Assembly (NCBI GenBank): GCA_003134785.1 | Contig: PLCN01000007.1 | Span: 16,443 to 80,442, forward strand | DNA length: 64,000 nucleotides | Direction of reading: 5' to 3' | Origin: Spartobacteria bacterium | Lineage (GTDB): Bacteria; Verrucomicrobiota; Verrucomicrobiia; Chthoniobacterales; UBA10450 | Shown here: in pieces, positions 1-64,000 of the stretch | Position numbering within the stretch: position 1 is the stretch's first letter | Layout: each line of letters starts with the position of its first letter | Position numbers and translations under genes: made by a program | The notes under the pieces: generated by a model | The model's database searches: none | What the model was told of the DNA's origin: nothing | The model's input: the letters and a program-made list of their open reading frames with translations, nothing else

Positions 1-691
1 GAGACTCGGCCGCGGCGAATGATTCGTTAAATTCCTTCGCAATCGCGGACGTCACAGAGCTTCCGCCAATCGGGACACTCCGCGTGAAAATTTTTCCCGG
101 CTCGATAAAAAGAAGGTTCGTCGTGCGCGCGCCGATATCGACGAGGAGCGAACAACCCTCCAACTCGCCGTAGTTATAGCGAAACGCGTTATAGAGAGCC
201 ATTGTCGCCAGGTCCACAATCGACGTCCGCAGACCCGTTTCCTCGACCGCGTCGTTGATCTCCTCGAGCAGGTCCGCCTTGATGGCGGCAAGGATCACCT
301 GGATTTGCTCGCCCTCGCCCCCACCGACGAGTTGATAATCCCAAACTACTTCGTCGATCGGGAACGGAACGTTTTGTTGCGCCTCAAAGAAAATAATCCG
401 CTCGATTTTTTCTTCTTCGATCGGCGGCAGCTTCACGAAGCGCGCGAAAACCGATTCCTCCGCGACCGTGTAGCTGACTGGTCCGCCTCTGATTTCCAGC
501 TCCGCCATCATCTCACGCACCGTGGCGACAATCTGGGCGCGGCGAGATGTTTCTCTGCTTGGATCGGCCAGAAGCTCTCGTGATCGGTAGCCGCATAGGA
601 TCAATCCGCCCTGCGGTTGAACGCGAAACTCCGCCAGTTCGAGGCTCTGCGAGCCGAGGTTGAGAGTGGTGATGCGCGTCCGGGGGGACAT
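1..691 (-). CDS. pilM: Type IV pilus assembly protein PilM (truncated by left window edge)
   Basis: My reverse-strand reading from ATG at 691: MSPRTRITTLNLGSQSLELAEFRV...FFEAQQNVPFPIDEVVWDYQLVG...CSLLVDIGARTTNLLFIEPGKIFTRSVPIGGSSVTSAIAKEFN, typical PilM/actin-like motifs. Not in the ORF track because it runs off the edge. Confidence 0.88.
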   Translation of the reverse strand, partial: MSPRTRITTLNLGSQSLELAEFRVQPQGGLILCGYRSRELLADPSRETSRRAQIVATVREMMAELEIRGGPVSYTVAEESVFARFVKLPPIEEEKIERIIFFEAQQNVPFPIDEVVWDYQLVGGGEGEQIQVILAAIKADLLEEINDAVEETGLRTSIVDLATMALYNAFRYNYGELEGCSLLVDIGARTTNLLFIEPGKIFTRSVPIGGSSVTSAIAKEFNESFAAAES

Positions 692-760
692 TCCATCTGC
701 GAGAATTCCACAGTTCGCCCGGCTTACGCCAGCTCAAATTACGGAAAAGAACAGATGAAA

Positions 761-821
761 AGGCGTTTGTGCCAGACGCTGTTTCATTGGCCAGGCGTTT
801 GGCACAAACGCCTCCACCTTT
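761..821. repeat. Family G inverted-repeat element (AGGCGTTTGTGCC...GGCACAAACGCCT), degenerate copy
   Basis: aggcgtttgtgccagacgct / aggcgtttggcacaaacgcct inverted arms; same family as 41182-41248. Confidence 0.75.
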
Positions 822-838
822 AGTCAATCCGGAGTTTC

Positions 839-1855
839 CTACAGCGGATAGAAGTAGAGCTTCTTCTGGCCGAAATCGATGATCGTGCCGTTCTTCCCCA
901 GAATGTCCATCCCGAGCAGGCCGATGATTTTGCCGCGGCTGCTATCGTAAAATGCGAACCGCCCAACACGCAAATCAGGCGCACGCACATTGACCCCCGC
1001 GATCCGGAATGAGCCGAGATTGGTCAGCTTCGTCCGCGTCTCAGCGCCGGCAGCGTCGATGAGCAGGTTGCGTGAGCTGTACATTCGCGCCTTCATTTGC
1101 GGGCTGAAACGCTCGTCCACCGTGGCAAAGGTGGCGCCGGTATCGACGAACATTGCGCCCGGCGCGCCGTTGATCTCCACGGCCACCAGACAGTGATTGC
1201 GAATAATCGCGAATGGAACACCGGCCAGCCCTGCAGCCTTCAGCGCCCCGCCGATCACGGCCCGGCGTCCCGTCCCCGGCGGACGGAGATAAAGACGCAG
1301 GTTCTGCAGATCGATGATGGCGGAGCACGTACTTAGGAATCCCGAACCGATGAAACCGTCGGCATTTATATTGTGGTGGGTGTAGGAATGCTGCAGGCCT
1401 CCGATCGTTCCGAAGAAAATGGGCACCTGCCGCATGAGCACGTTGCCCAGGGAGACTGTGTCGGCCACGCCTTTCTTGAAGCCTAACATTTCCTGGCCGC
1501 TCGCGGATCGGCCGAACCGATTCACCCCTTGCACGGGCGAATGCAGGACCGTCCCAAACTCGCTCTCCACGGTAATGCCTTCGTCCGACCAGCCGGTGTC
1601 AACGATCAGGCGGGCCTTGCGTCCATTGATCGTGGCCGACACCGTGAGGGTGTTGGGCTCCGGTCGCTGCAACTCGACCATTCCGTAGCCGTCGCGCCGC
1701 AAAACCTCCAGCGAGATGCGGGCGTTGGCCGTGACGGCAAAGAAACAGATTGCCGAATTTAGTAGAAGAAGCAGGGCAATCTGCTTGCGAAAATGTCGGG
1801 TCACGGTCCTCCGCGAATTACGATTGAGTCCAGGGATGCGTGTCAGGGGGAACAT
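839..1855 (-). CDS. Retropepsin-like aspartyl protease, secreted
   Basis: Two DTG motifs (LIVDTGWSDEG, MFVDTGATFATV), C-terminal GLLGMDILG; hydrophobic signal region. Confidence 0.75.
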   Translation of the reverse strand: MFPLTRIPGLNRNSRRTVTRHFRKQIALLLLLNSAICFFAVTANARISLEVLRRDGYGMVELQRPEPNTLTVSATINGRKARLIVDTGWSDEGITVESEFGTVLHSPVQGVNRFGRSASGQEMLGFKKGVADTVSLGNVLMRQVPIFFGTIGGLQHSYTHHNINADGFIGSGFLSTCSAIIDLQNLRLYLRPPGTGRRAVIGGALKAAGLAGVPFAIIRNHCLVAVEINGAPGAMFVDTGATFATVDERFSPQMKARMYSSRNLLIDAAGAETRTKLTNLGSFRIAGVNVRAPDLRVGRFAFYDSSRGKIIGLLGMDILGKNGTIIDFGQKKLYFYPL

Positions 1856-1964
1856 TTGATCGGGAGGATTCTACAATTCGGCCCCCTCACGCCAGCCTAA
1901 AACTGCGGAAAAGGACAGATGGGGGTCGTAGACCACCGCGATAAATGCGGTCCTAATAGAATGG

Positions 1965-2459
1965 TCAGGAGCCCATTTGCTCCATCGCCTTGTGCATCTC
2001 CTCCGGAGTGACATCCCTGACATGGGTGCCGATCGACCATTGATGACCGAAAGGGTCTTCCAGCTTGCCGTAGCGATCGCCCCAGAACATGTCGTCGAGC
2101 GGCATGGTGACCTTCGCGCCCGCGCGCACTGCTTGCTCGAAGGCGGCATCCGCGTTCTCGACGTAGAGATGAATCGTGACGGGCGAACCTTTGAGATGTT
2201 TCGGACCGTAGGAATTCCAGTTTGGGTTCTCGTCGTTGAGCATTATGACTGAATTGCCGATGCGGATGCTGGCATGCATCAGCTTGCCGTCCGAGCCCAG
2301 CATGCGGCTGAGTTCGACCGCACCGAAAGCCTTCTGGTAGAATTCGACCGCATCGGTCGCCCCCGCACAAATCAGGTGCGGCGTTACCGTGTGCATGCCC
2401 TCAGGAATCGGTCTGACCGAGGGGTTCGTGCTGTTATTTTCCTTACCGGTTGGGTTCAT
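1965..2459 (-). CDS. VOC/glyoxalase family (PhnB-like) protein
   Basis: VTPHLICAGATDAVEFYQKAFGAVELSR...LEDPFGHQWSIGTHVRDVTPEEM; likely start MNPTGKEN inside the longer ORF. Confidence 0.8.
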   Translation of the reverse strand: MNPTGKENNSTNPSVRPIPEGMHTVTPHLICAGATDAVEFYQKAFGAVELSRMLGSDGKLMHASIRIGNSVIMLNDENPNWNSYGPKHLKGSPVTIHLYVENADAAFEQAVRAGAKVTMPLDDMFWGDRYGKLEDPFGHQWSIGTHVRDVTPEEMHKAMEQMGS

Positions 2460-2554
2460 GGCTCCTCCTTCTCTTAGTTTGAGTTCGTCGTGTGATGCGG
2501 TGAAGCTACAGTGACGAATGACGAGGGGCGAGTGACAAGCGGAAAGATCGACGG

Positions 2555-2984
2555 TCATCGTCCTTCGCCGACTTCGGCGGAGAGCCGGAACTCGACCAGG
2601 GTGGATGGTTCCTTCGAATAATCCTTCTGCGAATCGATGGCGTAAGGATGCCAGGTAAAGGAGAAGAGGCGTTCGGGTTCCATCTTCTGCACGACCGCTT
2701 CAAATTTTAGATGCTCGTAACCGGGATAGGTGATGTGGCCCCGCGAGGTTTGATCGGGAACGAAGGGCGCCTCCAGGTTGACCGGGAACCTCTTCGAGAA
2801 TTCCCGGTAGTCAGTCAAAGCCCACCAGACTCGCGCGATCGGCCACCGCCTACAGGATGCGGAGATTCGGCGGTCATAGACCGCCGCTACAGAAGGCGAT
2901 GCAATTCGACGGTCATTGGCGCTGCCTCCCAATCGCAAAACCCTTTGCTGAATCCAAATTGAAGGCGAACTCCGTCTCATAGTC
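2555..2984 (-). pseudogene. SRPBCC/AHSA1-domain fragment, apparently truncated at both ends
   Basis: PIARVWWALTDYREFSKRFPVNLEAPFV...FEAVVQKMEPERLFSFTWHPYAID...STLVEFRLSAEV then stop; C-terminal half of the domain absent; 5' side runs into a family C repeat. Confidence 0.55.
2867..2892. repeat. Family C REP-like unit (TCGGCGGTCATAGACCGCCGCTACAG), single copy
   Basis: Identical to the arms at 55312-55381 and the unit at 8595-8620. Confidence 0.85.
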
Positions 2985-4223
2985 ATGACAAGCATTCGCT
3001 CGATCTCTTCCAGGTTATTGATTTCCATTTTCCCGGCGATCGTCCTCTTGACGGCAGCGGCCCTAGCGGAGGCCGCGCCGCAAAGTCTTTCGCTCGAGAT
3101 CAAAGAGGGAAAACTTGCGGGTCCGGGCGCGGAGGTCATCCGGCCCGAATTGGCCAAGGCGCAATTTATTCTCTTTGGCGAAGATCACGGTTTCGCGGAT
3201 TCGCCGATTGTCCTGCGCGCCATCGCACGCGAGGCGCGGCCGTTCGGTTTCAAGTATCACGTGGTCGAGGTCGGGCCGCTTTCCACCGCCATGATCCGCG
3301 AAAAACTGGCGTACGATGGCACTCCGGGATTGCACCAATTGGTCCACGAGGTTCCGCTGGGAATTCCTTTTCTTTCGTTGAAAGACGATGCGGAACTGGC
3401 CAGTGACTTTCTCGGGCATGACTCCAAAGGGAAGCCATACCTCTGGGGGATCGATCAGGAATTTATTGGCTCGCCTCCGTTTCATTTAAAACGCCTGGTG
3501 GAAATCGCGCCTAACGAGTCCGCGCGCGCGGCCGCCGGGAAGCTGCTCGCGGAAGAGAAGGACGCGGCGGAAAAAGGAGCGCAGGACAAATTCCTGCTCA
3601 CGCGCTTCCACGAAACGGATTTCGCCGCACTGGACGTCCAGTTCAAAGGACAAGCCGAAGCGCAAAATATCATTGCGGAATTGAAAGAGAGTGCCGCTGT
3701 CTATCAACTTTGGATGAGCGGTCACAATTACGAAAACAATGCGCGCCGCGCACGGCTGCTCGCGAAAAATTTCCTGGCTAATTACAAGTCGGCGGCCGAG
3801 CCCCAGCCCAAGATCGTATTCAAGATGGGCCTGGAGCATGTGGCGCTCGGCACCACGACCATCAACACGATTGATCTGGGCACGCTGGCGACATCCATCG
3901 CACGAGTGAATGGCCAGACGGCCTTGCGGATCGCTTTTCTACCCACGGGCGGACACAACACTGCTTTTGCGCCAAAGCCTGGGAATCCCGCCAGCGTTCA
4001 GGTCTATGACAGCACGGAGACGAAGGAATTCTTCGCGGCCATAGGACTCGATGCTGCGGCGCTCCCGAAGGATGGCTGGACGCTGGTGCCGCTGGAACCG
4101 ATCCGCCAATCGCTCGATACCAAGGGCATCGACGCTCTCAAACCGTTCTCGCGCTTTACGCTGCTCGGATACGATTACGTTATCACCACGCCGGACGCGA
4201 AGGCGGGCGTATCGCTCTATTGA
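2985..4223 (+). CDS. Erythromycin-esterase-like/uncharacterised secreted protein
   Basis: Signal peptide; FILFGEDHGFADSPIVLRAIAREA motif; single long ORF. Confidence 0.5.
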   Translation: MTSIRSISSRLLISIFPAIVLLTAAALAEAAPQSLSLEIKEGKLAGPGAEVIRPELAKAQFILFGEDHGFADSPIVLRAIAREARPFGFKYHVVEVGPLSTAMIREKLAYDGTPGLHQLVHEVPLGIPFLSLKDDAELASDFLGHDSKGKPYLWGIDQEFIGSPPFHLKRLVEIAPNESARAAAGKLLAEEKDAAEKGAQDKFLLTRFHETDFAALDVQFKGQAEAQNIIAELKESAAVYQLWMSGHNYENNARRARLLAKNFLANYKSAAEPQPKIVFKMGLEHVALGTTTINTIDLGTLATSIARVNGQTALRIAFLPTGGHNTAFAPKPGNPASVQVYDSTETKEFFAAIGLDAAALPKDGWTLVPLEPIRQSLDTKGIDALKPFSRFTLLGYDYVITTPDAKAGVSLY

Positions 4224-4407
4224 AACGGTCGTAGTGCGCCGCTACGAATCCAACGCGGTCAATCGATTGAGATTTTTTTCCGGCCCCCGCGATCAATTCT
4301 TTTTCGATCGCCGGCCAGCGATCGTGGGCCTTGCCGCCTACCCGCAAGCCGGCTACGGTGTAACCGGTGGAGGCAACATCTTCGTAAAACCGGAACCAAG
4401 AGCAGCG

Positions 4408-5046
4408 TTACGGCCGCTCTTGAAAGACTTGCGCCTTACGCTTCCTCATTTCTTCGGCGATCGTCCGGGCGTCGCCGCCTTCAGCGTGCAACTTCTCGAT
4501 GATGTTATCATAACTCTGTTCGTCGCGGTTTTGGCTCAGCTTGAAAACATTCTCGAGCTCCCGCACTTCCATCTCGAAAGCGACGATCGCGTTTTTCAAG
4601 GAATCGACATAGGCCTTCGGCAAGTGGCGGAAGAGGGCGGGCGAATTTTCGTCATTCTCGAAGCGGGCCGTGGTTTGTTCGAGGATCCTCAAAAGCTCCG
4701 ATTCGCCGAGGAACCGGATTTTACCGCGAGCATGCACGCTCATGTAATTCCAGGTGGAACCGGTCTGCGGATTCGAATACCAGCGCGCGCTCACATAAGT
4801 GTGCGCCCCCGAAAAGACACAAAGCGCCTCGCTATTTTCCTGAAACGCTTTGTGATGATCGGTATTTCGCATCATGTGCCCGCGCAGAAAGAGGCGCTCG
4901 CCTTCTCGCCCGTGAACCAAGACCGGTACTTGCGTCGCGACCGGCACGCGATCGCCGGAGCCAATCAACATGGCAAACGGATGTTGGTGGATAAAATCGA
5001 GGACGGCCTGCCGCTCTCTCTCCTTAAAGTAAGGCAAATCGTACAT
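4408..5046 (-). CDS. FMN-binding negative transcriptional regulator, PaiB family
   Basis: MYDLPYFKERERQAVLDFIHQHPFAMLIG...HMMRNTDHHKAF...VSARWYSNPQTGSTWNYMSVHARG. Confidence 0.85.
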   Translation of the reverse strand: MYDLPYFKERERQAVLDFIHQHPFAMLIGSGDRVPVATQVPVLVHGREGERLFLRGHMMRNTDHHKAFQENSEALCVFSGAHTYVSARWYSNPQTGSTWNYMSVHARGKIRFLGESELLRILEQTTARFENDENSPALFRHLPKAYVDSLKNAIVAFEMEVRELENVFKLSQNRDEQSYDNIIEKLHAEGGDARTIAEEMRKRKAQVFQERP

Positions 5047-5136
5047 GATGATTACTTTGCCTTGGAATTTAATTGGGGGCCAGAACGCGTGCTCAGAAAA
5101 AGTAGGCAAGAACGTCGCCGGCCGTTGGCTGGAAGA

Positions 5137-5183
5137 TGGTTTTGGTGACGCCAAAACCAACGCGCGGGACACGCGCGCTACCC
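5137..5183 (-). repeat. Family F REP-like unit (GGGTAGCGCGCGTGTCCCGCGCGTTGGTTTTGGCGTCACCAAAACCA), single
   Basis: Reverse strand matches the left arm of the composite element at 33473-33606. Confidence 0.75.
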
Positions 5184-5268
5184 AGGCGAATGCACCACGG
5201 GTAGACGCTCTGCTTTCTTCCCAGAAATTTTGCTGGCGTTCGCGACGTTTCGGAGGAGAATTCTCGCC

Positions 5269-5751
5269 ATGGCCAAACGCGCACTCTTCGCCGTCGCTGG
5301 ATTTTTTGGGCTGTGTTTTTCGTTGTCCGCGCTGCCGACCCAGAGCCCGGAACAATACCTTTTCGAGGGCAACACGTTGAACCGTCCATTTCTCGGGCTT
5401 GCGCCACTCTCGCTCGCGGATCAGGAGCGCGTTTCATTCATGAGTGCTTTCACGTGGCAAACGCCGGTGGATTTTCTTCCACCTTTCAACCCGCCTGAGC
5501 CGCAGGACGCAGAGGTTTCAACGACGTCCGAGCGCAGGAATTCGGCCGATCGCTCCGTTGAAATGCGCGCTCCGGATCGGTTTTATTTCAGCGGACAAAT
5601 GGGCTTCCTTTACGGAACATCCAGCGGCAAATACGGTCGCACCGATTTTCAATCCTACATTTTCGGAACCGTGGGGACTGACAAATTCTCCATCACCGCC
5701 GGCGTACTCCATCAGGAGTCGAGCGGACACGTTCCGCGCTGGGGCCGATAA
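5269..5751 (+). CDS. Hypothetical secreted protein
   Basis: ATG with upstream ggagg; signal peptide MAKRALFAVAGFFGLCFSLSA. Confidence 0.6.
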   Translation: MAKRALFAVAGFFGLCFSLSALPTQSPEQYLFEGNTLNRPFLGLAPLSLADQERVSFMSAFTWQTPVDFLPPFNPPEPQDAEVSTTSERRNSADRSVEMRAPDRFYFSGQMGFLYGTSSGKYGRTDFQSYIFGTVGTDKFSITAGVLHQESSGHVPRWGR

Positions 5752-5772
5752 GCTCCGCGGCCCGCCTTAGGG

Positions 5773-6250
5773 TTACGGCACCGGGGTAGGTGTGGGCGTA
5801 TTCGGGATCGCTGTAGCCTGCCAGCCAACTGCCTGCCATTTGCCGTTCCGTTTCAGGAACGTGCCGGTGTTCAGATAATTGGTGATCGTTTTCGCCCCCG
5901 CTTTCTCCGTCGTGGCCACCAGACGAAAGGCGACAATGGCGGTGTCGCCGTATTGCTGAATGCGAACGTCTTCCGCGGTGTAAACGTTGGTCTCGTCGCC
6001 TGGCTTCGCCGACCCCTCCTCGCGCAACTCGCGCATGATGTCCGCTTTGCCTTTACGGCGGCCTTTCGCCGAGGTGTAGATCAAGTCATCCGCCCAAAAG
6101 CGGTCGTGCATTGCGCTGTCGTTGCGGCCGGCGCCGGCTAGGAAATCTCTTAGGAGCTTCGTGAGTTCGCCCGCGTCCGGCGCGTTCTGCCCGCGGAGTC
6201 CGCCGGCAACGCAGAGCAGCAATGTGGCAGAGAGAAGAATTTGTTTCATG
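5773..6250 (-). CDS. DUF4440/NTF2-like secreted protein
   Basis: MKQILLSATLLLCVAGGLRGQ...LTKLLRDFLAGAGRNDSAMHDRFWADDLIYTSAKGRR...NGKWQAVGWQAT. Confidence 0.7.
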
Positions 6251-6408
6251 GGATTGAAGCAGTGATCAGGGACAACTGACGCGTGGCAAGCGAAAAGTGG
6301 CCGCATCTTTGGTGACAGGCTGCGTCTTTTTCCTGCGTCGGGCCGATTGGAGCGCGATAGATTTCTTGTGTAACCGAGTCGCTCCCGCCGCTGTCACATA
6401 AGAAGGCG

Positions 6409-6795
6409 GTGGACCGAAATTTTATGGGAGCAACTCTGAAGATTTTGGCGGTGGACGACGAGCCGGCAATTGGCGCTTCGCTCTCTTTTATTTTCGAACG
6501 CCCCCGCTATGAGCTGACCAGCGCCCGCAATGGTAACGACGCGCTGGCTCGGCTTTCAGCCGATCCTGCTCCCTACGACGTGATCATCACCGATAACGAG
6601 ATGCCGCACCTTTCAGGCGTGGAACTGGTGCGTGCGCTGCGCCAACGGAGCTTCCGCGGCAAGATCATGGTCTTATCGGGCCACCTCACCGACGAAATTC
6701 GAGCTAGCTACGAGCAAATGAAGGTGGACGTCATCCTCGACAAGCCCTTCGATGTTCACGAACTGCGCCACACGCTGGATCTCTTGGTGGCCTGA
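6409..6795 (+). CDS. Single-domain response regulator (CheY-like receiver)
   Basis: ILAVDDEPAIG...DVIITDNEMPHLSGVELVRALR...KIMVLSGH...DVILDKPFD. Confidence 0.9.
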   Translation: MDRNFMGATLKILAVDDEPAIGASLSFIFERPRYELTSARNGNDALARLSADPAPYDVIITDNEMPHLSGVELVRALRQRSFRGKIMVLSGHLTDEIRASYEQMKVDVILDKPFDVHELRHTLDLLVA

Positions 6796-6911
6796 GTATT
6801 GCCGTCACTCTGCGTTCGGCCGATCTGTAAAAGGTTGGGCTTTCATTTAATAGTTGGCAGGTTATCTCATGCTTTTATGCTTCGTCGCAGGATGCTTGAT
6901 TTTGCAGTGCC

Positions 6912-7421
6912 ATGAACTTGCCGTTATCCACTCTTCCTCGAACCAACTCCGACGATCGCTGGAAGTTTCTGCGCGATGTCCTGGTCTTTCAACTCAAGAT
7001 GTTTCTCGATAATGTGCGCGGCTTCGCGCTGATGCCAGTCTCACTGGCCGCGGCGCTGATCGACCTTTTCTATCGAGGTGAACGCGAAGGCGCGCTTTTC
7101 TACAGGGTGCTGAGGTGGGGCTTGCACAGCGAAATGGTGATCGATGTCTACAGCGCGATCGAGCATCACGAAGCGAGCGATTTCAAAATAAGCAGGAACT
7201 ATACGGTGGATGGCGTCATCGCTCGGCTGGAGGGCGTGGTGGTGCGCGAAGTGGAGAAGGGTGGCACGGCGGCCACCGTCAAAGCCGCGATGGATCGCGC
7301 GATCGACCAGTTTCACGCTGAAACGGGTGGCGCGCGTGACGCGGTCGTGCGCACGGCGGAGAAACTGCGGAGCAAGTTCGATCGCGACGCCGACGGGAAA
7401 GATTCGGCGGATTCATCATGA
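6912..7421 (+). CDS. Hypothetical protein
   Basis: 169 aa ORF, 4-nt overlap with the downstream HD-domain gene. Confidence 0.6.
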   Translation: MNLPLSTLPRTNSDDRWKFLRDVLVFQLKMFLDNVRGFALMPVSLAAALIDLFYRGEREGALFYRVLRWGLHSEMVIDVYSAIEHHEASDFKISRNYTVDGVIARLEGVVVREVEKGGTAATVKAAMDRAIDQFHAETGGARDAVVRTAEKLRSKFDRDADGKDSADSS

Positions 7422-8002
7422 TGCTTGCCGACCGCGCCTTAGCCCTCCTGCATGAATGGGTCCAATCTGAAAGCTTGCGGCGCCATTGCTACGCGGTCGC
7501 TGATTCGACGCGGCATTTCGCGCAGTTGCGGGGCGCGGATGCGGATTTATGGGAAGCGGTCGGACTGCTTCACGACATGGATTACGAGCGGCATCCGAAC
7601 CAGGATCAAAGTCCCACCGAAGGACACCCTTTTGTGGGAGTAGCCAGCCTGCGCGAGCAGGGATGGAGTGATGAGGTTTGCCGCGCGATTCTTTCGCACG
7701 CGGATTATTCGCGCGTCACGCGCCAGACGCCGCTCGAGCAAACGCTTTACGCGGTGGATGAACTGAGCGGTTTCGTGATGGCGGTCGCGCGAGTGCGACC
7801 ATCCAAGAGTATCCATGAGGTGGACGTGGCCGCGGTGAAGAAGAAGATGAAGGACAAAGCCTTTGCGCGCGCCGTGAACCGCGATGACATCGTGCGCGGA
7901 GCAGCGGAGTTGCAGATGCCGCTGGAGGAAGTAATCGCCGGTGTGATCGCGGCGCTGACAGGTGATGCGGAGAGGCTGGGACTTGCGGGAACCGCGAGCT
8001 GA
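7418..8002 (+). CDS. HD-domain phosphohydrolase-like protein
   Basis: RHCYAVADSTRHFA...WEAVGLLHDMDYERHP...AILSHADY; ATGA overlap with upstream ORF. Confidence 0.8.
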   Translation: MMLADRALALLHEWVQSESLRRHCYAVADSTRHFAQLRGADADLWEAVGLLHDMDYERHPNQDQSPTEGHPFVGVASLREQGWSDEVCRAILSHADYSRVTRQTPLEQTLYAVDELSGFVMAVARVRPSKSIHEVDVAAVKKKMKDKAFARAVNRDDIVRGAAELQMPLEEVIAGVIAALTGDAERLGLAGTAS

Positions 8003-8076
8003 TACAATTCAGACGAAAGGCGACCCGCCGGTTTAGGGCGCGGGTTAAGCGATAGCTCAGCAACACCGTGGACCGG

Positions 8077-8499
8077 CTAAAAGACCCACGGATTTATAGG
8101 ACGCAATATATTGAAGGCACATGGCATTCGAACCTGGACAAACGTCCCCGGTTTGAATTGCCACCTTTTGAAGGCGGTCGTCGCGTAGCCATCGAGCAAT
8201 TTGCTGCCGGTGCTGGTTTCAATTTCGACGCGTGCAACTCCGCCTGTTATTTTATCGATGTAGAGCAGATAGATTCCGGCTCCGGTGATCTTTGATCGTT
8301 GTGCCTCCATCGGATACTCGGGACGCACCGAGAAAGAGGTATATTGCTTCAGCTCTTTTTCGGACATCTCACTCTTGTGTCCGTCTTTCCAAACGACGCG
8401 GACGCGATCCGGTTCTGCCGCGGTGACTCCCGGTCCGCCCCAGATTACGAGAACGAACGCCGAGAAGACGACGAAGAGGCGCGCTAACATCAAGAGCAA
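8077..8499 (-). CDS. TonB C-terminal-domain-like protein
   Basis: PEYPMEAQRSKITGAGIYLLYIDKITGGVARVEIETSTGSKLLDGYATTAFKRWQFKPG. Confidence 0.65.
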   Translation of the reverse strand: MLLMLARLFVVFSAFVLVIWGGPGVTAAEPDRVRVVWKDGHKSEMSEKELKQYTSFSVRPEYPMEAQRSKITGAGIYLLYIDKITGGVARVEIETSTGSKLLDGYATTAFKRWQFKPGTFVQVRMPCAFNILRPINPWVF

Positions 8500-8594
8500 G
8501 GACAGCTAATTGCAAGCTGCTTGTCAACTCAGCAGGTGGGACGCTGGAGCGGTTGAAAGGTGAAGCGATGCAGGGCGTGCCTCCGCGCGAACAG

Positions 8595-8620
8595 TCGGCG
8601 GTCATAGACCGCCGCTACAG
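8595..8620. repeat. Family C REP-like unit, single copy
   Basis: tcggcggtcatagaccgccgctacag. Confidence 0.85.
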
Positions 8621-8658
8621 AAAAAGTGCGACTCTGTAACGTCTCCGGCAAAGCCGAC

Positions 8659-11600
8659 TCAAGGGCCTGGCTTTGGCACCCGATTCGGATAGGGCGGAAC
8701 CGGAGGCAGATCGTACCGCTTGGTCTTGAGCTCCAGCTGGATCTCCTCGATCGCTTTGTCGAGCTGTTGGTCTTCGCCTTTGAACTCTTTCGCAGGATCG
8801 TTATCCACCACGATGTCGGGATCCACGCCGTGGCCTTCAATGACCCAGCCTTTGCCATCTTTCGAGTAAGGCGCGAACTCAGGCCGGAAAAGCTGACCGC
8901 CATCGGTGAGCGGAAGCGGGTTGCGAATGCCTACGACACCGCCCCAGGTCCGTTTGCCAATGAGTTTGCCGAGACCCATCGCCTTGAAACGATAAGGAAA
9001 GATATCGCCGTCGGAGGCGGAAAATTCGTTACACAAAGCCACCATGGGACCCACGAAGGTCTGCGCTGGATTTGTTTGCGGCGTGCCGTTGCGCGCGATC
9101 TCGATCATGACCAGTGCGCGCCGCAGCCGCTCGATCACCAGTGGTGAAACAAAGCCACCGCCATTGCCACGCACATCGACGATGAGCGCCTTCTTCTTGA
9201 TTTGCGGGAAGTATTGCTTGGTGAATTCATTCAACCCAGGCTGGCCCATATCGGGAATATGAATGTACCCCACCTCGCCGTTGGTCTTCTTGCTGACTTC
9301 GTCGACGTTCTTCTGCACCCAGGCCTTGTAATAAAGCGGCGATTCATCCGCGATCGGCACAACGGTAACGTCGCGCGCGCCGTCATCAGCCGGCTTGGAG
9401 TTAACCCGCAGGATGACCTGCTTGTCCGCGGTGCCGATAAGCGCTTCGAAAAGGTTCGGCAAGGTCGAAACTGGAATACCGTTGACCGCCAGGATGTAAT
9501 CGCCGGACTTAACGTTTACGCCGATAGCGGTAAGCGGGGACCGCGCGTGCTTGTTCCAGTTCTCACCCGGAAGAATCCGCTCAATCTTGTAAGCCTTCGT
9601 CGCCGGGTCGCGGGATAGCTCCGCTCCGAGAAGACCCAGCTTGATGCGCGGAGTCTCAGGGCGCTCGCCTCCGCCGGTATAGGCATGGCCATTGTTCAGC
9701 TCGGCAATAAGCTCGCCGATGAGATAAGTCAGATCGTTGCGGTGATTCACGAAGGGCAGCAGCGCGGCATACTTATCATGCATCGCCTTCCAATCGACGC
9801 CGTTCATGTTCGGCGCGTAAAAGAAATCGCGCATGTGTCGCCAGGCTTCGTTGTAGATCTGGGTCCACTCAGCGTGCCGGTCGAGGTGCATGTCGAGGCC
9901 CGCTAACTTAAGCTCATGGTCCTTGGTCTCTAGCTTGTCCTTGGGCAAATCGATGATGGCGTAATCCTTCTTGATCTTGACCAGCATCTTCTTGCCGTCG
10001 GCCGTGATCTCGTAAGTGTTAACGTCGCCCAGCGTCGTCTCTTTCCTGTCTTCGAGGCTATAGACGCAGAGATGCCATTTGCGATCTCTGCCGTCTCCGT
10101 CATCGTCGTCGCCATCAGCCTGATCGTCACCCACAGTGCGGCGGAGATAGAAGATCCGGCCATCAACCAGTCGAAGGTTACTATAGTTACCGGGCGGGAT
10201 TTCCAAGGCGGAGAGCCGGTCTTGAATGCCATCGAGGTCCACCTTAACGGTAACCGTCTTCTTCGCATCTTTGTCCTTGTCCTTATCGTCGGCGCTCTTC
10301 TTGTCGTTAGTCTTCTTCTCGTCGGCTTTCTTAGCTGAATCCTTCTTATCGGAATCCTTCTTGTCTGCGTCCTTATCCTTGTCTTTGTCCTTGTCCTTCT
10401 TCTTACCGACTTCGTCGCTGCGCGGCCCCAGCGGCGCTTCCGTGTCCTTGGCGAGCGTGACGAGATAAACCCGCTCGAGATCACGATAGACGTTCGAGAA
10501 ATCTGTCTGTCCGAAGATCGGCTTGAAATCACGACTCGAGGTAAGCATGAGATACTTTCCGTCGTCGCTGAAAGTAGCATTGTCGGCCGAATACCAATCG
10601 TCAGTTACAGCCGTAGTTTTCTTATCCGCCGTGGAGAAGAGATATACTTTGTCGCCGCCATTGTCCTCCGGCCGCGACCAGGCGACCCACTGGCTGTCGG
10701 GCGACCAATCATAACCGTTGATCTCGCCATACTTATCCTGGTCGACCTGCGTAACTGCTTTGCTCGCAACATCGACATAGCGGAGCCGCTGCAAACGATC
10801 GCTCCAAAGCAGCTTCTTGCTATCGGGCGACCAGATGGCTTGGTAATAGTAGGTGTCGGCGTTGCTCGTTACCTGCTGCGGCTGGCCTTTGCCATCCTGG
10901 GAGCGGACGTACAGCTCGTTCTCGCCGGTCGCGTCGGAGTTGTAAGCGATCCATTTGCCGTCCGGCGACCAAACCGCGTCTCGCTCATGTGCATTCGAGG
11001 TCCTGGTCAGATTTCGCGCGGTGCCGTCTTTCATCGGCACGGAAAAAAGATCGCCGCGCGCCACCGCGATGACCCGCTGCGCGTCCGGCGCGGTGCTGAC
11101 TGACTGAATGTTTTTTGAAGCGTCGATGAAGGCGGACCGGCCGGAAGCGAAATCTTCCTTGATTTCGATCGGCACCGGCGCCGCCTTGCCGCTGGCGAGA
11201 TCGTAACGCCAGATGTAGCCCGCCTGTTCGAAGACAATCGATTCCTTGCCGATCGAGGGGAACTTAATGTCGTAATCCTTGAAGCTCGTGAGTTGCTTCG
11301 TGTCCTTGCCGGCCAGGTCGATCGAGAAAAGATTCATCACGCCGGTCCGGTCGGAGGCAAAATAGATGCGGTTATCCGGTCCCCACATCGGGCAAATGTC
11401 CTGCGCCTCGTTGTTGGTCAGGTTTGTGGTCGTGCCGGTTTTGAAATCATAGATCCAGACATCGTCCGCCATGCCCCCGCGATAATGTTTCCAGGTGCGG
11501 AACTCGCGAAAGACGCGGTTGAAGGCCATCTTGGAATCATCGGGCGAGAAGGAAGCGAAACCGCCGCGCGGCAGAGGCAATTGTTGCGGCAGATCGCCGT

Positions 11601-12087
11601 CGAGTCCGACCGTGTAGAGTTCGCCGAGGAAGGAATTGAACATCTTCATTCGCGAGCGGAAAACCACGAGCGGCTTCGTGTTTTCCCACGTCATCACGAT
11701 GTTGTTCGGGCCCATCCGGTCCGAGATATCGTCGCGGCCGAGAGTGGCCGTGGTGGTAAGACGCTTCGGCTCGCCGCCTTCGCCAGGCATCAGGTAGACC
11801 TCGGTGTTGCCGTCGTATTGCGAAGTGAACGCGAGCTGTGTTCCGTCCGCTGAGAAGCGGGGAAACGAGCTGTAGCCCGGGCCGCTGGTCAAGCGTCGCG
11901 CGGTGCCGCCATCTTTGTGGATGGTGTAAAGCTCGCCCGCATAGCAAAAGACGATTTGCCGGTCGTTGGTGGCCGGAAAGCGGAGAAGGCGCGTGGTGTT
12001 GGGCAGGTTTTGAGCGAAAGCGGAAGAATTGATCACGAGCAGGAGGACGAACGCGAGCACGAGGCGGAGAGGTGAAATAATTCGCAT
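8659..12087 (-). CDS. Tricorn protease homologue / S41 peptidase with PD40 propellers and PDZ
   Basis: PD40 repeats (DAVWSPDGKWIAYNSD), PDZ-like region, S41 core (ALIVDVRGNGGGFVSPLVIERL); charged K/D linker in the middle. Confidence 0.9.
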   Translation of the reverse strand: MRIISPLRLVLAFVLLLVINSSAFAQNLPNTTRLLRFPATNDRQIVFCYAGELYTIHKDGGTARRLTSGPGYSSFPRFSADGTQLAFTSQYDGNTEVYLMPGEGGEPKRLTTTATLGRDDISDRMGPNNIVMTWENTKPLVVFRSRMKMFNSFLGELYTVGLDGDLPQQLPLPRGGFASFSPDDSKMAFNRVFREFRTWKHYRGGMADDVWIYDFKTGTTTNLTNNEAQDICPMWGPDNRIYFASDRTGVMNLFSIDLAGKDTKQLTSFKDYDIKFPSIGKESIVFEQAGYIWRYDLASGKAAPVPIEIKEDFASGRSAFIDASKNIQSVSTAPDAQRVIAVARGDLFSVPMKDGTARNLTRTSNAHERDAVWSPDGKWIAYNSDATGENELYVRSQDGKGQPQQVTSNADTYYYQAIWSPDSKKLLWSDRLQRLRYVDVASKAVTQVDQDKYGEINGYDWSPDSQWVAWSRPEDNGGDKVYLFSTADKKTTAVTDDWYSADNATFSDDGKYLMLTSSRDFKPIFGQTDFSNVYRDLERVYLVTLAKDTEAPLGPRSDEVGKKKDKDKDKDKDADKKDSDKKDSAKKADEKKTNDKKSADDKDKDKDAKKTVTVKVDLDGIQDRLSALEIPPGNYSNLRLVDGRIFYLRRTVGDDQADGDDDDGDGRDRKWHLCVYSLEDRKETTLGDVNTYEITADGKKMLVKIKKDYAIIDLPKDKLETKDHELKLAGLDMHLDRHAEWTQIYNEAWRHMRDFFYAPNMNGVDWKAMHDKYAALLPFVNHRNDLTYLIGELIAELNNGHAYTGGGERPETPRIKLGLLGAELSRDPATKAYKIERILPGENWNKHARSPLTAIGVNVKSGDYILAVNGIPVSTLPNLFEALIGTADKQVILRVNSKPADDGARDVTVVPIADESPLYYKAWVQKNVDEVSKKTNGEVGYIHIPDMGQPGLNEFTKQYFPQIKKKALIVDVRGNGGGFVSPLVIERLRRALVMIEIARNGTPQTNPAQTFVGPMVALCNEFSASDGDIFPYRFKAMGLGKLIGKRTWGGVVGIRNPLPLTDGGQLFRPEFAPYSKDGKGWVIEGHGVDPDIVVDNDPAKEFKGEDQQLDKAIEEIQLELKTKRYDLPPVPPYPNRVPKPGP

Positions 12088-12157
12088 AATGGATGAGCAA
12101 TTAAGCTGCGTTCGAATGGAGCGAGTGCAACGGGAAAGTAGGGTGAAAGGGAAGAGA

Positions 12158-12228
12158 CTTTGGTAGGGCGAGACTCTGTCGAGCCGAATCCACGCAAGAC
12201 GGCTCGACAGAATCTCGCCCTACCAAAG
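12158..12228. repeat. Family A inverted repeat (REPIN-like)
   Basis: CTTTGGTAGGGCGAGACTCTGTCGAGCCG - 13 nt - CGGCTCGACAGAATCTCGCCCTACCAAAG, one mismatch. Confidence 0.92.
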
Positions 12229-12285
12229 CGGATTGACGCTGGCGTGCCATCTTGGAAACGGGCAGGCTGAGCCACGCGGAGAATC

Positions 12286-13989
12286 ATGAAGCTCAAATTC
12301 TTTCTCCTTTTCCTGTGCGTCTCTGTCGGCACGGCGGGCGCGGCGTGGCGCGATCCAGTTCGTGCGCCGCACGGCATGGTGGCATCGACTGACCGTATCG
12401 CTTCGCAGATCGGCGTGGAGGTGATGAAACGCGGCGGCAATGCGGTGGACGCTTCGGTGGCGGTGGCTTTCGCTCTGGCGGTGACGTATCCGGCCGCGGG
12501 CAATCTCGGCGGCGGTGGCTTCCTGCTGCTGCGACGCCATGATGGAAGCACGACCGCGATCGATTATCGGGAAACGGCTCCGGCGGCAGCGACGCGCGAT
12601 ATGTTTCTCCTTCCGAATGGGGACAAAATCAAGGGTGACGGCTCGTCCACGATCGGCTATCGCGCCGCCGGCGTGCCAGGAACGGTGGCGGGAATGGCTT
12701 TCGCCTTGAAGCAGTATGGATCCGGAAAGCTGAGCTGGTCGCAGTTGCTCGAGCCAGCGAGAAAATTAGCCGCCGAAGGATTCGTAGTAACGCATCGCTT
12801 GGAAGGAATGCTGCAGGACAATCAATCATTGCTCTCGCCCTACGCGGATAGCCGCCGCATCTTTCTGCGCGACGGAAAGCTCTATCGCGAGGGAGAACTC
12901 CTGCGCCAACCCGATTTAGCAGCGACGCTTGGGCGCCTGCAGAAGAAAGGTCCGCGCGAATTCTATGAAGGTGAGACGGCGCGCCTCCTCGCGGATGATA
13001 TGCAACGGCATGGCGGTTTGATAAGCCGCGATGACCTGAGGCGCTACACCCCGAAGGAACGCGAGCCGCTGCGGGGGAGTTATCGCGGTTTTGAAATCAT
13101 TTCGATGCCACCTCCTTCGTCCGGCGGCGCCGTCCTGATCGAGATGCTCAACATTCTCGAAGGATTCGACCTTAAGAAGCTCAACCCGCTTTCTTCCGAC
13201 TACTATCATCTTCTTATCGAAGCGATGCGGCGGGCTTATGCCGATCGCGCGGAATACATGGGCGACACCGATTTCGTCCGCGTGCCGATCAGTGGCCTGA
13301 TCGACAAAGCCTATGCCGAGCGGCAACGAAGCTCGATTAACCTCGAGCGTGCGTCAGCCAGCAGCGAGATCAGCGCCGGCAAACCGGCGGGTTACGAAGC
13401 GACCCAAACCACCCACTTCACAGTGGTGGATGCCCAAGGCAATGCCGTCGCTAACACCTATACCTTGAATGGCTGGTTTGGCTCGGGCGTCGTCGCCAAA
13501 GGAACCGGGTTCTTGCTCAACAACGAGATGGACGACTTCACGACCAAGGCGGGCGCGCCCAATCTTTACGGCGTGGTCCAAAGCGAGCGGAACGCGGTGG
13601 CTCCGCAGAAACGGCCGCTCTCCTCCATGACGCCAACTTTCGTCCTGCGCCAAGACGGCAGTCTCTTCTTCACCGTCGGCAGCCCGGGCGGCACCACGAT
13701 CACCAACACGGTCCTGCAGGTCATCTGCAATGTCATCGATCACGACATGAATCTGCAGCAGGCGATCGACGCCCCGCACATCCATCACCAATGGCTGCCG
13801 GACGAGGTGGTTTATGAGCCGCTGGGATTGTCGGACGACACCCGGCGAGCGCTCGAAGCGCGCGGTCACACGTTCACAACCAAGCCAGAGAATATGAGCG
13901 ACGCGCAGGGGATAATGATCGAGGAAAAAACTGGTGTCCGTCTCGGCGCGAGCGATGCCCGATATGATGGTGCGGCGGTTGGGTATTGA
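12286..13989 (+). CDS. ggt: Gamma-glutamyltransferase
   Basis: APHGMVASTDRIASQIGVEVMKRGGNAVDASVAVAFALAVTYPAAGNLGGGGFLL; TTHFTVVDAQGNAVANTYTLN; GSPGGTTI. Confidence 0.95.
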   Translation: MKLKFFLLFLCVSVGTAGAAWRDPVRAPHGMVASTDRIASQIGVEVMKRGGNAVDASVAVAFALAVTYPAAGNLGGGGFLLLRRHDGSTTAIDYRETAPAAATRDMFLLPNGDKIKGDGSSTIGYRAAGVPGTVAGMAFALKQYGSGKLSWSQLLEPARKLAAEGFVVTHRLEGMLQDNQSLLSPYADSRRIFLRDGKLYREGELLRQPDLAATLGRLQKKGPREFYEGETARLLADDMQRHGGLISRDDLRRYTPKEREPLRGSYRGFEIISMPPPSSGGAVLIEMLNILEGFDLKKLNPLSSDYYHLLIEAMRRAYADRAEYMGDTDFVRVPISGLIDKAYAERQRSSINLERASASSEISAGKPAGYEATQTTHFTVVDAQGNAVANTYTLNGWFGSGVVAKGTGFLLNNEMDDFTTKAGAPNLYGVVQSERNAVAPQKRPLSSMTPTFVLRQDGSLFFTVGSPGGTTITNTVLQVICNVIDHDMNLQQAIDAPHIHHQWLPDEVVYEPLGLSDDTRRALEARGHTFTTKPENMSDAQGIMIEEKTGVRLGASDARYDGAAVGY

Positions 13990-14086
13990 TCGAACGTGAG
14001 ACATGAAAGGTGAAAAGAACCGGCGAACCGACAACCGATAACCGATAACGCGCCCTTGACGGCGCGAGAGGAACCGCAGAGCTTCA

Positions 14087-14962
14087 GTGTCGATGCGAAA
14101 ATTACTCATACTCACGCTTCTTTTCGTCCCGCTTGTCCTTCAAGGGGAGACTCCTGCGATGCCGAAAGACAAGGAGCTGAAGGCGCTCGTGTTCGATTCG
14201 CTCTTCGCCTTCAACAAAGGGGTCCAGGAGAAGAGCTTCGCTACTTTTCACAAGGAGCGGCTCTCATCGCCCTTTCGCGAGCAATACTCTCTCGAGAAAT
14301 TCACCGCGACATTTCAAGTCTTCCTCGACAAGGGCTACGACATCTCGAACATAGCCAAGTCAGAACCGGTGTTCGATGCCCCCCCGGCGATCAACGACGA
14401 CGGCGTTCTCGTTCTCAAAGGTCATTATCCCACCCGACCCAACACGGTCACCTTCGAGCTCAAGTATGTTTATGAGTCGTCTGCCTGGAAAATCCTGGCG
14501 ATCGACGTGCGCGTGGTTCCATTCGTGGAGAACACGGGCCTGGTGCCCACCAACAAGGAACTAAAGAAGCTGGCACTCGATTCTCTTCTCCTCTTCAACG
14601 TGGCCGTTCAAACAAAGGACTTCGAAAAGTTTTACGACAAGACCGCAAAGGTCTGGCAAAAGGAGACTACTCCCGAAAAGCTGCTCGAGATCTTCCAGTC
14701 CTTTATCGACAAGGAAATCAACCTTGCGCCCATCGCCAGGCTGGATCCGACCTTCAACGGCGCTCCCGCCATAAACGAAGACGGCTTTCTGGTGATAAAA
14801 GGGTTCTACCCGACGCAGCCGAGCAAGGTCTCCTTCGAACTCAAGTATGCCGATGAGAACGAGAGCTGGAAGCTCGTGGGAATAAACGTCCAGGTGAAAC
14901 CGACCGCGGATAAGTCCGATAAGAAGGACAAAGAAGACAAGAAGGACGACGACGACGAGTAG
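14087..14962 (+). CDS. Hypothetical secreted protein with two tandem homologous domains and K/D-rich tail
   Basis: Repeats: KELKALVFDSLFAFNKGVQEKSF...PAINDDGVLVLKGHYPTRPNTVTFELKY and KELKKLALDSLLLFNVAVQTKDF...PAINEDGFLVIKGFYPTQPSKVSFELKY. Confidence 0.75.
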   Translation: MSMRKLLILTLLFVPLVLQGETPAMPKDKELKALVFDSLFAFNKGVQEKSFATFHKERLSSPFREQYSLEKFTATFQVFLDKGYDISNIAKSEPVFDAPPAINDDGVLVLKGHYPTRPNTVTFELKYVYESSAWKILAIDVRVVPFVENTGLVPTNKELKKLALDSLLLFNVAVQTKDFEKFYDKTAKVWQKETTPEKLLEIFQSFIDKEINLAPIARLDPTFNGAPAINEDGFLVIKGFYPTQPSKVSFELKYADENESWKLVGINVQVKPTADKSDKKDKEDKKDDDDE

Positions 14963-14971
14963 AAGATCTGC

Positions 14972-15053
14972 CCTGTAGCCGCTTCGCTATGCGAAGCGTG
15001 AGAGAAGACTAGTCTGCAACCCGGCGCGCCACCCACAGGGCGACGGCTACAGG
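14972..15053. repeat. Family D element (CCTGTAGCCGCTTCGCTATGCGAAGCG...GGGCGACGGCTACAGG)
   Basis: Inverted CCTGTAGCCG/CGGCTACAGG ends plus internal hairpin. Confidence 0.85.
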
Positions 15054-15064
15054 CAGCTCCAACG

Positions 15065-15938
15065 TCATAAAGGGGCCGGTTCCGTCTCGTGGAGGCGGCC
15101 GTAGTCAACCGTAAGTCTCCCCTCGCCCGTCTCGGTGTAGATCTCGACGAAACGTTCGCCGAAACGAAAATCGCGCCAGGAATAATCCCTCTGAGTCTGC
15201 ACGGTAGCCTGGATCACGGTCTCGATTCCAACGACCGATACCACCAGCCGCGAATCAGACTCCTGCAATGACTCGGCGGTCATGCCGTAAAGCGGACTCT
15301 TTTCATCGATCGTGTGCCGCAGCGTTAGCGCCACGGGAAATGTAATGATGTGATCGAAATGAAGTTTGAGTGAGTAGAAGCGGCGAAACGTCTCTCCTTC
15401 TTTAATCTGTTCGTCCCGCATGAACATGATCTTGAACTCGGCCTCGGCCATGCCGTAATGCCTTAGGTTCGCCACCCTCAGCATCAGGGTAGGGCGACCG
15501 TCAAATGGAGCTATCACCACGGTTCTAGTGAATTCAATGCGAGCTGTCGGGCGCGAGAACCGGACAAAAATCAAGCCAGTCATGACCGCCAGCCCGAACA
15601 TTCCGACCATAATCTCGACTGTCGTGAGAATGTTCCCATAAAGAGTGGTGGGATACATGTGTCCGTAGCCGACCGTGGCCAGAGTCTGCACGCTAAAGAA
15701 GAAAGCGGCCGAGAAAGAGCCGCGCGGCATTTCGGCGATAGAGTTGGGCGCGAGTTCATATAAGAACGCGAAGATGACATTTAGCGCGAGGTAGGCACTG
15801 GAGATGAGGGCGGCAAACTGTGGCCAGCTCAAAGACAGAATCCAATGGTAAGCGTCCCGCCACTCCCGTTTCCCGGTGTTGATTTTCAGGAACTCGAACT
15901 GACCGACATGGACTACGACCCCGGATTTCTTTTTCATG
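15065..15938 (-). CDS. Inward-rectifier-type potassium channel (KirBac-like)
   Basis: Selectivity filter TVGYGHMYP between two TM segments; C-terminal Kir cytoplasmic domain (RIEFTRTVVIAPFDGRPTLMLRVANLR); probable start MKKKSGVVVHVG. Confidence 0.85.
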
Positions 15939-16124
15939 GGAACAAGCGCAAATAGAAATGAGAACGGAGAAAGGCGAAAGCAGAATCGTGCGCGAGCGTT
16001 TGCGCAATGGGCCGGCCAAGCGCCCCCGCCCCTCACTCCCAAGTTGCGCTTGTTTCCGAAGCTGTGCTTCGCGAAGTTAGAAGGCCGGTGACCCGTTTAC
16101 CTGCGATAGTCTTACCAATACATC

Positions 16125-16391
16125 ATGAATTCACCAGACTGCACTCACCTCGATCAGATTAAGGATGATGTCGTTCCCAGCGCGAATGGGTGCGAAGAAT
16201 GTTTGCGCATCGGTTCTACCTGGGTCCACTTGCGGCTCTGTCTGACGTGCGGACATGTGGGCTGCTGCGACTCGTCACCGAACCGGCATGCGTCAAAACA
16301 TTTTCACGCCGCCGGCCATCCCATCGTGCGCTCTTTTCAGCCGGGCGAAGATTGGGCGTGGTGTTACATCGACGAAGTGATGCTGACTTAG
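16125..16391 (+). CDS. UBP-type zinc finger protein
   Basis: CTHLDQIKDDVVPSANGCEECLRIGSTWVHLRLCLTCGHVGCCDSSPNRHASKHFHAAGHPIVRSFQPGEDWAWCYIDE. Confidence 0.9.
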   Translation: MNSPDCTHLDQIKDDVVPSANGCEECLRIGSTWVHLRLCLTCGHVGCCDSSPNRHASKHFHAAGHPIVRSFQPGEDWAWCYIDEVMLT

Positions 16392-16398
16392 AACCAGA

Positions 16399-16488
16399 TT
16401 GGTAGGGCGAGACTCCGTCGAGCCGGGAAAAATCAGGAAGGGATGACAGGGTGCCATGACGCGGCTCGACGGAGTCTCGCCCTACCAA
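16399..16488. repeat. Family A inverted repeat (REPIN-like)
   Basis: Perfect 27-bp arms TTGGTAGGGCGAGACTCCGTCGAGCCG, 36-nt loop; starts 8 nt after a stop codon. Confidence 0.94.
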
Positions 16489-16579
16489 GCAAAGGACGCA
16501 GAACGATCCTGTTTTTTTTGTTCGACAGGTATGCGCGCGATTGAGTAATACCCGTGACAGATCGGGCTGCTGACCGATT

Positions 16580-17059
16580 TTGCCTAATATCATGTGGACC
16601 ATGTCACTGCCTTGGTGGGAATTCGTCCTCCGCGGAGTGATCGTTTATTTTTTTCTGATCGTGCTGCTGCGCGTGACGGGTAAACGGCAGATCGGACAGA
16701 TGGCGCCGTTCGATCTCGTGCTCCTCCTGGTTCTAAGTAACGCGGTGCAGAACGCGATGAACGGCGGCGATAACTCGATCATTGGGGGAGCGATCTCGGC
16801 AGTCAGCTTGGTGGGGACGAACTGGGTGGTGGGCCTCTTGACCTACAAAAGCAAACGTCTGGAAGCTCTGGTAGAAGGCCGGCCGGAAGTTCTTATCTAT
16901 AATGGGAAGCTTTTCGAGGAAGCGCTAAAGCACACGAAGATTACCCATCACGAGCTAATGACTGCTTTGCGCGCAGCCGGGTGCGCCACCGTGGAAGAAG
17001 TTCGAGGCGCCCTGCTGGAAACGGATGGGAGCATCAGCGTGATTCCCAAGGGGAAGTGA
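16580..17059 (+). CDS. DUF421/YetF-like membrane protein
   Basis: VIVYFFLIVLLRVTGKRQIGQMAPFDLVLLLVLSNAVQNAMNGGDNSIIGGAISA. Confidence 0.85.
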   Translation: MPNIMWTMSLPWWEFVLRGVIVYFFLIVLLRVTGKRQIGQMAPFDLVLLLVLSNAVQNAMNGGDNSIIGGAISAVSLVGTNWVVGLLTYKSKRLEALVEGRPEVLIYNGKLFEEALKHTKITHHELMTALRAAGCATVEEVRGALLETDGSISVIPKGK

Positions 17060-17121
17060 AGCTGATTTTTCGGTAAAACGCTCTCCGCAGTCCTCGCAAT
17101 CCCCGCGCCGATGCCGCCGCG

Positions 17122-17589
17122 TTAATCGTCGTCGTAGCCGATATGCGCCGTGAAAAGCTTCACAGACGCCAGCCACGTTCGGAAGAGTTCCTTGACCGCG
17201 CCCATGGAAGAACCGCCTTCCAGGTCGAGATCGGCCTCGAGCACCGGATCGCCCTCTTTGTCGATATAGGCACGCGTGTAGCGCTTATCCCGGTTCCATT
17301 CGTTAATCCGGGCAAGAGGGGTCTTATGCTTGAATGAGACGTAAAGTTGCAGGTTTTTTTTCTTGCTCAGAAGAAGCGTTTTGTAGCCTGCGAGCTGAAA
17401 GCGATAAGTCCCCTCCGACACATTGTCGTACTCGATTTTTAACGTCCCGAGGATTCGCTCGGTATCCGCGTAACTAATTTCTTTGATGACCTTGTCGTCT
17501 TGCGCACGCACGAACGGAGCGGACAAAAACAGAGCCGCGCAGCTGAAGGAGACGCCAAGAACCGGCAGACAGCGGTAACAGGTTTTCAT
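17122..17589 (-). CDS. YbjN-domain-like secreted protein
   Basis: Signal peptide; TLKIEYDNVSEGTYRFQLAGYKTLLLSKKKNLQLYVSF...INEWNRDKRYTRAYIDKEGDPVLEADLDLEGG. Confidence 0.65.
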   Translation of the reverse strand: MKTCYRCLPVLGVSFSCAALFLSAPFVRAQDDKVIKEISYADTERILGTLKIEYDNVSEGTYRFQLAGYKTLLLSKKKNLQLYVSFKHKTPLARINEWNRDKRYTRAYIDKEGDPVLEADLDLEGGSSMGAVKELFRTWLASVKLFTAHIGYDDD

Positions 17590-17650
17590 GGGACTATTGG
17601 CGCGATCTTTGTTCTCCCGTCCCGAGATAGCAAGTGAATTACTTACCTGA

Positions 17651-19165
17651 TTAGGCACTTCGATCAGCGGAGAATCCTCCGCGCCAGGCGAAGTAAACCG
17701 GGATGCCGGTCAGGACGAGTAGATAACCGATGCCGGAAGTCGTGGGCGCGAGATAAGCGAGGTCGACGATCAAAAAGGCGGCGAGAAGAACGGAGATGAT
17801 GGGAACGATTGGGTATCCCCAGGTCCGATAGGGGCGTTCGGCGGCGGCATTCTTTCGGCGTAGGACGATGACCGCTACAACCAGGAGCACGTAAAAGACA
17901 AGGTCGGCGGAGACGATGTATTCGAGTAACTGAGTGTAGACGTTGCCATAGCTGACCGCGCCGGTCGCCGGGTCGACGATCACAGTGCGAGGCAGAGTGA
18001 GAAAGGCGGCCCAAATTCCCTGCGCGATCAGCGCGGCGGCAGGAACACTTCGCGCATTGATGGTGCCGATGCGGCGGAAGAACAAACGGTCGCGCGCCAT
18101 CGCGTAATAAACACGCGCGCCGGCCAGGATGAGCCCGTTGTTGCAGCCGAAGGTGGAAATCATGATCGCGGCCGCCATCGCGAGCGCACCCGGATTGCCA
18201 AAGACGGAATTCATCGCGGCGACGGCTACGCGATTTTGCGGAGCGTGCTGGATTCCATCGAGCGGCAGCGTCGCGACGTAAGCGAGGTTCGCGAGGAGGT
18301 AAAGCACGACGACCAATCCGCAGCCGGCTAGGAGCGCGCGAGAGAGATTGCGGCCGGGATCCCGCACTTCACTTCCGATGAAGGTCACGTTCGTCCAGGC
18401 CGTTTGGGCGAAGAGCGGACCGACCATGGCTTTGCCAAAGAGCAACGCCAGCGCAAGCCCGCCGACGACGGTGAATCCAGGTTGCGCTAACTGCGGGCTC
18501 CAGCCGTTTTTCCACGAATCCCACCAGTCCCAGGAAAGCGCCGCGCTGTCCGCCTTCCAACCTAACGACAGGCCAATGACGATGAGCGCAAGAAGTGCCG
18601 CCGTTTTCGCGAAGGTAAAAGTGTTCTGGACAAACTTACCCGTCTCGAGGCCGCGCGTGTTTGTCCAGGTCAGCAATAGAATCAAGGCGACGGCTACGAG
18701 TTGTTCGGTGGAAAGACTGATGGCGTAGCCGCCGAAGAGATGCATTGGCCTAACGAGAAAATGATCCGTGGCGATAGCCGGCGCGAAGACCCCTACGAAC
18801 TTCGCGAAGGCAATTGCCACCGCGGCGATGGTGCCCGTTTGGATGACGAGAAAGAGCGTCCAGCCGAAAAGAAAACCAAGCGAAGGGCCGTAGGCTTCGC
18901 GGAGGAAAACATAAACTCCGCCGGCGCGCGGCATCATCGCGGCCAGCTCCGAGCAGCAGAGGGCGCCCGTGATCGTCATCAAGCCGGCTACGGCCCAAGC
19001 CAGGAGCAGCCAGCCGGGCGCGCCGCTCAGCCGCGCGGATTCGGCCGAGGTAATGAAGATGCCGGAGCCAATCATCGAGCCGACCACAATCATGGTCGCG
19101 TCGAGCGGGCCAAGACCGCGAACTAATTTCTGATTTTCGCCGCGCGATTGTTCAGCGTTTTGCAT
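17651..19165 (-). CDS. APC-family amino acid permease
   Basis: LGPLDATMIVVGSMIGSGIFITSAESAR; ~12 hydrophobic segments. Confidence 0.92.
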   Translation of the reverse strand: MQNAEQSRGENQKLVRGLGPLDATMIVVGSMIGSGIFITSAESARLSGAPGWLLLAWAVAGLMTITGALCCSELAAMMPRAGGVYVFLREAYGPSLGFLFGWTLFLVIQTGTIAAVAIAFAKFVGVFAPAIATDHFLVRPMHLFGGYAISLSTEQLVAVALILLLTWTNTRGLETGKFVQNTFTFAKTAALLALIVIGLSLGWKADSAALSWDWWDSWKNGWSPQLAQPGFTVVGGLALALLFGKAMVGPLFAQTAWTNVTFIGSEVRDPGRNLSRALLAGCGLVVVLYLLANLAYVATLPLDGIQHAPQNRVAVAAMNSVFGNPGALAMAAAIMISTFGCNNGLILAGARVYYAMARDRLFFRRIGTINARSVPAAALIAQGIWAAFLTLPRTVIVDPATGAVSYGNVYTQLLEYIVSADLVFYVLLVVAVIVLRRKNAAAERPYRTWGYPIVPIISVLLAAFLIVDLAYLAPTTSGIGYLLVLTGIPVYFAWRGGFSADRSA

Positions 19166-19177
19166 GCGAGTCTAGAT

Positions 19178-19260
19178 CTTTGGTAGGGCGAGACTCTGTC
19201 GAGCCGTCGGGTTGTGTAGCCGCGCTTTGATTCGGCTCGACAGAGTCTCGCCCTACCAAA
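19178..19260. repeat. Family A inverted repeat (REPIN-like)
   Basis: TTTGGTAGGGCGAGACTCTGTCGAGCCG ... CGGCTCGACAGAGTCTCGCCCTACCAAA, perfect 28-bp arms. Confidence 0.94.
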
Positions 19261-19268
19261 AGAAATAT

Positions 19269-20024
19269 TCATGGCGGTGGAGCAGGCGCGGCGATCAGAA
19301 CCTTTTCGAGTTCGAGGCGTTTCCGCAACTCGCGCACGAAGATGACCGCCTGCGGATTGTCGCCATGCACGCATACGGTGCCGGCCAAAACAGGAACATC
19401 CGTTCCATCTACGGCACGTACTTTCCCCTCGAGCAACATGCGGATAATGCGATCGGCGGCTTCGACCGGATCGTGCACAAACGCATCGGGGCGCGACCGC
19501 GGAACAAGCGAGCCACCCGCGAGATAATTGCGGTCGGCAAAAACTTCGGACGCGGTCTCTAGTCCAAGCTCAGTGGCAGCGTAATCGAGCTGGCTCCCGA
19601 CCGGTGCGAAGAGGATTGCTTTCGCGTCGAGGGTGAAGATGGCATTCGCGATCACATCGGCCAGCGCCCGGTCGCGCACGGCCATATTGTAAAGTGCGCC
19701 ATGAGGTTTGACGTGATTCATTCGCCCGCCCGCCGCGCGCGCCAGGGCTTGAAACGCTCCGACCTGATAAGCGACGTAGGAATAAACTTCAGCCGGTGGC
19801 ATCGCCATTTCGGTACGGCCAAAGTTTTCGCGATCGGGGAAACTTGGATGCGCACCCACCGCGACACCCCGTTGGAGTGCCGCTTGGATCGAAGCGAAAA
19901 TCGAGGCCGGATCGCCGGCGTGAAAACCGCAAGCGATGTTCGCGGAGCTAACCAGATCGAGAATTTCCTCATCGTGCCCCGCGCCCTCGCCGAGATCGGA
20001 ATTGAGATCGACGACGAGGTTCAT
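19269..20024 (-). CDS. pxpA: 5-oxoprolinase subunit PxpA (LamB/YcsF family)
   Basis: VDLNSDLGEGAGHDEEILDLVSSANIACGFHAGDP; VKPHGALYN; CVHGDNPQAV. Confidence 0.95.
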   Translation of the reverse strand: MNLVVDLNSDLGEGAGHDEEILDLVSSANIACGFHAGDPASIFASIQAALQRGVAVGAHPSFPDRENFGRTEMAMPPAEVYSYVAYQVGAFQALARAAGGRMNHVKPHGALYNMAVRDRALADVIANAIFTLDAKAILFAPVGSQLDYAATELGLETASEVFADRNYLAGGSLVPRSRPDAFVHDPVEAADRIIRMLLEGKVRAVDGTDVPVLAGTVCVHGDNPQAVIFVRELRKRLELEKVLIAAPAPPP

Positions 20025-21007
20025 GACCGTTGCAGGCTCAAGCCAACGCGGAAGCGCGCGAAATCATCCTCGCGTTCGCGCAAGAGCTGCTGCGCTTCGG
20101 CGAGCGAGACTTCGTGGAAACGAACGAGATCGCCGGCCCAAAGCTGCGCGGCAATCGGCAGGTCCACCGTAATCACGTGACCGATTTTCGGATAACCGCC
20201 GATGGTTTGGCAATCACCGAGCAAAAGAATCGGCTTTCCGTTCGGCGGAACTTGCAGTGTCCCCGGAGCGACCGCTTCCGAAAGCAGATCGCTTGCATTC
20301 ACACGCTCCAAGTTCGATCCATCGAGCCGGGCGCCCATGCGATCGGAATCAAGCGTGACCGTGAAGGGTTCGCCGACCAATGCCGTTTGGGCCGCGGGAG
20401 TAAAGCGCGTCCAATCCGGTCCACGCAGGATTCGCAGAAAACGGTCTCGTTGCGCCGTCGTGACCCAGGCGGACGACGCAGTCCACTCCGCAATTTTCCG
20501 GTCGCCAAACATCTCCGCCATGCGAGCTGGTGAGATCGCTGGATCTCCGAGCTGAAGCGTATCGCCATCGCGAAGCGTCCGCCCTTCATGGCCGCCGAAA
20601 TTTCCGCGCAGATCGGTCGAGCGACTGCCGAGAACCAGTGGCACATCGATCCCGCCGGAAATCGCCAGCCATGCGCGTGAGCCCGCGTTCGGCGCGGTCA
20701 TAATCAACTCTTCGCCCTTCGTGATCAGACCCGCATGACCCGGCGGAAGATCGGCGGCACCAATCCGAACGGTGAACGCGCCACCACACCAGGCCACCAC
20801 GCGCTGATCTTCAAACCGCAACCGCAGTTTCCCTAAAGTCGCTTCGAGACCGGCGGCGTTGTCTTCATTGCCGACCAACGCGTTTGCCACGCGCATCGCA
20901 TGCGCGTCGAGCGCGCCTCCAATCGAAACACCGGATTGTCGGAAGCCCGCTCGACCCAGGTCCTGGACGGAGGTCAGAAAACCGGCGGACTGAATAAAGG
21001 CGTTCAC
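20021..21007 (-). CDS. pxpC: 5-oxoprolinase subunit PxpC (biotin-dependent carboxyltransferase family)
   Basis: SAGFLTSVQDLGRAGFRQSGVSIGGALDAHAMRVANALVGN; probable GTG start at 21007 overlapping pxpB. Confidence 0.92.
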   Translation of the reverse strand: MNAFIQSAGFLTSVQDLGRAGFRQSGVSIGGALDAHAMRVANALVGNEDNAAGLEATLGKLRLRFEDQRVVAWCGGAFTVRIGAADLPPGHAGLITKGEELIMTAPNAGSRAWLAISGGIDVPLVLGSRSTDLRGNFGGHEGRTLRDGDTLQLGDPAISPARMAEMFGDRKIAEWTASSAWVTTAQRDRFLRILRGPDWTRFTPAAQTALVGEPFTVTLDSDRMGARLDGSNLERVNASDLLSEAVAPGTLQVPPNGKPILLLGDCQTIGGYPKIGHVITVDLPIAAQLWAGDLVRFHEVSLAEAQQLLREREDDFARFRVGLSLQRS

Positions 21008-21714
21008 GGCGAAAATGAATCGAATTCTTTCCTCGAAATTTCTCGGAACCGGACTCGATCTCCTGCCTGAAGCATCGTGGGAGGGTCGCAGTGAACGTCG
21101 AACAACCGAAGCGGTGTGCGCCCGATCAAATTCCAACCGCCGGGCGAAGTTCGCGGATAGATCCCCGTTTGCCCGCCGCCGATTCCAACCGAACCAGCGG
21201 GCACTTCCTTGCGTGGAGCGGCGCGCCGCGGGGTCGCGAGTTCCGGTGGCAGCCCGCTCAGAAACGGAAAGCCAGCGATGAATCCCACACAGCTAACACG
21301 ATAAGCCCCGCTCGCATGCCGGCGGATTACTTCGGCCTCAGCCAGATCAGTCACCCGAGCCACATCACCGAGATCGGGCGCCAACCCGCGATCGTAACAA
21401 ACCGGAATCTCGATCAGCGGCGCTTCGATTTCGGCTTCGTTTTCAAAAGATGACGCGTTTAAGATGCTCTGGATTTTTGCGCTGAGAAAATCGAACGGCG
21501 CTTGATCGGAATCGGCGGATTCGATTCGGGCCGGATCATAAAAAACCCCGATCGTTGTGTAGGCAGGCGCCAGCTCGGTCACGCCCGGAATTGCCGCGGC
21601 CTTGAGATAGCCGAGAGCGGCAAGCACCGCATTCAAGGACGCTTCAGGATCACGCGCAAAATCATCGACGACGCGTATGATCAGCGCGGAGTCTCCGAGC
21701 GGCTCGATTCGCAT
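21004..21714 (-). CDS. pxpB: 5-oxoprolinase subunit PxpB
   Basis: PVCYDRGLAPDLGDVARVTDLAEAEVIRRHASGAYRVSCVGFIAGFPFLSGLPPELATPRRAAPRKEVPAGSVGIGGGQTGIYPRTSPGGWNLIGRTP. Confidence 0.95.
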   Translation of the reverse strand: MRIEPLGDSALIIRVVDDFARDPEASLNAVLAALGYLKAAAIPGVTELAPAYTTIGVFYDPARIESADSDQAPFDFLSAKIQSILNASSFENEAEIEAPLIEIPVCYDRGLAPDLGDVARVTDLAEAEVIRRHASGAYRVSCVGFIAGFPFLSGLPPELATPRRAAPRKEVPAGSVGIGGGQTGIYPRTSPGGWNLIGRTPLRLFDVHCDPPTMLQAGDRVRFREISRKEFDSFSP

Positions 21715-21739
21715 GATTGCGTACTGTAGCGGCGGCCGT

Positions 21740-22024
21740 CTATCGCTGCACTGCGTTACCGGACGAGTCTTCCGCCGAAACCGCCACAGCCACGTCCTTC
21801 ACCGATTCCTTAATCTTTTCGACCGAAGGATGAACCTCTCGAAGCATATCATGCTCCGCCTCGGATAACTGCTCGATCCGTTTCGTTACGGCGTGCAACT
21901 CCTGCAGCATGGTTTCCTGACGGGAGGAGAGCCGATGCATCCACCAGAAGCAGACCACCCAACAGCCGGTGCCGACCCAGCCGAGGATAAGTGCGATTGT
22001 CTGCATATCGAAGCGCGTGTTCAT
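21740..22024 (-). CDS. Small membrane-anchored hypothetical protein
   Basis: One N-terminal TM segment (IALILGWVGTGCWVVCFWWM) then coiled-coil-like region. Confidence 0.5.
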   Translation of the reverse strand: MNTRFDMQTIALILGWVGTGCWVVCFWWMHRLSSRQETMLQELHAVTKRIEQLSEAEHDMLREVHPSVEKIKESVKDVAVAVSAEDSSGNAVQR

Positions 22025-22115
22025 GCAGCGATCCTCGCTCGTGATTTGATATGTCGTCTCATCCGGATAAGAGGAAGGGAATTAATCGCCGCGCTTTGCG
22101 CGAAAGCCAACTCCA

Positions 22116-22727
22116 ATGAACTGCCTCATCCCCCTCGCCATGAACCTCGCGGGAATGCTCTTGATCTATTCGCTGATGGCTCTGGCACTCGCCCGGCTGA
22201 GCTGGCGCGGGCGCGGCATCGTCCCCCCACTCGCGACGATAATGATCGCTGGTCTTTTTTGGAGCGCACCAGCAACCCTGGCTGGAAAAATCTTCGGCCC
22301 GGTTTCCTACTCGCTCTGGTTTGGCAACTGGCTCATCTCCGGGTTCAGCGTCGTCATCCTTTGTCAGACCGTGCGCTGGATTCCGCGACAACTGGAAGAT
22401 ACGGCGCGGCTCGATGGATGTGGCTGGTTCGGGACCTATTATCATATCGTTTTACCACTCGTTAGGCGCGAGCTTGCGCTAATCGCGTTTTTGACCTTGA
22501 TGGGAACATCAGGCCTGTGTTGGGCCGCTCTCACCATGCGTGGTGGCCCCTATGCCTTTCAGCCGCCATGGTTCGCCTGGTTGTCGCCGATCTCGATCGA
22601 CGGCGAATCCAATCCAACCCTGGCCCTCTTTCTGGGCGAGATCGTCGCCAGCTCCATAGTCTTAACCCTGCCGGTGATGTTGGTCTTCCTTTTCGCGAAA
22701 CGTGCTCTGTCCCCGTCACCGCGCTAG
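22116..22727 (+). CDS. ABC transporter permease-like protein (MalG-type EAA loop), orphan
   Basis: LEDTARLDGCGWFGTYYHIVLPLVRRELALIAFLTLMGTSG resembles the EAA motif; several TM segments. Confidence 0.6.
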   Translation: MNCLIPLAMNLAGMLLIYSLMALALARLSWRGRGIVPPLATIMIAGLFWSAPATLAGKIFGPVSYSLWFGNWLISGFSVVILCQTVRWIPRQLEDTARLDGCGWFGTYYHIVLPLVRRELALIAFLTLMGTSGLCWAALTMRGGPYAFQPPWFAWLSPISIDGESNPTLALFLGEIVASSIVLTLPVMLVFLFAKRALSPSPR

Positions 22728-22795
22728 GATGCCAGATAGGAGCGATTGACCCCAATCGCCCGCGGTCGGTTCGGCGAACCGCCCTTACTTCCCCG

Positions 22796-23395
22796 TCAGT
22801 TCAGGTGGATCGCTTCGATCTGAATATCGACTGCGACATCGTTCCCGATCATCGAGACGGCTTCGATGCTCCTGCTCCATGCTAGTCCAAACTCGCTGCG
22901 TTTGATCGGCGCTGTCGTGATGCGCCAACGGCTAGTTTGATTTTCGGCCGCTCCGAGCAATTGCGCGTGAAGTGTGATCGTGCGCGTCACGCCATGCATT
23001 GTCAGATCTCCAATGATGTCGCCGGAGCTCGGACCAGTCTGCTTCACGCGGCGGCTTTTGAAGGTGATCTCCGGATATTTGCCGACGTTAAAAAAATCGT
23101 CGCCGCGCAGATGCTCGTCGCGCTTCGCAATCGCGGTGTCGATACTCGCCGCCTGAATCGTGGCGATGACGGAGGATTTTTCCTGATGCTCCCGATTGAC
23201 TTCGATTGTTCCGCTGAACTTCGTGAACTTGCCTTTGGCAGTTCCGAGCATATGTCGAACCTTGAAGTCAATCGTGGACTGTGCCAGATCGGATTTGAAA
23301 GTCTCGTTCGCGCGAACGCTGGAGATACCGACGGCCAGAGACAGGCCGGCCGCGAGCAGCAGAGTAGACGTTTTCACAGGCAAAGGTCGTTCCAC
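22796..23395 (-). CDS. YceI-family periplasmic lipid-binding-like protein
   Basis: FKSDLAQSTIDFKVRHMLGTAKGKFTKFSGTIEV...KRDEHLRGDDFFNVGKYPEITFKS...GDLTMHGVTRTITL. Confidence 0.9.
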   Translation of the reverse strand: MERPLPVKTSTLLLAAGLSLAVGISSVRANETFKSDLAQSTIDFKVRHMLGTAKGKFTKFSGTIEVNREHQEKSSVIATIQAASIDTAIAKRDEHLRGDDFFNVGKYPEITFKSRRVKQTGPSSGDIIGDLTMHGVTRTITLHAQLLGAAENQTSRWRITTAPIKRSEFGLAWSRSIEAVSMIGNDVAVDIQIEAIHLN

Positions 23396-23477
23396 CGTCC
23401 ATCCCGTGGCAAATCGGCGAAGGTAACAGCGGCGTTACCTTGCGAGTTAGACAGACCGACGACGAGTCAAAGCGCTT

Positions 23478-23614
23478 TTTGTAGCCGCTTCGCTGCGAAG
23501 CGCGGTAGATGCGTCGCATTCAATCGTCCACCCGCCTTAGCCTTGGGGCCAACCAACACGCCGCCCACCCGCCTCCGCCTCGCTTCGGCGCGGCAAGCAG
23601 GGCGGCAGCTACAG
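23478..23614. repeat. Family D element; right head overlaps the recO stop codon
   Basis: TGTAGCCGCTTCGCTGCGAAGCG...GGGCGGCAGCTACAG. Confidence 0.82.
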
Positions 23615-24157
23615 AAGCGCCGCGAGTGCCTTGCGCAAGTCCGCGCGCGAGCTCGGCAGCCGCCCGAAGAGATTTGCCAGCGCCATCGCGGGATCGCTCT
23701 TGAGCATCTTGGTGTCGTGGACGCCGGCGATTCGCGCCAGCTCAGTTTCGAAGTGGAGCATCGCGCGAAGGTTCGGGTCCTTCGCGCTCAGATAAGTGAA
23801 AGCGCGCCGAAGCAGCGCGAATAGCTCCGGCTCGTGATGGTCGGACTCGGTGCAGATCTCGATCAACTCCACGAAATAAGATGCGGCCTGCGTCCGCCGA
23901 AAATTTTCGCGAATACCGCCGAAAGGATTCTTCAACGCAACTTCCGTCAGCGTATGCAAGTTCGACTTCCTGCTGCGCGCGATCTGGATTTCTGCTTCGA
24001 AGAACAGATCCAGTTTTCCCGCGAATGGACTTTTCGCGCGCCGGGCGCCGCGCGCGACGGTCTGGATGCAGCCTAACGATTCCGTGCACCACGAGATGAT
24101 AAGACTCGTGTCGCTCAGCTTTCGCTTACGAAGCAGAATGGCCGTGGTACTTTCCAT
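23609..24157 (-). CDS. recO: DNA repair protein RecO
   Basis: MESTTAILLRKRKLSDTSLIISWCTESLGCIQTVARGARRAKSPFAGKLDLFFEAEIQIARSRKSNLHTLTEV. Confidence 0.85.
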   Translation of the reverse strand: MESTTAILLRKRKLSDTSLIISWCTESLGCIQTVARGARRAKSPFAGKLDLFFEAEIQIARSRKSNLHTLTEVALKNPFGGIRENFRRTQAASYFVELIEICTESDHHEPELFALLRRAFTYLSAKDPNLRAMLHFETELARIAGVHDTKMLKSDPAMALANLFGRLPSSRADLRKALAALL

Positions 24158-24171
24158 CGACGGCAAAGGAA

Positions 24172-24232
24172 TAGACAGGATTAACGGGATTCACAGATTG
24201 GTTCTCCTCATCCTGTTAATCCTGTCTGTCTA
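24172..24232. repeat. Family I inverted repeat (AGACAGGATTAACGGGAT...ATCCTGTTAATCCTGTCT)
   Basis: Arms of ~18 bp with short loop, each arm internally repetitive. Confidence 0.85.
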
Positions 24233-24281
24233 AATTCGATGTTGTTCCAACAGTTTCGACGAGGCGAAATAAACGCGGCAG

Positions 24282-25844
24282 TCAATCCCACTTCTTCATC
24301 TTCGGCCAAAGCGCTGGCAGAGGAGCGTTCAGGTCGCGGCAGACAAAGATTTGGAAGTGCTCGTCGCGCCGCGAGTACGGATGGTAGGTTCGGCCAGCGG
24401 ACTCCACGCTGGCGAAGTGTTCTCGATCACCCGTGCCATCGCTGCCGAGCACGATCACGCTTTCGCCGGTGTAATCGCGCGGGCCCCAATACCAATAGTT
24501 TTGATGATTGCTGATCGCCTTCGGCAGCCCGTATTTTTTCCCGAAGAAATCGATCGCTCCCGCCTGGCCGTAACTGTTGGCAAAGATCGCGGTCACCGCG
24601 CGTTGCTCGGGCGGCAGCGCGTTATAGACGCGCGCCACTTCCCGCGCCATTTCCTTCCAGCCAAACTCATCGGCGAAATATTGCGGCAAGGGACCAGTCG
24701 GCTGGTTCTCGGCCTTGGGCGGCTCGAGCCCGATCGCTTTTTGATAACGGATATAAGTCTCGGCGCGCAGAACGGGCGACACCGTTGGCGCAAGCAAACA
24801 AGTCGCGGCCACGATCAACCCAACGTAAATGCCGCGGCTCCACCGGGCCCTTTCGCGAGTCATCTTTTCAAACGCGATCGCGCCGGCCGCGAAGAGCATT
24901 GGATATGCGGCGGAGAGATAATAATTTTTCCCTTTCAAAACAATGAAGGCGCCAAGCATTAAGACATAAGTCCAACCGAGGATCCGATAGCGGCTGCCAT
25001 CCCGATTCAAGAACAGCCAGCCAATACCGCCGAGCCAGAGCGGAAACAGAATCGGATTCATCAGCATGGCTTGGTCCGCGACGAAAGCGATCGGACCGCG
25101 CACCACGTCTCGTCCAGTGCCGCGAATATTCTGCATTAATTCGAGGAACGGAAAGTTGTGCCGAATCAGCCAGATCAAGTTTGGGAGAAAGATCAGGAGC
25201 GAGCAAAAAGCTCCGAGCCAGATCCAGGCGTTCGAGAGAAAACGGCGCTGCGGTGTGAGGAGCAACGCAACAAAAACCGCCAGGGCGAAAAAGGCAGTGG
25301 TGTATTTATTTTCCATCCCGAGCCCGAGGAGAACGCCGAACCAAAGCCAGTAATGCGGGTCGCTTCGATTGATCGCGCGGACGATGCACCAGACACATCC
25401 GAGCCAGATGAGCGGCTCGAAGGCGTTCATTGTCATCCAATGATGGAGCAGCAGGTAAACGGGAGCGGCTATGACCGCGAGGGCCGCGAGGGCCTGGGCA
25501 AAAACACCCCCGCCCATTTCGCGCGCCAGCTTTCCGGTTAACCAAACCGTCGCGGCGCCCGCGAGCGCAGGCAGCAGACGCAAGCCGATGAGCGATTCGC
25601 CGAAAAGGTGGCGCGCAATCCAAGTGATGAAAGCGATCAGCGGCGGCTGATCGACGTAACCGAAATCCAGATGCTCGGAGCAGGCGAGATAATACAGCTC
25701 GTCGCGAAAAATTCCGTAACGGCCGGCGGTGAGAAGATGAAAAATAAATTTTGCGGCCGCCAGTAACAACACGATGCCAGGACCGGAAAGAAAACCCGAA
25801 GCGGCGGGCGGTCCGGCACGCGTGAGGTGAATCGCCCTTTCCAT
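24282..25844 (-). CDS. Glycosyltransferase family 39-like membrane protein
   Basis: YGIFRDELYYLACSEHLDFGYVDQPPLIAFITWIARHLFGESLIGLRLLPALAGAATV; many TM segments. Confidence 0.88.
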   Translation of the reverse strand: MERAIHLTRAGPPAASGFLSGPGIVLLLAAAKFIFHLLTAGRYGIFRDELYYLACSEHLDFGYVDQPPLIAFITWIARHLFGESLIGLRLLPALAGAATVWLTGKLAREMGGGVFAQALAALAVIAAPVYLLLHHWMTMNAFEPLIWLGCVWCIVRAINRSDPHYWLWFGVLLGLGMENKYTTAFFALAVFVALLLTPQRRFLSNAWIWLGAFCSLLIFLPNLIWLIRHNFPFLELMQNIRGTGRDVVRGPIAFVADQAMLMNPILFPLWLGGIGWLFLNRDGSRYRILGWTYVLMLGAFIVLKGKNYYLSAAYPMLFAAGAIAFEKMTRERARWSRGIYVGLIVAATCLLAPTVSPVLRAETYIRYQKAIGLEPPKAENQPTGPLPQYFADEFGWKEMAREVARVYNALPPEQRAVTAIFANSYGQAGAIDFFGKKYGLPKAISNHQNYWYWGPRDYTGESVIVLGSDGTGDREHFASVESAGRTYHPYSRRDEHFQIFVCRDLNAPLPALWPKMKKWD

Positions 25845-25877
25845 GTCAGTGGCGCGGTCGGTGAAAACGCGAGGCCG

Positions 25878-26975
25878 TCAATCACCGCTCTTGCGGGCTG
25901 AGACCGTGGCCGGCGTTTTTCCCGGCCGATACATCGACGCTCCGTAACAAACGGCGGCGGTTCCATCGCGCGCGTAACGCACCTTTTTTAGATTCGCGTC
26001 CCAGCGTTCCAGGTAGCTGCAGTTCGCGGTTTTGTCGCTCCCGGGAATGGGAACATAACGCACATAGTCAAGGGCCAGGAAGGCCGGTTCCCCGGCCAAT
26101 GGAATGGGCGCGGCCCAATTGGGCGACAGCCGAACAAAGCGACGATTCGTTAGGTCGAGGGCGTAGTCGGTATCGCCATCGGTGCTGCCCAAATGCACTC
26201 CGAAAAAGGCGAGACGGAGCGGCGGCTCAATCAGAAAGCGGTCCCCTTTTTCCTTCAGCTGGAGTTGTTCGACCGCACCTTCAAAGCCGGGCAGCTTCGC
26301 GAATTCAAACTCCTTTCCCGATTTCAGATCGCGCAGGAGGTAATGCTTCCCGTGCTCGGGGCCGTTGACGGAGTCATCCTCGTCCTGCTTTATTTCGCGC
26401 AGAATCAGTTCGACGGAACCATCGGGCGCGCGGAAGTGCGGACTGCGCTGCCCGAACGGCGTCGAACTTTCATCGTCACCCGAACCTTCCATTTCCGGCC
26501 ACGCGAAGTAGGGCGAGCTTTTGGTAGCGTCATACCATTCCGGTGCCGCATCCAGCCGCTTGAGCGCATCGCCCTTCGGCTGGACGCTCCAAAACTCGAA
26601 CTTGTTTTCACCAATCTCCCGCGTGAACACGATCGTCTCGCCATCCGGCGCGAAAATCGGATCGAGATCCTGGCCCGAATCGTCCTTGGTCAATTGCCGG
26701 AGAGGCATTCCGTCTTCGCGATACAGAAACAGGTGCGCGTGGCTCTCGCCCTGTGCCAGGAGGTATCGGATCGCGACGACGATTTCCGAAGCGGCGTTTG
26801 CACTTGCGATTGCCAGAACCATGCACGCCAGGAGTGCGAACAGCCGGAGCCATCTCATCCAAAGAGCGGCGTTCTCCAGACCGCCGACCAACCGACGGCG
26901 GTTTGGAAACCGCCGCTCCTTGAAGCGCGACAACATCTCGCCGGTTTGCCGGAAGTGATGATTGTTGTCAATCAT
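25878..26975 (-). CDS. PD40/TolB-like beta-propeller secreted protein
   Basis: DLDPIFAPDGETIVFTREIGENKFEFWSVQPKGDALKRL; signal peptide MRWLRLFALLACMVLAIASANA probably starts at 26858. Confidence 0.7.
   Translation of the reverse strand: MIDNNHHFRQTGEMLSRFKERRFPNRRRLVGGLENAALWMRWLRLFALLACMVLAIASANAASEIVVAIRYLLAQGESHAHLFLYREDGMPLRQLTKDDSGQDLDPIFAPDGETIVFTREIGENKFEFWSVQPKGDALKRLDAAPEWYDATKSSPYFAWPEMEGSGDDESSTPFGQRSPHFRAPDGSVELILREIKQDEDDSVNGPEHGKHYLLRDLKSGKEFEFAKLPGFEGAVEQLQLKEKGDRFLIEPPLRLAFFGVHLGSTDGDTDYALDLTNRRFVRLSPNWAAPIPLAGEPAFLALDYVRYVPIPGSDKTANCSYLERWDANLKKVRYARDGTAAVCYGASMYRPGKTPATVSARKSGD
26863..26921. repeat. Family K inverted repeat (GGAG-CGGCGGTTTCCAAACCGCCG type)
   Basis: aagagcggcgttctccagaccgccg ... 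cggcggtttggaaaccgccgctcctt. Confidence 0.8.
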
Positions 26976-27007
26976 AGCGATGGAGCCGCGCGCTCGCGCA
27001 CCGCGTC

Positions 27008-27174
27008 GTCATCCTGAGCCGCGCAGACGGCGAAGGACCTCCCAACAGGTCAAAGGTTACTCAAAGCAGTTGCCGTAATGTTCAAGGTTAGATCTACGGG
27101 GGACGCGAAGCGGTGGCACGCGGCCCTTCCCTTCGACTGCGAGGTCCCTCGCCGTCTGCGCGGCTCGGGATGAC
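27008..27174. repeat. Family B inverted repeat (GTCATCCTGAGCCGCGCAGACGGCGAAGGACCTC...)
   Basis: 34-bp arms, near-identical to copies at 35899, 42537 and 53702. Confidence 0.93.
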
Positions 27175-27201
27175 ACGCATTTTTTGAAACCGCTATCCTA
27201 A

Positions 27202-28608
27202 TCAACGATTGCCGATATGCAGGGCGCGCTTTTCCACCGCGAGCGCGGCTTCTTTCACAGCTTCGCTTAAAGTCGGATGGGCGTGCACGGTGCGACCGAG
27301 ATCTTCAGAGCTGCCGCCGAATTCCATCACGGCGACCGTTTCGGCAATTAACTCCGACGCAGCGTGCGAAAGAATATGCGCTCCCAGAATGCGATCAGTT
27401 TTGGCATCAGCGACAAACTTCACCACGCCTTCGTAATCTTCGTTGGCCACGGCCCGGCCATTCGCGCGGAAAGGAAACTTACCCACGCGCACATCCATCC
27501 CCTTCTCTTTCGCTAAGTCTTCCGTGAGGCCGACGCCGGCCAGCTCGGGGTTGGTGTAGATGATTCCAGGAATGACCTCGTAATTCACGTGACCAGCTTT
27601 CCCGGCGATCATTTCGACGCAGGCGATGCCTTCTTCCTCCGCTTTGTGCGCGAGCATCGGGCCGGCGATGACGTCGCCGATCGCGTAGATGCCTTCGACG
27701 TTCGTGCGGAAATGTTCGTCCACTTTTACGCGGCCTCGATCATCGAGCGCGACACCGAGCTTTTCTCCGAAGACTCCCTTGGCAAAGGCGCGGCGCCCAA
27801 CCGAGACGAGGACTTTGTCGGCTTCGAATTTCAATTCTTCGCCGCCCTTTGTCGCAGTGGCGACGGCGCGTCCCTTTTCGACTTTCACCGAGCCGACTTT
27901 GGTTTCGAGATGGAAGGCCATCCCCTGCGCGGTCAGCGAACGCTGAAGCAAATTCGCGAGCTCGAGATCGAAACCGAGCGCGATCCGCGGCAGGAATTCC
28001 AGCACGAGCACTTCCGAGCCAAGCCGGCTCCAGACCGATCCAAGTTCCAGACCAATCGCGCCACCGCCGATGACGAGCAGCTTCTCGGGCGCCTTCTCAA
28101 AGGTGAGCGCTTCGGTGCTGCTCACAATCACGTCGCCATCGAACTTCATGTTGGCCAACTCAACCGGCACGCTGCCAGTCGCGATGACGATGTGCGCCGC
28201 TTCGATCTCCTGGCTCTCGCCTTCGCCGGGCTTGATCGTGACGCGGCCCGCCGCGGTGATCGTTCCCAAACCTTGGAACGTCGTGATTTTATTTCCCTTC
28301 ATCAGCGCTTTCACGCCGCCGTTCATCGTCTTCACGACCTTGTCCTTGCGCGCGAGCATCTTCGCCAGATCGAGGCCGACATTGTCCAAAATGATGCCGT
28401 GTTTCGCCGCTTCCTTTTTCGCGAAAACATAATGGTCGCTCGAAGTGAGAAGCGCCTTGCTCGGGATGCAACCAATGTTGAGACAGGTGCCGCCGAGGTC
28501 CTTGTCTTTCTCGACGATGGCGGTTTTCAACCCGAGCTGCGCCGCGCGAATCGCCGCGACGTAACCGCCCGGTCCCGAGCCGATGATGACGACATCAAAT
28601 TTGTCCAT
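27202..28608 (-). CDS. lpdA: Dihydrolipoyl dehydrogenase
   Basis: VVIIGSGPGGYVAAIRAAQLGLKTAIVEKDKDLGGTCLNIGCIPSKALL. Confidence 0.97.
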   Translation of the reverse strand: MDKFDVVIIGSGPGGYVAAIRAAQLGLKTAIVEKDKDLGGTCLNIGCIPSKALLTSSDHYVFAKKEAAKHGIILDNVGLDLAKMLARKDKVVKTMNGGVKALMKGNKITTFQGLGTITAAGRVTIKPGEGESQEIEAAHIVIATGSVPVELANMKFDGDVIVSSTEALTFEKAPEKLLVIGGGAIGLELGSVWSRLGSEVLVLEFLPRIALGFDLELANLLQRSLTAQGMAFHLETKVGSVKVEKGRAVATATKGGEELKFEADKVLVSVGRRAFAKGVFGEKLGVALDDRGRVKVDEHFRTNVEGIYAIGDVIAGPMLAHKAEEEGIACVEMIAGKAGHVNYEVIPGIIYTNPELAGVGLTEDLAKEKGMDVRVGKFPFRANGRAVANEDYEGVVKFVADAKTDRILGAHILSHAASELIAETVAVMEFGGSSEDLGRTVHAHPTLSEAVKEAALAVEKRALHIGNR

Positions 28609-28645
28609 GAGTGAGTATCAATGCCGGCGCGTCGTCTGCAATCAA

Positions 28646-28714
28646 TGTGGGAGGGGCCTTTGTGCCCCGACTCTTTGGCCTAGATGCAGTCGGGGCACTA
28701 AGGCCCCTCCCACA
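28646..28714. repeat. Family E inverted repeat (TGTGGGAGGGGCCTTTGTGCCCCGACT...)
   Basis: 27-bp arms with near-perfect complementarity, in the sucB-lpdA gap. Confidence 0.92.
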
Positions 28715-28724
28715 CTTGCCACAT

Positions 28725-29987
28725 TCAAAAATCCAGCGGCAGTTTCTTTGGATCTTCGATGAACTGCTTGAGCGTGACGAGAAACGTAACGGCTTCTTTT
28801 CCGTCAACGGCACGATGATCGTAGCTGAGCGCGAGATACATCATCGGGCGGATAACGACAGCCTCCTTGATCGCGACCGGTCGCTTTATGATCGCGTGCA
28901 TACCGAGAATGCCACTTTGCGGCGGGTTCAGGATCGGTGTGCCCATCATCGAACCGTAAACGCCGCCATTTGAAATCGTGAACGTGCCGCCCTGCAAATC
29001 TTCGATCTTGATCTTCCCTTCGCGCGCCCGAGTCGCGTAATCCGCGATGTCGCGTTCGATTTCAGCGAAGCTTTTTTTGTCCGCATCGCGCACCACAGGT
29101 ACGACCAGCCCTCGCTCCGTCCCGACCGCGACGCCGATGTCGTAAAAATGATTCTGAATGAAATCGTCGCCTTCGATTCGGCTGTTGATAGACGGCTCTG
29201 CTTTCAATCCTTCGACGGCCGCCTTGATGAAGAACGACATGAAGCCAAGCTTTAATCCGTTCTTTTTCGTGAAGGCGTCTTGTGACTTCGCCCGAAGATC
29301 TTGCACCGCTGTCATGTCGCATTCGTTGAAAGTCGTGAGAATGGCGGCCGTGTGCTGCGCCATGACGAGCTGCGCCGCGATCTTGCGCCGTAGCGGTGAC
29401 ATTTTCTTGCGCGTGAATCGTTCGTTCTCCGATTGAGCCGCGGGTTTTTCTTCCGCGCGATTCTCCACCGCTTTCGTGGATGGTGGCGCCGATTCCGGAG
29501 GCGCGGCGCGATTTTTCGCGGCGGTGATCGCGTCGCCTTTAGTCACCCGCCCGCCCTTCCCGCTCCCGCGAATCTCCTGCGGATCGAGTTTCTCCTCGGT
29601 CACGATGCGCCGCGCCGCAGGCGAAAGGACGTCGGACGATTCCGCCGGAGTGACCTGCTTCGGCGTGTCCTGCTTTTTTTCCTCTGCCGCCGGAGATTTT
29701 GTCTCCGATTTCGAAGGGCTCGGTTTCGCTGCGGGCTTGGTCTCGCTCCCAGAACCTTCCTCGATCGTCGCAACGACGTCGCCGATTTTCACTTCGGCGC
29801 CCTCCGCCACAAGCGTTTGCAGGACGCCGTCTTTTTCGGCGTTAATTTCGGTGGAAACTTTGTCGGTCTCGAGCGTGAAGAGCGGGTCGCCAGCCGCGAC
29901 CTGTTCGCCCGATTTTTTGTGCCAGACGGAAACGACCCCGCTGGAGATCGATTCGCCGACGGCCGGAACTTTGACTTCGATGCTCAT
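28725..29987 (-). CDS. sucB: Dihydrolipoyllysine-residue succinyltransferase (E2 of OGDH)
   Basis: Lipoyl domain ([21 protein letters not shown]), E3-binding domain, catalytic domain ending [36 protein letters not shown]. Confidence 0.96.
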
Positions 29988-30031
29988 GAAAGCGTTACAT
30001 TATGCGCAATCGTCGCGCGCGGTCGAACATC

Positions 30032-30085
30032 AATGTGGGAGGGACCATTGTGCCCCGACATCGTCGCAAAGGCGACTCCCACATT
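30032..30085. repeat. Family E variant (AATGTGGGAGGGACC...CTCCCACATT)
   Basis: Inverted AATGTGGGAG/CTCCCACATT ends with two different inner palindromes, in the sucA-sucB gap. Confidence 0.85.
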
Positions 30086-30090
30086 AAGAA

Positions 30091-32874
30091 TCAGACGCTG
30101 AAAGCATCGGCGATCAGTTGGGCCTGCTCGCGCTTGTGAAGAACGAGCGAGCCCACTGCGGGACTGGCGCTCGCGTTCCGGCCCGCATAAATAATCGTGC
30201 GGCCGAAAAGCGCCCACAGCCGCGGCTCCATGAAAGTCCATGCGCCCATGTTTTGCGATTCCTCCTGGCACCAGATCAGTTTCGCGCTCTTGGGAAATGG
30301 TTTTACCATCTCCCGCAATTTAGCTTCTGCGAGCGGATAGAGTTGTTCGACGCGAACGATCGCGGCATTTGTGATCTTCTCCGCGTCCCGATAATTCAGG
30401 AGATCGTAATAAACTTTGCCCGAGCAAAGAATGACGCGCTTCATTTTTTCCGGCGGCCCCACTTCGGGTGAGCCGAGGATTTCGGCGAACGCGCCGTTGG
30501 TAAAATCTTCCGTGCGCGATGAAGCCTGCTCCGAACGAAGCAGACGCTTCGGCGTCATGATGATGAGCGGTTTGACGAAATCGCGTTTCATCTGACGGCG
30601 CAGCACGTGAAAATACTGCGCGGACGTCGTCACGTTGCAGACTTGAATATTATCTTCCGCGCACGCCTGGAGGAAGCGCTCGAGCCGTGCGCTGGAATGC
30701 TCCGGCCCCTGTCCTTCATAGCCGTGCGGCAGCAGCATCACAATCCCGCTGGGCCGCTGCCATTTCGATTCGGCGGGGATGATAAATTGATCGATGATCG
30801 TTTGCGCGCCGTTGGCGAAATCGCCGAACTGCGCTTCCCAAAGACAAAGCATGTTCGGATAATCGAGCGAATAACCGTAATCGAACCCGAGGACCGCGGA
30901 CTCCGAAAGCAGGCTGTTGTAAATGCAAATGCGCGCCTGCTCCGGCGCGAGATGGAGCAGCGGCATGTAGGGCTGCCCGGTCTTCGCATCGTAGATGAAC
31001 GAGTGGCGCGTGCTGAAAGTGCCGCGGCGGCTGTCCTGTCCCGAGAGCCGGACCGGAATGCCTTCGAGTAGCAAAGATCCAAACGCGAGCGCTTCGGCGT
31101 AATGCCATTCGTACGGACCGCCCGCTTCGAAAACCTCCCGGCGGCGATCGAGCACGGTGCGCTTCACTTTCGGGATGACGTCGACGTTTTCCGGAACGCG
31201 CGTCAACCCATCGACAATCTGCCGGAGCATGTCCGGGCTGATCGCCGTCGGTTTGCCTTCACTCTTATATTGCGGCTGAAAAACCGCGGTCGATTCCTGG
31301 AAACGCGCCTTCTCGCTCGCCTGCTCTTCCTCGATCGATTTCACTTCCTGCAAAACCAACTCGAGACGCATCTCGAACTCCGCTTCCAGACTCGCGCTTT
31401 CGTCTTCGCTCAATCGCCCCGCATCGATCAACTCCTTCTTATAAAGCTGCGCGACTGACGGACGCTTCTGGATTTTCGCGTAGAGATCGGGCTGGGTGAA
31501 CGACGGCTCATCCCCTTCGTTGTGGCCGTAGCGGCGATAGCAATACATGTCGATCACGGCATCGCGTCCAAACTCCTGCCGGAAATCGAGGGACAACTCG
31601 GTCACAAATTTTACCGCGAGCGGGTCGTCGCCGTTCACGTGGAAAATCGGGACCTCGATCATCTTCGCGATGTCGGTGGCGTACATCGAAGAGCGGGCGT
31701 CTTCCGGCAACGTGGTGAATCCGATCTGATTGTTCACGACCACGTGCAACGTGCCGCCGGTGCCGTAACCGTGGAGCTGCGACATGTTGAGCGTTTCAGC
31801 AACGATGCCTTGCCCGGCGAAAGCGGCGTCGCCATGAATGAGCAACGGCAAAACTTTGCGGCGCAACTCCGTGTCTTTGCGAATGCGTTGCCGCGCGCGC
31901 GCGGTGCCCTCCACCACCGGGTCTACTGCCTCGAGATGGCTCGGATTGGCGGCGAGACGAATCTCGACCTCGCCGTTTTCCAGTTTCCGAACGGTGCGAT
32001 ATCCGAGGTGATATTTCACGTCGCCGTCACCCGCGACGAGGTCAGGAATGTAGTTGGTCGAAAATTCCGTGAAGATGACCTGGAGAGATTTCTTCAGAAA
32101 ATTCGCCAAGACATTGAGCCGGCCGCGATGCGCCATGCCCATGCAGATTTCCTCGATGCCATGACCCGGGCAGCGCTGCAGAATCGTATCGAGAATCACC
32201 ATGAGCGATTCCGCGCCCTGAAGTGAAAAGCGTTTTTGCCCTACGTAACGCGTGTGCAAGAAAGTTTCGAATGTCTCCGCCTCGAGGAGAGAACGCAGCA
32301 CGGCGATCTGTTCCTCGCGCGACGTGTTGTGTTTCGCGGGACGTGATTCGAGCCGGTGCCGGACCCAATTGCGGATGCGCGGGTTCTGGATGTGCTGAAA
32401 CTCCGAGCCGATCGAATCCGCGTAAATGCTTTCGAGCAGCGCGAGCATTTCGCGTAGGGTCATTTTGCGGCCATCGAGAAAGAATTTCGATGAAACTTGG
32501 AGGCCCAGATCCTTCTCGCTGAAACCAAGCTCGCGCAGGCTCAGGAGCGGATTCTGCGGACGTTTGTCGGCTAGCGGATCGATGCGCGCAATAGTGTGCC
32601 CAAGCGTCCGATAAGCGTAAACCAGTCCGTCCACTCGGGTCTGTAGTGCGCCTTCAGAAACTTGATCCGCCGGCTGCCCGGCCGTCGCCATCGCGCCGTT
32701 GCTCAAATTCAAATCGCCCAGCTCGAAGCCCTCGAAAAACGCGGACCAACCCGAATCGAGCGACTCCGGGTTCTCCTGCCAACGCCGGTAATTTTCCTCG
32801 AGCAGATCGAGGTTCAATCGAGTGGCGAAAGAGGGACGCATGGCAGATTCAATCTGCAAGGCATCCGCGGGCAC
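30091..32874 (-). CDS. sucA: 2-oxoglutarate dehydrogenase E1 component
   Basis: 927 aa; GMAHRGRLNVLANFLKKSLQVIFTEFS, HGDAAFAGQGIVAETLNMSQLHGYGTGGTLHVVVNNQIGFTT, YRRYGHNEGDEPSFTQP. Confidence 0.97.
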   Translation of the reverse strand: MPADALQIESAMRPSFATRLNLDLLEENYRRWQENPESLDSGWSAFFEGFELGDLNLSNGAMATAGQPADQVSEGALQTRVDGLVYAYRTLGHTIARIDPLADKRPQNPLLSLRELGFSEKDLGLQVSSKFFLDGRKMTLREMLALLESIYADSIGSEFQHIQNPRIRNWVRHRLESRPAKHNTSREEQIAVLRSLLEAETFETFLHTRYVGQKRFSLQGAESLMVILDTILQRCPGHGIEEICMGMAHRGRLNVLANFLKKSLQVIFTEFSTNYIPDLVAGDGDVKYHLGYRTVRKLENGEVEIRLAANPSHLEAVDPVVEGTARARQRIRKDTELRRKVLPLLIHGDAAFAGQGIVAETLNMSQLHGYGTGGTLHVVVNNQIGFTTLPEDARSSMYATDIAKMIEVPIFHVNGDDPLAVKFVTELSLDFRQEFGRDAVIDMYCYRRYGHNEGDEPSFTQPDLYAKIQKRPSVAQLYKKELIDAGRLSEDESASLEAEFEMRLELVLQEVKSIEEEQASEKARFQESTAVFQPQYKSEGKPTAISPDMLRQIVDGLTRVPENVDVIPKVKRTVLDRRREVFEAGGPYEWHYAEALAFGSLLLEGIPVRLSGQDSRRGTFSTRHSFIYDAKTGQPYMPLLHLAPEQARICIYNSLLSESAVLGFDYGYSLDYPNMLCLWEAQFGDFANGAQTIIDQFIIPAESKWQRPSGIVMLLPHGYEGQGPEHSSARLERFLQACAEDNIQVCNVTTSAQYFHVLRRQMKRDFVKPLIIMTPKRLLRSEQASSRTEDFTNGAFAEILGSPEVGPPEKMKRVILCSGKVYYDLLNYRDAEKITNAAIVRVEQLYPLAEAKLREMVKPFPKSAKLIWCQEESQNMGAWTFMEPRLWALFGRTIIYAGRNASASPAVGSLVLHKREQAQLIADAFSV

Positions 32875-32920
32875 GGCAAGTTGACAGTCTCAGCGGTGTT
32901 CCGTTACTTGCAGCGTCTAG

Positions 32921-33448
32921 ATGACTGCGGAAGAAATTTACGAATCCGTCACCAACGGCGGCGCGACTGATTTCGCTCAGGTCGCCGCGATTCTCGATCG
33001 TCACGGCCCGTGGTGTTTGATCGGCGGTCTCGCGGTCAATTGCTACGTCGAACCGATCTACACGGTCGATGCCGACATCGTGGTGGTGGCGGAAAATCTT
33101 GCCGCGGTTCGCGATGAACTGGCGGCGGCTGGATTTCGAATCGAGCAATTCGCTCACTCGCTCAATGCAAGCAAGCCAGGCAGCAAGCTCCAAATCCAAT
33201 TCACCCAGGATGCGCGCTACCAGGATTTCATCAGCCGCGCCGAGCGGCGCGAAGTTCTCGGCAACTTAATCCCGGTTGCTAAGTTGGAAGATATTATGCA
33301 AGGGAAGATTTGGGCGTGGAAAGATTCGGAACGACGGCCAACGAAACGAAAGAAAGATGAACTGGATCTCATGCGCATCGGAGAAGCATTTCCGAAATTG
33401 CGCCATTTGATTCCTAACGACATCGTCCGGCAACTAGGAAGCATCTGA
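32921..33448 (+). CDS. Nucleotidyltransferase-fold protein (AbiEii/DUF-type)
   Basis: CLIGGLAVNCYVEPIYTVDADIVV; IPVAKLEDIMQGKIWAWKD...KDELDLMRI. Confidence 0.7.
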   Translation: MTAEEIYESVTNGGATDFAQVAAILDRHGPWCLIGGLAVNCYVEPIYTVDADIVVVAENLAAVRDELAAAGFRIEQFAHSLNASKPGSKLQIQFTQDARYQDFISRAERREVLGNLIPVAKLEDIMQGKIWAWKDSERRPTKRKKDELDLMRIGEAFPKLRHLIPNDIVRQLGSI

Positions 33449-33450
33449 AT

Positions 33451-34755
33451 GTGAGCATCGGATCCGAAACTCTGGGTAGCGCACGCGTCTCGCGTGTTGG
33501 TTTCGGCGTCTCGCCGAAACGAACTTCCTTGCGCCGGCGTATTCGCGAAAGAAAAGTTCGCGATGGCGAGACGCCGTCGCCAGCACGCGAGACGCGCGCG
33601 CTACCCGGAAAACTCTGCGCATACGCGTTCGCTCTTGTTTTGGCTGGGTCGCTATCGGTCGCGCGTTCTTCATTCGCCCAGGCCGACCCCGCCACCGAGC
33701 CGGCGGTTCTGGCGGTGGCCAAAGTGCTGCCCGCAGTCGTCAACATCAATACGGAACGCGTCGTTCGCCGCCGGGTTCGCGATCCATTTGAAGATTTCGC
33801 GGCGCAATATTTTGGAAATTATCGGAGTCAGCCCCGCGAAATCCGGCAGACGCTTCAAAGCCTCGGCTCGGGATTCATCGTCGATCCGGCGGGTTACATC
33901 GTCACGAACGAGCACGTCGTCCAGCGCGCCGCCGATTTGAAGATCGAGGTCACGATGAATGACGGAAAAATCTACAACGCCCATTACATCACGGGCGATC
34001 CGAAGAAGGACCTCGCTTTCATTAAAATCGACGCGAAGGCCGATTTCCCGTTCATCAATCTGGAAAACATTTCGCCGAACCTCCTGGGCCAAACGGTGCT
34101 CGTGGTCGGCAACGCCGCGGGCTACGGCAGCTCGATCAGCCGCGGCATCTTGAGCGGGATGAAGCGCGACATCACGGTCGAAGACATCGATTACAAAGAT
34201 TTGCTGCAGACGGATGCCGCGATCAATCCGGGCAATAGCGGCGGCCCCGTCATCGATTTGTCCGGACGCCTGGTCGGAGTCAGTTCGGCCAAGATGGCTT
34301 TCACGCCGCAAGGCGTCCCAACGCAGGGACTCGGCTTCGCTATTCCGGCGGAGACGGTTCGCGCCAGCGTGGGCGAGTTCAAAAAGACGGCGCAAAATCA
34401 GCCGCCACCGAAAAGCAAATCCACTGAAAGCGAAGCAGTCGCGTCGCACGCTCAGCGCCTTTTCGGAATGCAATTGCAAAACCTGACGCCCGATTTGACC
34501 AACGCGCTTGGCTACGCACAAGGCCGCGGCGTTCTCGTGAGTGCGGTCGAGCCCGACAGCCCCGCGGATCGCGCGGGAATCGAGCGGGGCCTGGTGATTT
34601 ATCGTGTCGGCCGATACAATGTGTCGTCGGTCAAGCAGCTGGAAGGTTTGCTTGCGCGGGTGGGTTCAGGCACCAGCGTCGATTTCACCGTCGGCGTCAT
34701 CCGCGCGAACGGGCGAGGCGAGCAAGTCGAGACCGTCCCACTGACCGCACGCTGA
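33451..34755 (+). CDS. HtrA/DegP-type trypsin-like serine protease with PDZ
   Basis: GSGFIVDPAGYIVTNEHVV; KDLAFIKID; QTDAAINPGNSGGPVIDLSGRLVGVSSA; PDZ at C-terminus; GTG start. Confidence 0.93.
   Translation: MSIGSETLGSARVSRVGFGVSPKRTSLRRRIRERKVRDGETPSPARETRALPGKLCAYAFALVLAGSLSVARSSFAQADPATEPAVLAVAKVLPAVVNINTERVVRRRVRDPFEDFAAQYFGNYRSQPREIRQTLQSLGSGFIVDPAGYIVTNEHVVQRAADLKIEVTMNDGKIYNAHYITGDPKKDLAFIKIDAKADFPFINLENISPNLLGQTVLVVGNAAGYGSSISRGILSGMKRDITVEDIDYKDLLQTDAAINPGNSGGPVIDLSGRLVGVSSAKMAFTPQGVPTQGLGFAIPAETVRASVGEFKKTAQNQPPPKSKSTESEAVASHAQRLFGMQLQNLTPDLTNALGYAQGRGVLVSAVEPDSPADRAGIERGLVIYRVGRYNVSSVKQLEGLLARVGSGTSVDFTVGVIRANGRGEQVETVPLTAR
33473..33606. repeat. Family F composite inverted repeat, read in frame within the protease N-terminus
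   Basis: GGTAGCGCACGCGTCTCGCGTGTTGGTTTCGGCGTCTCGCCGAAACGAACTT ... AAAGTTCGCGATGGCGAGACGCCGTCGCCAGCACGCGAGACGCGCGCGCTACCC. Confidence 0.88.
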
Positions 34756-34761
34756 GGAAGA

Positions 34762-34857
34762 GAACCGCGGATGACACAGATAACGCGGATAGATGTTGCT
34801 GCGGCGATCGTTGGGAACCATTGTCCCCATCTGTGCTATCCGCGTTATCCGCGGTTC
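34762..34857. repeat. Family H inverted repeat (GAACCGCGGATGACACAGATAACGCGGAT...)
   Basis: Arms ~30 bp ending CCGCGTTATCCGCGGTTC; starts 7 nt after a stop codon. Confidence 0.88.
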
Positions 34858-34922
34858 AAATTTAGTGCGTTTGAAAATCTCAACGCAACGCCGTTTCAGT
34901 TGTCTGACAGCATTACCGCTTC

Positions 34923-35858
34923 ATGATCAAAGTCGAAAACCTCACCAAACGTTACGCCGGCCAGACCGCGATCCAGGATCTGAATTTCGAGGTGGGCAAA
35001 GGCGAGATCATGGGTTTTCTCGGGCCGAACGGCGCCGGCAAAAGCACCACGATGCGGATCCTCTCGAGCTTCATGCCGCCGACTTCCGGGCGCGCGTCGG
35101 TCGCGGGCTTCGACATTTTCGAACAATCGCTCCAGGCCCGCGCGCACCTCGGTTACATGCCGGAAAACGTTCCGCTCTATAATGACATGCGGGTGACGGA
35201 GTACCTCGATTATCGCGCGGCACTGAAGGGCGTGCCGCATCGCCGCGTGGCGGAGCGCGTGGGCGATGTGAAGGAGCTATGCGGACTCAAGGAGGTAGAG
35301 AAGAAAATAATCGGCGCGCTATCGAAAGGTTACCGGCAGCGGGTCGGCCTGGCGGATGCGCTGGTCCATGAACCCGATCTGCTTATTCTGGACGAGCCGA
35401 CGAGCGGCCTGGATCCCAATCAGATTCGCCAGGTGCGCGACCTGATCAAGAACCTCGGCAAGCAACACACCATCCTGCTTTCCACGCACATTCTGCCGGA
35501 GGTCGAGATGACTTGCAGCCGCGTGATCATTATTAACAAGGGACGCATCGAAGCGTGCGACACGCCGGAGAATTTGTTGAGCCAGATCCGGACGGCGGGC
35601 GGTGTGATTGTCGAAGCGAAGGTCGGTTCGGATAATGGGGCGGAGGCATTGAAGAAGATTCCGGGTGTGCGCGATGTGACCGCATCAATCGAAGGCGCAT
35701 GGCAGATTTTCGCGTTACGCGTGGAAGCGCATGCCGATGTGCGAGAGGAAATCTTTCGTCTGGCTGCCGCGCGGCATTGGACCCTGCGCGAGTTATCGCA
35801 GCGGAAAGCGACGCTCGAAGATGTATTCGTGGAAATCACGCATCCGGATGTGGTGTGA
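34923..35858 (+). CDS. ABC transporter ATP-binding protein (GldA-like)
   Basis: GFLGPNGAGKSTTMRIL; LSKGYRQRVGLADALVHEPDLLILDEPTSGLDPNQ. Confidence 0.93.
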   Translation: MIKVENLTKRYAGQTAIQDLNFEVGKGEIMGFLGPNGAGKSTTMRILSSFMPPTSGRASVAGFDIFEQSLQARAHLGYMPENVPLYNDMRVTEYLDYRAALKGVPHRRVAERVGDVKELCGLKEVEKKIIGALSKGYRQRVGLADALVHEPDLLILDEPTSGLDPNQIRQVRDLIKNLGKQHTILLSTHILPEVEMTCSRVIIINKGRIEACDTPENLLSQIRTAGGVIVEAKVGSDNGAEALKKIPGVRDVTASIEGAWQIFALRVEAHADVREEIFRLAAARHWTLRELSQRKATLEDVFVEITHPDVV

Positions 35859-35898
35859 AGAGATGAACAGTGCCAAACAAATACGGGAGGAAAACGGT

Positions 35899-36052
35899 GT
35901 CATCCTGAGCCGCGCAGACGGCGAAGGACCTCACATAATGTCAAACGCTTCCGCGTTACGTTCGGCGCACACCGCGGATCACGCGCGATCTCTTCAAGTA
36001 ACTGTAAATTGCAGGTGCGAGGTCCCTCGCCGTCTGCGCGGCTCGGGATGAC
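35899..36052. repeat. Family B inverted repeat
   Basis: GTCATCCTGAGCCGCGCAGACGGCGAAGGACCTC...GAGGTCCCTCGCCGTCTGCGCGGCTCGGGATGAC. Confidence 0.94.
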
Positions 36053-36060
36053 AAACTACG

Positions 36061-36816
36061 ATGCGTAAGTTCTACACACTCCTGACTCGCGAGGTTCGCA
36101 GCTACTTCTACTCCCCCATCGCGTACATCGTTCTCGTCTTTTTCCTCTTCGTCAGCGGCGCCGATTTTTATTTCCAGCTTACCTTTATGAACGGGCAGCC
36201 CGTCTCCTATTCGGTCCAGGAAGCATTCTTCAATTCGGTTTTCTTCTGGTTCGCGTTCGTGCTGATTTTTCCGCTGATCACGATGCGATTGTTCGCGGAG
36301 GAATTTAAGCTCGGCACGATTGAGCCGCTCATGACCGCGCCGGTGCGCGACTGGCAGGTGGTGTTGGCGAAATTTTTTGGCGCGCTCTTCTTCTACGCGA
36401 TCCTTTGGATTCCGACGCTGCTTTACTTCGCGGTCTTCCAGACGATGACGCATCAATCAGCCGCGAACTCGACCGGCGCCTATCTCGGCGCCTATTTGAT
36501 GCTGCTTTTGCTCGGGATGTTTTACATCTCCATCGGCTGCTTCGCCTCGGTCGTGACCAAGAACCAGATCGTGGCCGCGGTCATTTCGTTTTGCGCCATC
36601 ACGCTTCACTTTTTCTCAGGGCTGATCTCGTTCGTGCTCCGGGAAGTAAGCTCGTCCACCCGGCAGGTGCTCGGCTATTTCTCCGCGCTCGAACAAATGG
36701 GAACGCTCTCGCGTGGTGAGATCGATACGCGGCCGATGGTTCTCTACGTCAGCATGACGATCCTGATGCTGACGCTCACTTATCAGGCATTCCAATCACG
36801 CAAGTGGAGACTGTAA
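36061..36816 (+). CDS. ABC transporter permease (GldF-like)
   Basis: TLLTREVRSYFYSPIAYIVLVFFLFVSGADFYF...RLFAEEFKLGTIEPLMTAPV. Confidence 0.9.
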   Translation: MRKFYTLLTREVRSYFYSPIAYIVLVFFLFVSGADFYFQLTFMNGQPVSYSVQEAFFNSVFFWFAFVLIFPLITMRLFAEEFKLGTIEPLMTAPVRDWQVVLAKFFGALFFYAILWIPTLLYFAVFQTMTHQSAANSTGAYLGAYLMLLLLGMFYISIGCFASVVTKNQIVAAVISFCAITLHFFSGLISFVLREVSSSTRQVLGYFSALEQMGTLSRGEIDTRPMVLYVSMTILMLTLTYQAFQSRKWRL

Positions 36817-36827
36817 CATTTCGGGAG

Positions 36828-36924
36828 CCACGGATGAACACGGATGAAACACGGATAAGACAAATTTCTAGAGCGAACGCTCTCCCGTTCTTCCCATCCG
36901 TGTTTCATCCGTGTCAATCCGTGG
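36828..36924. repeat. Family H-type inverted repeat (CCACGGATGAACACGGATGAAACACGGAT...)
   Basis: Right arm ATCCGTGTTTCATCCGTGTCAATCCGTGG; arms built from ~12-bp CACGGATGAA units. Confidence 0.9.
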
Positions 36925-36933
36925 CCAAGTAGA

Positions 36934-38475
36934 ATGATGAACGACGCCGCTCCTCTCCACGATTCGGCCAAGCCGCGGAAGATCCACCGCGTTCGCATCG
37001 GCGTGAACGTTCTGATCCAGATCGCGATCCTGTTCCTTCTCGCGGTGATGGTGAATTACCTCGGGTTCGAGCATTACCGGCGCTGGGACCTTTCCCGCGA
37101 TCAGAAGTACGCGCTGTCGGATAAAACGAAACGCTTTCTCCAGAGCATGAAAGGCAAAGCGCGGATCACGGTTTTCTTTTTGCCTAACGACCCGATCGGC
37201 TCGGATGTGCAGGGAATGCTGATCGAATTTCAATACGCCGCGAAAGGGAAACTCGACGTCGAGAACATCAATCTGGAGCGCAACCCGACGCGGGCGAAAG
37301 AGCTGCTCAATAAATACAAGGTCGTCACCGGCGAAGACCTTCTCATTCTCGATTATGATGGACGCAACAAAAGTGTGAAGGCGTCCGAGATGGCCGAGAT
37401 CGATCCGGGGCAGCCGATGTTTGGCGAGGCGCCGAAGGTGGTTGCCTTCAAGGGCGAGCAGGCGGTTACGAGCGCGCTGATGGAGTTGGTCGAAGGGAAA
37501 AAGAACACAATCGGTTACGTGGTCGGGCACAAGGAACCGCCGATCGCGGATGCGCCGCCGGCCAATCCCATGGCGCCGGAGACGAAAACCAGCCCACTCC
37601 GGGTGACGAGAACCTTTATCGAAAACGAAAACGTTAAGTTCCAAGAATTAAATCTGTTCGAAGTCGGCGCGATCCCGGCGGAGCTGAAAGCCGTCATGAT
37701 CGTCGGTCCGCAATACGATTTTTCCGATCGCGAAATGAAGCTGCTCCGCGATTTTTGGGAGAAGCAGGGGCGCATTCTCCTCTTGCTCGATCCCGCGGCG
37801 AAAACTCCGAAACTCAATGCATTTCTCTATGAGCTGGGAGTGAAGGTGAACGACGACCGTCTCATGGCCATGGTGAAGACGGGCATCCAGGAAGTGGCGT
37901 TGTTGCGCGATGTCCAGGCGATGTTCCTCGCCGATAGCCCCATCACGAAACGACTTGCCGACGCACGCGGCATTTTCCCCGGCGGCGCCAGCTCGCTCAC
38001 GCTCGAGCCTGATCGCGTGCGTGCGGCGAACATCCGGCTGCAACCGCTCGTGCAAGCGGAGAAGGGTTATTGGGCTGAAGCCGATTACAATTCGGAAGAC
38101 CAGGCCAAGTTTCAGGCCGATGCGCTCCGGAATGGCGAGGCGATCCACACGATCGCGGTCTCGATCGAGAAAGGCGGGAGCGCCGATGAGCGCGTCCAGG
38201 CCAACTCATCGCGCATGGTGGTGGTGAGCAACGCCATGTTCATCGAAGACACTGCTATTCGCCAGGATCAGCAGCCGCTCGATCTCATCTCCGGGTGCGT
38301 AAACTGGCTCTTGAATCGCGAGCAACTGATCGGGATCGCGCCGAAAGTTCCGCAGACGCTCACCTTCAGCCTCGATGAAAACGCGTTGCGGAATTTGCGC
38401 TGGCTCGTCCTCCTGATCATGCCGCTCATCCCGGCGGTCCTGGGCTTCGCCGTTTGGTGGCAGCGCCGCACCTAA
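36934..38475 (+). CDS. GldG-like ABC-type auxiliary protein
   Basis: YLGFEHYRRWDLSRDQKYALSDKTKRFLQSMKGKARITVFF; C-terminal TM. Confidence 0.88.
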   Translation: MMNDAAPLHDSAKPRKIHRVRIGVNVLIQIAILFLLAVMVNYLGFEHYRRWDLSRDQKYALSDKTKRFLQSMKGKARITVFFLPNDPIGSDVQGMLIEFQYAAKGKLDVENINLERNPTRAKELLNKYKVVTGEDLLILDYDGRNKSVKASEMAEIDPGQPMFGEAPKVVAFKGEQAVTSALMELVEGKKNTIGYVVGHKEPPIADAPPANPMAPETKTSPLRVTRTFIENENVKFQELNLFEVGAIPAELKAVMIVGPQYDFSDREMKLLRDFWEKQGRILLLLDPAAKTPKLNAFLYELGVKVNDDRLMAMVKTGIQEVALLRDVQAMFLADSPITKRLADARGIFPGGASSLTLEPDRVRAANIRLQPLVQAEKGYWAEADYNSEDQAKFQADALRNGEAIHTIAVSIEKGGSADERVQANSSRMVVVSNAMFIEDTAIRQDQQPLDLISGCVNWLLNREQLIGIAPKVPQTLTFSLDENALRNLRWLVLLIMPLIPAVLGFAVWWQRRT

Positions 38476-38485
38476 CGAGTAGTGC

Positions 38486-40366
38486 ATGAAAACAAAAACG
38501 ACGCTTCTCTTGCTCGCGGTCGTCGTGGCGCTCGGCCTCTACATCAAATACTACGAGAGCAAACGGCCCAACACCGAGGAGGCCCGGCGGCAGGCCCAGA
38601 ACGTGTTGAATTTCGATCGGGACAAACTCGATCACATCGTCATCGAAAACGGCGACGACAAAATCGAGTTGCGCCGGCAGGACAAGAAGTGGCGGCTTGA
38701 TGCTCCCTTCAAGGACCAGGCTGACAGCGGCACAATCGAGTTGCTGCTAAGCGACCTGGATAGCTGGCAAAAATTCGAAACTATTTCGGCGGATGAAATC
38801 GCGAAGGACAAAAGCCGCCTCGACGAATTCGGTCTGAGTAAGGCGAAGCTGAAGCTGAAATTGCTCGGCCAGGACGCGCCGGCTGAAATTGTGTTTGGGA
38901 GCGACGCCGCGCTCGAGGGGAAGATGTATGTGCGCCTCGGAAACTCGAACGACGTCTTTATCGCCGCGCAATCGGTTCGGAACGATATCGCAAAAAAACC
39001 CGAGGAATTCCGCGACAAGAAACTGACTGACTTGACGACCGCGCAGATTACGCGTGCGCTCTTGAAGACAGCCGCGGGTGAAATGGAATTGGAAAAGAAG
39101 GCGGACCATTGGGAAATCGTGAAACCGTTGCGGGCGCGCGGCGATGATCAGAAGATCGCGGACCTGCTCGCGCAAGTCACCACGGCGCGCATTGAGCAGT
39201 TCGTGGCGGAGGACCGGGGCGATCTTCATCCTTACGGTCTGGCCGAGCCGCGCGGCTCCATCACGCTTTTTTCGGCCGACGACAAACAGGGGCAGATGCT
39301 CCAGATCGGCGGCGTGCCCGAGAAAGCGAAGGAACAGGTCTATGTGCGATTCACCGCCCGGAATGCGGTTTACACTCTGCCGAAAAAAATCGAAGAGATC
39401 CTCGGCCTGAAACCGTCCGATTTGCGCGATCGCCACCTCGTTCGGATCGAGATGGACATTCTCGACCGCGTCACGATCGATGCTGCCGGAAAAGGGAAAA
39501 CCGTGCTGGCGCGCAAGGACGAAACCTGGACGATCGCGAGCCGAAACAATCAGCCAGCGAACTCAGTGGAAGTGAAGCGGCTACTCGATCTGGTCCAGGC
39601 CGAACAGGTCACGAAGTTCGTCGAGGATGTAGCGTCGGACCTGCCGAAGTACGGGCTCGATAAGCCGCAGCTTCAGTTAATCTTCAGTTCGTTCGCATCG
39701 GAAAATACGGCCGAGACGACCGCTGGCGAACATCCTTTCGCTACGATCGCGTTTGGAAAAGTTGAGAGGGACAGCGTCTACGCGCGCCTGGGCGATGAGC
39801 CATTCATCGTCGCGGTGCGACGTGCGTTCCTCGATAATATTTTTACCGATCCGCTCCAATGGCAGGAGCTGGCGATCTTCCGCTTCAAGCCCGAAGAAGT
39901 GCACAAGCTGACCGTGATGACAGATCATGAATCCGCGCTGATCCGCAACCCCAAACAGGAATGGACCTGGGTGAAGGGAAGCGACCCGATCAATCAGGTA
40001 AATGTGCAATCGCTGTTGAACACGCTCACCGTTTTGCGCGCTGTCCGCTGGGCGGGAGCCACCGCTTCCGCGCATGCTTTCGACAAGCCGCAGGTCACGA
40101 TCACCTTTACGACGTCGCCCGACGACAAGAAGGTCCACAAGCTGGTGGTCGGCGGTCCCGCCGGTGATGGCATGTGGTTCGCGCGCACGGATGAGCGCGA
40201 AGGCACTTTCGTTATCAGTAATCCGGACTTTAACGCATTGCGCTTACCGCTCGTGACCACGCCGCCGCCCATAACACCTGCATCTATTCCAGCGACACCG
40301 GCGGTGGGAACGCCCGCACCTACTATCGCTGCGCCGCCCGCAGTGTCAGCGTCGCCGAAGCGGTAA
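38486..40366 (+). CDS. DUF4340 domain-containing protein
   Basis: N-terminal TM; repeated DHIVIENGDDKIELRRQDKKWRLDAPFKDQADSGTIELLLSDL-type units; follows the GldG-like gene. Confidence 0.85.
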   Translation: MKTKTTLLLLAVVVALGLYIKYYESKRPNTEEARRQAQNVLNFDRDKLDHIVIENGDDKIELRRQDKKWRLDAPFKDQADSGTIELLLSDLDSWQKFETISADEIAKDKSRLDEFGLSKAKLKLKLLGQDAPAEIVFGSDAALEGKMYVRLGNSNDVFIAAQSVRNDIAKKPEEFRDKKLTDLTTAQITRALLKTAAGEMELEKKADHWEIVKPLRARGDDQKIADLLAQVTTARIEQFVAEDRGDLHPYGLAEPRGSITLFSADDKQGQMLQIGGVPEKAKEQVYVRFTARNAVYTLPKKIEEILGLKPSDLRDRHLVRIEMDILDRVTIDAAGKGKTVLARKDETWTIASRNNQPANSVEVKRLLDLVQAEQVTKFVEDVASDLPKYGLDKPQLQLIFSSFASENTAETTAGEHPFATIAFGKVERDSVYARLGDEPFIVAVRRAFLDNIFTDPLQWQELAIFRFKPEEVHKLTVMTDHESALIRNPKQEWTWVKGSDPINQVNVQSLLNTLTVLRAVRWAGATASAHAFDKPQVTITFTTSPDDKKVHKLVVGGPAGDGMWFARTDEREGTFVISNPDFNALRLPLVTTPPPITPASIPATPAVGTPAPTIAAPPAVSASPKR

Positions 40367-40370
40367 TGCT

Positions 40371-40463
40371 ATAACCGCTTCGCTATGCGAAGCGAGATTG
40401 ATGCGGCGCGATCGTTTGTGACGCGGACGCTCACGCCGCCCACAGGGCGGCGGCGGCTACAGG
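40371..40463. repeat. Family D element; right head contains the ubiE stop codon
   Basis: ATAACCGCTTCGCTATGCGAAGCG...CACAGGGCGGCGGCGGCTACAGGG. Confidence 0.82.
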
Positions 40464-41179
40464 GTGCGCAGTGTTTGTGCGGTGTAAATGGCAGCGATGC
40501 CGCCGGTCAACGGCTGAACCGCCGCATTCACGAAGCCGCTTTCCTCGATCAGCCGCATCATTTCCTCTCCACTCGGAAATTTTTCGATCGACCCGCCGAG
40601 ATAATCGTAGGCCGACTTCTGGCCTGTGACGAGCGAAGCCAGAAAGGGTAAGCACCGGTGGAGATAGAACCGATAGGTCGGGCGCAACGTTCCGACCGGC
40701 AACGAGAAATCCAGAACGAGCAAGTGTCCGTCCTTGCTTAAGACGCGCGCCGTTTCACCCAGAGCCAGATTCCAATCCGACATATTGCGCAATCCAAACG
40801 CAACCGTGACGCAATCGAATGATCCCGATTCGAACGGGAGGTGCATGGCATCGGCCAACACTGTTTCTCGAACGCCTTTGGATCGCGCCACCTTCAGCAT
40901 TTCCGGCGAGAAGTCGGCCGCGATAATCGTTGCGTCCGGCAATCGACGTTGAATGGCGAGCGCCAAGTCGCCACTGCCGGTCGCGAGATCGAGCACGCGT
41001 CGTGGCCGCCATCCCTCCACGATCTTCGCCGCGCGCCGGCGCCATAAGAAATCGGCGCCGCCGCTGAGTAAATGGTTCGCCAAATCGTACCGTCGCGCGA
41101 TTCGTCCAAACATTGCGCGGACCGCATCGGGATCGCGCGAAGAGACAAACGCGCCCGAAGATTTTGAAGCCGGCTTCAA
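40457..41179 (-). CDS. ubiE: Demethylmenaquinone/ubiquinone methyltransferase
   Basis: MFGRIARRYDLANHLLSGGADFLWRRRAAKIV; VLDLATGSGDLALA; FGLRNMSDW. Confidence 0.94.
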   Translation of the reverse strand: MKPASKSSGAFVSSRDPDAVRAMFGRIARRYDLANHLLSGGADFLWRRRAAKIVEGWRPRRVLDLATGSGDLALAIQRRLPDATIIAADFSPEMLKVARSKGVRETVLADAMHLPFESGSFDCVTVAFGLRNMSDWNLALGETARVLSKDGHLLVLDFSLPVGTLRPTYRFYLHRCLPFLASLVTGQKSAYDYLGGSIEKFPSGEEMMRLIEESGFVNAAVQPLTGGIAAIYTAQTLRTL

Positions 41180-41181
41180 GG

Positions 41182-41248
41182 ATGTAGAGGCGCTTGTGCC
41201 AAGCGCCTAGTCTCAACAATCAGGCGCTCGGCACAAGCGCCTCTACAT
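41182..41248. repeat. Family G inverted repeat (ATGTAGAGGCGCTTGTGCCAAGCGCCT...)
   Basis: Arms pair over ~27 bp; each arm is itself GTAG + palindrome AGGCGCTTGTGCCAAGCGCCT. Confidence 0.93.
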
Positions 41249-41745
41249 TATTCCAGCGGCGGCTCCTCGCGTTCTTCTTCGCGCGGGACGAGTTTGTTCT
41301 GCGTGATGATCCGCGCGCAGGTGTTCCAACGCAGCAAAGCATCGTCATTTCCCGGCGGACGGACGGCTTCCGCTTTTTCGTACCAGCTCATCGCGTCGCG
41401 AAAACCATCGTAGGCGTAAAAGCGAGATCCAGGAGTGCCTTGCGCGAGCTTCGCCTTGGCGCGGCGTTCCGCCAAAATGCCGGCGTAATAGGCGCGTTCG
41501 TATTCGCCCTCCACCCGCGACAGGAGTTCCTTCGCCTGGGTATCACTGACGCCGTAGCCTTTCCCGAAACGATCCGTCACCGCGAGCAACAGCGTGATCA
41601 AGGCGGTTTGATTTTCCGGGTCCGCCTTTAACACATCGAGACAGATGCTCTCGGCTTCGGCGGGTTCGTTGAGCAAGCGATAACGCTCCGCCTTTTCCAG
41701 CGCCGCCGGAATCGCTTCTGGCGAAAGTTGTTTCAGTTCTGACAT
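41248..41745 (-). CDS. Hypothetical TPR-like protein
   Basis: 165 aa helical ORF, AEAESICLDVLKADPENQTALITLLLA. Confidence 0.7.
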   Translation of the reverse strand: MSELKQLSPEAIPAALEKAERYRLLNEPAEAESICLDVLKADPENQTALITLLLAVTDRFGKGYGVSDTQAKELLSRVEGEYERAYYAGILAERRAKAKLAQGTPGSRFYAYDGFRDAMSWYEKAEAVRPPGNDDALLRWNTCARIITQNKLVPREEEREEPPLE

Positions 41746-41757
41746 GCGTGAATCAGT

Positions 41758-42504
41758 TCAACGATTCTTCTTCAACTTCCTCCAAATCCAACCGAGCGGA
41801 TCATAAAACTGATCCACCACGCGTTCCTTCAACGGGATGATCGCGTTGTCGGTGATCTGAATGTTCTCCGGGCAAACCTTCGTGCAACATTTCGTTATGT
41901 TGCAATAGCCAATCCCCTGCGTGGCTTTCAACTCCGGGATGCGATCTTCAGTGTCGAGCGGATGCATCTCCAGCGCGGCTACGTAAATCAGGAAGCGCGG
42001 CCCAATGAATTCGTCGTGTTTCCGGTGATCGCGCAAGACGTGGCAGACATCCTGGCAAAGAAAGCACTCGATGCATTTCCGGAATTCCTGGACGCGATCG
42101 ATATCTTCCTGCGCCATTCGCCAAGTGCCATCCGCGGCATCCGGGGCGCGCGGTTTGAATTTCTTGATCTTTTTCTTCACCTGAAAATTCCAGGAGACGT
42201 CCGTGATCAGGTCTTTCACGAGAGGAAAAGCTTTGATCGGCTCGATCGTGATCGGCTTGTCCAACGCCAGATCGCTCATGCGCGTCATGCACATCAGTTT
42301 CGGCATTCCGTTCACTTCGGCAGAGCACGAGCCGCACTTGCCGGCTTTGCAGTTCCATCGGCACGCCAGATCGTTCGCCTGTTTTGCCTGGATGTCGTGG
42401 ACGGCGTCGAGCACGACCATGCCTTCAGCAACTTCGGTTGAGTAATCTTCGAAGCCGCCGGCCTTCGCATCCCCCCGCCAGATTTTGAAAGTGGCCGTGC
42501 TCAT
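41758..42504 (-). CDS. sdhB: Succinate dehydrogenase iron-sulfur subunit
   Basis: CRWNCKAGKCGSCSAEVNG; CIECFLCQDVCHVLRDH; CCTKVCPENIQITDNAI. Confidence 0.95.
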   Translation of the reverse strand: MSTATFKIWRGDAKAGGFEDYSTEVAEGMVVLDAVHDIQAKQANDLACRWNCKAGKCGSCSAEVNGMPKLMCMTRMSDLALDKPITIEPIKAFPLVKDLITDVSWNFQVKKKIKKFKPRAPDAADGTWRMAQEDIDRVQEFRKCIECFLCQDVCHVLRDHRKHDEFIGPRFLIYVAALEMHPLDTEDRIPELKATQGIGYCNITKCCTKVCPENIQITDNAIIPLKERVVDQFYDPLGWIWRKLKKNR

Positions 42505-42536
42505 GGAGCGGCGCCCTACGCTTCGCCTCCGCAGCT

Positions 42537-42656
42537 GTCATCCCGAGTCGCGCAGACGACGAGGGACCTCTCAGTCGCAAATTGCGTCACGCTTACGTCA
42601 GGACGCGGCCATTGGCAGTTGCGAGGTCCCTCGCCGTCTGCGCGGCTCGGGATGAC
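42537..42656. repeat. Family B inverted repeat
   Basis: GTCATCCCGAGTCGCGCAGACGACGAGGGACCTC...GAGGTCCCTCGCCGTCTGCGCGGCTCGGGATGAC, in the sdhA-sdhB gap. Confidence 0.93.
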
Positions 42657-42673
42657 ATCGGTTTTAAACGCGC

Positions 42674-44485
42674 TCACTTCATCTCCTCGATCACTTGCTT
42701 GAGATAATCCGGCATCTCGGGAAGTGGATCCAACCGGATCTGCATCGAACCGTCCGCCGCCTTGGAAATCATTGTGTTCACTTTGGCGAACTGATCGTCC
42801 TTATCCGGATAATCGTCGCGAAACTGCGCGCCCCGGCTTTCTTTCCGTTCCAAGGCTGCCAACGTGATCGCCTCGGAAACAGTGAGAAGCGTCTTCAAAT
42901 CGAGCGCGGTGTGCCAACCCGGATTGAATTCGCGATGCCCGATCACACCAGCGCGGTTCGCTCGTTCCCAAAATCCCTTCAACTTCTCCAACGCTGTCTT
43001 CATTTCCGATTCGGTTCGCACAATGCCGACTAGGTCCTGCATGGCTTCCCGCAGGTCGCGTTGGACCGAGTATGGATTCTCGCCGGCCGCTCTTTCAAAT
43101 GGCGCCACGGCCTCGCTTGCCGCCAGATCAATCTTGCCCTGGTCGATCTGACCTAACGAATTCTCTTTCGCGAATTTCGCCGCGTATTCCCCCGCGCGTT
43201 TTCCGAAGACCACGATGTCGGAGAGCGAGTTTCCACCGAGGCGATTCGCCCCGTTGATCCCCGCGGCGCATTCTCCGGCCGCGAATAAACCCGGGATGCG
43301 CGACATTTGGGTGTCGGCATCGACGTGAATTCCGCCCATCGCGTAATGCGTGGTCGGTCCCACTTCCATCGGCTGCTCGGTGATATCGATGTCCGCCAGT
43401 TGTTTGAACTGGTGATACATGCTCGGCAGTTTCCTTTTGATATGTTCGGCCGAGTTCGACATTTTTTCCTTGATCCAGGCAATGTCGAGATAGACGCCGC
43501 CGTGCGGAGTGCCCCGACCCTCCTTAATCTCCCGCACGATGCAACGCGCCACGTGATCGCGCGTCAATAACTCCGGCGGCCGCCGCGCGTTTTTGTCTCC
43601 CTGACAATAGCGCCAGCCTTCTTCTGCATTGTCCGCCGTCTGCGTGCGATAGTTCTCCGGAATCTGCTCGAACATGAAGCGCTTGCCTTCGTTGTTCGTC
43701 AGGATTCCGCCTTCGCCGCGAACGCCTTCGGTCACCAGAATTCCCACCACGCTCGGCGGCCAGATCATGCCGGTGGGATGAAATTGGATGAACTCCATGT
43801 CGATCAATTCCGCGCCCGCATCGTAGGCCAGGGAAAGGCCGTCGCCCGTCGATTCCCAACTGTTGCTCGTAATTTTGTAAGCACGGCCAAGTCCGCCGGT
43901 CGCGAGCACGATCGCTTTAGCACGAAAGATCTTGAAACGGCCGCGCTCGCGTTCGTAGCCAAACGCGCCAACGACACGCTCACCCTCTTTCAGCAACGCG
44001 AGGATCGTGTGCTCCATGTAAACCTCGATGCCTTGATGAATACCGTGATCCTGCAACGTCCGAATCATTTCCAAGCCAGTGCGATCGCCGACGTGTGCCA
44101 GCCGCGGGTATCGGTGGCCGCCAAAATTTCTTTGGAGAATACGCCCGTCTTTGGTGCGATCGAAAACCGCGCCCCATGCTTCCAACTCGCGGACGCGATC
44201 GGGCGCTTCCTTCGCGTGCAGTTCCGCCATGCGCCACTGATTCACGTATTGGCCGCCGCGCATGGTATCGGCGAAGTGGACTTTCCAATTGTCGCGATCA
44301 TCGACGTTCCCGAGCGCCGCCGCGATGCCGCCTTCAGCCATCACGGTATGCGCTTTCCCCAGCAGCGATTTGCAGACGAGCCCAACAGAAACGCCAGCAG
44401 CCGACGCCTCGATCGCCGCCCGCAATCCCGCGCCGCCAGCGCCGATTACGAGCACATCGTGTTGAAAAGTTTGGTAGTCGGCCAT
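42674..44485 (-). CDS. sdhA: Succinate dehydrogenase flavoprotein subunit
   Basis: VLVIGAGGAGLRAAIEA; HTVMAEGGIAAALGN; GGHRYPRLAHVGDRTG; TTHYAMGGIHVD. Confidence 0.96.
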   Translation of the reverse strand: MADYQTFQHDVLVIGAGGAGLRAAIEASAAGVSVGLVCKSLLGKAHTVMAEGGIAAALGNVDDRDNWKVHFADTMRGGQYVNQWRMAELHAKEAPDRVRELEAWGAVFDRTKDGRILQRNFGGHRYPRLAHVGDRTGLEMIRTLQDHGIHQGIEVYMEHTILALLKEGERVVGAFGYERERGRFKIFRAKAIVLATGGLGRAYKITSNSWESTGDGLSLAYDAGAELIDMEFIQFHPTGMIWPPSVVGILVTEGVRGEGGILTNNEGKRFMFEQIPENYRTQTADNAEEGWRYCQGDKNARRPPELLTRDHVARCIVREIKEGRGTPHGGVYLDIAWIKEKMSNSAEHIKRKLPSMYHQFKQLADIDITEQPMEVGPTTHYAMGGIHVDADTQMSRIPGLFAAGECAAGINGANRLGGNSLSDIVVFGKRAGEYAAKFAKENSLGQIDQGKIDLAASEAVAPFERAAGENPYSVQRDLREAMQDLVGIVRTESEMKTALEKLKGFWERANRAGVIGHREFNPGWHTALDLKTLLTVSEAITLAALERKESRGAQFRDDYPDKDDQFAKVNTMISKAADGSMQIRLDPLPEMPDYLKQVIEEMK

Positions 44486-44495
44486 GAGGCTGGTT

Positions 44496-45299
44496 CTACA
44501 GAAGCCTCAGGTCGTGCCAAATACCCATCGAACACAAGCGCACGTAGAGATCGGTGAAACCGACCCAAAACAAACTTAGCCAGGCCCAGAGCATGTGCCG
44601 GCGATTGAAGCAACTCACGCAACGATAGGCGTTGTAGCAGGAAGGCGAGCGTGAAAGTTGATCGCGAAATCCGCCGATCAAATGCCGTAGTGCGTGGCAA
44701 CCAAAGGTGAAGCCCGCGAGCAAAACGACATTCAAGGCCAGGACAACCGTCCCCACACCAATTCCAAAAGATATTTTTCCAGTCGCGGGATCAGCAAACC
44801 AGAATGCTTTCCAAACATCCTTGCTGAGCACGAAAATGAAAATGATCGCGAGGTAGAGAAAATAGCGGTGCACGTTCTGCATGATCAGCGGAAAGGATCG
44901 TTCGCCGAGGTAGGTTTTTCTCGGCTCGCCCACGGTGCAGGCCGGCGGGTCCGCCCAGAAGGCCTTGTAATAAGCGCCGCGATAATAATAGCAGGTGAGG
45001 CGCAATCCACCCGGCGCCCAAAGGATCAGCAGCGCCGGAGAAAACAAAAGCCAGCCGGGCCACCAGAGTGGTTTCGGTCCGAACCAGCTGTGAGGCGAGG
45101 CGCCGAAAATTTCCGGCGAATAAAATGGAGAGAGGTAGGGGCCGAAGTAGTAGTGGTTCCCTTGGAAGGCCGCCCAGGTTGAGTAAACGATAAAAGTCGC
45201 GAGCCCGAAAAAAACCAGGAACGGCTGCATCCACCACGCGTCGACTCGCATGGTTTGTCCGAAGGTCCGCGGCGGCATGGTAGTTTGTGCTTGGGCCAT
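44496..45299 (-). CDS. sdhC: Succinate dehydrogenase membrane (cytochrome b-type) subunit
   Basis: Five-TM-like protein immediately upstream of sdhA; LTCYYYRGAYYKAFWADPPACTVGEPRKTYLGE. Confidence 0.8.
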   Translation of the reverse strand: MAQAQTTMPPRTFGQTMRVDAWWMQPFLVFFGLATFIVYSTWAAFQGNHYYFGPYLSPFYSPEIFGASPHSWFGPKPLWWPGWLLFSPALLILWAPGGLRLTCYYYRGAYYKAFWADPPACTVGEPRKTYLGERSFPLIMQNVHRYFLYLAIIFIFVLSKDVWKAFWFADPATGKISFGIGVGTVVLALNVVLLAGFTFGCHALRHLIGGFRDQLSRSPSCYNAYRCVSCFNRRHMLWAWLSLFWVGFTDLYVRLCSMGIWHDLRLL

Positions 45300-45367
45300 G
45301 AGTGAAAAAGAGTCGCCGCTTAGATAGCGACGGCCTCTCCGCTTTTCAAGAAATTCCCCGCATGCAG

Positions 45368-45424
45368 CTGTAGCCGCACCGCTGTGAGGCGCGTGTACGC
45401 GGCCCATAGGGCCTCGGCTACAGG
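45368..45424. repeat. Family D variant; right head contains the stop codon of the monooxygenase gene
   Basis: CTGTAGCCGCACCGCTGTGAGGCG...GGGCCTCGGCTACAG. Confidence 0.75.
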
Positions 45425-45735
45425 GGTTCGAAGCCGGCGAACATCGTCTCGGCTTCGGGCACCGTCTTCAGCGGGACGCACTCGCAGACCGCAAAGAATT
45501 TATCCCAGAGCGCAAGGACGCGCGGGTTCTGGTGCGCTTCTTCGATCGCCTGATGCGATTTCCATTCCGAGACCTCGATAATCGTGCCGTCTTTCGCGCG
45601 CATGATTACCGGCACGCGATCGGTCACGAGACCTTCCTTTCGCAAAGTCGGCACCCGACTGCGCACAATTTCCAGCAGCTCTTTTTCGCAGCCGGGCTTC
45701 GGCCGATACGCCACGATCACAACAATGCCAGCCAT
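45418..45735 (-). CDS. Antibiotic biosynthesis monooxygenase-like protein
   Basis: VVIVAYRPKPGCEKELLEIVRSRVPTLRKEGL...IIEVSEWKSHQAIEEAHQNPRVLALWDKF. Confidence 0.82.
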   Translation of the reverse strand: MAGIVVIVAYRPKPGCEKELLEIVRSRVPTLRKEGLVTDRVPVIMRAKDGTIIEVSEWKSHQAIEEAHQNPRVLALWDKFFAVCECVPLKTVPEAETMFAGFEPL

Positions 45736-45825
45736 AGGATTTGCAGCTTAACCCTTCGCGCCTTGCGACTCGACAAAAAGTTTTGCCGCCTTGTAATCTC
45801 CCACAACCAACGCCAAGGAATTTTC

Positions 45826-46437
45826 ATGGCCACCAAAGATCCCAGAATCGACGCTTACATCGCCAAGTCGGCCGCTTTCGCCAAACCGATCTTGAAGCAT
45901 CTGCGCAAAGTCGTCCACGCGGGTTGTCCGGACGTGGAGGAGACAATCAAGTGGCAGTTTCCCCACTTCGATTACAAAGGCGTGTTGTGCGGAATGGCCG
46001 CCTTCAAACAGCATTGCGCATTTGGTTTTTGGAAGGAGACGCTGATTTTCGACGGCGACAAACCCGCCGAGAAGACGGCAATGGGAAGCTTCGGTTGCAT
46101 CAAGTCGCTGGCAGATTTGCCGAATGAGAAGGCGCTTATCGGGTACGTGAAAAAAGCGGTCGCGCTCAATGAAGCCGGCATCAAGGCGCCCGGGCGAACC
46201 AAGCCACAAAAGCGGGAGCCGTTGGAAGTTCCCGGCTACTTCGTCGCCGCTCTGAAAAAAAATGCGGAGGCACGAAGTGCCTTCGAAGCTTTCGCCCCGA
46301 GCAAACAGCGCGAATACCTCGAGTGGGTCACGGAAGCGAAACGCGAGGAGACCCGCAACGAGCGGCTAGCCACGTCCATCAAGTGGCTCGCGGAAGGCAA
46401 ATCGCGTCATTGGAAATACCAGCCCGCGAAGAGATAG
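45826..46437 (+). CDS. YdeI/OmpD-associated, DUF1801 family protein
   Basis: MATKDPRIDAYIAKSAAFAKPILKHLRKVVHAGCPDVEETIKWQFPHFDYKGVLCGMAAFKQHCAFGFWK. Confidence 0.85.
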   Translation: MATKDPRIDAYIAKSAAFAKPILKHLRKVVHAGCPDVEETIKWQFPHFDYKGVLCGMAAFKQHCAFGFWKETLIFDGDKPAEKTAMGSFGCIKSLADLPNEKALIGYVKKAVALNEAGIKAPGRTKPQKREPLEVPGYFVAALKKNAEARSAFEAFAPSKQREYLEWVTEAKREETRNERLATSIKWLAEGKSRHWKYQPAKR

Positions 46438-46497
46438 CTCCCTGATACCAGCTCGAACGGTTACCCATGAATCTACAGCTGGAAAAAAAAGAGCAGC

Positions 46498-46602
46498 GTG
46501 ACGGGCTCAACATTGGTTACGTTCCTTGGCAGTCCGCTTTCCTCGGCTACCAATGGCGCGGCCTTGCGGGTAGATGGTGGTGTAGTTAAGTCGCCCTTTT
46601 AA
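46498..46602 (+). pseudogene. C-terminal remnant of a short-chain dehydrogenase/reductase
   Basis: My frame reading: VTGSTLVTFLGSPLSSATNGAALRVDGGVVKSPF*, typical SDR C-terminus, with no upstream Rossmann domain. Confidence 0.7.
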
Positions 46603-46750
46603 GAGGAGGACAAGAGGTAGCCAGACGACGTCTTCGTTGTTTCGGCGGTTGTAACGCCTCCGATCGGCGAAAAAAGGACCGGTAAACAATGAGGTGCGAT
46701 GCGGCTTGGCCGAGACCACGCACAGGTTATCGTTGGGGAACGAGATTAAC

Positions 46751-47209
46751 ATGAGTAACATTGAATCCGACAATCGCGGTCTGCTGCTGGCTTGCCCGAA
46801 CTGCGGGAAGCGAAACCGGCTGAAGTATGAAGGACTAGGTCAGACCTTTCGTTGCGCTCAGTGTAAGAACGAATTGCCTTCGCCCCGTGAGCCAATCGAC
46901 ATCAAGAGCGATTTGGTTTTCGACGCCTTGACGAGCCGCTCCACTCTGCCGGTCTTGGTGGACTTCTGGGCGCCATGGTGCGGCCCGTGCAAAATGGTGG
47001 CGCCTGAACTTGTCAAAGTAGCGGCTGAAACCTCCGGCCACTTCGTTGTCGCCAAGGTGAATACCGAGCAGTTACCCAGCCTGGCGCGAAGGTTTCGGGT
47101 CACCGCTATTCCGACGATGGCGGTATTCAAAGGCGGAATCGAAGTCGCGCACCAAGCCGGCGCGATGCCGGCGCCGGCGATCCGCAAGTTTGTCGAGCCC
47201 TGGCGTTGA
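46751..47209 (+). CDS. trxC: Thioredoxin 2-type protein with N-terminal zinc ribbon
   Basis: LACPNCGKRNRLKYEGLGQTFRCAQCKNELP; VLVDFWAPWCGPCKMVAPELVKVA. Confidence 0.92.
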   Translation: MSNIESDNRGLLLACPNCGKRNRLKYEGLGQTFRCAQCKNELPSPREPIDIKSDLVFDALTSRSTLPVLVDFWAPWCGPCKMVAPELVKVAAETSGHFVVAKVNTEQLPSLARRFRVTAIPTMAVFKGGIEVAHQAGAMPAPAIRKFVEPWR

Positions 47210-47232
47210 GTTCGAACGCGATCCGGTAAGAA

Positions 47233-47313
47233 TGCTCACGAGAGGAGTCGAACCTCCACGGGTTTCCCCATACGGTCCTGAGCCGTACGCGTCTGCCATT
47301 CCGCCACGTGAGC
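47233..47313 (-). tRNA. tRNA-Leu(CAG)
   Basis: Reverse strand GCTCACGTGGCGGAATGGCAGACGCGTACGGCTCAGGACCGTATGGGGAAACCCGTGGAGGTTCGACTCCTCTCGTGAGC; anticodon loop CTCAGGA; long variable arm. Confidence 0.95.
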
Positions 47314-47367
47314 CGATCAGCGGTTGCTAAGGTGCGTGCGCGACGGGTGCGCGCAAGCGCAAACCAG

Positions 47368-48246
47368 TTAGACCCGGCGCTTCTTGCGTGCGCGATCCTC
47401 GATCTGGTTCGCCTGCCGCGCTTTGCCTAACGACCGCAAGAGATCCGCGTAGTTCGAGGCGACGATCTCATAATCTTCCGGCGGTTTTTCCGACGCTTCC
47501 TCCCAGGTCTTGATCGACGCGCGGTAAAGCTCGGAAGCCCGCGCATAATCACCGTTGGAATGATAGACCACCGCGAGGTTGCACTTTGACTGCGCGATGT
47601 CCGGATGCGTCGGGGGATGGGCCTTCTCGCGGATCGCGAGCGCACGCAGATGAGTTCTCTCGGCCTCGGCGAAACGGCGCTCGTTCGTGTAGAAGACAGC
47701 CAGGTTATTCAGGACCGAAGCGACATCGGGATGATCCGGCCCGAGCTGCTTCTCATAAATCTCGAGCGCGCGCAGATAGTAAGGCTCGGCGGCTTTTTGC
47801 CGGCCGGTCTTGCGATGGATCAAGGCCACGTTGTTCAACATCGTGCCTAGATCGGAGTAAGGAATGTCTTCCAGTTTCGAGCCGGTCTTGAAAGCGGTTT
47901 CGTAGTAACCGATAGCCGCATCGGTTTCGCCCAGATTATCGCAAAGGAACGCGAGCCGCCGGGACGAGCGATAAAGAGCGCGCTCATCGAGCGGTTGCAT
48001 TTTCTCGATCAGAGCGTGCGCCTTGATCAGGTAAGGTTTGGCCGCGGTCCGATCACCGGCCTGGTCATGAAGCTGACCGAGCTTTTCCAAACTCAGCGTG
48101 TAGCCGCTCTCCTCCGGCTTGAAAGCGCGTTGGGCCAGCTCGAGCGCGGTCTCGCCGATGCGAATCGCCTCAGGCAGGCGATTGCTGGCGCGCATCATCT
48201 CGAGCTTGTCGTTGAGGATGCCCCACAACTTTGCGTCGCCCTTCAT
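47368..48246 (-). CDS. Tetratricopeptide repeat protein
   Basis: AEPYYLRALEIYEKQLGPDHPDVASVLNNLAVFYTNERRFAEAERTHLRALAIREKAHPPTHPDIAQSKCNLAVVYHSNGDYARASELY. Confidence 0.92.
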   Translation of the reverse strand: MKGDAKLWGILNDKLEMMRASNRLPEAIRIGETALELAQRAFKPEESGYTLSLEKLGQLHDQAGDRTAAKPYLIKAHALIEKMQPLDERALYRSSRRLAFLCDNLGETDAAIGYYETAFKTGSKLEDIPYSDLGTMLNNVALIHRKTGRQKAAEPYYLRALEIYEKQLGPDHPDVASVLNNLAVFYTNERRFAEAERTHLRALAIREKAHPPTHPDIAQSKCNLAVVYHSNGDYARASELYRASIKTWEEASEKPPEDYEIVASNYADLLRSLGKARQANQIEDRARKKRRV

Positions 48247-48252
48247 TCCGCA

Positions 48253-48759
48253 TCACCAACCCTCAGTCAACTGGCTCACTAGCTGCACCGCCAGTTGCTC
48301 CACGGCCAGCGGCAACGCCTGCCGTTCGTCCGTGCTTACATCAGACCCGACGAAGAAACTGGTCGTGCCCGATGCCGCCCCGGTTGTGATCACCGTGTGG
48401 CCATCACGCGCGACAAGCTTATAGGTCACGGTTAGGGCTAAATTGAACTCCACCGTCGACAGGACATCGCCTCGAACGGAACGCGCGGGGGAGCGGCTGA
48501 GCGACTTGATTTCACCTTTCAGGATCGCATCGGCGTCGTCTTCATTTGCGATCCGAAGCGTACCGTCCTGCTGGAATTGCTTGATCACTGTGCCCGCAAC
48601 CAGCACTTCGATGCGCGGGTTGAGCGTCAGGTTGGTGAAGGTCGGCACTGCAATCGTATGGATATCTTTCAGGAACGCCGGCGTGGCCGGGCCGAGATGG
48701 TAACCGGCGCATCCGCTCAAAAGAGGCGCGAGCAGAAAAATGAAGAGCGCCTTTTTCAC
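48253..48759 (-). CDS. LptE-like LPS-assembly lipoprotein
   Basis: Lipobox LLSGCAGYHLG; DIHTIAVPTFTNLTLNPRIEVLVAGTVIKQFQQDGTLRI. Confidence 0.8.
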   Translation of the reverse strand: MKKALFIFLLAPLLSGCAGYHLGPATPAFLKDIHTIAVPTFTNLTLNPRIEVLVAGTVIKQFQQDGTLRIANEDDADAILKGEIKSLSRSPARSVRGDVLSTVEFNLALTVTYKLVARDGHTVITTGAASGTTSFFVGSDVSTDERQALPLAVEQLAVQLVSQLTEGW

Positions 48760-49979
48760 GACTGCGGCGTGGCCGCCGCTTCCGGGGACGGCGAGGGCGA
48801 TGACGCCGGGACGGTATCAGTCGTGGAGGATGGAGGCGCAGTCGTAGTGTCGGGCAAAAGCGAAGCGGGCGGCGGCAGGGAGATATCGGTGTCCGAGGGC
48901 GGAAGCGGCGCGTCGCCGGGCGGCATGTTTGTTTCAGAACGGGGACCTTCAGCAGTCTCCGTCTTCTTTCTCTTATTGGCGGTGGCCGCAGTCACCGCGG
49001 GAGGCTGCAGCTTGGCGTCGCCAACTTTCTTGCGCAGTTCCGCGATTCTTTTTTTGGCCCGCTCGCCTTCGGCCGATCCCGGTTGCTGCCGGATGACATC
49101 GTTATAATAAATGGCGGCAGCGCGATAATATTTTTGCTTGTCGTAATATTTCGCGATCTGGAAAGCGCTGCTGGTTTGCTTGTGCTCGAGTAATTTCACG
49201 TTCTCCTTGGCCTGTGCCGCTTTCTCGCTGTTGGGATGGCGGAAGAGAAAATCCTCAAATCCGATCTTGGCATTTTTCGTCGCCGCCGGATCGTAGGTGC
49301 CGGCTTTCGTCGCCTGCGTCCAGATGTAGCCGATCTGATATTGGGCGTCGGCCGCGAGCGGATCGTTCGGGAATTTCTCGACCACCGCCTGGTAGGCGGC
49401 GATGGCCAGCTCGTTCGAGCCTTGTTTTTCGCGAGCCCGTCCGATGTCGAACTGCGCATGCGCAGTGTATTTTCCGTACGGTGCCGTGCGGACGATAGCC
49501 GCGAAAATGTCGAGCGCGTGATCCATCGAGGCCTTGAAGGGAATGCCGAGGATCTTCACTTTTTTTCCCGCCAAATACATCTCGCCGATTCGAAAGAGGG
49601 CTTCGATCGACTCGTCGAAACGCTCGCTCTTGGGGAATTTTTCAGCCAGGACGGAATAGCTTTGCGCGGCTTTGAAATAATCGTGGATTTGCTCCTGCAA
49701 TTGCGCCATGTGATAGAGCGAACCCGGCGCGAGCGTATCTTTGGGATGGCGTCGCACCAGCGCGCTGTAAGTCTTGATCGCGCGCTTGATGTTTCCGTTC
49801 TTTTCCGCCTCCTGCGCCTTGGAGAACATCTCCTGCGCGTTGCCGCTTATTTCTTCCTCGCCCGGCGTCTTGTACGTTGCCTTCTCGCCCGGCTTAAAGA
49901 TGACCGATCCCGCCGCGGGCTGGAATAAACCGAAGCAAATCAACAGAGGCAAAAAAAGTATGCGAAAGGGAGATTTCAT
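48756..49979 (-). CDS. BamD-like outer membrane assembly / TPR protein
   Basis: AEKFPKSERFDESIEALFRIGEMYL; NELAIAAYQAVVEKFPNDPLAADAQYQIGYIW. Confidence 0.85.
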   Translation of the reverse strand: MKSPFRILFLPLLICFGLFQPAAGSVIFKPGEKATYKTPGEEEISGNAQEMFSKAQEAEKNGNIKRAIKTYSALVRRHPKDTLAPGSLYHMAQLQEQIHDYFKAAQSYSVLAEKFPKSERFDESIEALFRIGEMYLAGKKVKILGIPFKASMDHALDIFAAIVRTAPYGKYTAHAQFDIGRAREKQGSNELAIAAYQAVVEKFPNDPLAADAQYQIGYIWTQATKAGTYDPAATKNAKIGFEDFLFRHPNSEKAAQAKENVKLLEHKQTSSAFQIAKYYDKQKYYRAAAIYYNDVIRQQPGSAEGERAKKRIAELRKKVGDAKLQPPAVTAATANKRKKTETAEGPRSETNMPPGDAPLPPSDTDISLPPPASLLPDTTTAPPSSTTDTVPASSPSPSPEAAATPQS

Positions 49980-50112
49980 CGCGTTGCGCAGGGTAGCTAC
50001 CTTGAGAGCCCAGTCAAGTTGGCCGCCGCAAACAAATGGCTGCTCCCGAACCCAGACGGAGGGTCGCTAAGACAGCTTTCCCCGAGGTGGGATGCGATTA
50101 ATTTGAGTTCCA

Positions 50113-50994
50113 TTGAATCTCACGGCACAGCAAAAAATCCGGCTCGGCGCTTGCGCCTGGAGTTTTGAGGAATGGCGGGGAAGCTTTTATCCGGCGGAGT
50201 TGCCGCCCGCGCGGTGGCTGGAATTCTATTCGCACTATTTTCCCGCGGTTGAGATCGATTCCACCTTCTACAGCGCTCCCGCGGAAGGGACCGTGCAGCG
50301 TTGGGTGGAACACACGCCAGCCGCATTTCGGTTCGCCTGCAAACTGCCGCGCGAAATCACTCACCGGTGCCGTTTGCGCGATTGCCGCGCCGAGCTGGCG
50401 GCGTTTCTGCGCACGATGGAACTGCTCGCGCCGAAGCTTCAGGTCATCCTGATTCAGTTGCCCTCTTCATTTTCGCCGAAGGACGGGCGCCCGGTCTTGC
50501 GCGGATTCCTCGAACAACTTCCACGCGATTTCCGGTTTGCGATCGAGTTCCGCCATCCTGGCTGGCATCGCCCGCAAATCATCCGTCTCCTGGAAAAGCA
50601 TCGCATCTGCTGGGTTTGGGCCGATACCAGTCCGCTGAACGAACGCAATCTCGCGCCGTTCGAGTTTCTCCCGCGCACGACCGACTTTCTTTATCTGCGG
50701 CTCCTCGGCGATTACACCACAAAATACGATCGCGACGGCGGGCACGTCCATCGCTACGGCAAACTTCTTTGGAAACGCGAGGCCGCGCTCGAAAGCTGGG
50801 CGCTCAAGATCGAACGGCAGCTGGCCGATACGCGCAATGTCTGGACCTTCGTGAATAATCATTTCGAAGGTTTCGCGCCCGAGACCTGCCAGCGTCTCGC
50901 GAATCGTCTCGGCTTCGAGCTGCCCCTTCCCTCGCCCGCCGAAATTGCCTCCGCTGATCCTGGCCAGCTCGATTTCTTCAGAAGTGCTCCATAA
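50113..50994 (+). CDS. DUF72 domain-containing protein
   Basis: IRLGACAWSFEEWRGSFYPAELPPARWLEFYSHYFPAVEIDSTFYSAP...FRFACKLPREITH. Confidence 0.92.
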   Translation: MNLTAQQKIRLGACAWSFEEWRGSFYPAELPPARWLEFYSHYFPAVEIDSTFYSAPAEGTVQRWVEHTPAAFRFACKLPREITHRCRLRDCRAELAAFLRTMELLAPKLQVILIQLPSSFSPKDGRPVLRGFLEQLPRDFRFAIEFRHPGWHRPQIIRLLEKHRICWVWADTSPLNERNLAPFEFLPRTTDFLYLRLLGDYTTKYDRDGGHVHRYGKLLWKREAALESWALKIERQLADTRNVWTFVNNHFEGFAPETCQRLANRLGFELPLPSPAEIASADPGQLDFFRSAP

Positions 50995-51000
50995 CCCGCA

Positions 51001-51091
51001 CTCCTGCTCGTGATCATGCTCCTGATCCTGATCCTGATCTTTCAGGACGTGCAACAAGGATCAAGAGCAGGATCATGATCAGGAGCAGGAG
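51001..51091. repeat. Family J inverted repeat of CTGATC/GATCAG units
   Basis: CTCCTGCTCGTGATCATGCTCCTGATCCTGATCCTGATC...GATCAAGAGCAGGATCATGATCAGGAGCAGGAG between two convergent stop codons. Confidence 0.88.
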
Positions 51092-51092
51092 A

Positions 51093-52367
51093 TTAACGAA
51101 TCTCCGCCGCCCCAAAATAAGGCTGCAACTTTTCCGGAATCCGAATCGAACCGTCCGGCTGCTGATAGGTTTCGATCAACGCCGCGAACAATCTTGGCAG
51201 TGCCACGCCTGATCCGTTCAACGTGTGGCAGAACCGGTTCTTCCCTTCCGCGTCTTTGAAACGCAAGTTCATCCGGCGCGCCTGAAAATCCTCGAAGTTC
51301 GAGCAGCTCGAAACTTCCAGGTATGCGTTCTGCCCCGGCGACCACACCTCGATGTCGTACGTCTTGGCCGAGCCGAAACCCAAATCGCCCGTGCACAATT
51401 CGATCACGCGATAATGCAGACCGAGCAGTTGCAAAACCCGCTCCGCATTCGCCGTGAGCGATTCGTGTTCCGCATACGAGTTCTCCGGGGCGGTAACCTT
51501 CACCAGCTCCACCTTGTCAAATTGGTGCACGCGAATGATCCCGCGCGTTTCGCGCCCGGCCGATCCCGCTTCGCGCCGAAAACACGGCGTATACGCGACA
51601 AATTTCTTCGGCAACTCCGACGCCACGAGAATTTCTTCCCGATGAAAATTGGTCACCGGCACCTCCGCAGTCGGCGCGAGGAAAAGCTGATTCTCCTCGA
51701 GGCCATACATGTCCGCCTCAAACTTCGGAAGCTGCGTCGTCCCGATCATGCAATCCCGCCGCACCAAAAATGGCGGACTAATTTCCAGATAACCATGCTC
51801 GCCCGTGTGCAGATCCAGCATGAAATTTATCAGCGCGCGCTCCAGCTTTGCGCCAGCGCCGGTGAAGCAAATGAATCCGCTGCCGCTCAGTTTCGCCGCG
51901 CGCTCCAGATCAAAAAGCTTCAGCTTCGTTCCGAGCGCGACGTGATCCAAAACCGGTCCGCTCAGCGCAGGCTTTTCGCTCCAGCTTCGCACCACCGGAT
52001 TCTCGCTCGCATCTTTCCCGACCGGTGCCGCGGCGTGCGGCAAATTTGGAATTCCGAGAAGCAATTGTTTCTGCTGTTCGTCGGCGGCGGTCGTCTGCTC
52101 GTTGAGCAACGCAATCTGATCGCCAATTTCCCGCACTCGCGTCTCGAGTTCTTCCGACGATTCACCGCGCGAGCGTTTCCCGCCAATCTCCTTGCTCAAC
52201 CTCTTGCGGTCGGCGTTCAATTGCTGCAAGGCCGTTTCCGCTTTGCGGCGTTCCGCATCCACACGCAGCACTTCGTCGATCCTGGCGACATCCTCGTCGG
52301 ACCCGCGGGTAGCGAGACGGCTTTTCACAAAGTCGGGCTGTTCGCGGACGAGCCGGATGTCGAGCAT
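51093..52367 (-). CDS. serS: Seryl-tRNA synthetase
   Basis: MLDIRLVREQPDFVKSRLATRG; YTPCFRREAGSAGRETRGIIRVHQFDKVELVK; LEVSSCSNFEDFQARRMNLRFK. Confidence 0.97.
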   Translation of the reverse strand: MLDIRLVREQPDFVKSRLATRGSDEDVARIDEVLRVDAERRKAETALQQLNADRKRLSKEIGGKRSRGESSEELETRVREIGDQIALLNEQTTAADEQQKQLLLGIPNLPHAAAPVGKDASENPVVRSWSEKPALSGPVLDHVALGTKLKLFDLERAAKLSGSGFICFTGAGAKLERALINFMLDLHTGEHGYLEISPPFLVRRDCMIGTTQLPKFEADMYGLEENQLFLAPTAEVPVTNFHREEILVASELPKKFVAYTPCFRREAGSAGRETRGIIRVHQFDKVELVKVTAPENSYAEHESLTANAERVLQLLGLHYRVIELCTGDLGFGSAKTYDIEVWSPGQNAYLEVSSCSNFEDFQARRMNLRFKDAEGKNRFCHTLNGSGVALPRLFAALIETYQQPDGSIRIPEKLQPYFGAAEIR

Positions 52368-52455
52368 GCCTTGGCATATCAGCGACACGGAGGAAGCGCA
52401 AACTCTCGGCTGTGACCGCGACACGTTAATGGGGCCGCTTCAAATCGAAGCAGTT

Positions 52456-52579
52456 GACCGCGGATGACACGGATATTGGAACAAAGGACAGGCGAATTTT
52501 GCCAAGCTCTCTTTCAGCAACCAATCACATATGTTCCCTCCGCTTCTCCCATCCGAGTAATCCGCGTAATCCGTGGTTA
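52456..52579. repeat. Family H inverted repeat (GACCGCGGATGACACGGAT...ATCCGAGTAATCCGCGTAATCCGTGGTTAA)
   Basis: Arms of GGAT-containing units. Confidence 0.8.
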
Positions 52580-52643
52580 ATTTCGAATTTCCTGCCGATC
52601 AAAAGGCCGCGTGACAATCGCGACTCGCGCCTGATATTTCCGC

Positions 52644-53693
52644 GTGGAAAGATTCAACCTCCTGAGCGTCGCGCTTGGTCTGGCTTGTCTCGCCGGCATC
52701 AATCTTTACCTCACCGTTTTCGCCACCGGCCTCGCGATAAATCAACACTGGATCGTCCTCTCGCCGAACTATCAGTCGCTCGAAGTCCTCGGTCATCCCT
52801 TGATCATCGCCATCGCGGGCGTCCTCTATTTCCTCGAATTTTTCGCGGACAAAATCCCGTGGATCGACACCGCGTGGGACGCCGTTCACACCGTCATCAG
52901 GCCGATCGGCGGGGCCTTGATCGCGATCCAGGTTCTCGGCCACTCAAGTCCGGCCATGGATGTGCTCGTGCTGCTGCTCGCCGGCACCACCAGTCTCGTC
53001 ACGCACACTGCGAAGGCGTCCTCGCGCCTCTTCGCGAACAGTTCGCCGGAACCGTTTTCGAATATCGCACTCAGCGTGGGCGAAGACATCGCCGTCTTCG
53101 GCGGGCTCGCGCTCATTCATTACAACCCGATCATGGCACTGTCAGTTTTCGCGCTCGCCATCGCCGCGTTTCTTTATTTCGCGCCAAAAATTCTCCGCTC
53201 GATGAAAGCCAGGATCTGGCTCGCCTTGACGAAATTGAATGGCCCCGCCGACCTGCATCGCGCGTCCGCTCTGCCCATCGCGCTTCCCGCGCGGCTCGCG
53301 CCGATCTTCAGCAAACAGAACGTGCTCGGAGAAACCATCGCGTGGGCCGTGCCCTGCATCAGCGGACGTGGCCGCCGGATTCCCGCGAATCTCTTCGGCG
53401 CGCTCGTCGCGACGAATGAAGAACCGCACAAGATTGTTTTCGCGGCGAAGAAAAACTGGCGGCCGTTTTGTCAGACGATCGAGCTGGAAGGTTCGACCAT
53501 CACGCACGAGCCGCAGTTTCTTTCGGAAAATCTCGCGATCGCACCGACAACGGGACGCGGTCCGAAATATTCGTTCATGTTCACGCGCTCGCGCGGTCCA
53601 CTGGTCGAGCAGATTGCGGAATACTTGCGAGAGCGTCCCAGTTCACCACGCGCAGTCGAGACATTGGCGCCCGAGCCCGTCGCGCACGTTTAG
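52644..53693 (+). CDS. DUF4126-type membrane protein
   Basis: LSVALGLACLAGINLYLTVFATGLAINQHWI...GHPLIIAIAGVLYFLEFFADKIPWIDTAWDAVHTVIRPIGGALIA. Confidence 0.85.
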   Translation: MERFNLLSVALGLACLAGINLYLTVFATGLAINQHWIVLSPNYQSLEVLGHPLIIAIAGVLYFLEFFADKIPWIDTAWDAVHTVIRPIGGALIAIQVLGHSSPAMDVLVLLLAGTTSLVTHTAKASSRLFANSSPEPFSNIALSVGEDIAVFGGLALIHYNPIMALSVFALAIAAFLYFAPKILRSMKARIWLALTKLNGPADLHRASALPIALPARLAPIFSKQNVLGETIAWAVPCISGRGRRIPANLFGALVATNEEPHKIVFAAKKNWRPFCQTIELEGSTITHEPQFLSENLAIAPTTGRGPKYSFMFTRSRGPLVEQIAEYLRERPSSPRAVETLAPEPVAHV

Positions 53694-53701
53694 CGTCGCG
53701 T

Positions 53702-53820
53702 GTCATTCCGAGCCGCGCAGACGGCGAGGGACCTCGCAACTGCAATCTTCGCTTTCTGGAATGATGAAGGCACACTTTACAGATGGGAGGTCCCTCAGCG
53801 TCTGCTCGCTTCGGGATGAC
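53702..53820. repeat. Family B inverted repeat
   Basis: GTCATTCCGAGCCGCGCAGACGGCGAGGGACCTC...GAGGTCCCTCAGCGTCTGCTCGCTTCGGGATGAC; starts 9 nt after a stop codon. Confidence 0.92.
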
Positions 53821-53934
53821 TGCTGATGAATGTGCTACCTCCATTCGATCCCCAACTCCCCACGCGGCTCTCCCTCGGCGCGAAAAAATCATTGTCAAAA
53901 TGCAGTCGATCCTCCGACAATCGCCTTCCCCCCG

Positions 53935-55302
53935 ATGCTGCTCGCTGACCAATATTCCGACCTCCGCGATTCCGCTCGAGTCCACGAACGCGCTCTCTTT
54001 CCCGCGCGCCGCGCGCCAAGTGAATTGGAATTACAAGCGCGCTGGTTTGCCGGCGATTTCGGAAAACACTTTCGCTCTGTCTCCGGCGATGAAGTCGAGA
54101 TCGTCCAATTCGGCACCTGGAATCGCGAAGCCGGACCGGATTTTTCCGACGCGGTTGTGCGCCTCAATGCCGGCGAACCAACCCGCGGCACCATCGAGTT
54201 CGACCTGGCGGATCGCAGCTGGGAAACGCACGGTCACGCCACCAACTCGGCCTTCGATAACGCGGTCCTCCACATTTTCGTGCAACAAAGTGCGCGCGTT
54301 TTTTTCACCCGCACGAAATCAAACCGGAATGTGCCGCAGGTGCGCGTCGATCCGGATACCCTGACGGATTCGTTCTCCGCGAACGTGCCGCTCGCGCGTC
54401 CCGGCCGCTGTCAGGCGCCGCTGAAAGATCTGGAGGAAGAACGGCTCGGCTGCATTCTTACCGCCGCCTCGCAGTTTCGCCTCCAACGAAAAGCCGCGCG
54501 GATCAAGACCATTGCGGAAAGTCACGGGCGCGATGAAGCGCTCTTCCAGGAAATCGCCGCGGCGCTCGGCTACAAACAGAACAAGCTCGCCTTTACCCTT
54601 CTCGCCCAGCGCTTGCCGCTCGCGTTCCTGCGCAAACAAAGCGATGACGCGGAAGCGATCCTTTTCGGCGTCGCCGGATTTCTCGAAGCGCCAGACCTCG
54701 GCGTCTACACACCGGACACTCGCGAATACGTCAGAAGACTTTGGGACCGATGGTGGCCATATCGCAACGAAATGCAACGACTGGTGCTGCCACCGAAACT
54801 CTGGCGTCTGAGCAGCACCCGCCCTCTCAACCATCCCCAGCGCCGCCTCGCCGCCCTCGCCACGCTCGTTCGCGCGTGGCCTTCATTCACCCGCTCTCTC
54901 GCCGGCAGAAAGACGGAGGCTGCTGAAGAATTCTTTCTCCGGCTGCACCATCCTTTCTGGAATTTTCACTACACCCTCACCTCCGCTCCAGCGGCGACAG
55001 AGATGGCTCTGGTAGGCGAATCACGAATCAATGAAATCCTGGCGAATGTTCTCCTCCCGTTGTTTCTCACAGAAGGCAGCGACATTTGGGCCGCCTACGA
55101 AAAACTGCCGGCTCGTCTTTCCAATCGTCGACTCGAGACCGGGGCCACCCGGCTCTTTGGCAGCGACCCGCGCCGGCCGCGCTTCACGAGGACCGTCGCC
55201 TTTCAGCAGGGACTGCTTCAAATCTACGAGGATTTTTGTTTGCAGGATAACTCCGATTGCGCCCAATGCCCCTTCCCCGAGCAGATGCTGAATTGGAAAT
55301 GA
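53935..55302 (+). CDS. DUF2851 family protein
   Basis: SELELQARWFAGDFGKHFRSVSGDEVEIVQFGTWNREAGPDFSDAVVRLNAG...C-terminal DNSDCAQCPFPEQ. Confidence 0.9.
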   Translation: MLLADQYSDLRDSARVHERALFPARRAPSELELQARWFAGDFGKHFRSVSGDEVEIVQFGTWNREAGPDFSDAVVRLNAGEPTRGTIEFDLADRSWETHGHATNSAFDNAVLHIFVQQSARVFFTRTKSNRNVPQVRVDPDTLTDSFSANVPLARPGRCQAPLKDLEEERLGCILTAASQFRLQRKAARIKTIAESHGRDEALFQEIAAALGYKQNKLAFTLLAQRLPLAFLRKQSDDAEAILFGVAGFLEAPDLGVYTPDTREYVRRLWDRWWPYRNEMQRLVLPPKLWRLSSTRPLNHPQRRLAALATLVRAWPSFTRSLAGRKTEAAEEFFLRLHHPFWNFHYTLTSAPAATEMALVGESRINEILANVLLPLFLTEGSDIWAAYEKLPARLSNRRLETGATRLFGSDPRRPRFTRTVAFQQGLLQIYEDFCLQDNSDCAQCPFPEQMLNWK

Positions 55303-55997
55303 ATCTTCTTCCTGTAGCGGCGGTCTATGACCGCCGAAGCGTCGCCAGCCGTCGATCGGCGGTCATAGACCGCCGCTACAGTTTTTGCTCCGCGCAACAA
55401 TCCTTCGCCGCCTTCACTCTCATAGAGCTCCTCGTCGTCATCACGATCATTGCCGTCCTGATCGGCTTCTTGTTTCCCGCCTTCCAAGGCATCCAAAACC
55501 AAGCCAAGAAAACGCAAGCCAAGAACGACTTGCTGCAAATCGTAACTGCGTTGAATGCCTACTACACCGAGTACGGAAAGTATCCTCTAACTCCTTCCGC
55601 TCCCGCAGACACAACTTACGGTTCGACGACAACGAATGACAGGCTGTTTAACATTCTTCGCTCCGTCAATTCTCCCACGGACAACCCGCGCGGGATTGTG
55701 TTTCTTTCACCGCCGGACGCGAAAGATCGTACCAATCCCAAGGCCGGCATTAGCACCGCCTCAGCATCAGTTGGCCAATATTTCGACCCTTGGGGAAAAC
55801 CATACATGATTCGCATCGATACGGACTACGACAATCAAGTTCCCAATCCGTATTCGGCAAATGCGGGAAATGCGCCTCTCCGAAGCGGCGTCATCGCGTG
55901 GTCATTCGGGAAGGACACTCAGTCGGAAAGCTCGCCTGGCCCAGCTCCTGACAAGAACTCCGCAATAAACAAGGACGACGTAATCTCCTGGCAGTAA
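55299..55997 (+). CDS. Type II secretion/type IV pseudopilin (GspG-like)
   Basis: FAAFTLIELLVVITIIAVLIGFLFPAFQGIQNQAKKTQAKNDLLQIVTALNAYYTEYGKYP; ATG overlaps the DUF2851 stop (ATGA). Confidence 0.88.
   Translation: MNLLPVAAVYDRRSVASRRSAVIDRRYSFCSAQQSFAAFTLIELLVVITIIAVLIGFLFPAFQGIQNQAKKTQAKNDLLQIVTALNAYYTEYGKYPLTPSAPADTTYGSTTTNDRLFNILRSVNSPTDNPRGIVFLSPPDAKDRTNPKAGISTASASVGQYFDPWGKPYMIRIDTDYDNQVPNPYSANAGNAPLRSGVIAWSFGKDTQSESSPGPAPDKNSAINKDDVISWQ
55312..55381. repeat. Family C inverted repeat, in frame inside the prepilin leader
   Basis: CTGTAGCGGCGGTCTATGACCGCCGA - 18 nt - TCGGCGGTCATAGACCGCCGCTACAG, perfect 26-bp arms. Confidence 0.95.
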
Positions 55998-56076
55998 CAC
56001 GGCAAATCGTCGCCCGCGAACAACGCTTGACTTTCCCTCTCTCATCCTTCATCCGTCTATCTTCGACCTTTCCGCC

Positions 56077-56147
56077 GCGGGTGTAGTTCAATGGTAGAAC
56101 GCCAGCTTCCCAAGCTGGACACGAGGGTTCGATTCCCTTCACCCGCT
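56077..56147 (+). tRNA. tRNA-Gly(CCC)
   Basis: GCGGGTGTAGTTCAATGGTAGAACGCCAGCTTCCCAAGCTGGACACGAGGGTTCGATTCCCTTCACCCGCT; anticodon loop TTCCCAA. Confidence 0.95.
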
Positions 56148-56250
56148 GTTTTACCTATGAAGGAACCTCTTCTTTCGGCCCGCAGTCATAACAAAAACGC
56201 CCGAAAGTCATAACACGTCCGCCGAAGGTCGGGACAATTCGCCACAGTCC

Positions 56251-56276
56251 GAGGGCCACAAAACGCCCTCCTTTTT
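56251..56276 (+). terminator. Possible intrinsic terminator
   Basis: GAGGGC-CACAAAAC-GCCCTC-CTTTTT downstream of tRNA-Gly. Confidence 0.45.
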
Positions 56277-56344
56277 AGTCTGTGCTCGTCGCGGTTCGAC
56301 ATGCTGGGTAATGGCCTTGATCGGGGTGCAGCTGGACGCCTCTC

Positions 56345-57934
56345 TTATCGCAGATTATAAACCTCGATGAGAGCGATTCCGGAGCTGTCACCTTTCCCTG
56401 CCACTATGGCGGTATAGGCTCCAGATGGGAGAATAGCCACGATCGCAGATTCCAAGTCATTCGAGGGCGGCAGTGCGGTAGCTTCGATCGCCTGCTGATT
56501 CTCTTTCCAGTTGTCGTTGGTGCTAATCGTGACGCCATTTCCATCATGCAATTCAAGCGTTGGATCAGGCAAAACGCCGGAAACGCCGGATTGAGTAAGC
56601 GACGGACCGATCGCCCGGACGATCACTTTGGCACTGCCATTGCCTCCTCCAACGATGAAGCCGCCAATCATCACATTATCGCCAGGGGCCACGAAGCCGC
56701 GGGAGCTGATGTTGGCTAGCTTAGAATTTGCGCCCTGGTCCAAGTCGTACACTTCCACTACTCCGATGCCGGTGGTTTGATTCTTGCCCGCAAGAACGGC
56801 GGTATAAGCCCCGGGAGCAAGCGTCGCGATGAGGGCCGATTCCAGATCGTTCTTTGGCGGGATTGTCGTCGCCCGGATGTCAGCTTCTTGAGACTGCTGG
56901 GTTTGATCGTTGATCTTCCAATTATCGTTGGTAATGACCGTGCCATCCGGCTGATGGAGCTCCAGGGTTGGATCGGCCAGCGCACCTTGGACACCAGCAC
57001 CGGCTAACGAGGGGCCGATTCCACGGATAATCACCTTCTTCGGATCGGTGCCCGTGATAATAAAACCACCGATCAGCACGTTATCGCCAGTCTGCACTGC
57101 CAGCCGGGTGGAGATGTTTTGAGGCACATCGGTCGCGGGTTGGAAGGCGAGATCCTGCGGATTGCGCAGACCCGTCGCGTAGGTAGTTTTCATTCCATCG
57201 GGTGCGACCTTCGAGATTGTACCCGCTGCATTATCGGAGACGAAAAGGTTGGCTGCGACGTCAAAGGCTACACCTGTCGGCTGCGAGAACCCCGACGCGT
57301 AGATGCTCTTCACGCCCGCAGGCGTGAACTTAAAAACAGTGCCGCCGCCGGAACTGCAAAAAACGTTGCCATTGGCATCGACCGTTACGGCATCCGGAGA
57401 AGTCAGGCCGGAAGCGAATGTGCTCTTGATGCCCAAGGGCGTAAATTTGAAAATGTTGCCGCTTCCGAAGTCAGTCTCGAAGAGGTTGCCAGACGGATCG
57501 AAAGCGAGACCCGCAGGAATGTTCAGTCCAGTCGCGAACGTCGTCTTTGTTCCGGACGGACTAAATTCGAAGATCGTGCCACTCCGATCGCCTTCGAACA
57601 GATTTCCCGATGCGTCGAAAGCAAGACCGAAAGGCTTGTTTAATCCCAAGGCGAAAGTGGTTTTGGTTCCATCGGGAGCGAATTTGAAGATCTTGCCGCT
57701 TCCGAAGTCGGACACAAAAAGATTAGCATTCGCGTCGAAGGCGAGCCCAGAGGGGTTGACTAGTCCTGAGGCGAAAACAGTGGACGTTCCATTCGGAGCA
57801 AATTTGAATATCGTGCCACTACCAAAATCCGCCTCGTAAAGATCGCCGGCGGCAGCGCGAGCATTGAAGGGAGCAAGGACGACCAAGAGCGTCGCGGCGA
57901 TTAAGGACACCCAAAAGAAAGTGGCCCCTTTCAT
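56345..57934 (-). CDS. Secreted NHL-like beta-propeller protein with two C-terminal NDNWK modules
   Basis: ~42-aa repeats (FKFAPDGTKTTFALGLNKPFGLAFDASGNLF) then two ~125-aa repeats (GDNVxIGGFI...PTLELH...NDNWK...NDLESAxxATLxPGAYTAxxAGK...VEVYxL). Confidence 0.85.
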   Translation of the reverse strand: MKGATFFWVSLIAATLLVVLAPFNARAAAGDLYEADFGSGTIFKFAPNGTSTVFASGLVNPSGLAFDANANLFVSDFGSGKIFKFAPDGTKTTFALGLNKPFGLAFDASGNLFEGDRSGTIFEFSPSGTKTTFATGLNIPAGLAFDPSGNLFETDFGSGNIFKFTPLGIKSTFASGLTSPDAVTVDANGNVFCSSGGGTVFKFTPAGVKSIYASGFSQPTGVAFDVAANLFVSDNAAGTISKVAPDGMKTTYATGLRNPQDLAFQPATDVPQNISTRLAVQTGDNVLIGGFIITGTDPKKVIIRGIGPSLAGAGVQGALADPTLELHQPDGTVITNDNWKINDQTQQSQEADIRATTIPPKNDLESALIATLAPGAYTAVLAGKNQTTGIGVVEVYDLDQGANSKLANISSRGFVAPGDNVMIGGFIVGGGNGSAKVIVRAIGPSLTQSGVSGVLPDPTLELHDGNGVTISTNDNWKENQQAIEATALPPSNDLESAIVAILPSGAYTAIVAGKGDSSGIALIEVYNLR

Positions 57935-58292
57935 GTCAACAGCTTAATACCGCGGACACCATTAGCGAAATCAATTTATCGTGTACTCTTTATTTACAAT
58001 CCGAATGAGACTGGAATCGCTCGATCTCAATCTCTTCCTCATCTTTGCATTTGTTGCCGGGTGGCTGGCCCTTCTTGTACGATGCAACAGCCCAACGACA
58101 CGATCATTTTGATTCGCCCGCATCGCGATGGATGGGAGTCTTTCGAGTCGCCTGGAGTGCAGCCCTACTTCCCCGAACGCCGGATGGCGATCGGAACTCC
58201 TGCAAATTGTGGTCTGTCGCGCAAATCGAAACCGCTGTTGCCCGACTAGAATTGGAAGGCCATCTCTGATGAATGTGATTGGCCAGCCTTTA

Positions 58293-58733
58293 TCACGAAA
58301 GATTGTCACCAGACTCCGACTCCACCTCGATCACCGATGACTTGCCGAGCAGGCGCATTGCTTCCGGACTCGCGCGAAACTTCTCTATCATCTTCCCAAA
58401 GTCATCGAATTCGACCTTGACCACGCCATAGTGCAATTGAACTTGCGGTTGCGAAAATTCAGAGGGAAATTTGCGTTCTAAAAGCCATGCGGAGGCTTGC
58501 CAATTGCCTTTGTTCGCCGCGGCTTGAACGTTCGCTATCTGTTTCTGGATAAAGGCGGCTTCCGCGTTTTGAACATCAGAGTCGAATTCCAGATCGTTCC
58601 TCCGCCATTCGGCAATGGTCGAATGATGAACCTTCACTTTCCCGGCCGCTCTGTTCGGGGAAAGACCCAGCGCCACCAGCTTGCAGATCGCGGCCCGCAA
58701 TTGCGGCGTGTTCTTCGAGGCACTGCGCTTCAT
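58293..58733 (-). CDS. Phage terminase small-subunit-like / HTH protein
   Basis: LRAAICKLVALGLSPNRAAGKVKVHHSTIAEWRRNDLEFDSDVQNAEAAFIQKQIANVQAAANKGNWQASAWLLERKFPSEFSQ. Confidence 0.55.
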   Translation of the reverse strand: MKRSASKNTPQLRAAICKLVALGLSPNRAAGKVKVHHSTIAEWRRNDLEFDSDVQNAEAAFIQKQIANVQAAANKGNWQASAWLLERKFPSEFSQPQVQLHYGVVKVEFDDFGKMIEKFRASPEAMRLLGKSSVIEVESESGDNLS

Positions 58734-58836
58734 CGTGGATCCCACCCTACGGAATATCCAGCTAGAGTTCCAGTGAATAGGAACGGAGATCATCTTTACA
58801 TCGTCGCGGGCGAAAGGTGAGAATCTCCACCACCGA

Positions 58837-59163
58837 ATGAAAGAGCCGCGAAAGATCGGAAGGAATACACCGGCGAAAGGCTGCGAGATCGCTCGAGCTA
58901 TTGGTTGCTCCCCAGCCATGATCACGGCGTCGAAAAAAGCGGGGTACGTGTTCCAATACGGTAGCATAACGACAGTTCGCCATTACCTCGCTTGGCGCTC
59001 AGCGAATCCCGATTTCAGAATCACTTCCTATGTAAAGGAGCATTCAATGCCCGTGCGAGAGCGACTGGCGAAAGGGCATTCTCAACGCCGCCGGATCGAT
59101 ACGCAAATGGAACTCGGCCGCATCCATCGCGCGCTCGGTGATATCATGGAACAGAAAGGTGAC
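58837..59163 (+). CDS. Small HTH-like ORF leading into a TPR-like relic
   Basis: KGCEIARAIGCSPAMITASKKAGYVFQYGSITTVRHYLAWRSANPDFRI; divergent from the terminase-like gene. Confidence 0.35.
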
Positions 59164-59591
59164 ATCGAGCAGATGATTCGGAGTACCGGCGCTCGTTGCA
59201 GATCTTCGCCCAACTGGCTCAGAACCAGCCAAAGAATCTTGCTGTCCAGGACGAGCTGGCCCGCGCCTATGAGACGCTCGCCGACGGGCTCGGCCGGATG
59301 GCCAACGCCGACGCGGAACGCCTAACGACTTATAAAAAATCGCTGACCATTTGCGAAGAGTTGTTGCGGCAGGATAACTCGAACGCAAAGCGGCAACGCG
59401 CCGTCGCGCTCAACCTGATTAAAATCGGCATCGCTTCTGATCCACACCAGCCCGACGCAATCTTGTCCATCCGGAAAGGATGCCGGCCTACTTTCTACGA
59501 TCGTGGCCAGCATCAAGGGAATCCAAACGCTCAAGGATGCGTACGACACGATCTCCGGCGTCCTGACCGCATTCGGCGTCCAAGTCAGTTG
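59077..59591 (+). pseudogene. Frameshifted TPR-protein relic
   Basis: MELGRIHRALGDIMEQKGDIEQ in one frame continues in another as EYRRSLQIFAQLAQNQPKNLAVQDELARAYETLADGLGRM...TTYKKSLTICEELLRQDNSNAKRQRAVALNLIKIG, then a third segment STIVASIKGIQTLKDAYDTISGVLTAFGVQVS*. Confidence 0.6.
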
Positions 59592-59644
59592 AACTGCCCG
59601 CGGTTCAGAGGCTCAACCTTGGAGCAAACTCATGCCAGGCCAAC

Positions 59645-60592
59645 CTAGCGCGAAGAATCCACCACCAACACACAACGAAACCCATCGGTATCGTAGCGAC
59701 CCCCGGGGGGAACACCGCCGCGAGCTAAGGATTGCAGATGCTCGCGGTGAAAGTTGGCCCACGACGCCCCGCGCGTCGAACGGTAGTTCTTTTTCGGCAG
59801 GATCCAATCCTGGCACATCTCCCATAGATTGCCTCCCAGGTCATAGATCCCAAATCGGTTCGGTGCAAAACTCCCCACCGGCGAGGTTCGCGGATATTCG
59901 TCCCGATACCCTTCAATGGGCTTCCAATCGGCCCAGACTGTTTGAGGCTCGGCCTCGCTCCCGGCGTAATTGCCGGCTCCGGCTGGCGGCGGAAACTTTG
60001 TTCCCCAGGGATATATCGCCAGTTCCCCATCTTTCGCCACGGGAGTGTTCCCTTTTTCTTTTTCCAACTCCACCGCCGCACTCCACTCCGCGTCCGTTGG
60101 CAACCGGTAGCTTTGCTTGGGGCTGATCCGTTCAGCCTTACGCTCCTGCCCCGTCAGCCACTCGCAGAATGCGTTCGCGTCCTCCCAGCTCACTCCGCAA
60201 ACCGGATGCTCTCCCGTCTGCGCAAATCCAGGGTCCTTCCACGTTCGCCCGACGCCCTTCCAGCGACCGTCCTCCAGCGAATACATCCCGCCTTCCGCCT
60301 TGTGGCCAGTCGCGTTTACGAAAGCCTCGTAGTCTTTAACCCGCGTCTCCCAAATGCTGAACAACACATTCGTGTTGGGCACCGGCACAAACTTCATCCC
60401 TAGGCTGTTCACATACGGCTGTTCCTTGGTTGCCGCGGCAACCGCCTTCAGTGGGTCCTCCTTTTTGTTTGCTTCCTGGCCAACCAGGACGCCAGCCGTA
60501 AGCAGAGCAACGAGTGCTGCCGCGAACACTAACTTTCGTCCACGATTTACCGGAGAGCGTGGAGCGTGAGAAATAAAAACGTAGTGCGCCAT
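59645..60592 (-). CDS. Formylglycine-generating-enzyme (SUMF1)-like protein
   Basis: HPVCGVSWEDANAFCEWLTGQERKAERISPKQSYRLPTDAEWSAAV; DLGGNLWEMCQDWI; RGASWANF; GFRCVL. Confidence 0.88.
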   Translation of the reverse strand: MAHYVFISHAPRSPVNRGRKLVFAAALVALLTAGVLVGQEANKKEDPLKAVAAATKEQPYVNSLGMKFVPVPNTNVLFSIWETRVKDYEAFVNATGHKAEGGMYSLEDGRWKGVGRTWKDPGFAQTGEHPVCGVSWEDANAFCEWLTGQERKAERISPKQSYRLPTDAEWSAAVELEKEKGNTPVAKDGELAIYPWGTKFPPPAGAGNYAGSEAEPQTVWADWKPIEGYRDEYPRTSPVGSFAPNRFGIYDLGGNLWEMCQDWILPKKNYRSTRGASWANFHREHLQSLARGGVPPGGRYDTDGFRCVLVVDSSR

Positions 60593-61228
60593 GTGCGTAT
60601 TCTATCTTCTTCTCAAGTGTTAGGCAATAGCACTACCTTGCTGCGTTTCGCATTGGAATCACGTTCTCCGCCGGAGTATCACTCATCAGTTGCGCCATGC
60701 GCTTTGAGTGTGCGCGGTTGACGTGACTATAAGACTAAAATTCGGTTTCTGGACCAGCCTGGCGGATGTGCGGTACGACAAAATGTGGCACAAAATAATC
60801 AAACCCATTTTCCCTCACATGCCGAATACGATTAGAACGCGCCTCACCGAGCCGTGCCGCAGTCGCGGAAAGGCACGCGCCGGTTGAGACGTTGATTGTG
60901 TCGGCGCCCGGCATTTTCGACGGCGAAAAGCTGTCAAAAATTTCAGTTGTCGGACCGCCTTCTGATCAGGCCCCAAATCCGCCATCGGCCGCGTTCTCGT
61001 CTTTTTCTTTGCCGACACCGCCGTCTCCATCTTTCGGTTCTCTCTCCTTTTTGTCTTCAGCCATATCGGTTAATACGGTGGACGATGGCTTATTTGCAAT
61101 GGAAATAAGGCGTGCGTGCGATTACATTTTTAGTTGCTCGCAACCTTTTCGCCGGATATTCAATCACGGCGAGGGTTAGCATTTCTAACGCGGGGATGTC
61201 TCTGAACGATTTTAGCTAAAATTACGTT

Positions 61229-62545
61229 ATGTTACCACTGAGAGAAAGGCGGACGCGGGGTAAAATGTTGCGTGACAAAGTACGACGCGACGCCCATGCG
61301 AACTGGACTTCGAAGAAGGGCAGAAATGATCCGGTCGCGACAATTCTTGCCGCGAACAGCGACCGTCTGCCGTCCTTGCTGCCGATCAAAATGGGAAGAA
61401 TGGCGGCAAGCCCGTTCGCTTTCTTTCGCGGAGCCGCGCCTCTCATGGCAGCTGATCTGGCCGAGTTTCCGGTAACGGGGTTGCATGTGCAAATTTGCGG
61501 CGACGCTCACGTGCGCAACCTAGGAGCCTATGCGGCGCCAGAGGGTCACCTGGTATTCGACATTAACGACTTTGATGAGACGATCCCCGGACCGTGGGAA
61601 TGGGATTTGAAACGGCTGGCAACCAGTCTCGTTCTTGCGGGACGCGAGGCCGGAGAAAACAAAAATGGGTGTCGCGATAGTGTGGAGGAAATGGTGCTTC
61701 ATTATCGCACTTCGATGAATCGCTTTGCGTCAATGAGCGTGTGCGAGTTAGCAAAAGTGGAAATTCGTCGTGGTGCTAAAGGCACACCGGTGCATGCAGT
61801 GTTGCAGAAGGCGCGTCGGGTAACGCCAGTCGACACGCTGAACAAACTGGCCGTCCTGGGGAGGCGAACCGGTCATCGCTTTCACGATCGTCCGCCGGTC
61901 TTGCGACATGTTGATACGAAGACCCGGTGTGAGGTATTAAAATCGCTTCTCGCTTATCACGAGACCATCCCCATAAGCCATCAATGGATCGTGCAAGCGT
62001 ACGAGCCCGTGGACGTTGCATTTAAGATCGTGGGGACAGGCAGCGTCGGGACGCGCGATTATATCGTTCTACTTTTCGGCAACGGGGTCGAGGACCCGCT
62101 CATCCTCCAGGTTAAAGAAGAAGTGCCGTCTTGCTATGCACCGCACCTCTCTCGCAGAGCGCCTGTTAAACATGAAGGACAGCGAGTGGCGGAGGCCCAA
62201 AAGAAAATACAGACGGTCACCGATCCGTTACTAGGATATACCACAATCGAGGATCGACACTTTCTTGTGCGGCAGCTCGCAGACCACAAGGCGTCCATCA
62301 ATCCCCCAGATCTCAAAGGAACGGCCTTACTCGAATATGCGGTCGTTTGCGGTGAACTCTTGGCAAAAGGCCATGCGCGAACAGGCGATGCTGCAGCTAT
62401 TGCGGGCTATTGTGGGAATTCCTTTAGGCTCGACACCGCCCTGGCCAAATTTGCTAAGCTCTATGCTGATCAAACCGAAAGCGATTATAAGCAGTTCACG
62501 AAGGCAATTAGCAAAGGTAGAGTCCGCGCTGCGCCGGGCAAATGA
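61229..62545 (+). CDS. DUF2252 family protein
   Basis: RMAASPFAFFRGAAPLMAADLAEFPVTGLHVQICGDAHVRNLGAYAAPEGHLVFDINDFDETIPGPWEWDLKRLATSLVLA. Confidence 0.93.
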   Translation: MLPLRERRTRGKMLRDKVRRDAHANWTSKKGRNDPVATILAANSDRLPSLLPIKMGRMAASPFAFFRGAAPLMAADLAEFPVTGLHVQICGDAHVRNLGAYAAPEGHLVFDINDFDETIPGPWEWDLKRLATSLVLAGREAGENKNGCRDSVEEMVLHYRTSMNRFASMSVCELAKVEIRRGAKGTPVHAVLQKARRVTPVDTLNKLAVLGRRTGHRFHDRPPVLRHVDTKTRCEVLKSLLAYHETIPISHQWIVQAYEPVDVAFKIVGTGSVGTRDYIVLLFGNGVEDPLILQVKEEVPSCYAPHLSRRAPVKHEGQRVAEAQKKIQTVTDPLLGYTTIEDRHFLVRQLADHKASINPPDLKGTALLEYAVVCGELLAKGHARTGDAAAIAGYCGNSFRLDTALAKFAKLYADQTESDYKQFTKAISKGRVRAAPGK

Positions 62546-62755
62546 AAGCTGGAGCGAGCGTCAACATTGCAATGCCGCAAGGAGTTCTGCGGAGCAAGGT
62601 AGGACGTTGGCCTGCTGCATCTCTGGAACTTTCCTCGATTCGTGACAACCGACTCGGCTTTCACAAACCGCCTTCCGATCGCTTTTAAGACCGCTATTCT
62701 GACTTTGCCAGCAAGACCGTTTCCACGCGTTCTAAATCACCCCCGACAACCAGTA

Positions 62756-63292
62756 ATGACCACTCCCAAACCGAAGCTAATCGATTTCGAGTTGCTTCCG
62801 CATGAATCGAAGGCCGAGGGAGGCGCTCAGGCCGTGCCTCGCATCATCGCTCTGCTCATGGACGATTTATTTCGAGTGCCGGGGACGAGCAGGCGATTCG
62901 GCCTCAATCCCGTGCTCGACCTGATTCCTGCAATTGGCGATGCCTCTGCCGCCGTCGTCTCAGCGATCACGCTGTTTGTCGCCGCGCGTAACCGTGTTCC
63001 GAAAGTGGTGATCACGCGAATGGGCCTTAACATTCTGATTAACGCCCTGATCGGCATTATCCCCGGCGTCGGCGAGGTGTTCGCCTTCTGGTTCCGACCC
63101 AGCCACCGCAACTATGAGTTGCTGAAGAAGCACACACCATCGGCGAGCGGCGGCGCAAACACTTCGACACGAAACGATACCGTCTTCATATTTGCGATCA
63201 TAGCGGTCGTTTTATCCATCTTCACCGTGTGCGTGATCGCGGGCCTATTCGTGTCGCTGCTTCTTGCCCGCGCGCTTTTTGGGCATCCCTGA
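62756..63292 (+). CDS. DUF4112 domain-containing membrane protein
   Basis: LMDDLFRVPGTSRRFGLNPVLDLIPAIGDASAAVVSAITLFVAARNRVPKVVITRMGLNILINALIGIIPGVGEVFAFWF. Confidence 0.9.
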   Translation: MTTPKPKLIDFELLPHESKAEGGAQAVPRIIALLMDDLFRVPGTSRRFGLNPVLDLIPAIGDASAAVVSAITLFVAARNRVPKVVITRMGLNILINALIGIIPGVGEVFAFWFRPSHRNYELLKKHTPSASGGANTSTRNDTVFIFAIIAVVLSIFTVCVIAGLFVSLLLARALFGHP

Positions 63293-63716
63293 AGACGCAA
63301 AGCGCGTAGGCGAATAATTTCGTCGCGGTGTTTGTCGAGTCGGGACATGCTTTCCAAGTTTGCGACGCTTACCCGTGTTGGAAAACAAATCAATCGCGCG
63401 AAAGCCGAATCACTTGAGACAGTGGCTTCTTACAGGCCAGGAAATCGGAGAACGGCAAGGGCCTCATGTGCAATCACGCCATGCGGAAGAAGAGCAATCT
63501 TGGTGCTGTGCGGCCGAAGGTGGTTGTAGCGATGTCGGAAGTGTTCTATAACGACACGGGCTTCGGTCAGGGTCCGGAATCAGGACACCGAGACGAAGCC
63601 GGAAGACGAGAGGGCTGGTGCGAAGAAAGCCCTGTGAGCGACACCGGGCGGTACAGATCGAACACGGCACGAGCAAAACGTTGCCAAAATCGCTAGTTGC
63701 GCGCGACGATTCGTAA

Positions 63717-64000
63717 CTACTGTAGGTTGTAAACCTCCACCAAACCAACACCCGTCGTGTTGTTCTTCCCGCGCACGATGGCCGTATAGTTGTCGGGGGG
63801 GAGCGTGGCAACGATGGTCGATTCCAAATCGTCCGTCGGGGTAACTGTCGTGGCGCGGATGTCGGCTTCCTGTGATTGGCCGGTCTGATCATTGATCTTC
63901 CAGTTGTCGTTGGTCACAATCATAGTTCCACTTGAGTTGTGCAGTTCAAGGGTTGGATCAGCTAACCGCCCGGGAACGGGAGTGCCATTCACATTGAGTG
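63717..64000 (-). CDS. C-terminal NDNWK module of a second secreted protein (truncated by right window edge)
   Basis: LADPTLELHNSSGTMIVTNDNWKINDQTGQSQEADIRATTVTPTDDLESTIVATLPPDNYTAIVRGKNNTTGVGLVEVYNLQ*. Confidence 0.85.
   Translation of the reverse strand, partial: LNVNGTPVPGRLADPTLELHNSSGTMIVTNDNWKINDQTGQSQEADIRATTVTPTDDLESTIVATLPPDNYTAIVRGKNNTTGVGLVEVYNLQ

Follow-up and report, generated by a model that had tools for sequence, protein, structure and literature searches.

In-frame REPINs in the predicted cleavable leader of a verrucomicrobial pseudopilin

Introduction

The REPIN/RAYT systems (Within-Genome Evolution of REPINs, 2011, PMC3116915) combine two inverted REPs, separated by a variable spacer and present in high copy, with a REP-flanked RAYT gene, and typical REPINs are extragenic. 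GTAG REPs lying in frame inside genes were described in 2013 (Di Nocera et al., PMC3733652), mostly from the verrucomicrobium Opitutus terrae; according to the main text of that paper, GTAG palindromic dimers lie in frame, add 20-30 residues and also occur in replication/repair genes. Likewise, Rickettsia palindromic elements (RPEs; Ogata et al. 2000 and 2002, as presented in PMC10969869) are palindromic and mobile-like and are found, in another phylum, in frame in protein genes. Prepilin leaders, for their part, are hydrophilic peptides of varying length with Gly or Ala as the last residue, and the long-leader prepilins (T4bP and the major pilins of Streptococcus sanguinis) illustrate that pilins can function with leaders far above the usual few residues (PMC10191384). 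The present study concerns a soil verrucomicrobial genome and its relatives, in which different palindromes have landed in the same dispensable leader spot several separate times.

Results and discussion

A REPIN between the start codon and the predicted cleavage site

The window, i.e., the whole 64,000-nt stretch of DNA analysed, harbors on its forward strand a gene for a DUF2851 protein (53926-55302; PF11013, E 7.9e-58; stop TGA at 55300-55302), the 5' end of which is uncertain within an ORF of 53830-55302, and a prepilin gene whose ATG (55299-55301) shares ATGA with that stop. The frame from 55299 reads MNLLPVAAVYDRRSVASRRSAVIDRRYSFCSAQQSFAA|FTLIELLVV, comprising a predicted leader of 38 codons (55299-55412), with cleavage placed at Ala38/Phe by the N_methyl match (from residue 37) and the alignment of orthologous leaders, and a mature pseudopilin (FTLIELLVV..., 55413-55997 including the stop) delimited by the N_methyl and TIGR01710 matches and dN/dS. 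N_methyl (PF07963) matched residues 37-58 with 24.5 bits (cut-off, 21.2), and the A|FTLIELLVV junction with its hydrophobic stretch and Glu at +5 is that of a class III signal peptide; the last residue of the leader is Ala. The TIGR01710 (GspG) score of 47.6 bits stayed below the cut-off of 88.85, and the protein is thus referred to only as GspG-like. A single-sequence AlphaFold2 model had a mean pLDDT of 45.6 and was confident in the N-terminal helix only. Relatives in the databases came from unclassified Verrucomicrobia, Spartobacteria and Chthoniobacterales assemblies. In addition, a stretch that is tRNA-like by its sequence only was detected 3' of the pilin gene at 56082-56150 (GCGGGTGTAGTTCAATGGTAG...CTTCCCAAG...).

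Downstream of the ATG and separated from it by 10 nt (AATCTTCTTC), a 70-bp inverted repeat (55312-55381, +) was identified, with 26-nt arms that are 100% complementary and an 18-nt spacer that is not palindromic. The left REP arm (55312-55337, +) carries CT and the GTAG tag (55314-55317) and the right arm (55356-55381, -) is inverted, with CTAC at 55376-55379, CTGTAG thus opening each arm. As RAYT-linked REPs are marked by GTAG, the pair of inverted REPs bearing this tag at the 5' end makes the element a REPIN of the GTAG REP superfamily. The 22-nt REP core occurs four times in the window versus 0 expected, and 206 times in the 4.39-Mb genome (at most 2 mismatches) versus 0 for the reversed control pattern; together with the perfect arms, these counts rule out a chance palindrome. 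Differing from the extragenic location that characterizes REPINs, this copy lies within an open, conserved coding frame, where it reads VAAVYDRRSVASRRSAVIDRRY(S) and encodes 22-23 of the 38 leader residues. The sequence-only reading had claimed the overlap of the ATG with the DUF2851 stop, an in-frame reading of the repeat and a leader made up mostly of it, and all three hold, with the frame from 55299 being stop-free through the REPIN into FTLIELLVV; it was also right that the inverted repeat is perfect, but not that the 70 bp directly follow the ATG, given the 10 nt between them.

As a REPIN insertion would normally be disruptive, the pilin gene might be regarded as a decaying pseudogene and the insertion as a step in its loss. 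This is extremely unlikely, since 232 codons are open, N_methyl scores above its cut-off, the gene is kept in all eight members of the genus, and the mature region has a dN/dS of about 0.11-0.24 (against G002 and G003), the last of which rules out a pseudogene. The mature pseudopilin is under purifying selection.

Empty and filled leader sites among relatives

The proposal that an in-frame insertion could be tolerated in the leader gains support from the orthologs, since relatives with the same DUF2851-ATGA-pilin layout have REPIN-free leaders. In the nearest relative, where the two genes overlap in the same way, the leader has 14 residues and no REPIN, and REPIN-free leaders of 5 to 14 residues run from the same ATG in G001 (MKFRQQRDSA), G002 (MKPLSVSSRRHLIA), G005 (MKNERA) and G006 (MKPRG). 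The ATGA overlap is present in seven of the eight genus members, the exception being G007, with its ATG 3 nt after TAA. When the DNA of the nearest empty site was aligned pairwise, the net length difference was 72 nt, in which neither a target duplication nor the insertion breakpoint could be placed because leader sequences diverge fast.

REPINs occupy the orthologous leader in four of the eight genus members (the focal genome G000, G003, G004 and G007), all in frame and stop-free. The REPIN in G000 belongs to family C, that in G003 to a different family (GGTAGGGCGAGACTC) read in one phase, and those in G004 and G007 to the GGTAGGGCGAGACTC family read in another phase than in G003; this family has 129 copies in G004, 90 in G007 and 81 in G003, and 3 to 43 in the other genus members. 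G004 and G007 are sisters in the pilin tree (100/99), whereas G004 groups with G006 in the Obg plus DnaE tree, and the simplest reading of these sequences would be one insertion that spread by gene transfer, the pilin moving together with its REPIN. With G004 and G007 counted as a single insertion plus transfer, the leader REPINs of the genus represent two unrelated families and at least three separate acquisitions.

Moreover, three species of a second genus, g5 (G099, G074 and G103), share a fourth leader REPIN, of the GTAGGGCGTCTGTGTCAGACGCC repeat family, in frame and open, and G103 has an extra 72-nt in-frame insertion inside it. Changes in the shared g5 leader are spread about evenly over the three codon positions (5/5/5; 7/12/11) and the frame is still open; the frame is kept and the residues are not, as expected if translation is needed and the residues hardly matter.

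Start of translation

A pilin start downstream of 55381, the alternative that the sequence-only reading had named, was searched for at the sequence level and is ruled out for G000, as no ATG, GTG or TTG exists among the 11 codons from the REPIN to the cleavage site (AGT TTT TGC TCC GCG CAA CAA TCC TTC GCC GCC). Likewise, no in-frame ATG, GTG or TTG was found from the REPIN end to the cleavage site in G003, G004, G099, G074 and G103. Upstream in-frame starts within DUF2851, if used, would take in the REPIN too. Translation from 55299 is therefore the simplest reading, because a downstream start is missing, the overlap is kept, REPIN-free leaders run from the same ATG and purifying selection acts on the product.

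The competing explanation holds that the REPIN is 5' untranslated intergenic DNA, with the pilin starting downstream and the upstream open frame being accidental. It accords with the usual position of REPINs between genes and with the warning, given in the main text of PMC3733652, that many N-terminal REPs in ORFs reflect mis-called starts. It also accords with G007, where initiation at an ATG directly 3' of the REPIN would yield a leader of normal size (10 residues) and the REPIN of this genome could be untranslated, and with two other loci of G000 (L231 and L232) that have a start codon just 3' of a REP. However, the six genomes named above have no in-frame start after the REPIN, and the upstream frame is open in all four events. 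The leader copies have 1, 1, 2 and 2 of 3 phases open (20% of phases are open in family C REPINs overall), and simple arithmetic, with a 1/3 chance of keeping the frame each time, puts the probability of all four being in frame and open by chance at ~6e-4. An untranslated REPIN is thus considered quite unlikely, and translation from 55299 is retained as the preferred reading.

Predicted hairpin

A strong mRNA hairpin just after the start codon, as anticipated from the sequence, was found in silico in G000 (z = -6.8 versus shuffles), beginning 13 nt after the A of the ATG and leaving the start-codon region essentially unfolded; z was -7.4 in G007 and 0.0 in G002, where the hairpin is absent. 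A distance of 13 nt is about the edge of the region that an initiating ribosome covers. The REPIN could in principle have been recruited as a regulator, its hairpin tuning pilin versus DUF2851 output in a translationally coupled pair or stabilising the upstream mRNA, which would suit both the very stable structures predicted in G000 and G007 but not G002 and their position at the ribosome footprint beside an unfolded start codon. Nevertheless, any REPIN forms such a hairpin, half of the genus has no REPIN in this leader, and in g5 the arms now match perfectly over no more than 9-11 bp, meaning that the hairpin is not strictly maintained. Because of this weakening in g5, a kept regulatory role is unlikely. 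The leader REPIN is most likely junk that the gene tolerates and not a function under selection.

Other prepilin leaders

About 100 other prepilin leaders read in the eight genomes are mostly 5 to 13 residues long, and an in-frame palindromic repeat was identified in only two of them (L126 in G000 and L195 in G006). The repeat-bearing fraction was 4/8 for the orthologous leaders versus 2/~98 for the others (Fisher p = 2e-4, for a test in which the eight leaders are phylogenetically non-independent and the scan would miss degenerate repeats). The overlap with DUF2851 is likely the reason for the special status of this leader: as the genes overlap, the leader would be the only slack, dispensable DNA between them, and REPINs would settle there repeatedly, whereas other prepilin genes have an intergenic stretch that can take up REPINs.

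In L126 (near 1371-1506; G000:C24:84530), the prepilin ATG lies in the right (second) arm of a REPIN from another family (GGGTAGCGCATGCGTC), which also has a pair in the window at 33474-33606. An 18-nt inverted repeat of CGAATGACGAATGACGAA makes up the L195 leader (MTNSRMTNDEGMTKRECSSFVIRHSSFRAASA; G006:C42:157701). Leaders of the orthologous pilin were also read in L088 (G018), L104 (G019), L093 (G013) and L057 (G016), among which MRKKTPNIQRRTLNVESRQA and GFGIRDSRFGGG resemble short repeats (CAACGTTCAACG and GATTCGGGATTCG types), and leaders may thus take up further kinds of repeat.

Family C REPINs in other proteins

The context of family C was read at 72 distinct sites sampled from stretches of the G000 genome, a part of all copies. 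Inverted pairs made up 44 of these sites, in line with a high-copy, mostly paired REPIN family, and most sites were extragenic or 5' of a start codon. Five were read in frame within genes, i.e., in the pilin leader, HemC, Obg, DnaE and a thioredoxin-domain protein, with coding calls based on a simple codon-usage score and with HemC and the thioredoxin-domain protein recognised by eye. Stop-free readings of family C copies fell nearly all in one phase, and all in-frame inserts read VAAVYDRR, or GGHRPPLQ from the opposite arm.

Obg is an essential GTPase and DnaE the replicative polymerase. Comparison with solved structures revealed 54 residues in the Obg loop (L246) versus 7 in Bacillus Obg, and 45 in the DnaE loop (L217) versus 4 in the best-matching solved DnaE (3e0d). 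The G007 Obg loop and the G005 DnaE loop (nested) contain related REPIN peptides (VAAVSDRR...GGQRPPLQ), and in the other sister species the Obg and DnaE loops are shorter or unrelated at the REPIN position. In HemC (L230), REP codons follow the only plausible ATG and precede the conserved KIILGSRGSELA, the N-terminus apparently being REP-encoded as MSVDDSPNS-VGGHRPPLQ-KIILGSRG. Both the recurrence at the pilin leader and the in-frame insertion of family C into internal parts of other proteins go beyond the sequence-only reading.

The best reading is that proteins tolerate GTAG-type, RAYT-moved REPINs as in-frame peptide inserts at places where their own sequence is dispensable, the presumably cleaved leader being one of these. 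More broadly, and tentatively, with the balance slightly against it, prepilin leaders and certain Obg and DnaE loops of this verrucomicrobial family could be standing landing pads in which REPINs persist as in-frame, RPE-like inserts, the leader-borne ones being translated and then removed.

RAYT and proposed mechanism

A RAYT gene (Y1_Tnp, with the HIH motif) was detected at 211.5 kb of contig C3 in G000 with family C REPs on both sides, as is the case for a cognate RAYT (HUH tyrosine transposase). Directly 5' of GTAG, the arms of the 44 REPINs have C in 79 of 88 cases and T in 87 of 88, which agrees with the CT cleavage reported for TnpAREP (PMC8266576). The RAYT gene (L133 1366-1848, -; contig C3 near 211.4-211.9 kb) seems to start within its own flanking REP, where TCTATGACCGCCGAAGGAG gives M-T-A-E-G and no other ATG, GTG or TTG lies upstream of the conserved core.

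It is proposed that a GTAG-type REPIN, presumably mobilised by the RAYT, entered the gene 3' of the start codon and 5' of the cleavage site and, being stop-free in one phase only, is read through in that phase, which would lengthen the leader by ~24 residues, mostly hydrophilic and rich in arginine. Prepilin peptidase would then cut the leader off, and the mature pilin would be unchanged because the insert is confined to the removed leader; the insertion would presumably be neutral. Judged on sequence evidence, this explanation as a whole, i.e., a REPIN inserted in a prepilin leader, translated, and removed by cleavage with the mature pilin intact, is probable.

Significance and comparison with known systems

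The leader site is a clean experiment of nature that shows which positions in coding DNA can hold a mobile palindrome, as the removal of a peptide is of no cost to the mature protein and close relatives provide empty, singly filled and nested versions of one site. If the broader landing-pad reading is true, cleavable leaders form a class of sites at which mobile elements can be translated and then be absent from the mature protein. Furthermore, the Obg and DnaE inserts make the tolerance of essential proteins to mobile DNA directly testable.

Compared with the systems introduced above, the element at 55312-55381 shares its architecture with REPIN/RAYT systems and departs from them by its location in a coding frame (PMC3116915). 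Long leaders of T4bP and S. sanguinis pilins are a lineage trait (PMC10191384), whereas here the length would stem from the insertion of a mobile element. RPEs are ~150 bp long with a conserved encoded peptide, as presented in PMC10969869, and the pilin-leader element is a RAYT-linked REPIN of a mostly intergenic family; as family C, like RPEs, occurs in frame in functional protein genes (pilin leader, Obg, DnaE, HemC and thioredoxin-domain protein), it may by analogy work like an RPE without being filed as one. The N-terminal cases of intragenic GTAG REPs are suspected of being mis-called starts in the main text of PMC3733652, which contains no pilin or signal-peptide case; the pilin leader differs in having no downstream start and in being one site hit repeatedly, and the absence of a downstream start codon answers that doubt for this one locus. 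In the main texts of the open-access papers searched, no REP or REPIN was found to be described within prepilin leaders or signal peptides. In summary, in-frame intragenic REPs are already known, and what is new is the presumably cleaved-off site, its repeated occupation by unrelated REPIN families and the evidence for frame-keeping.
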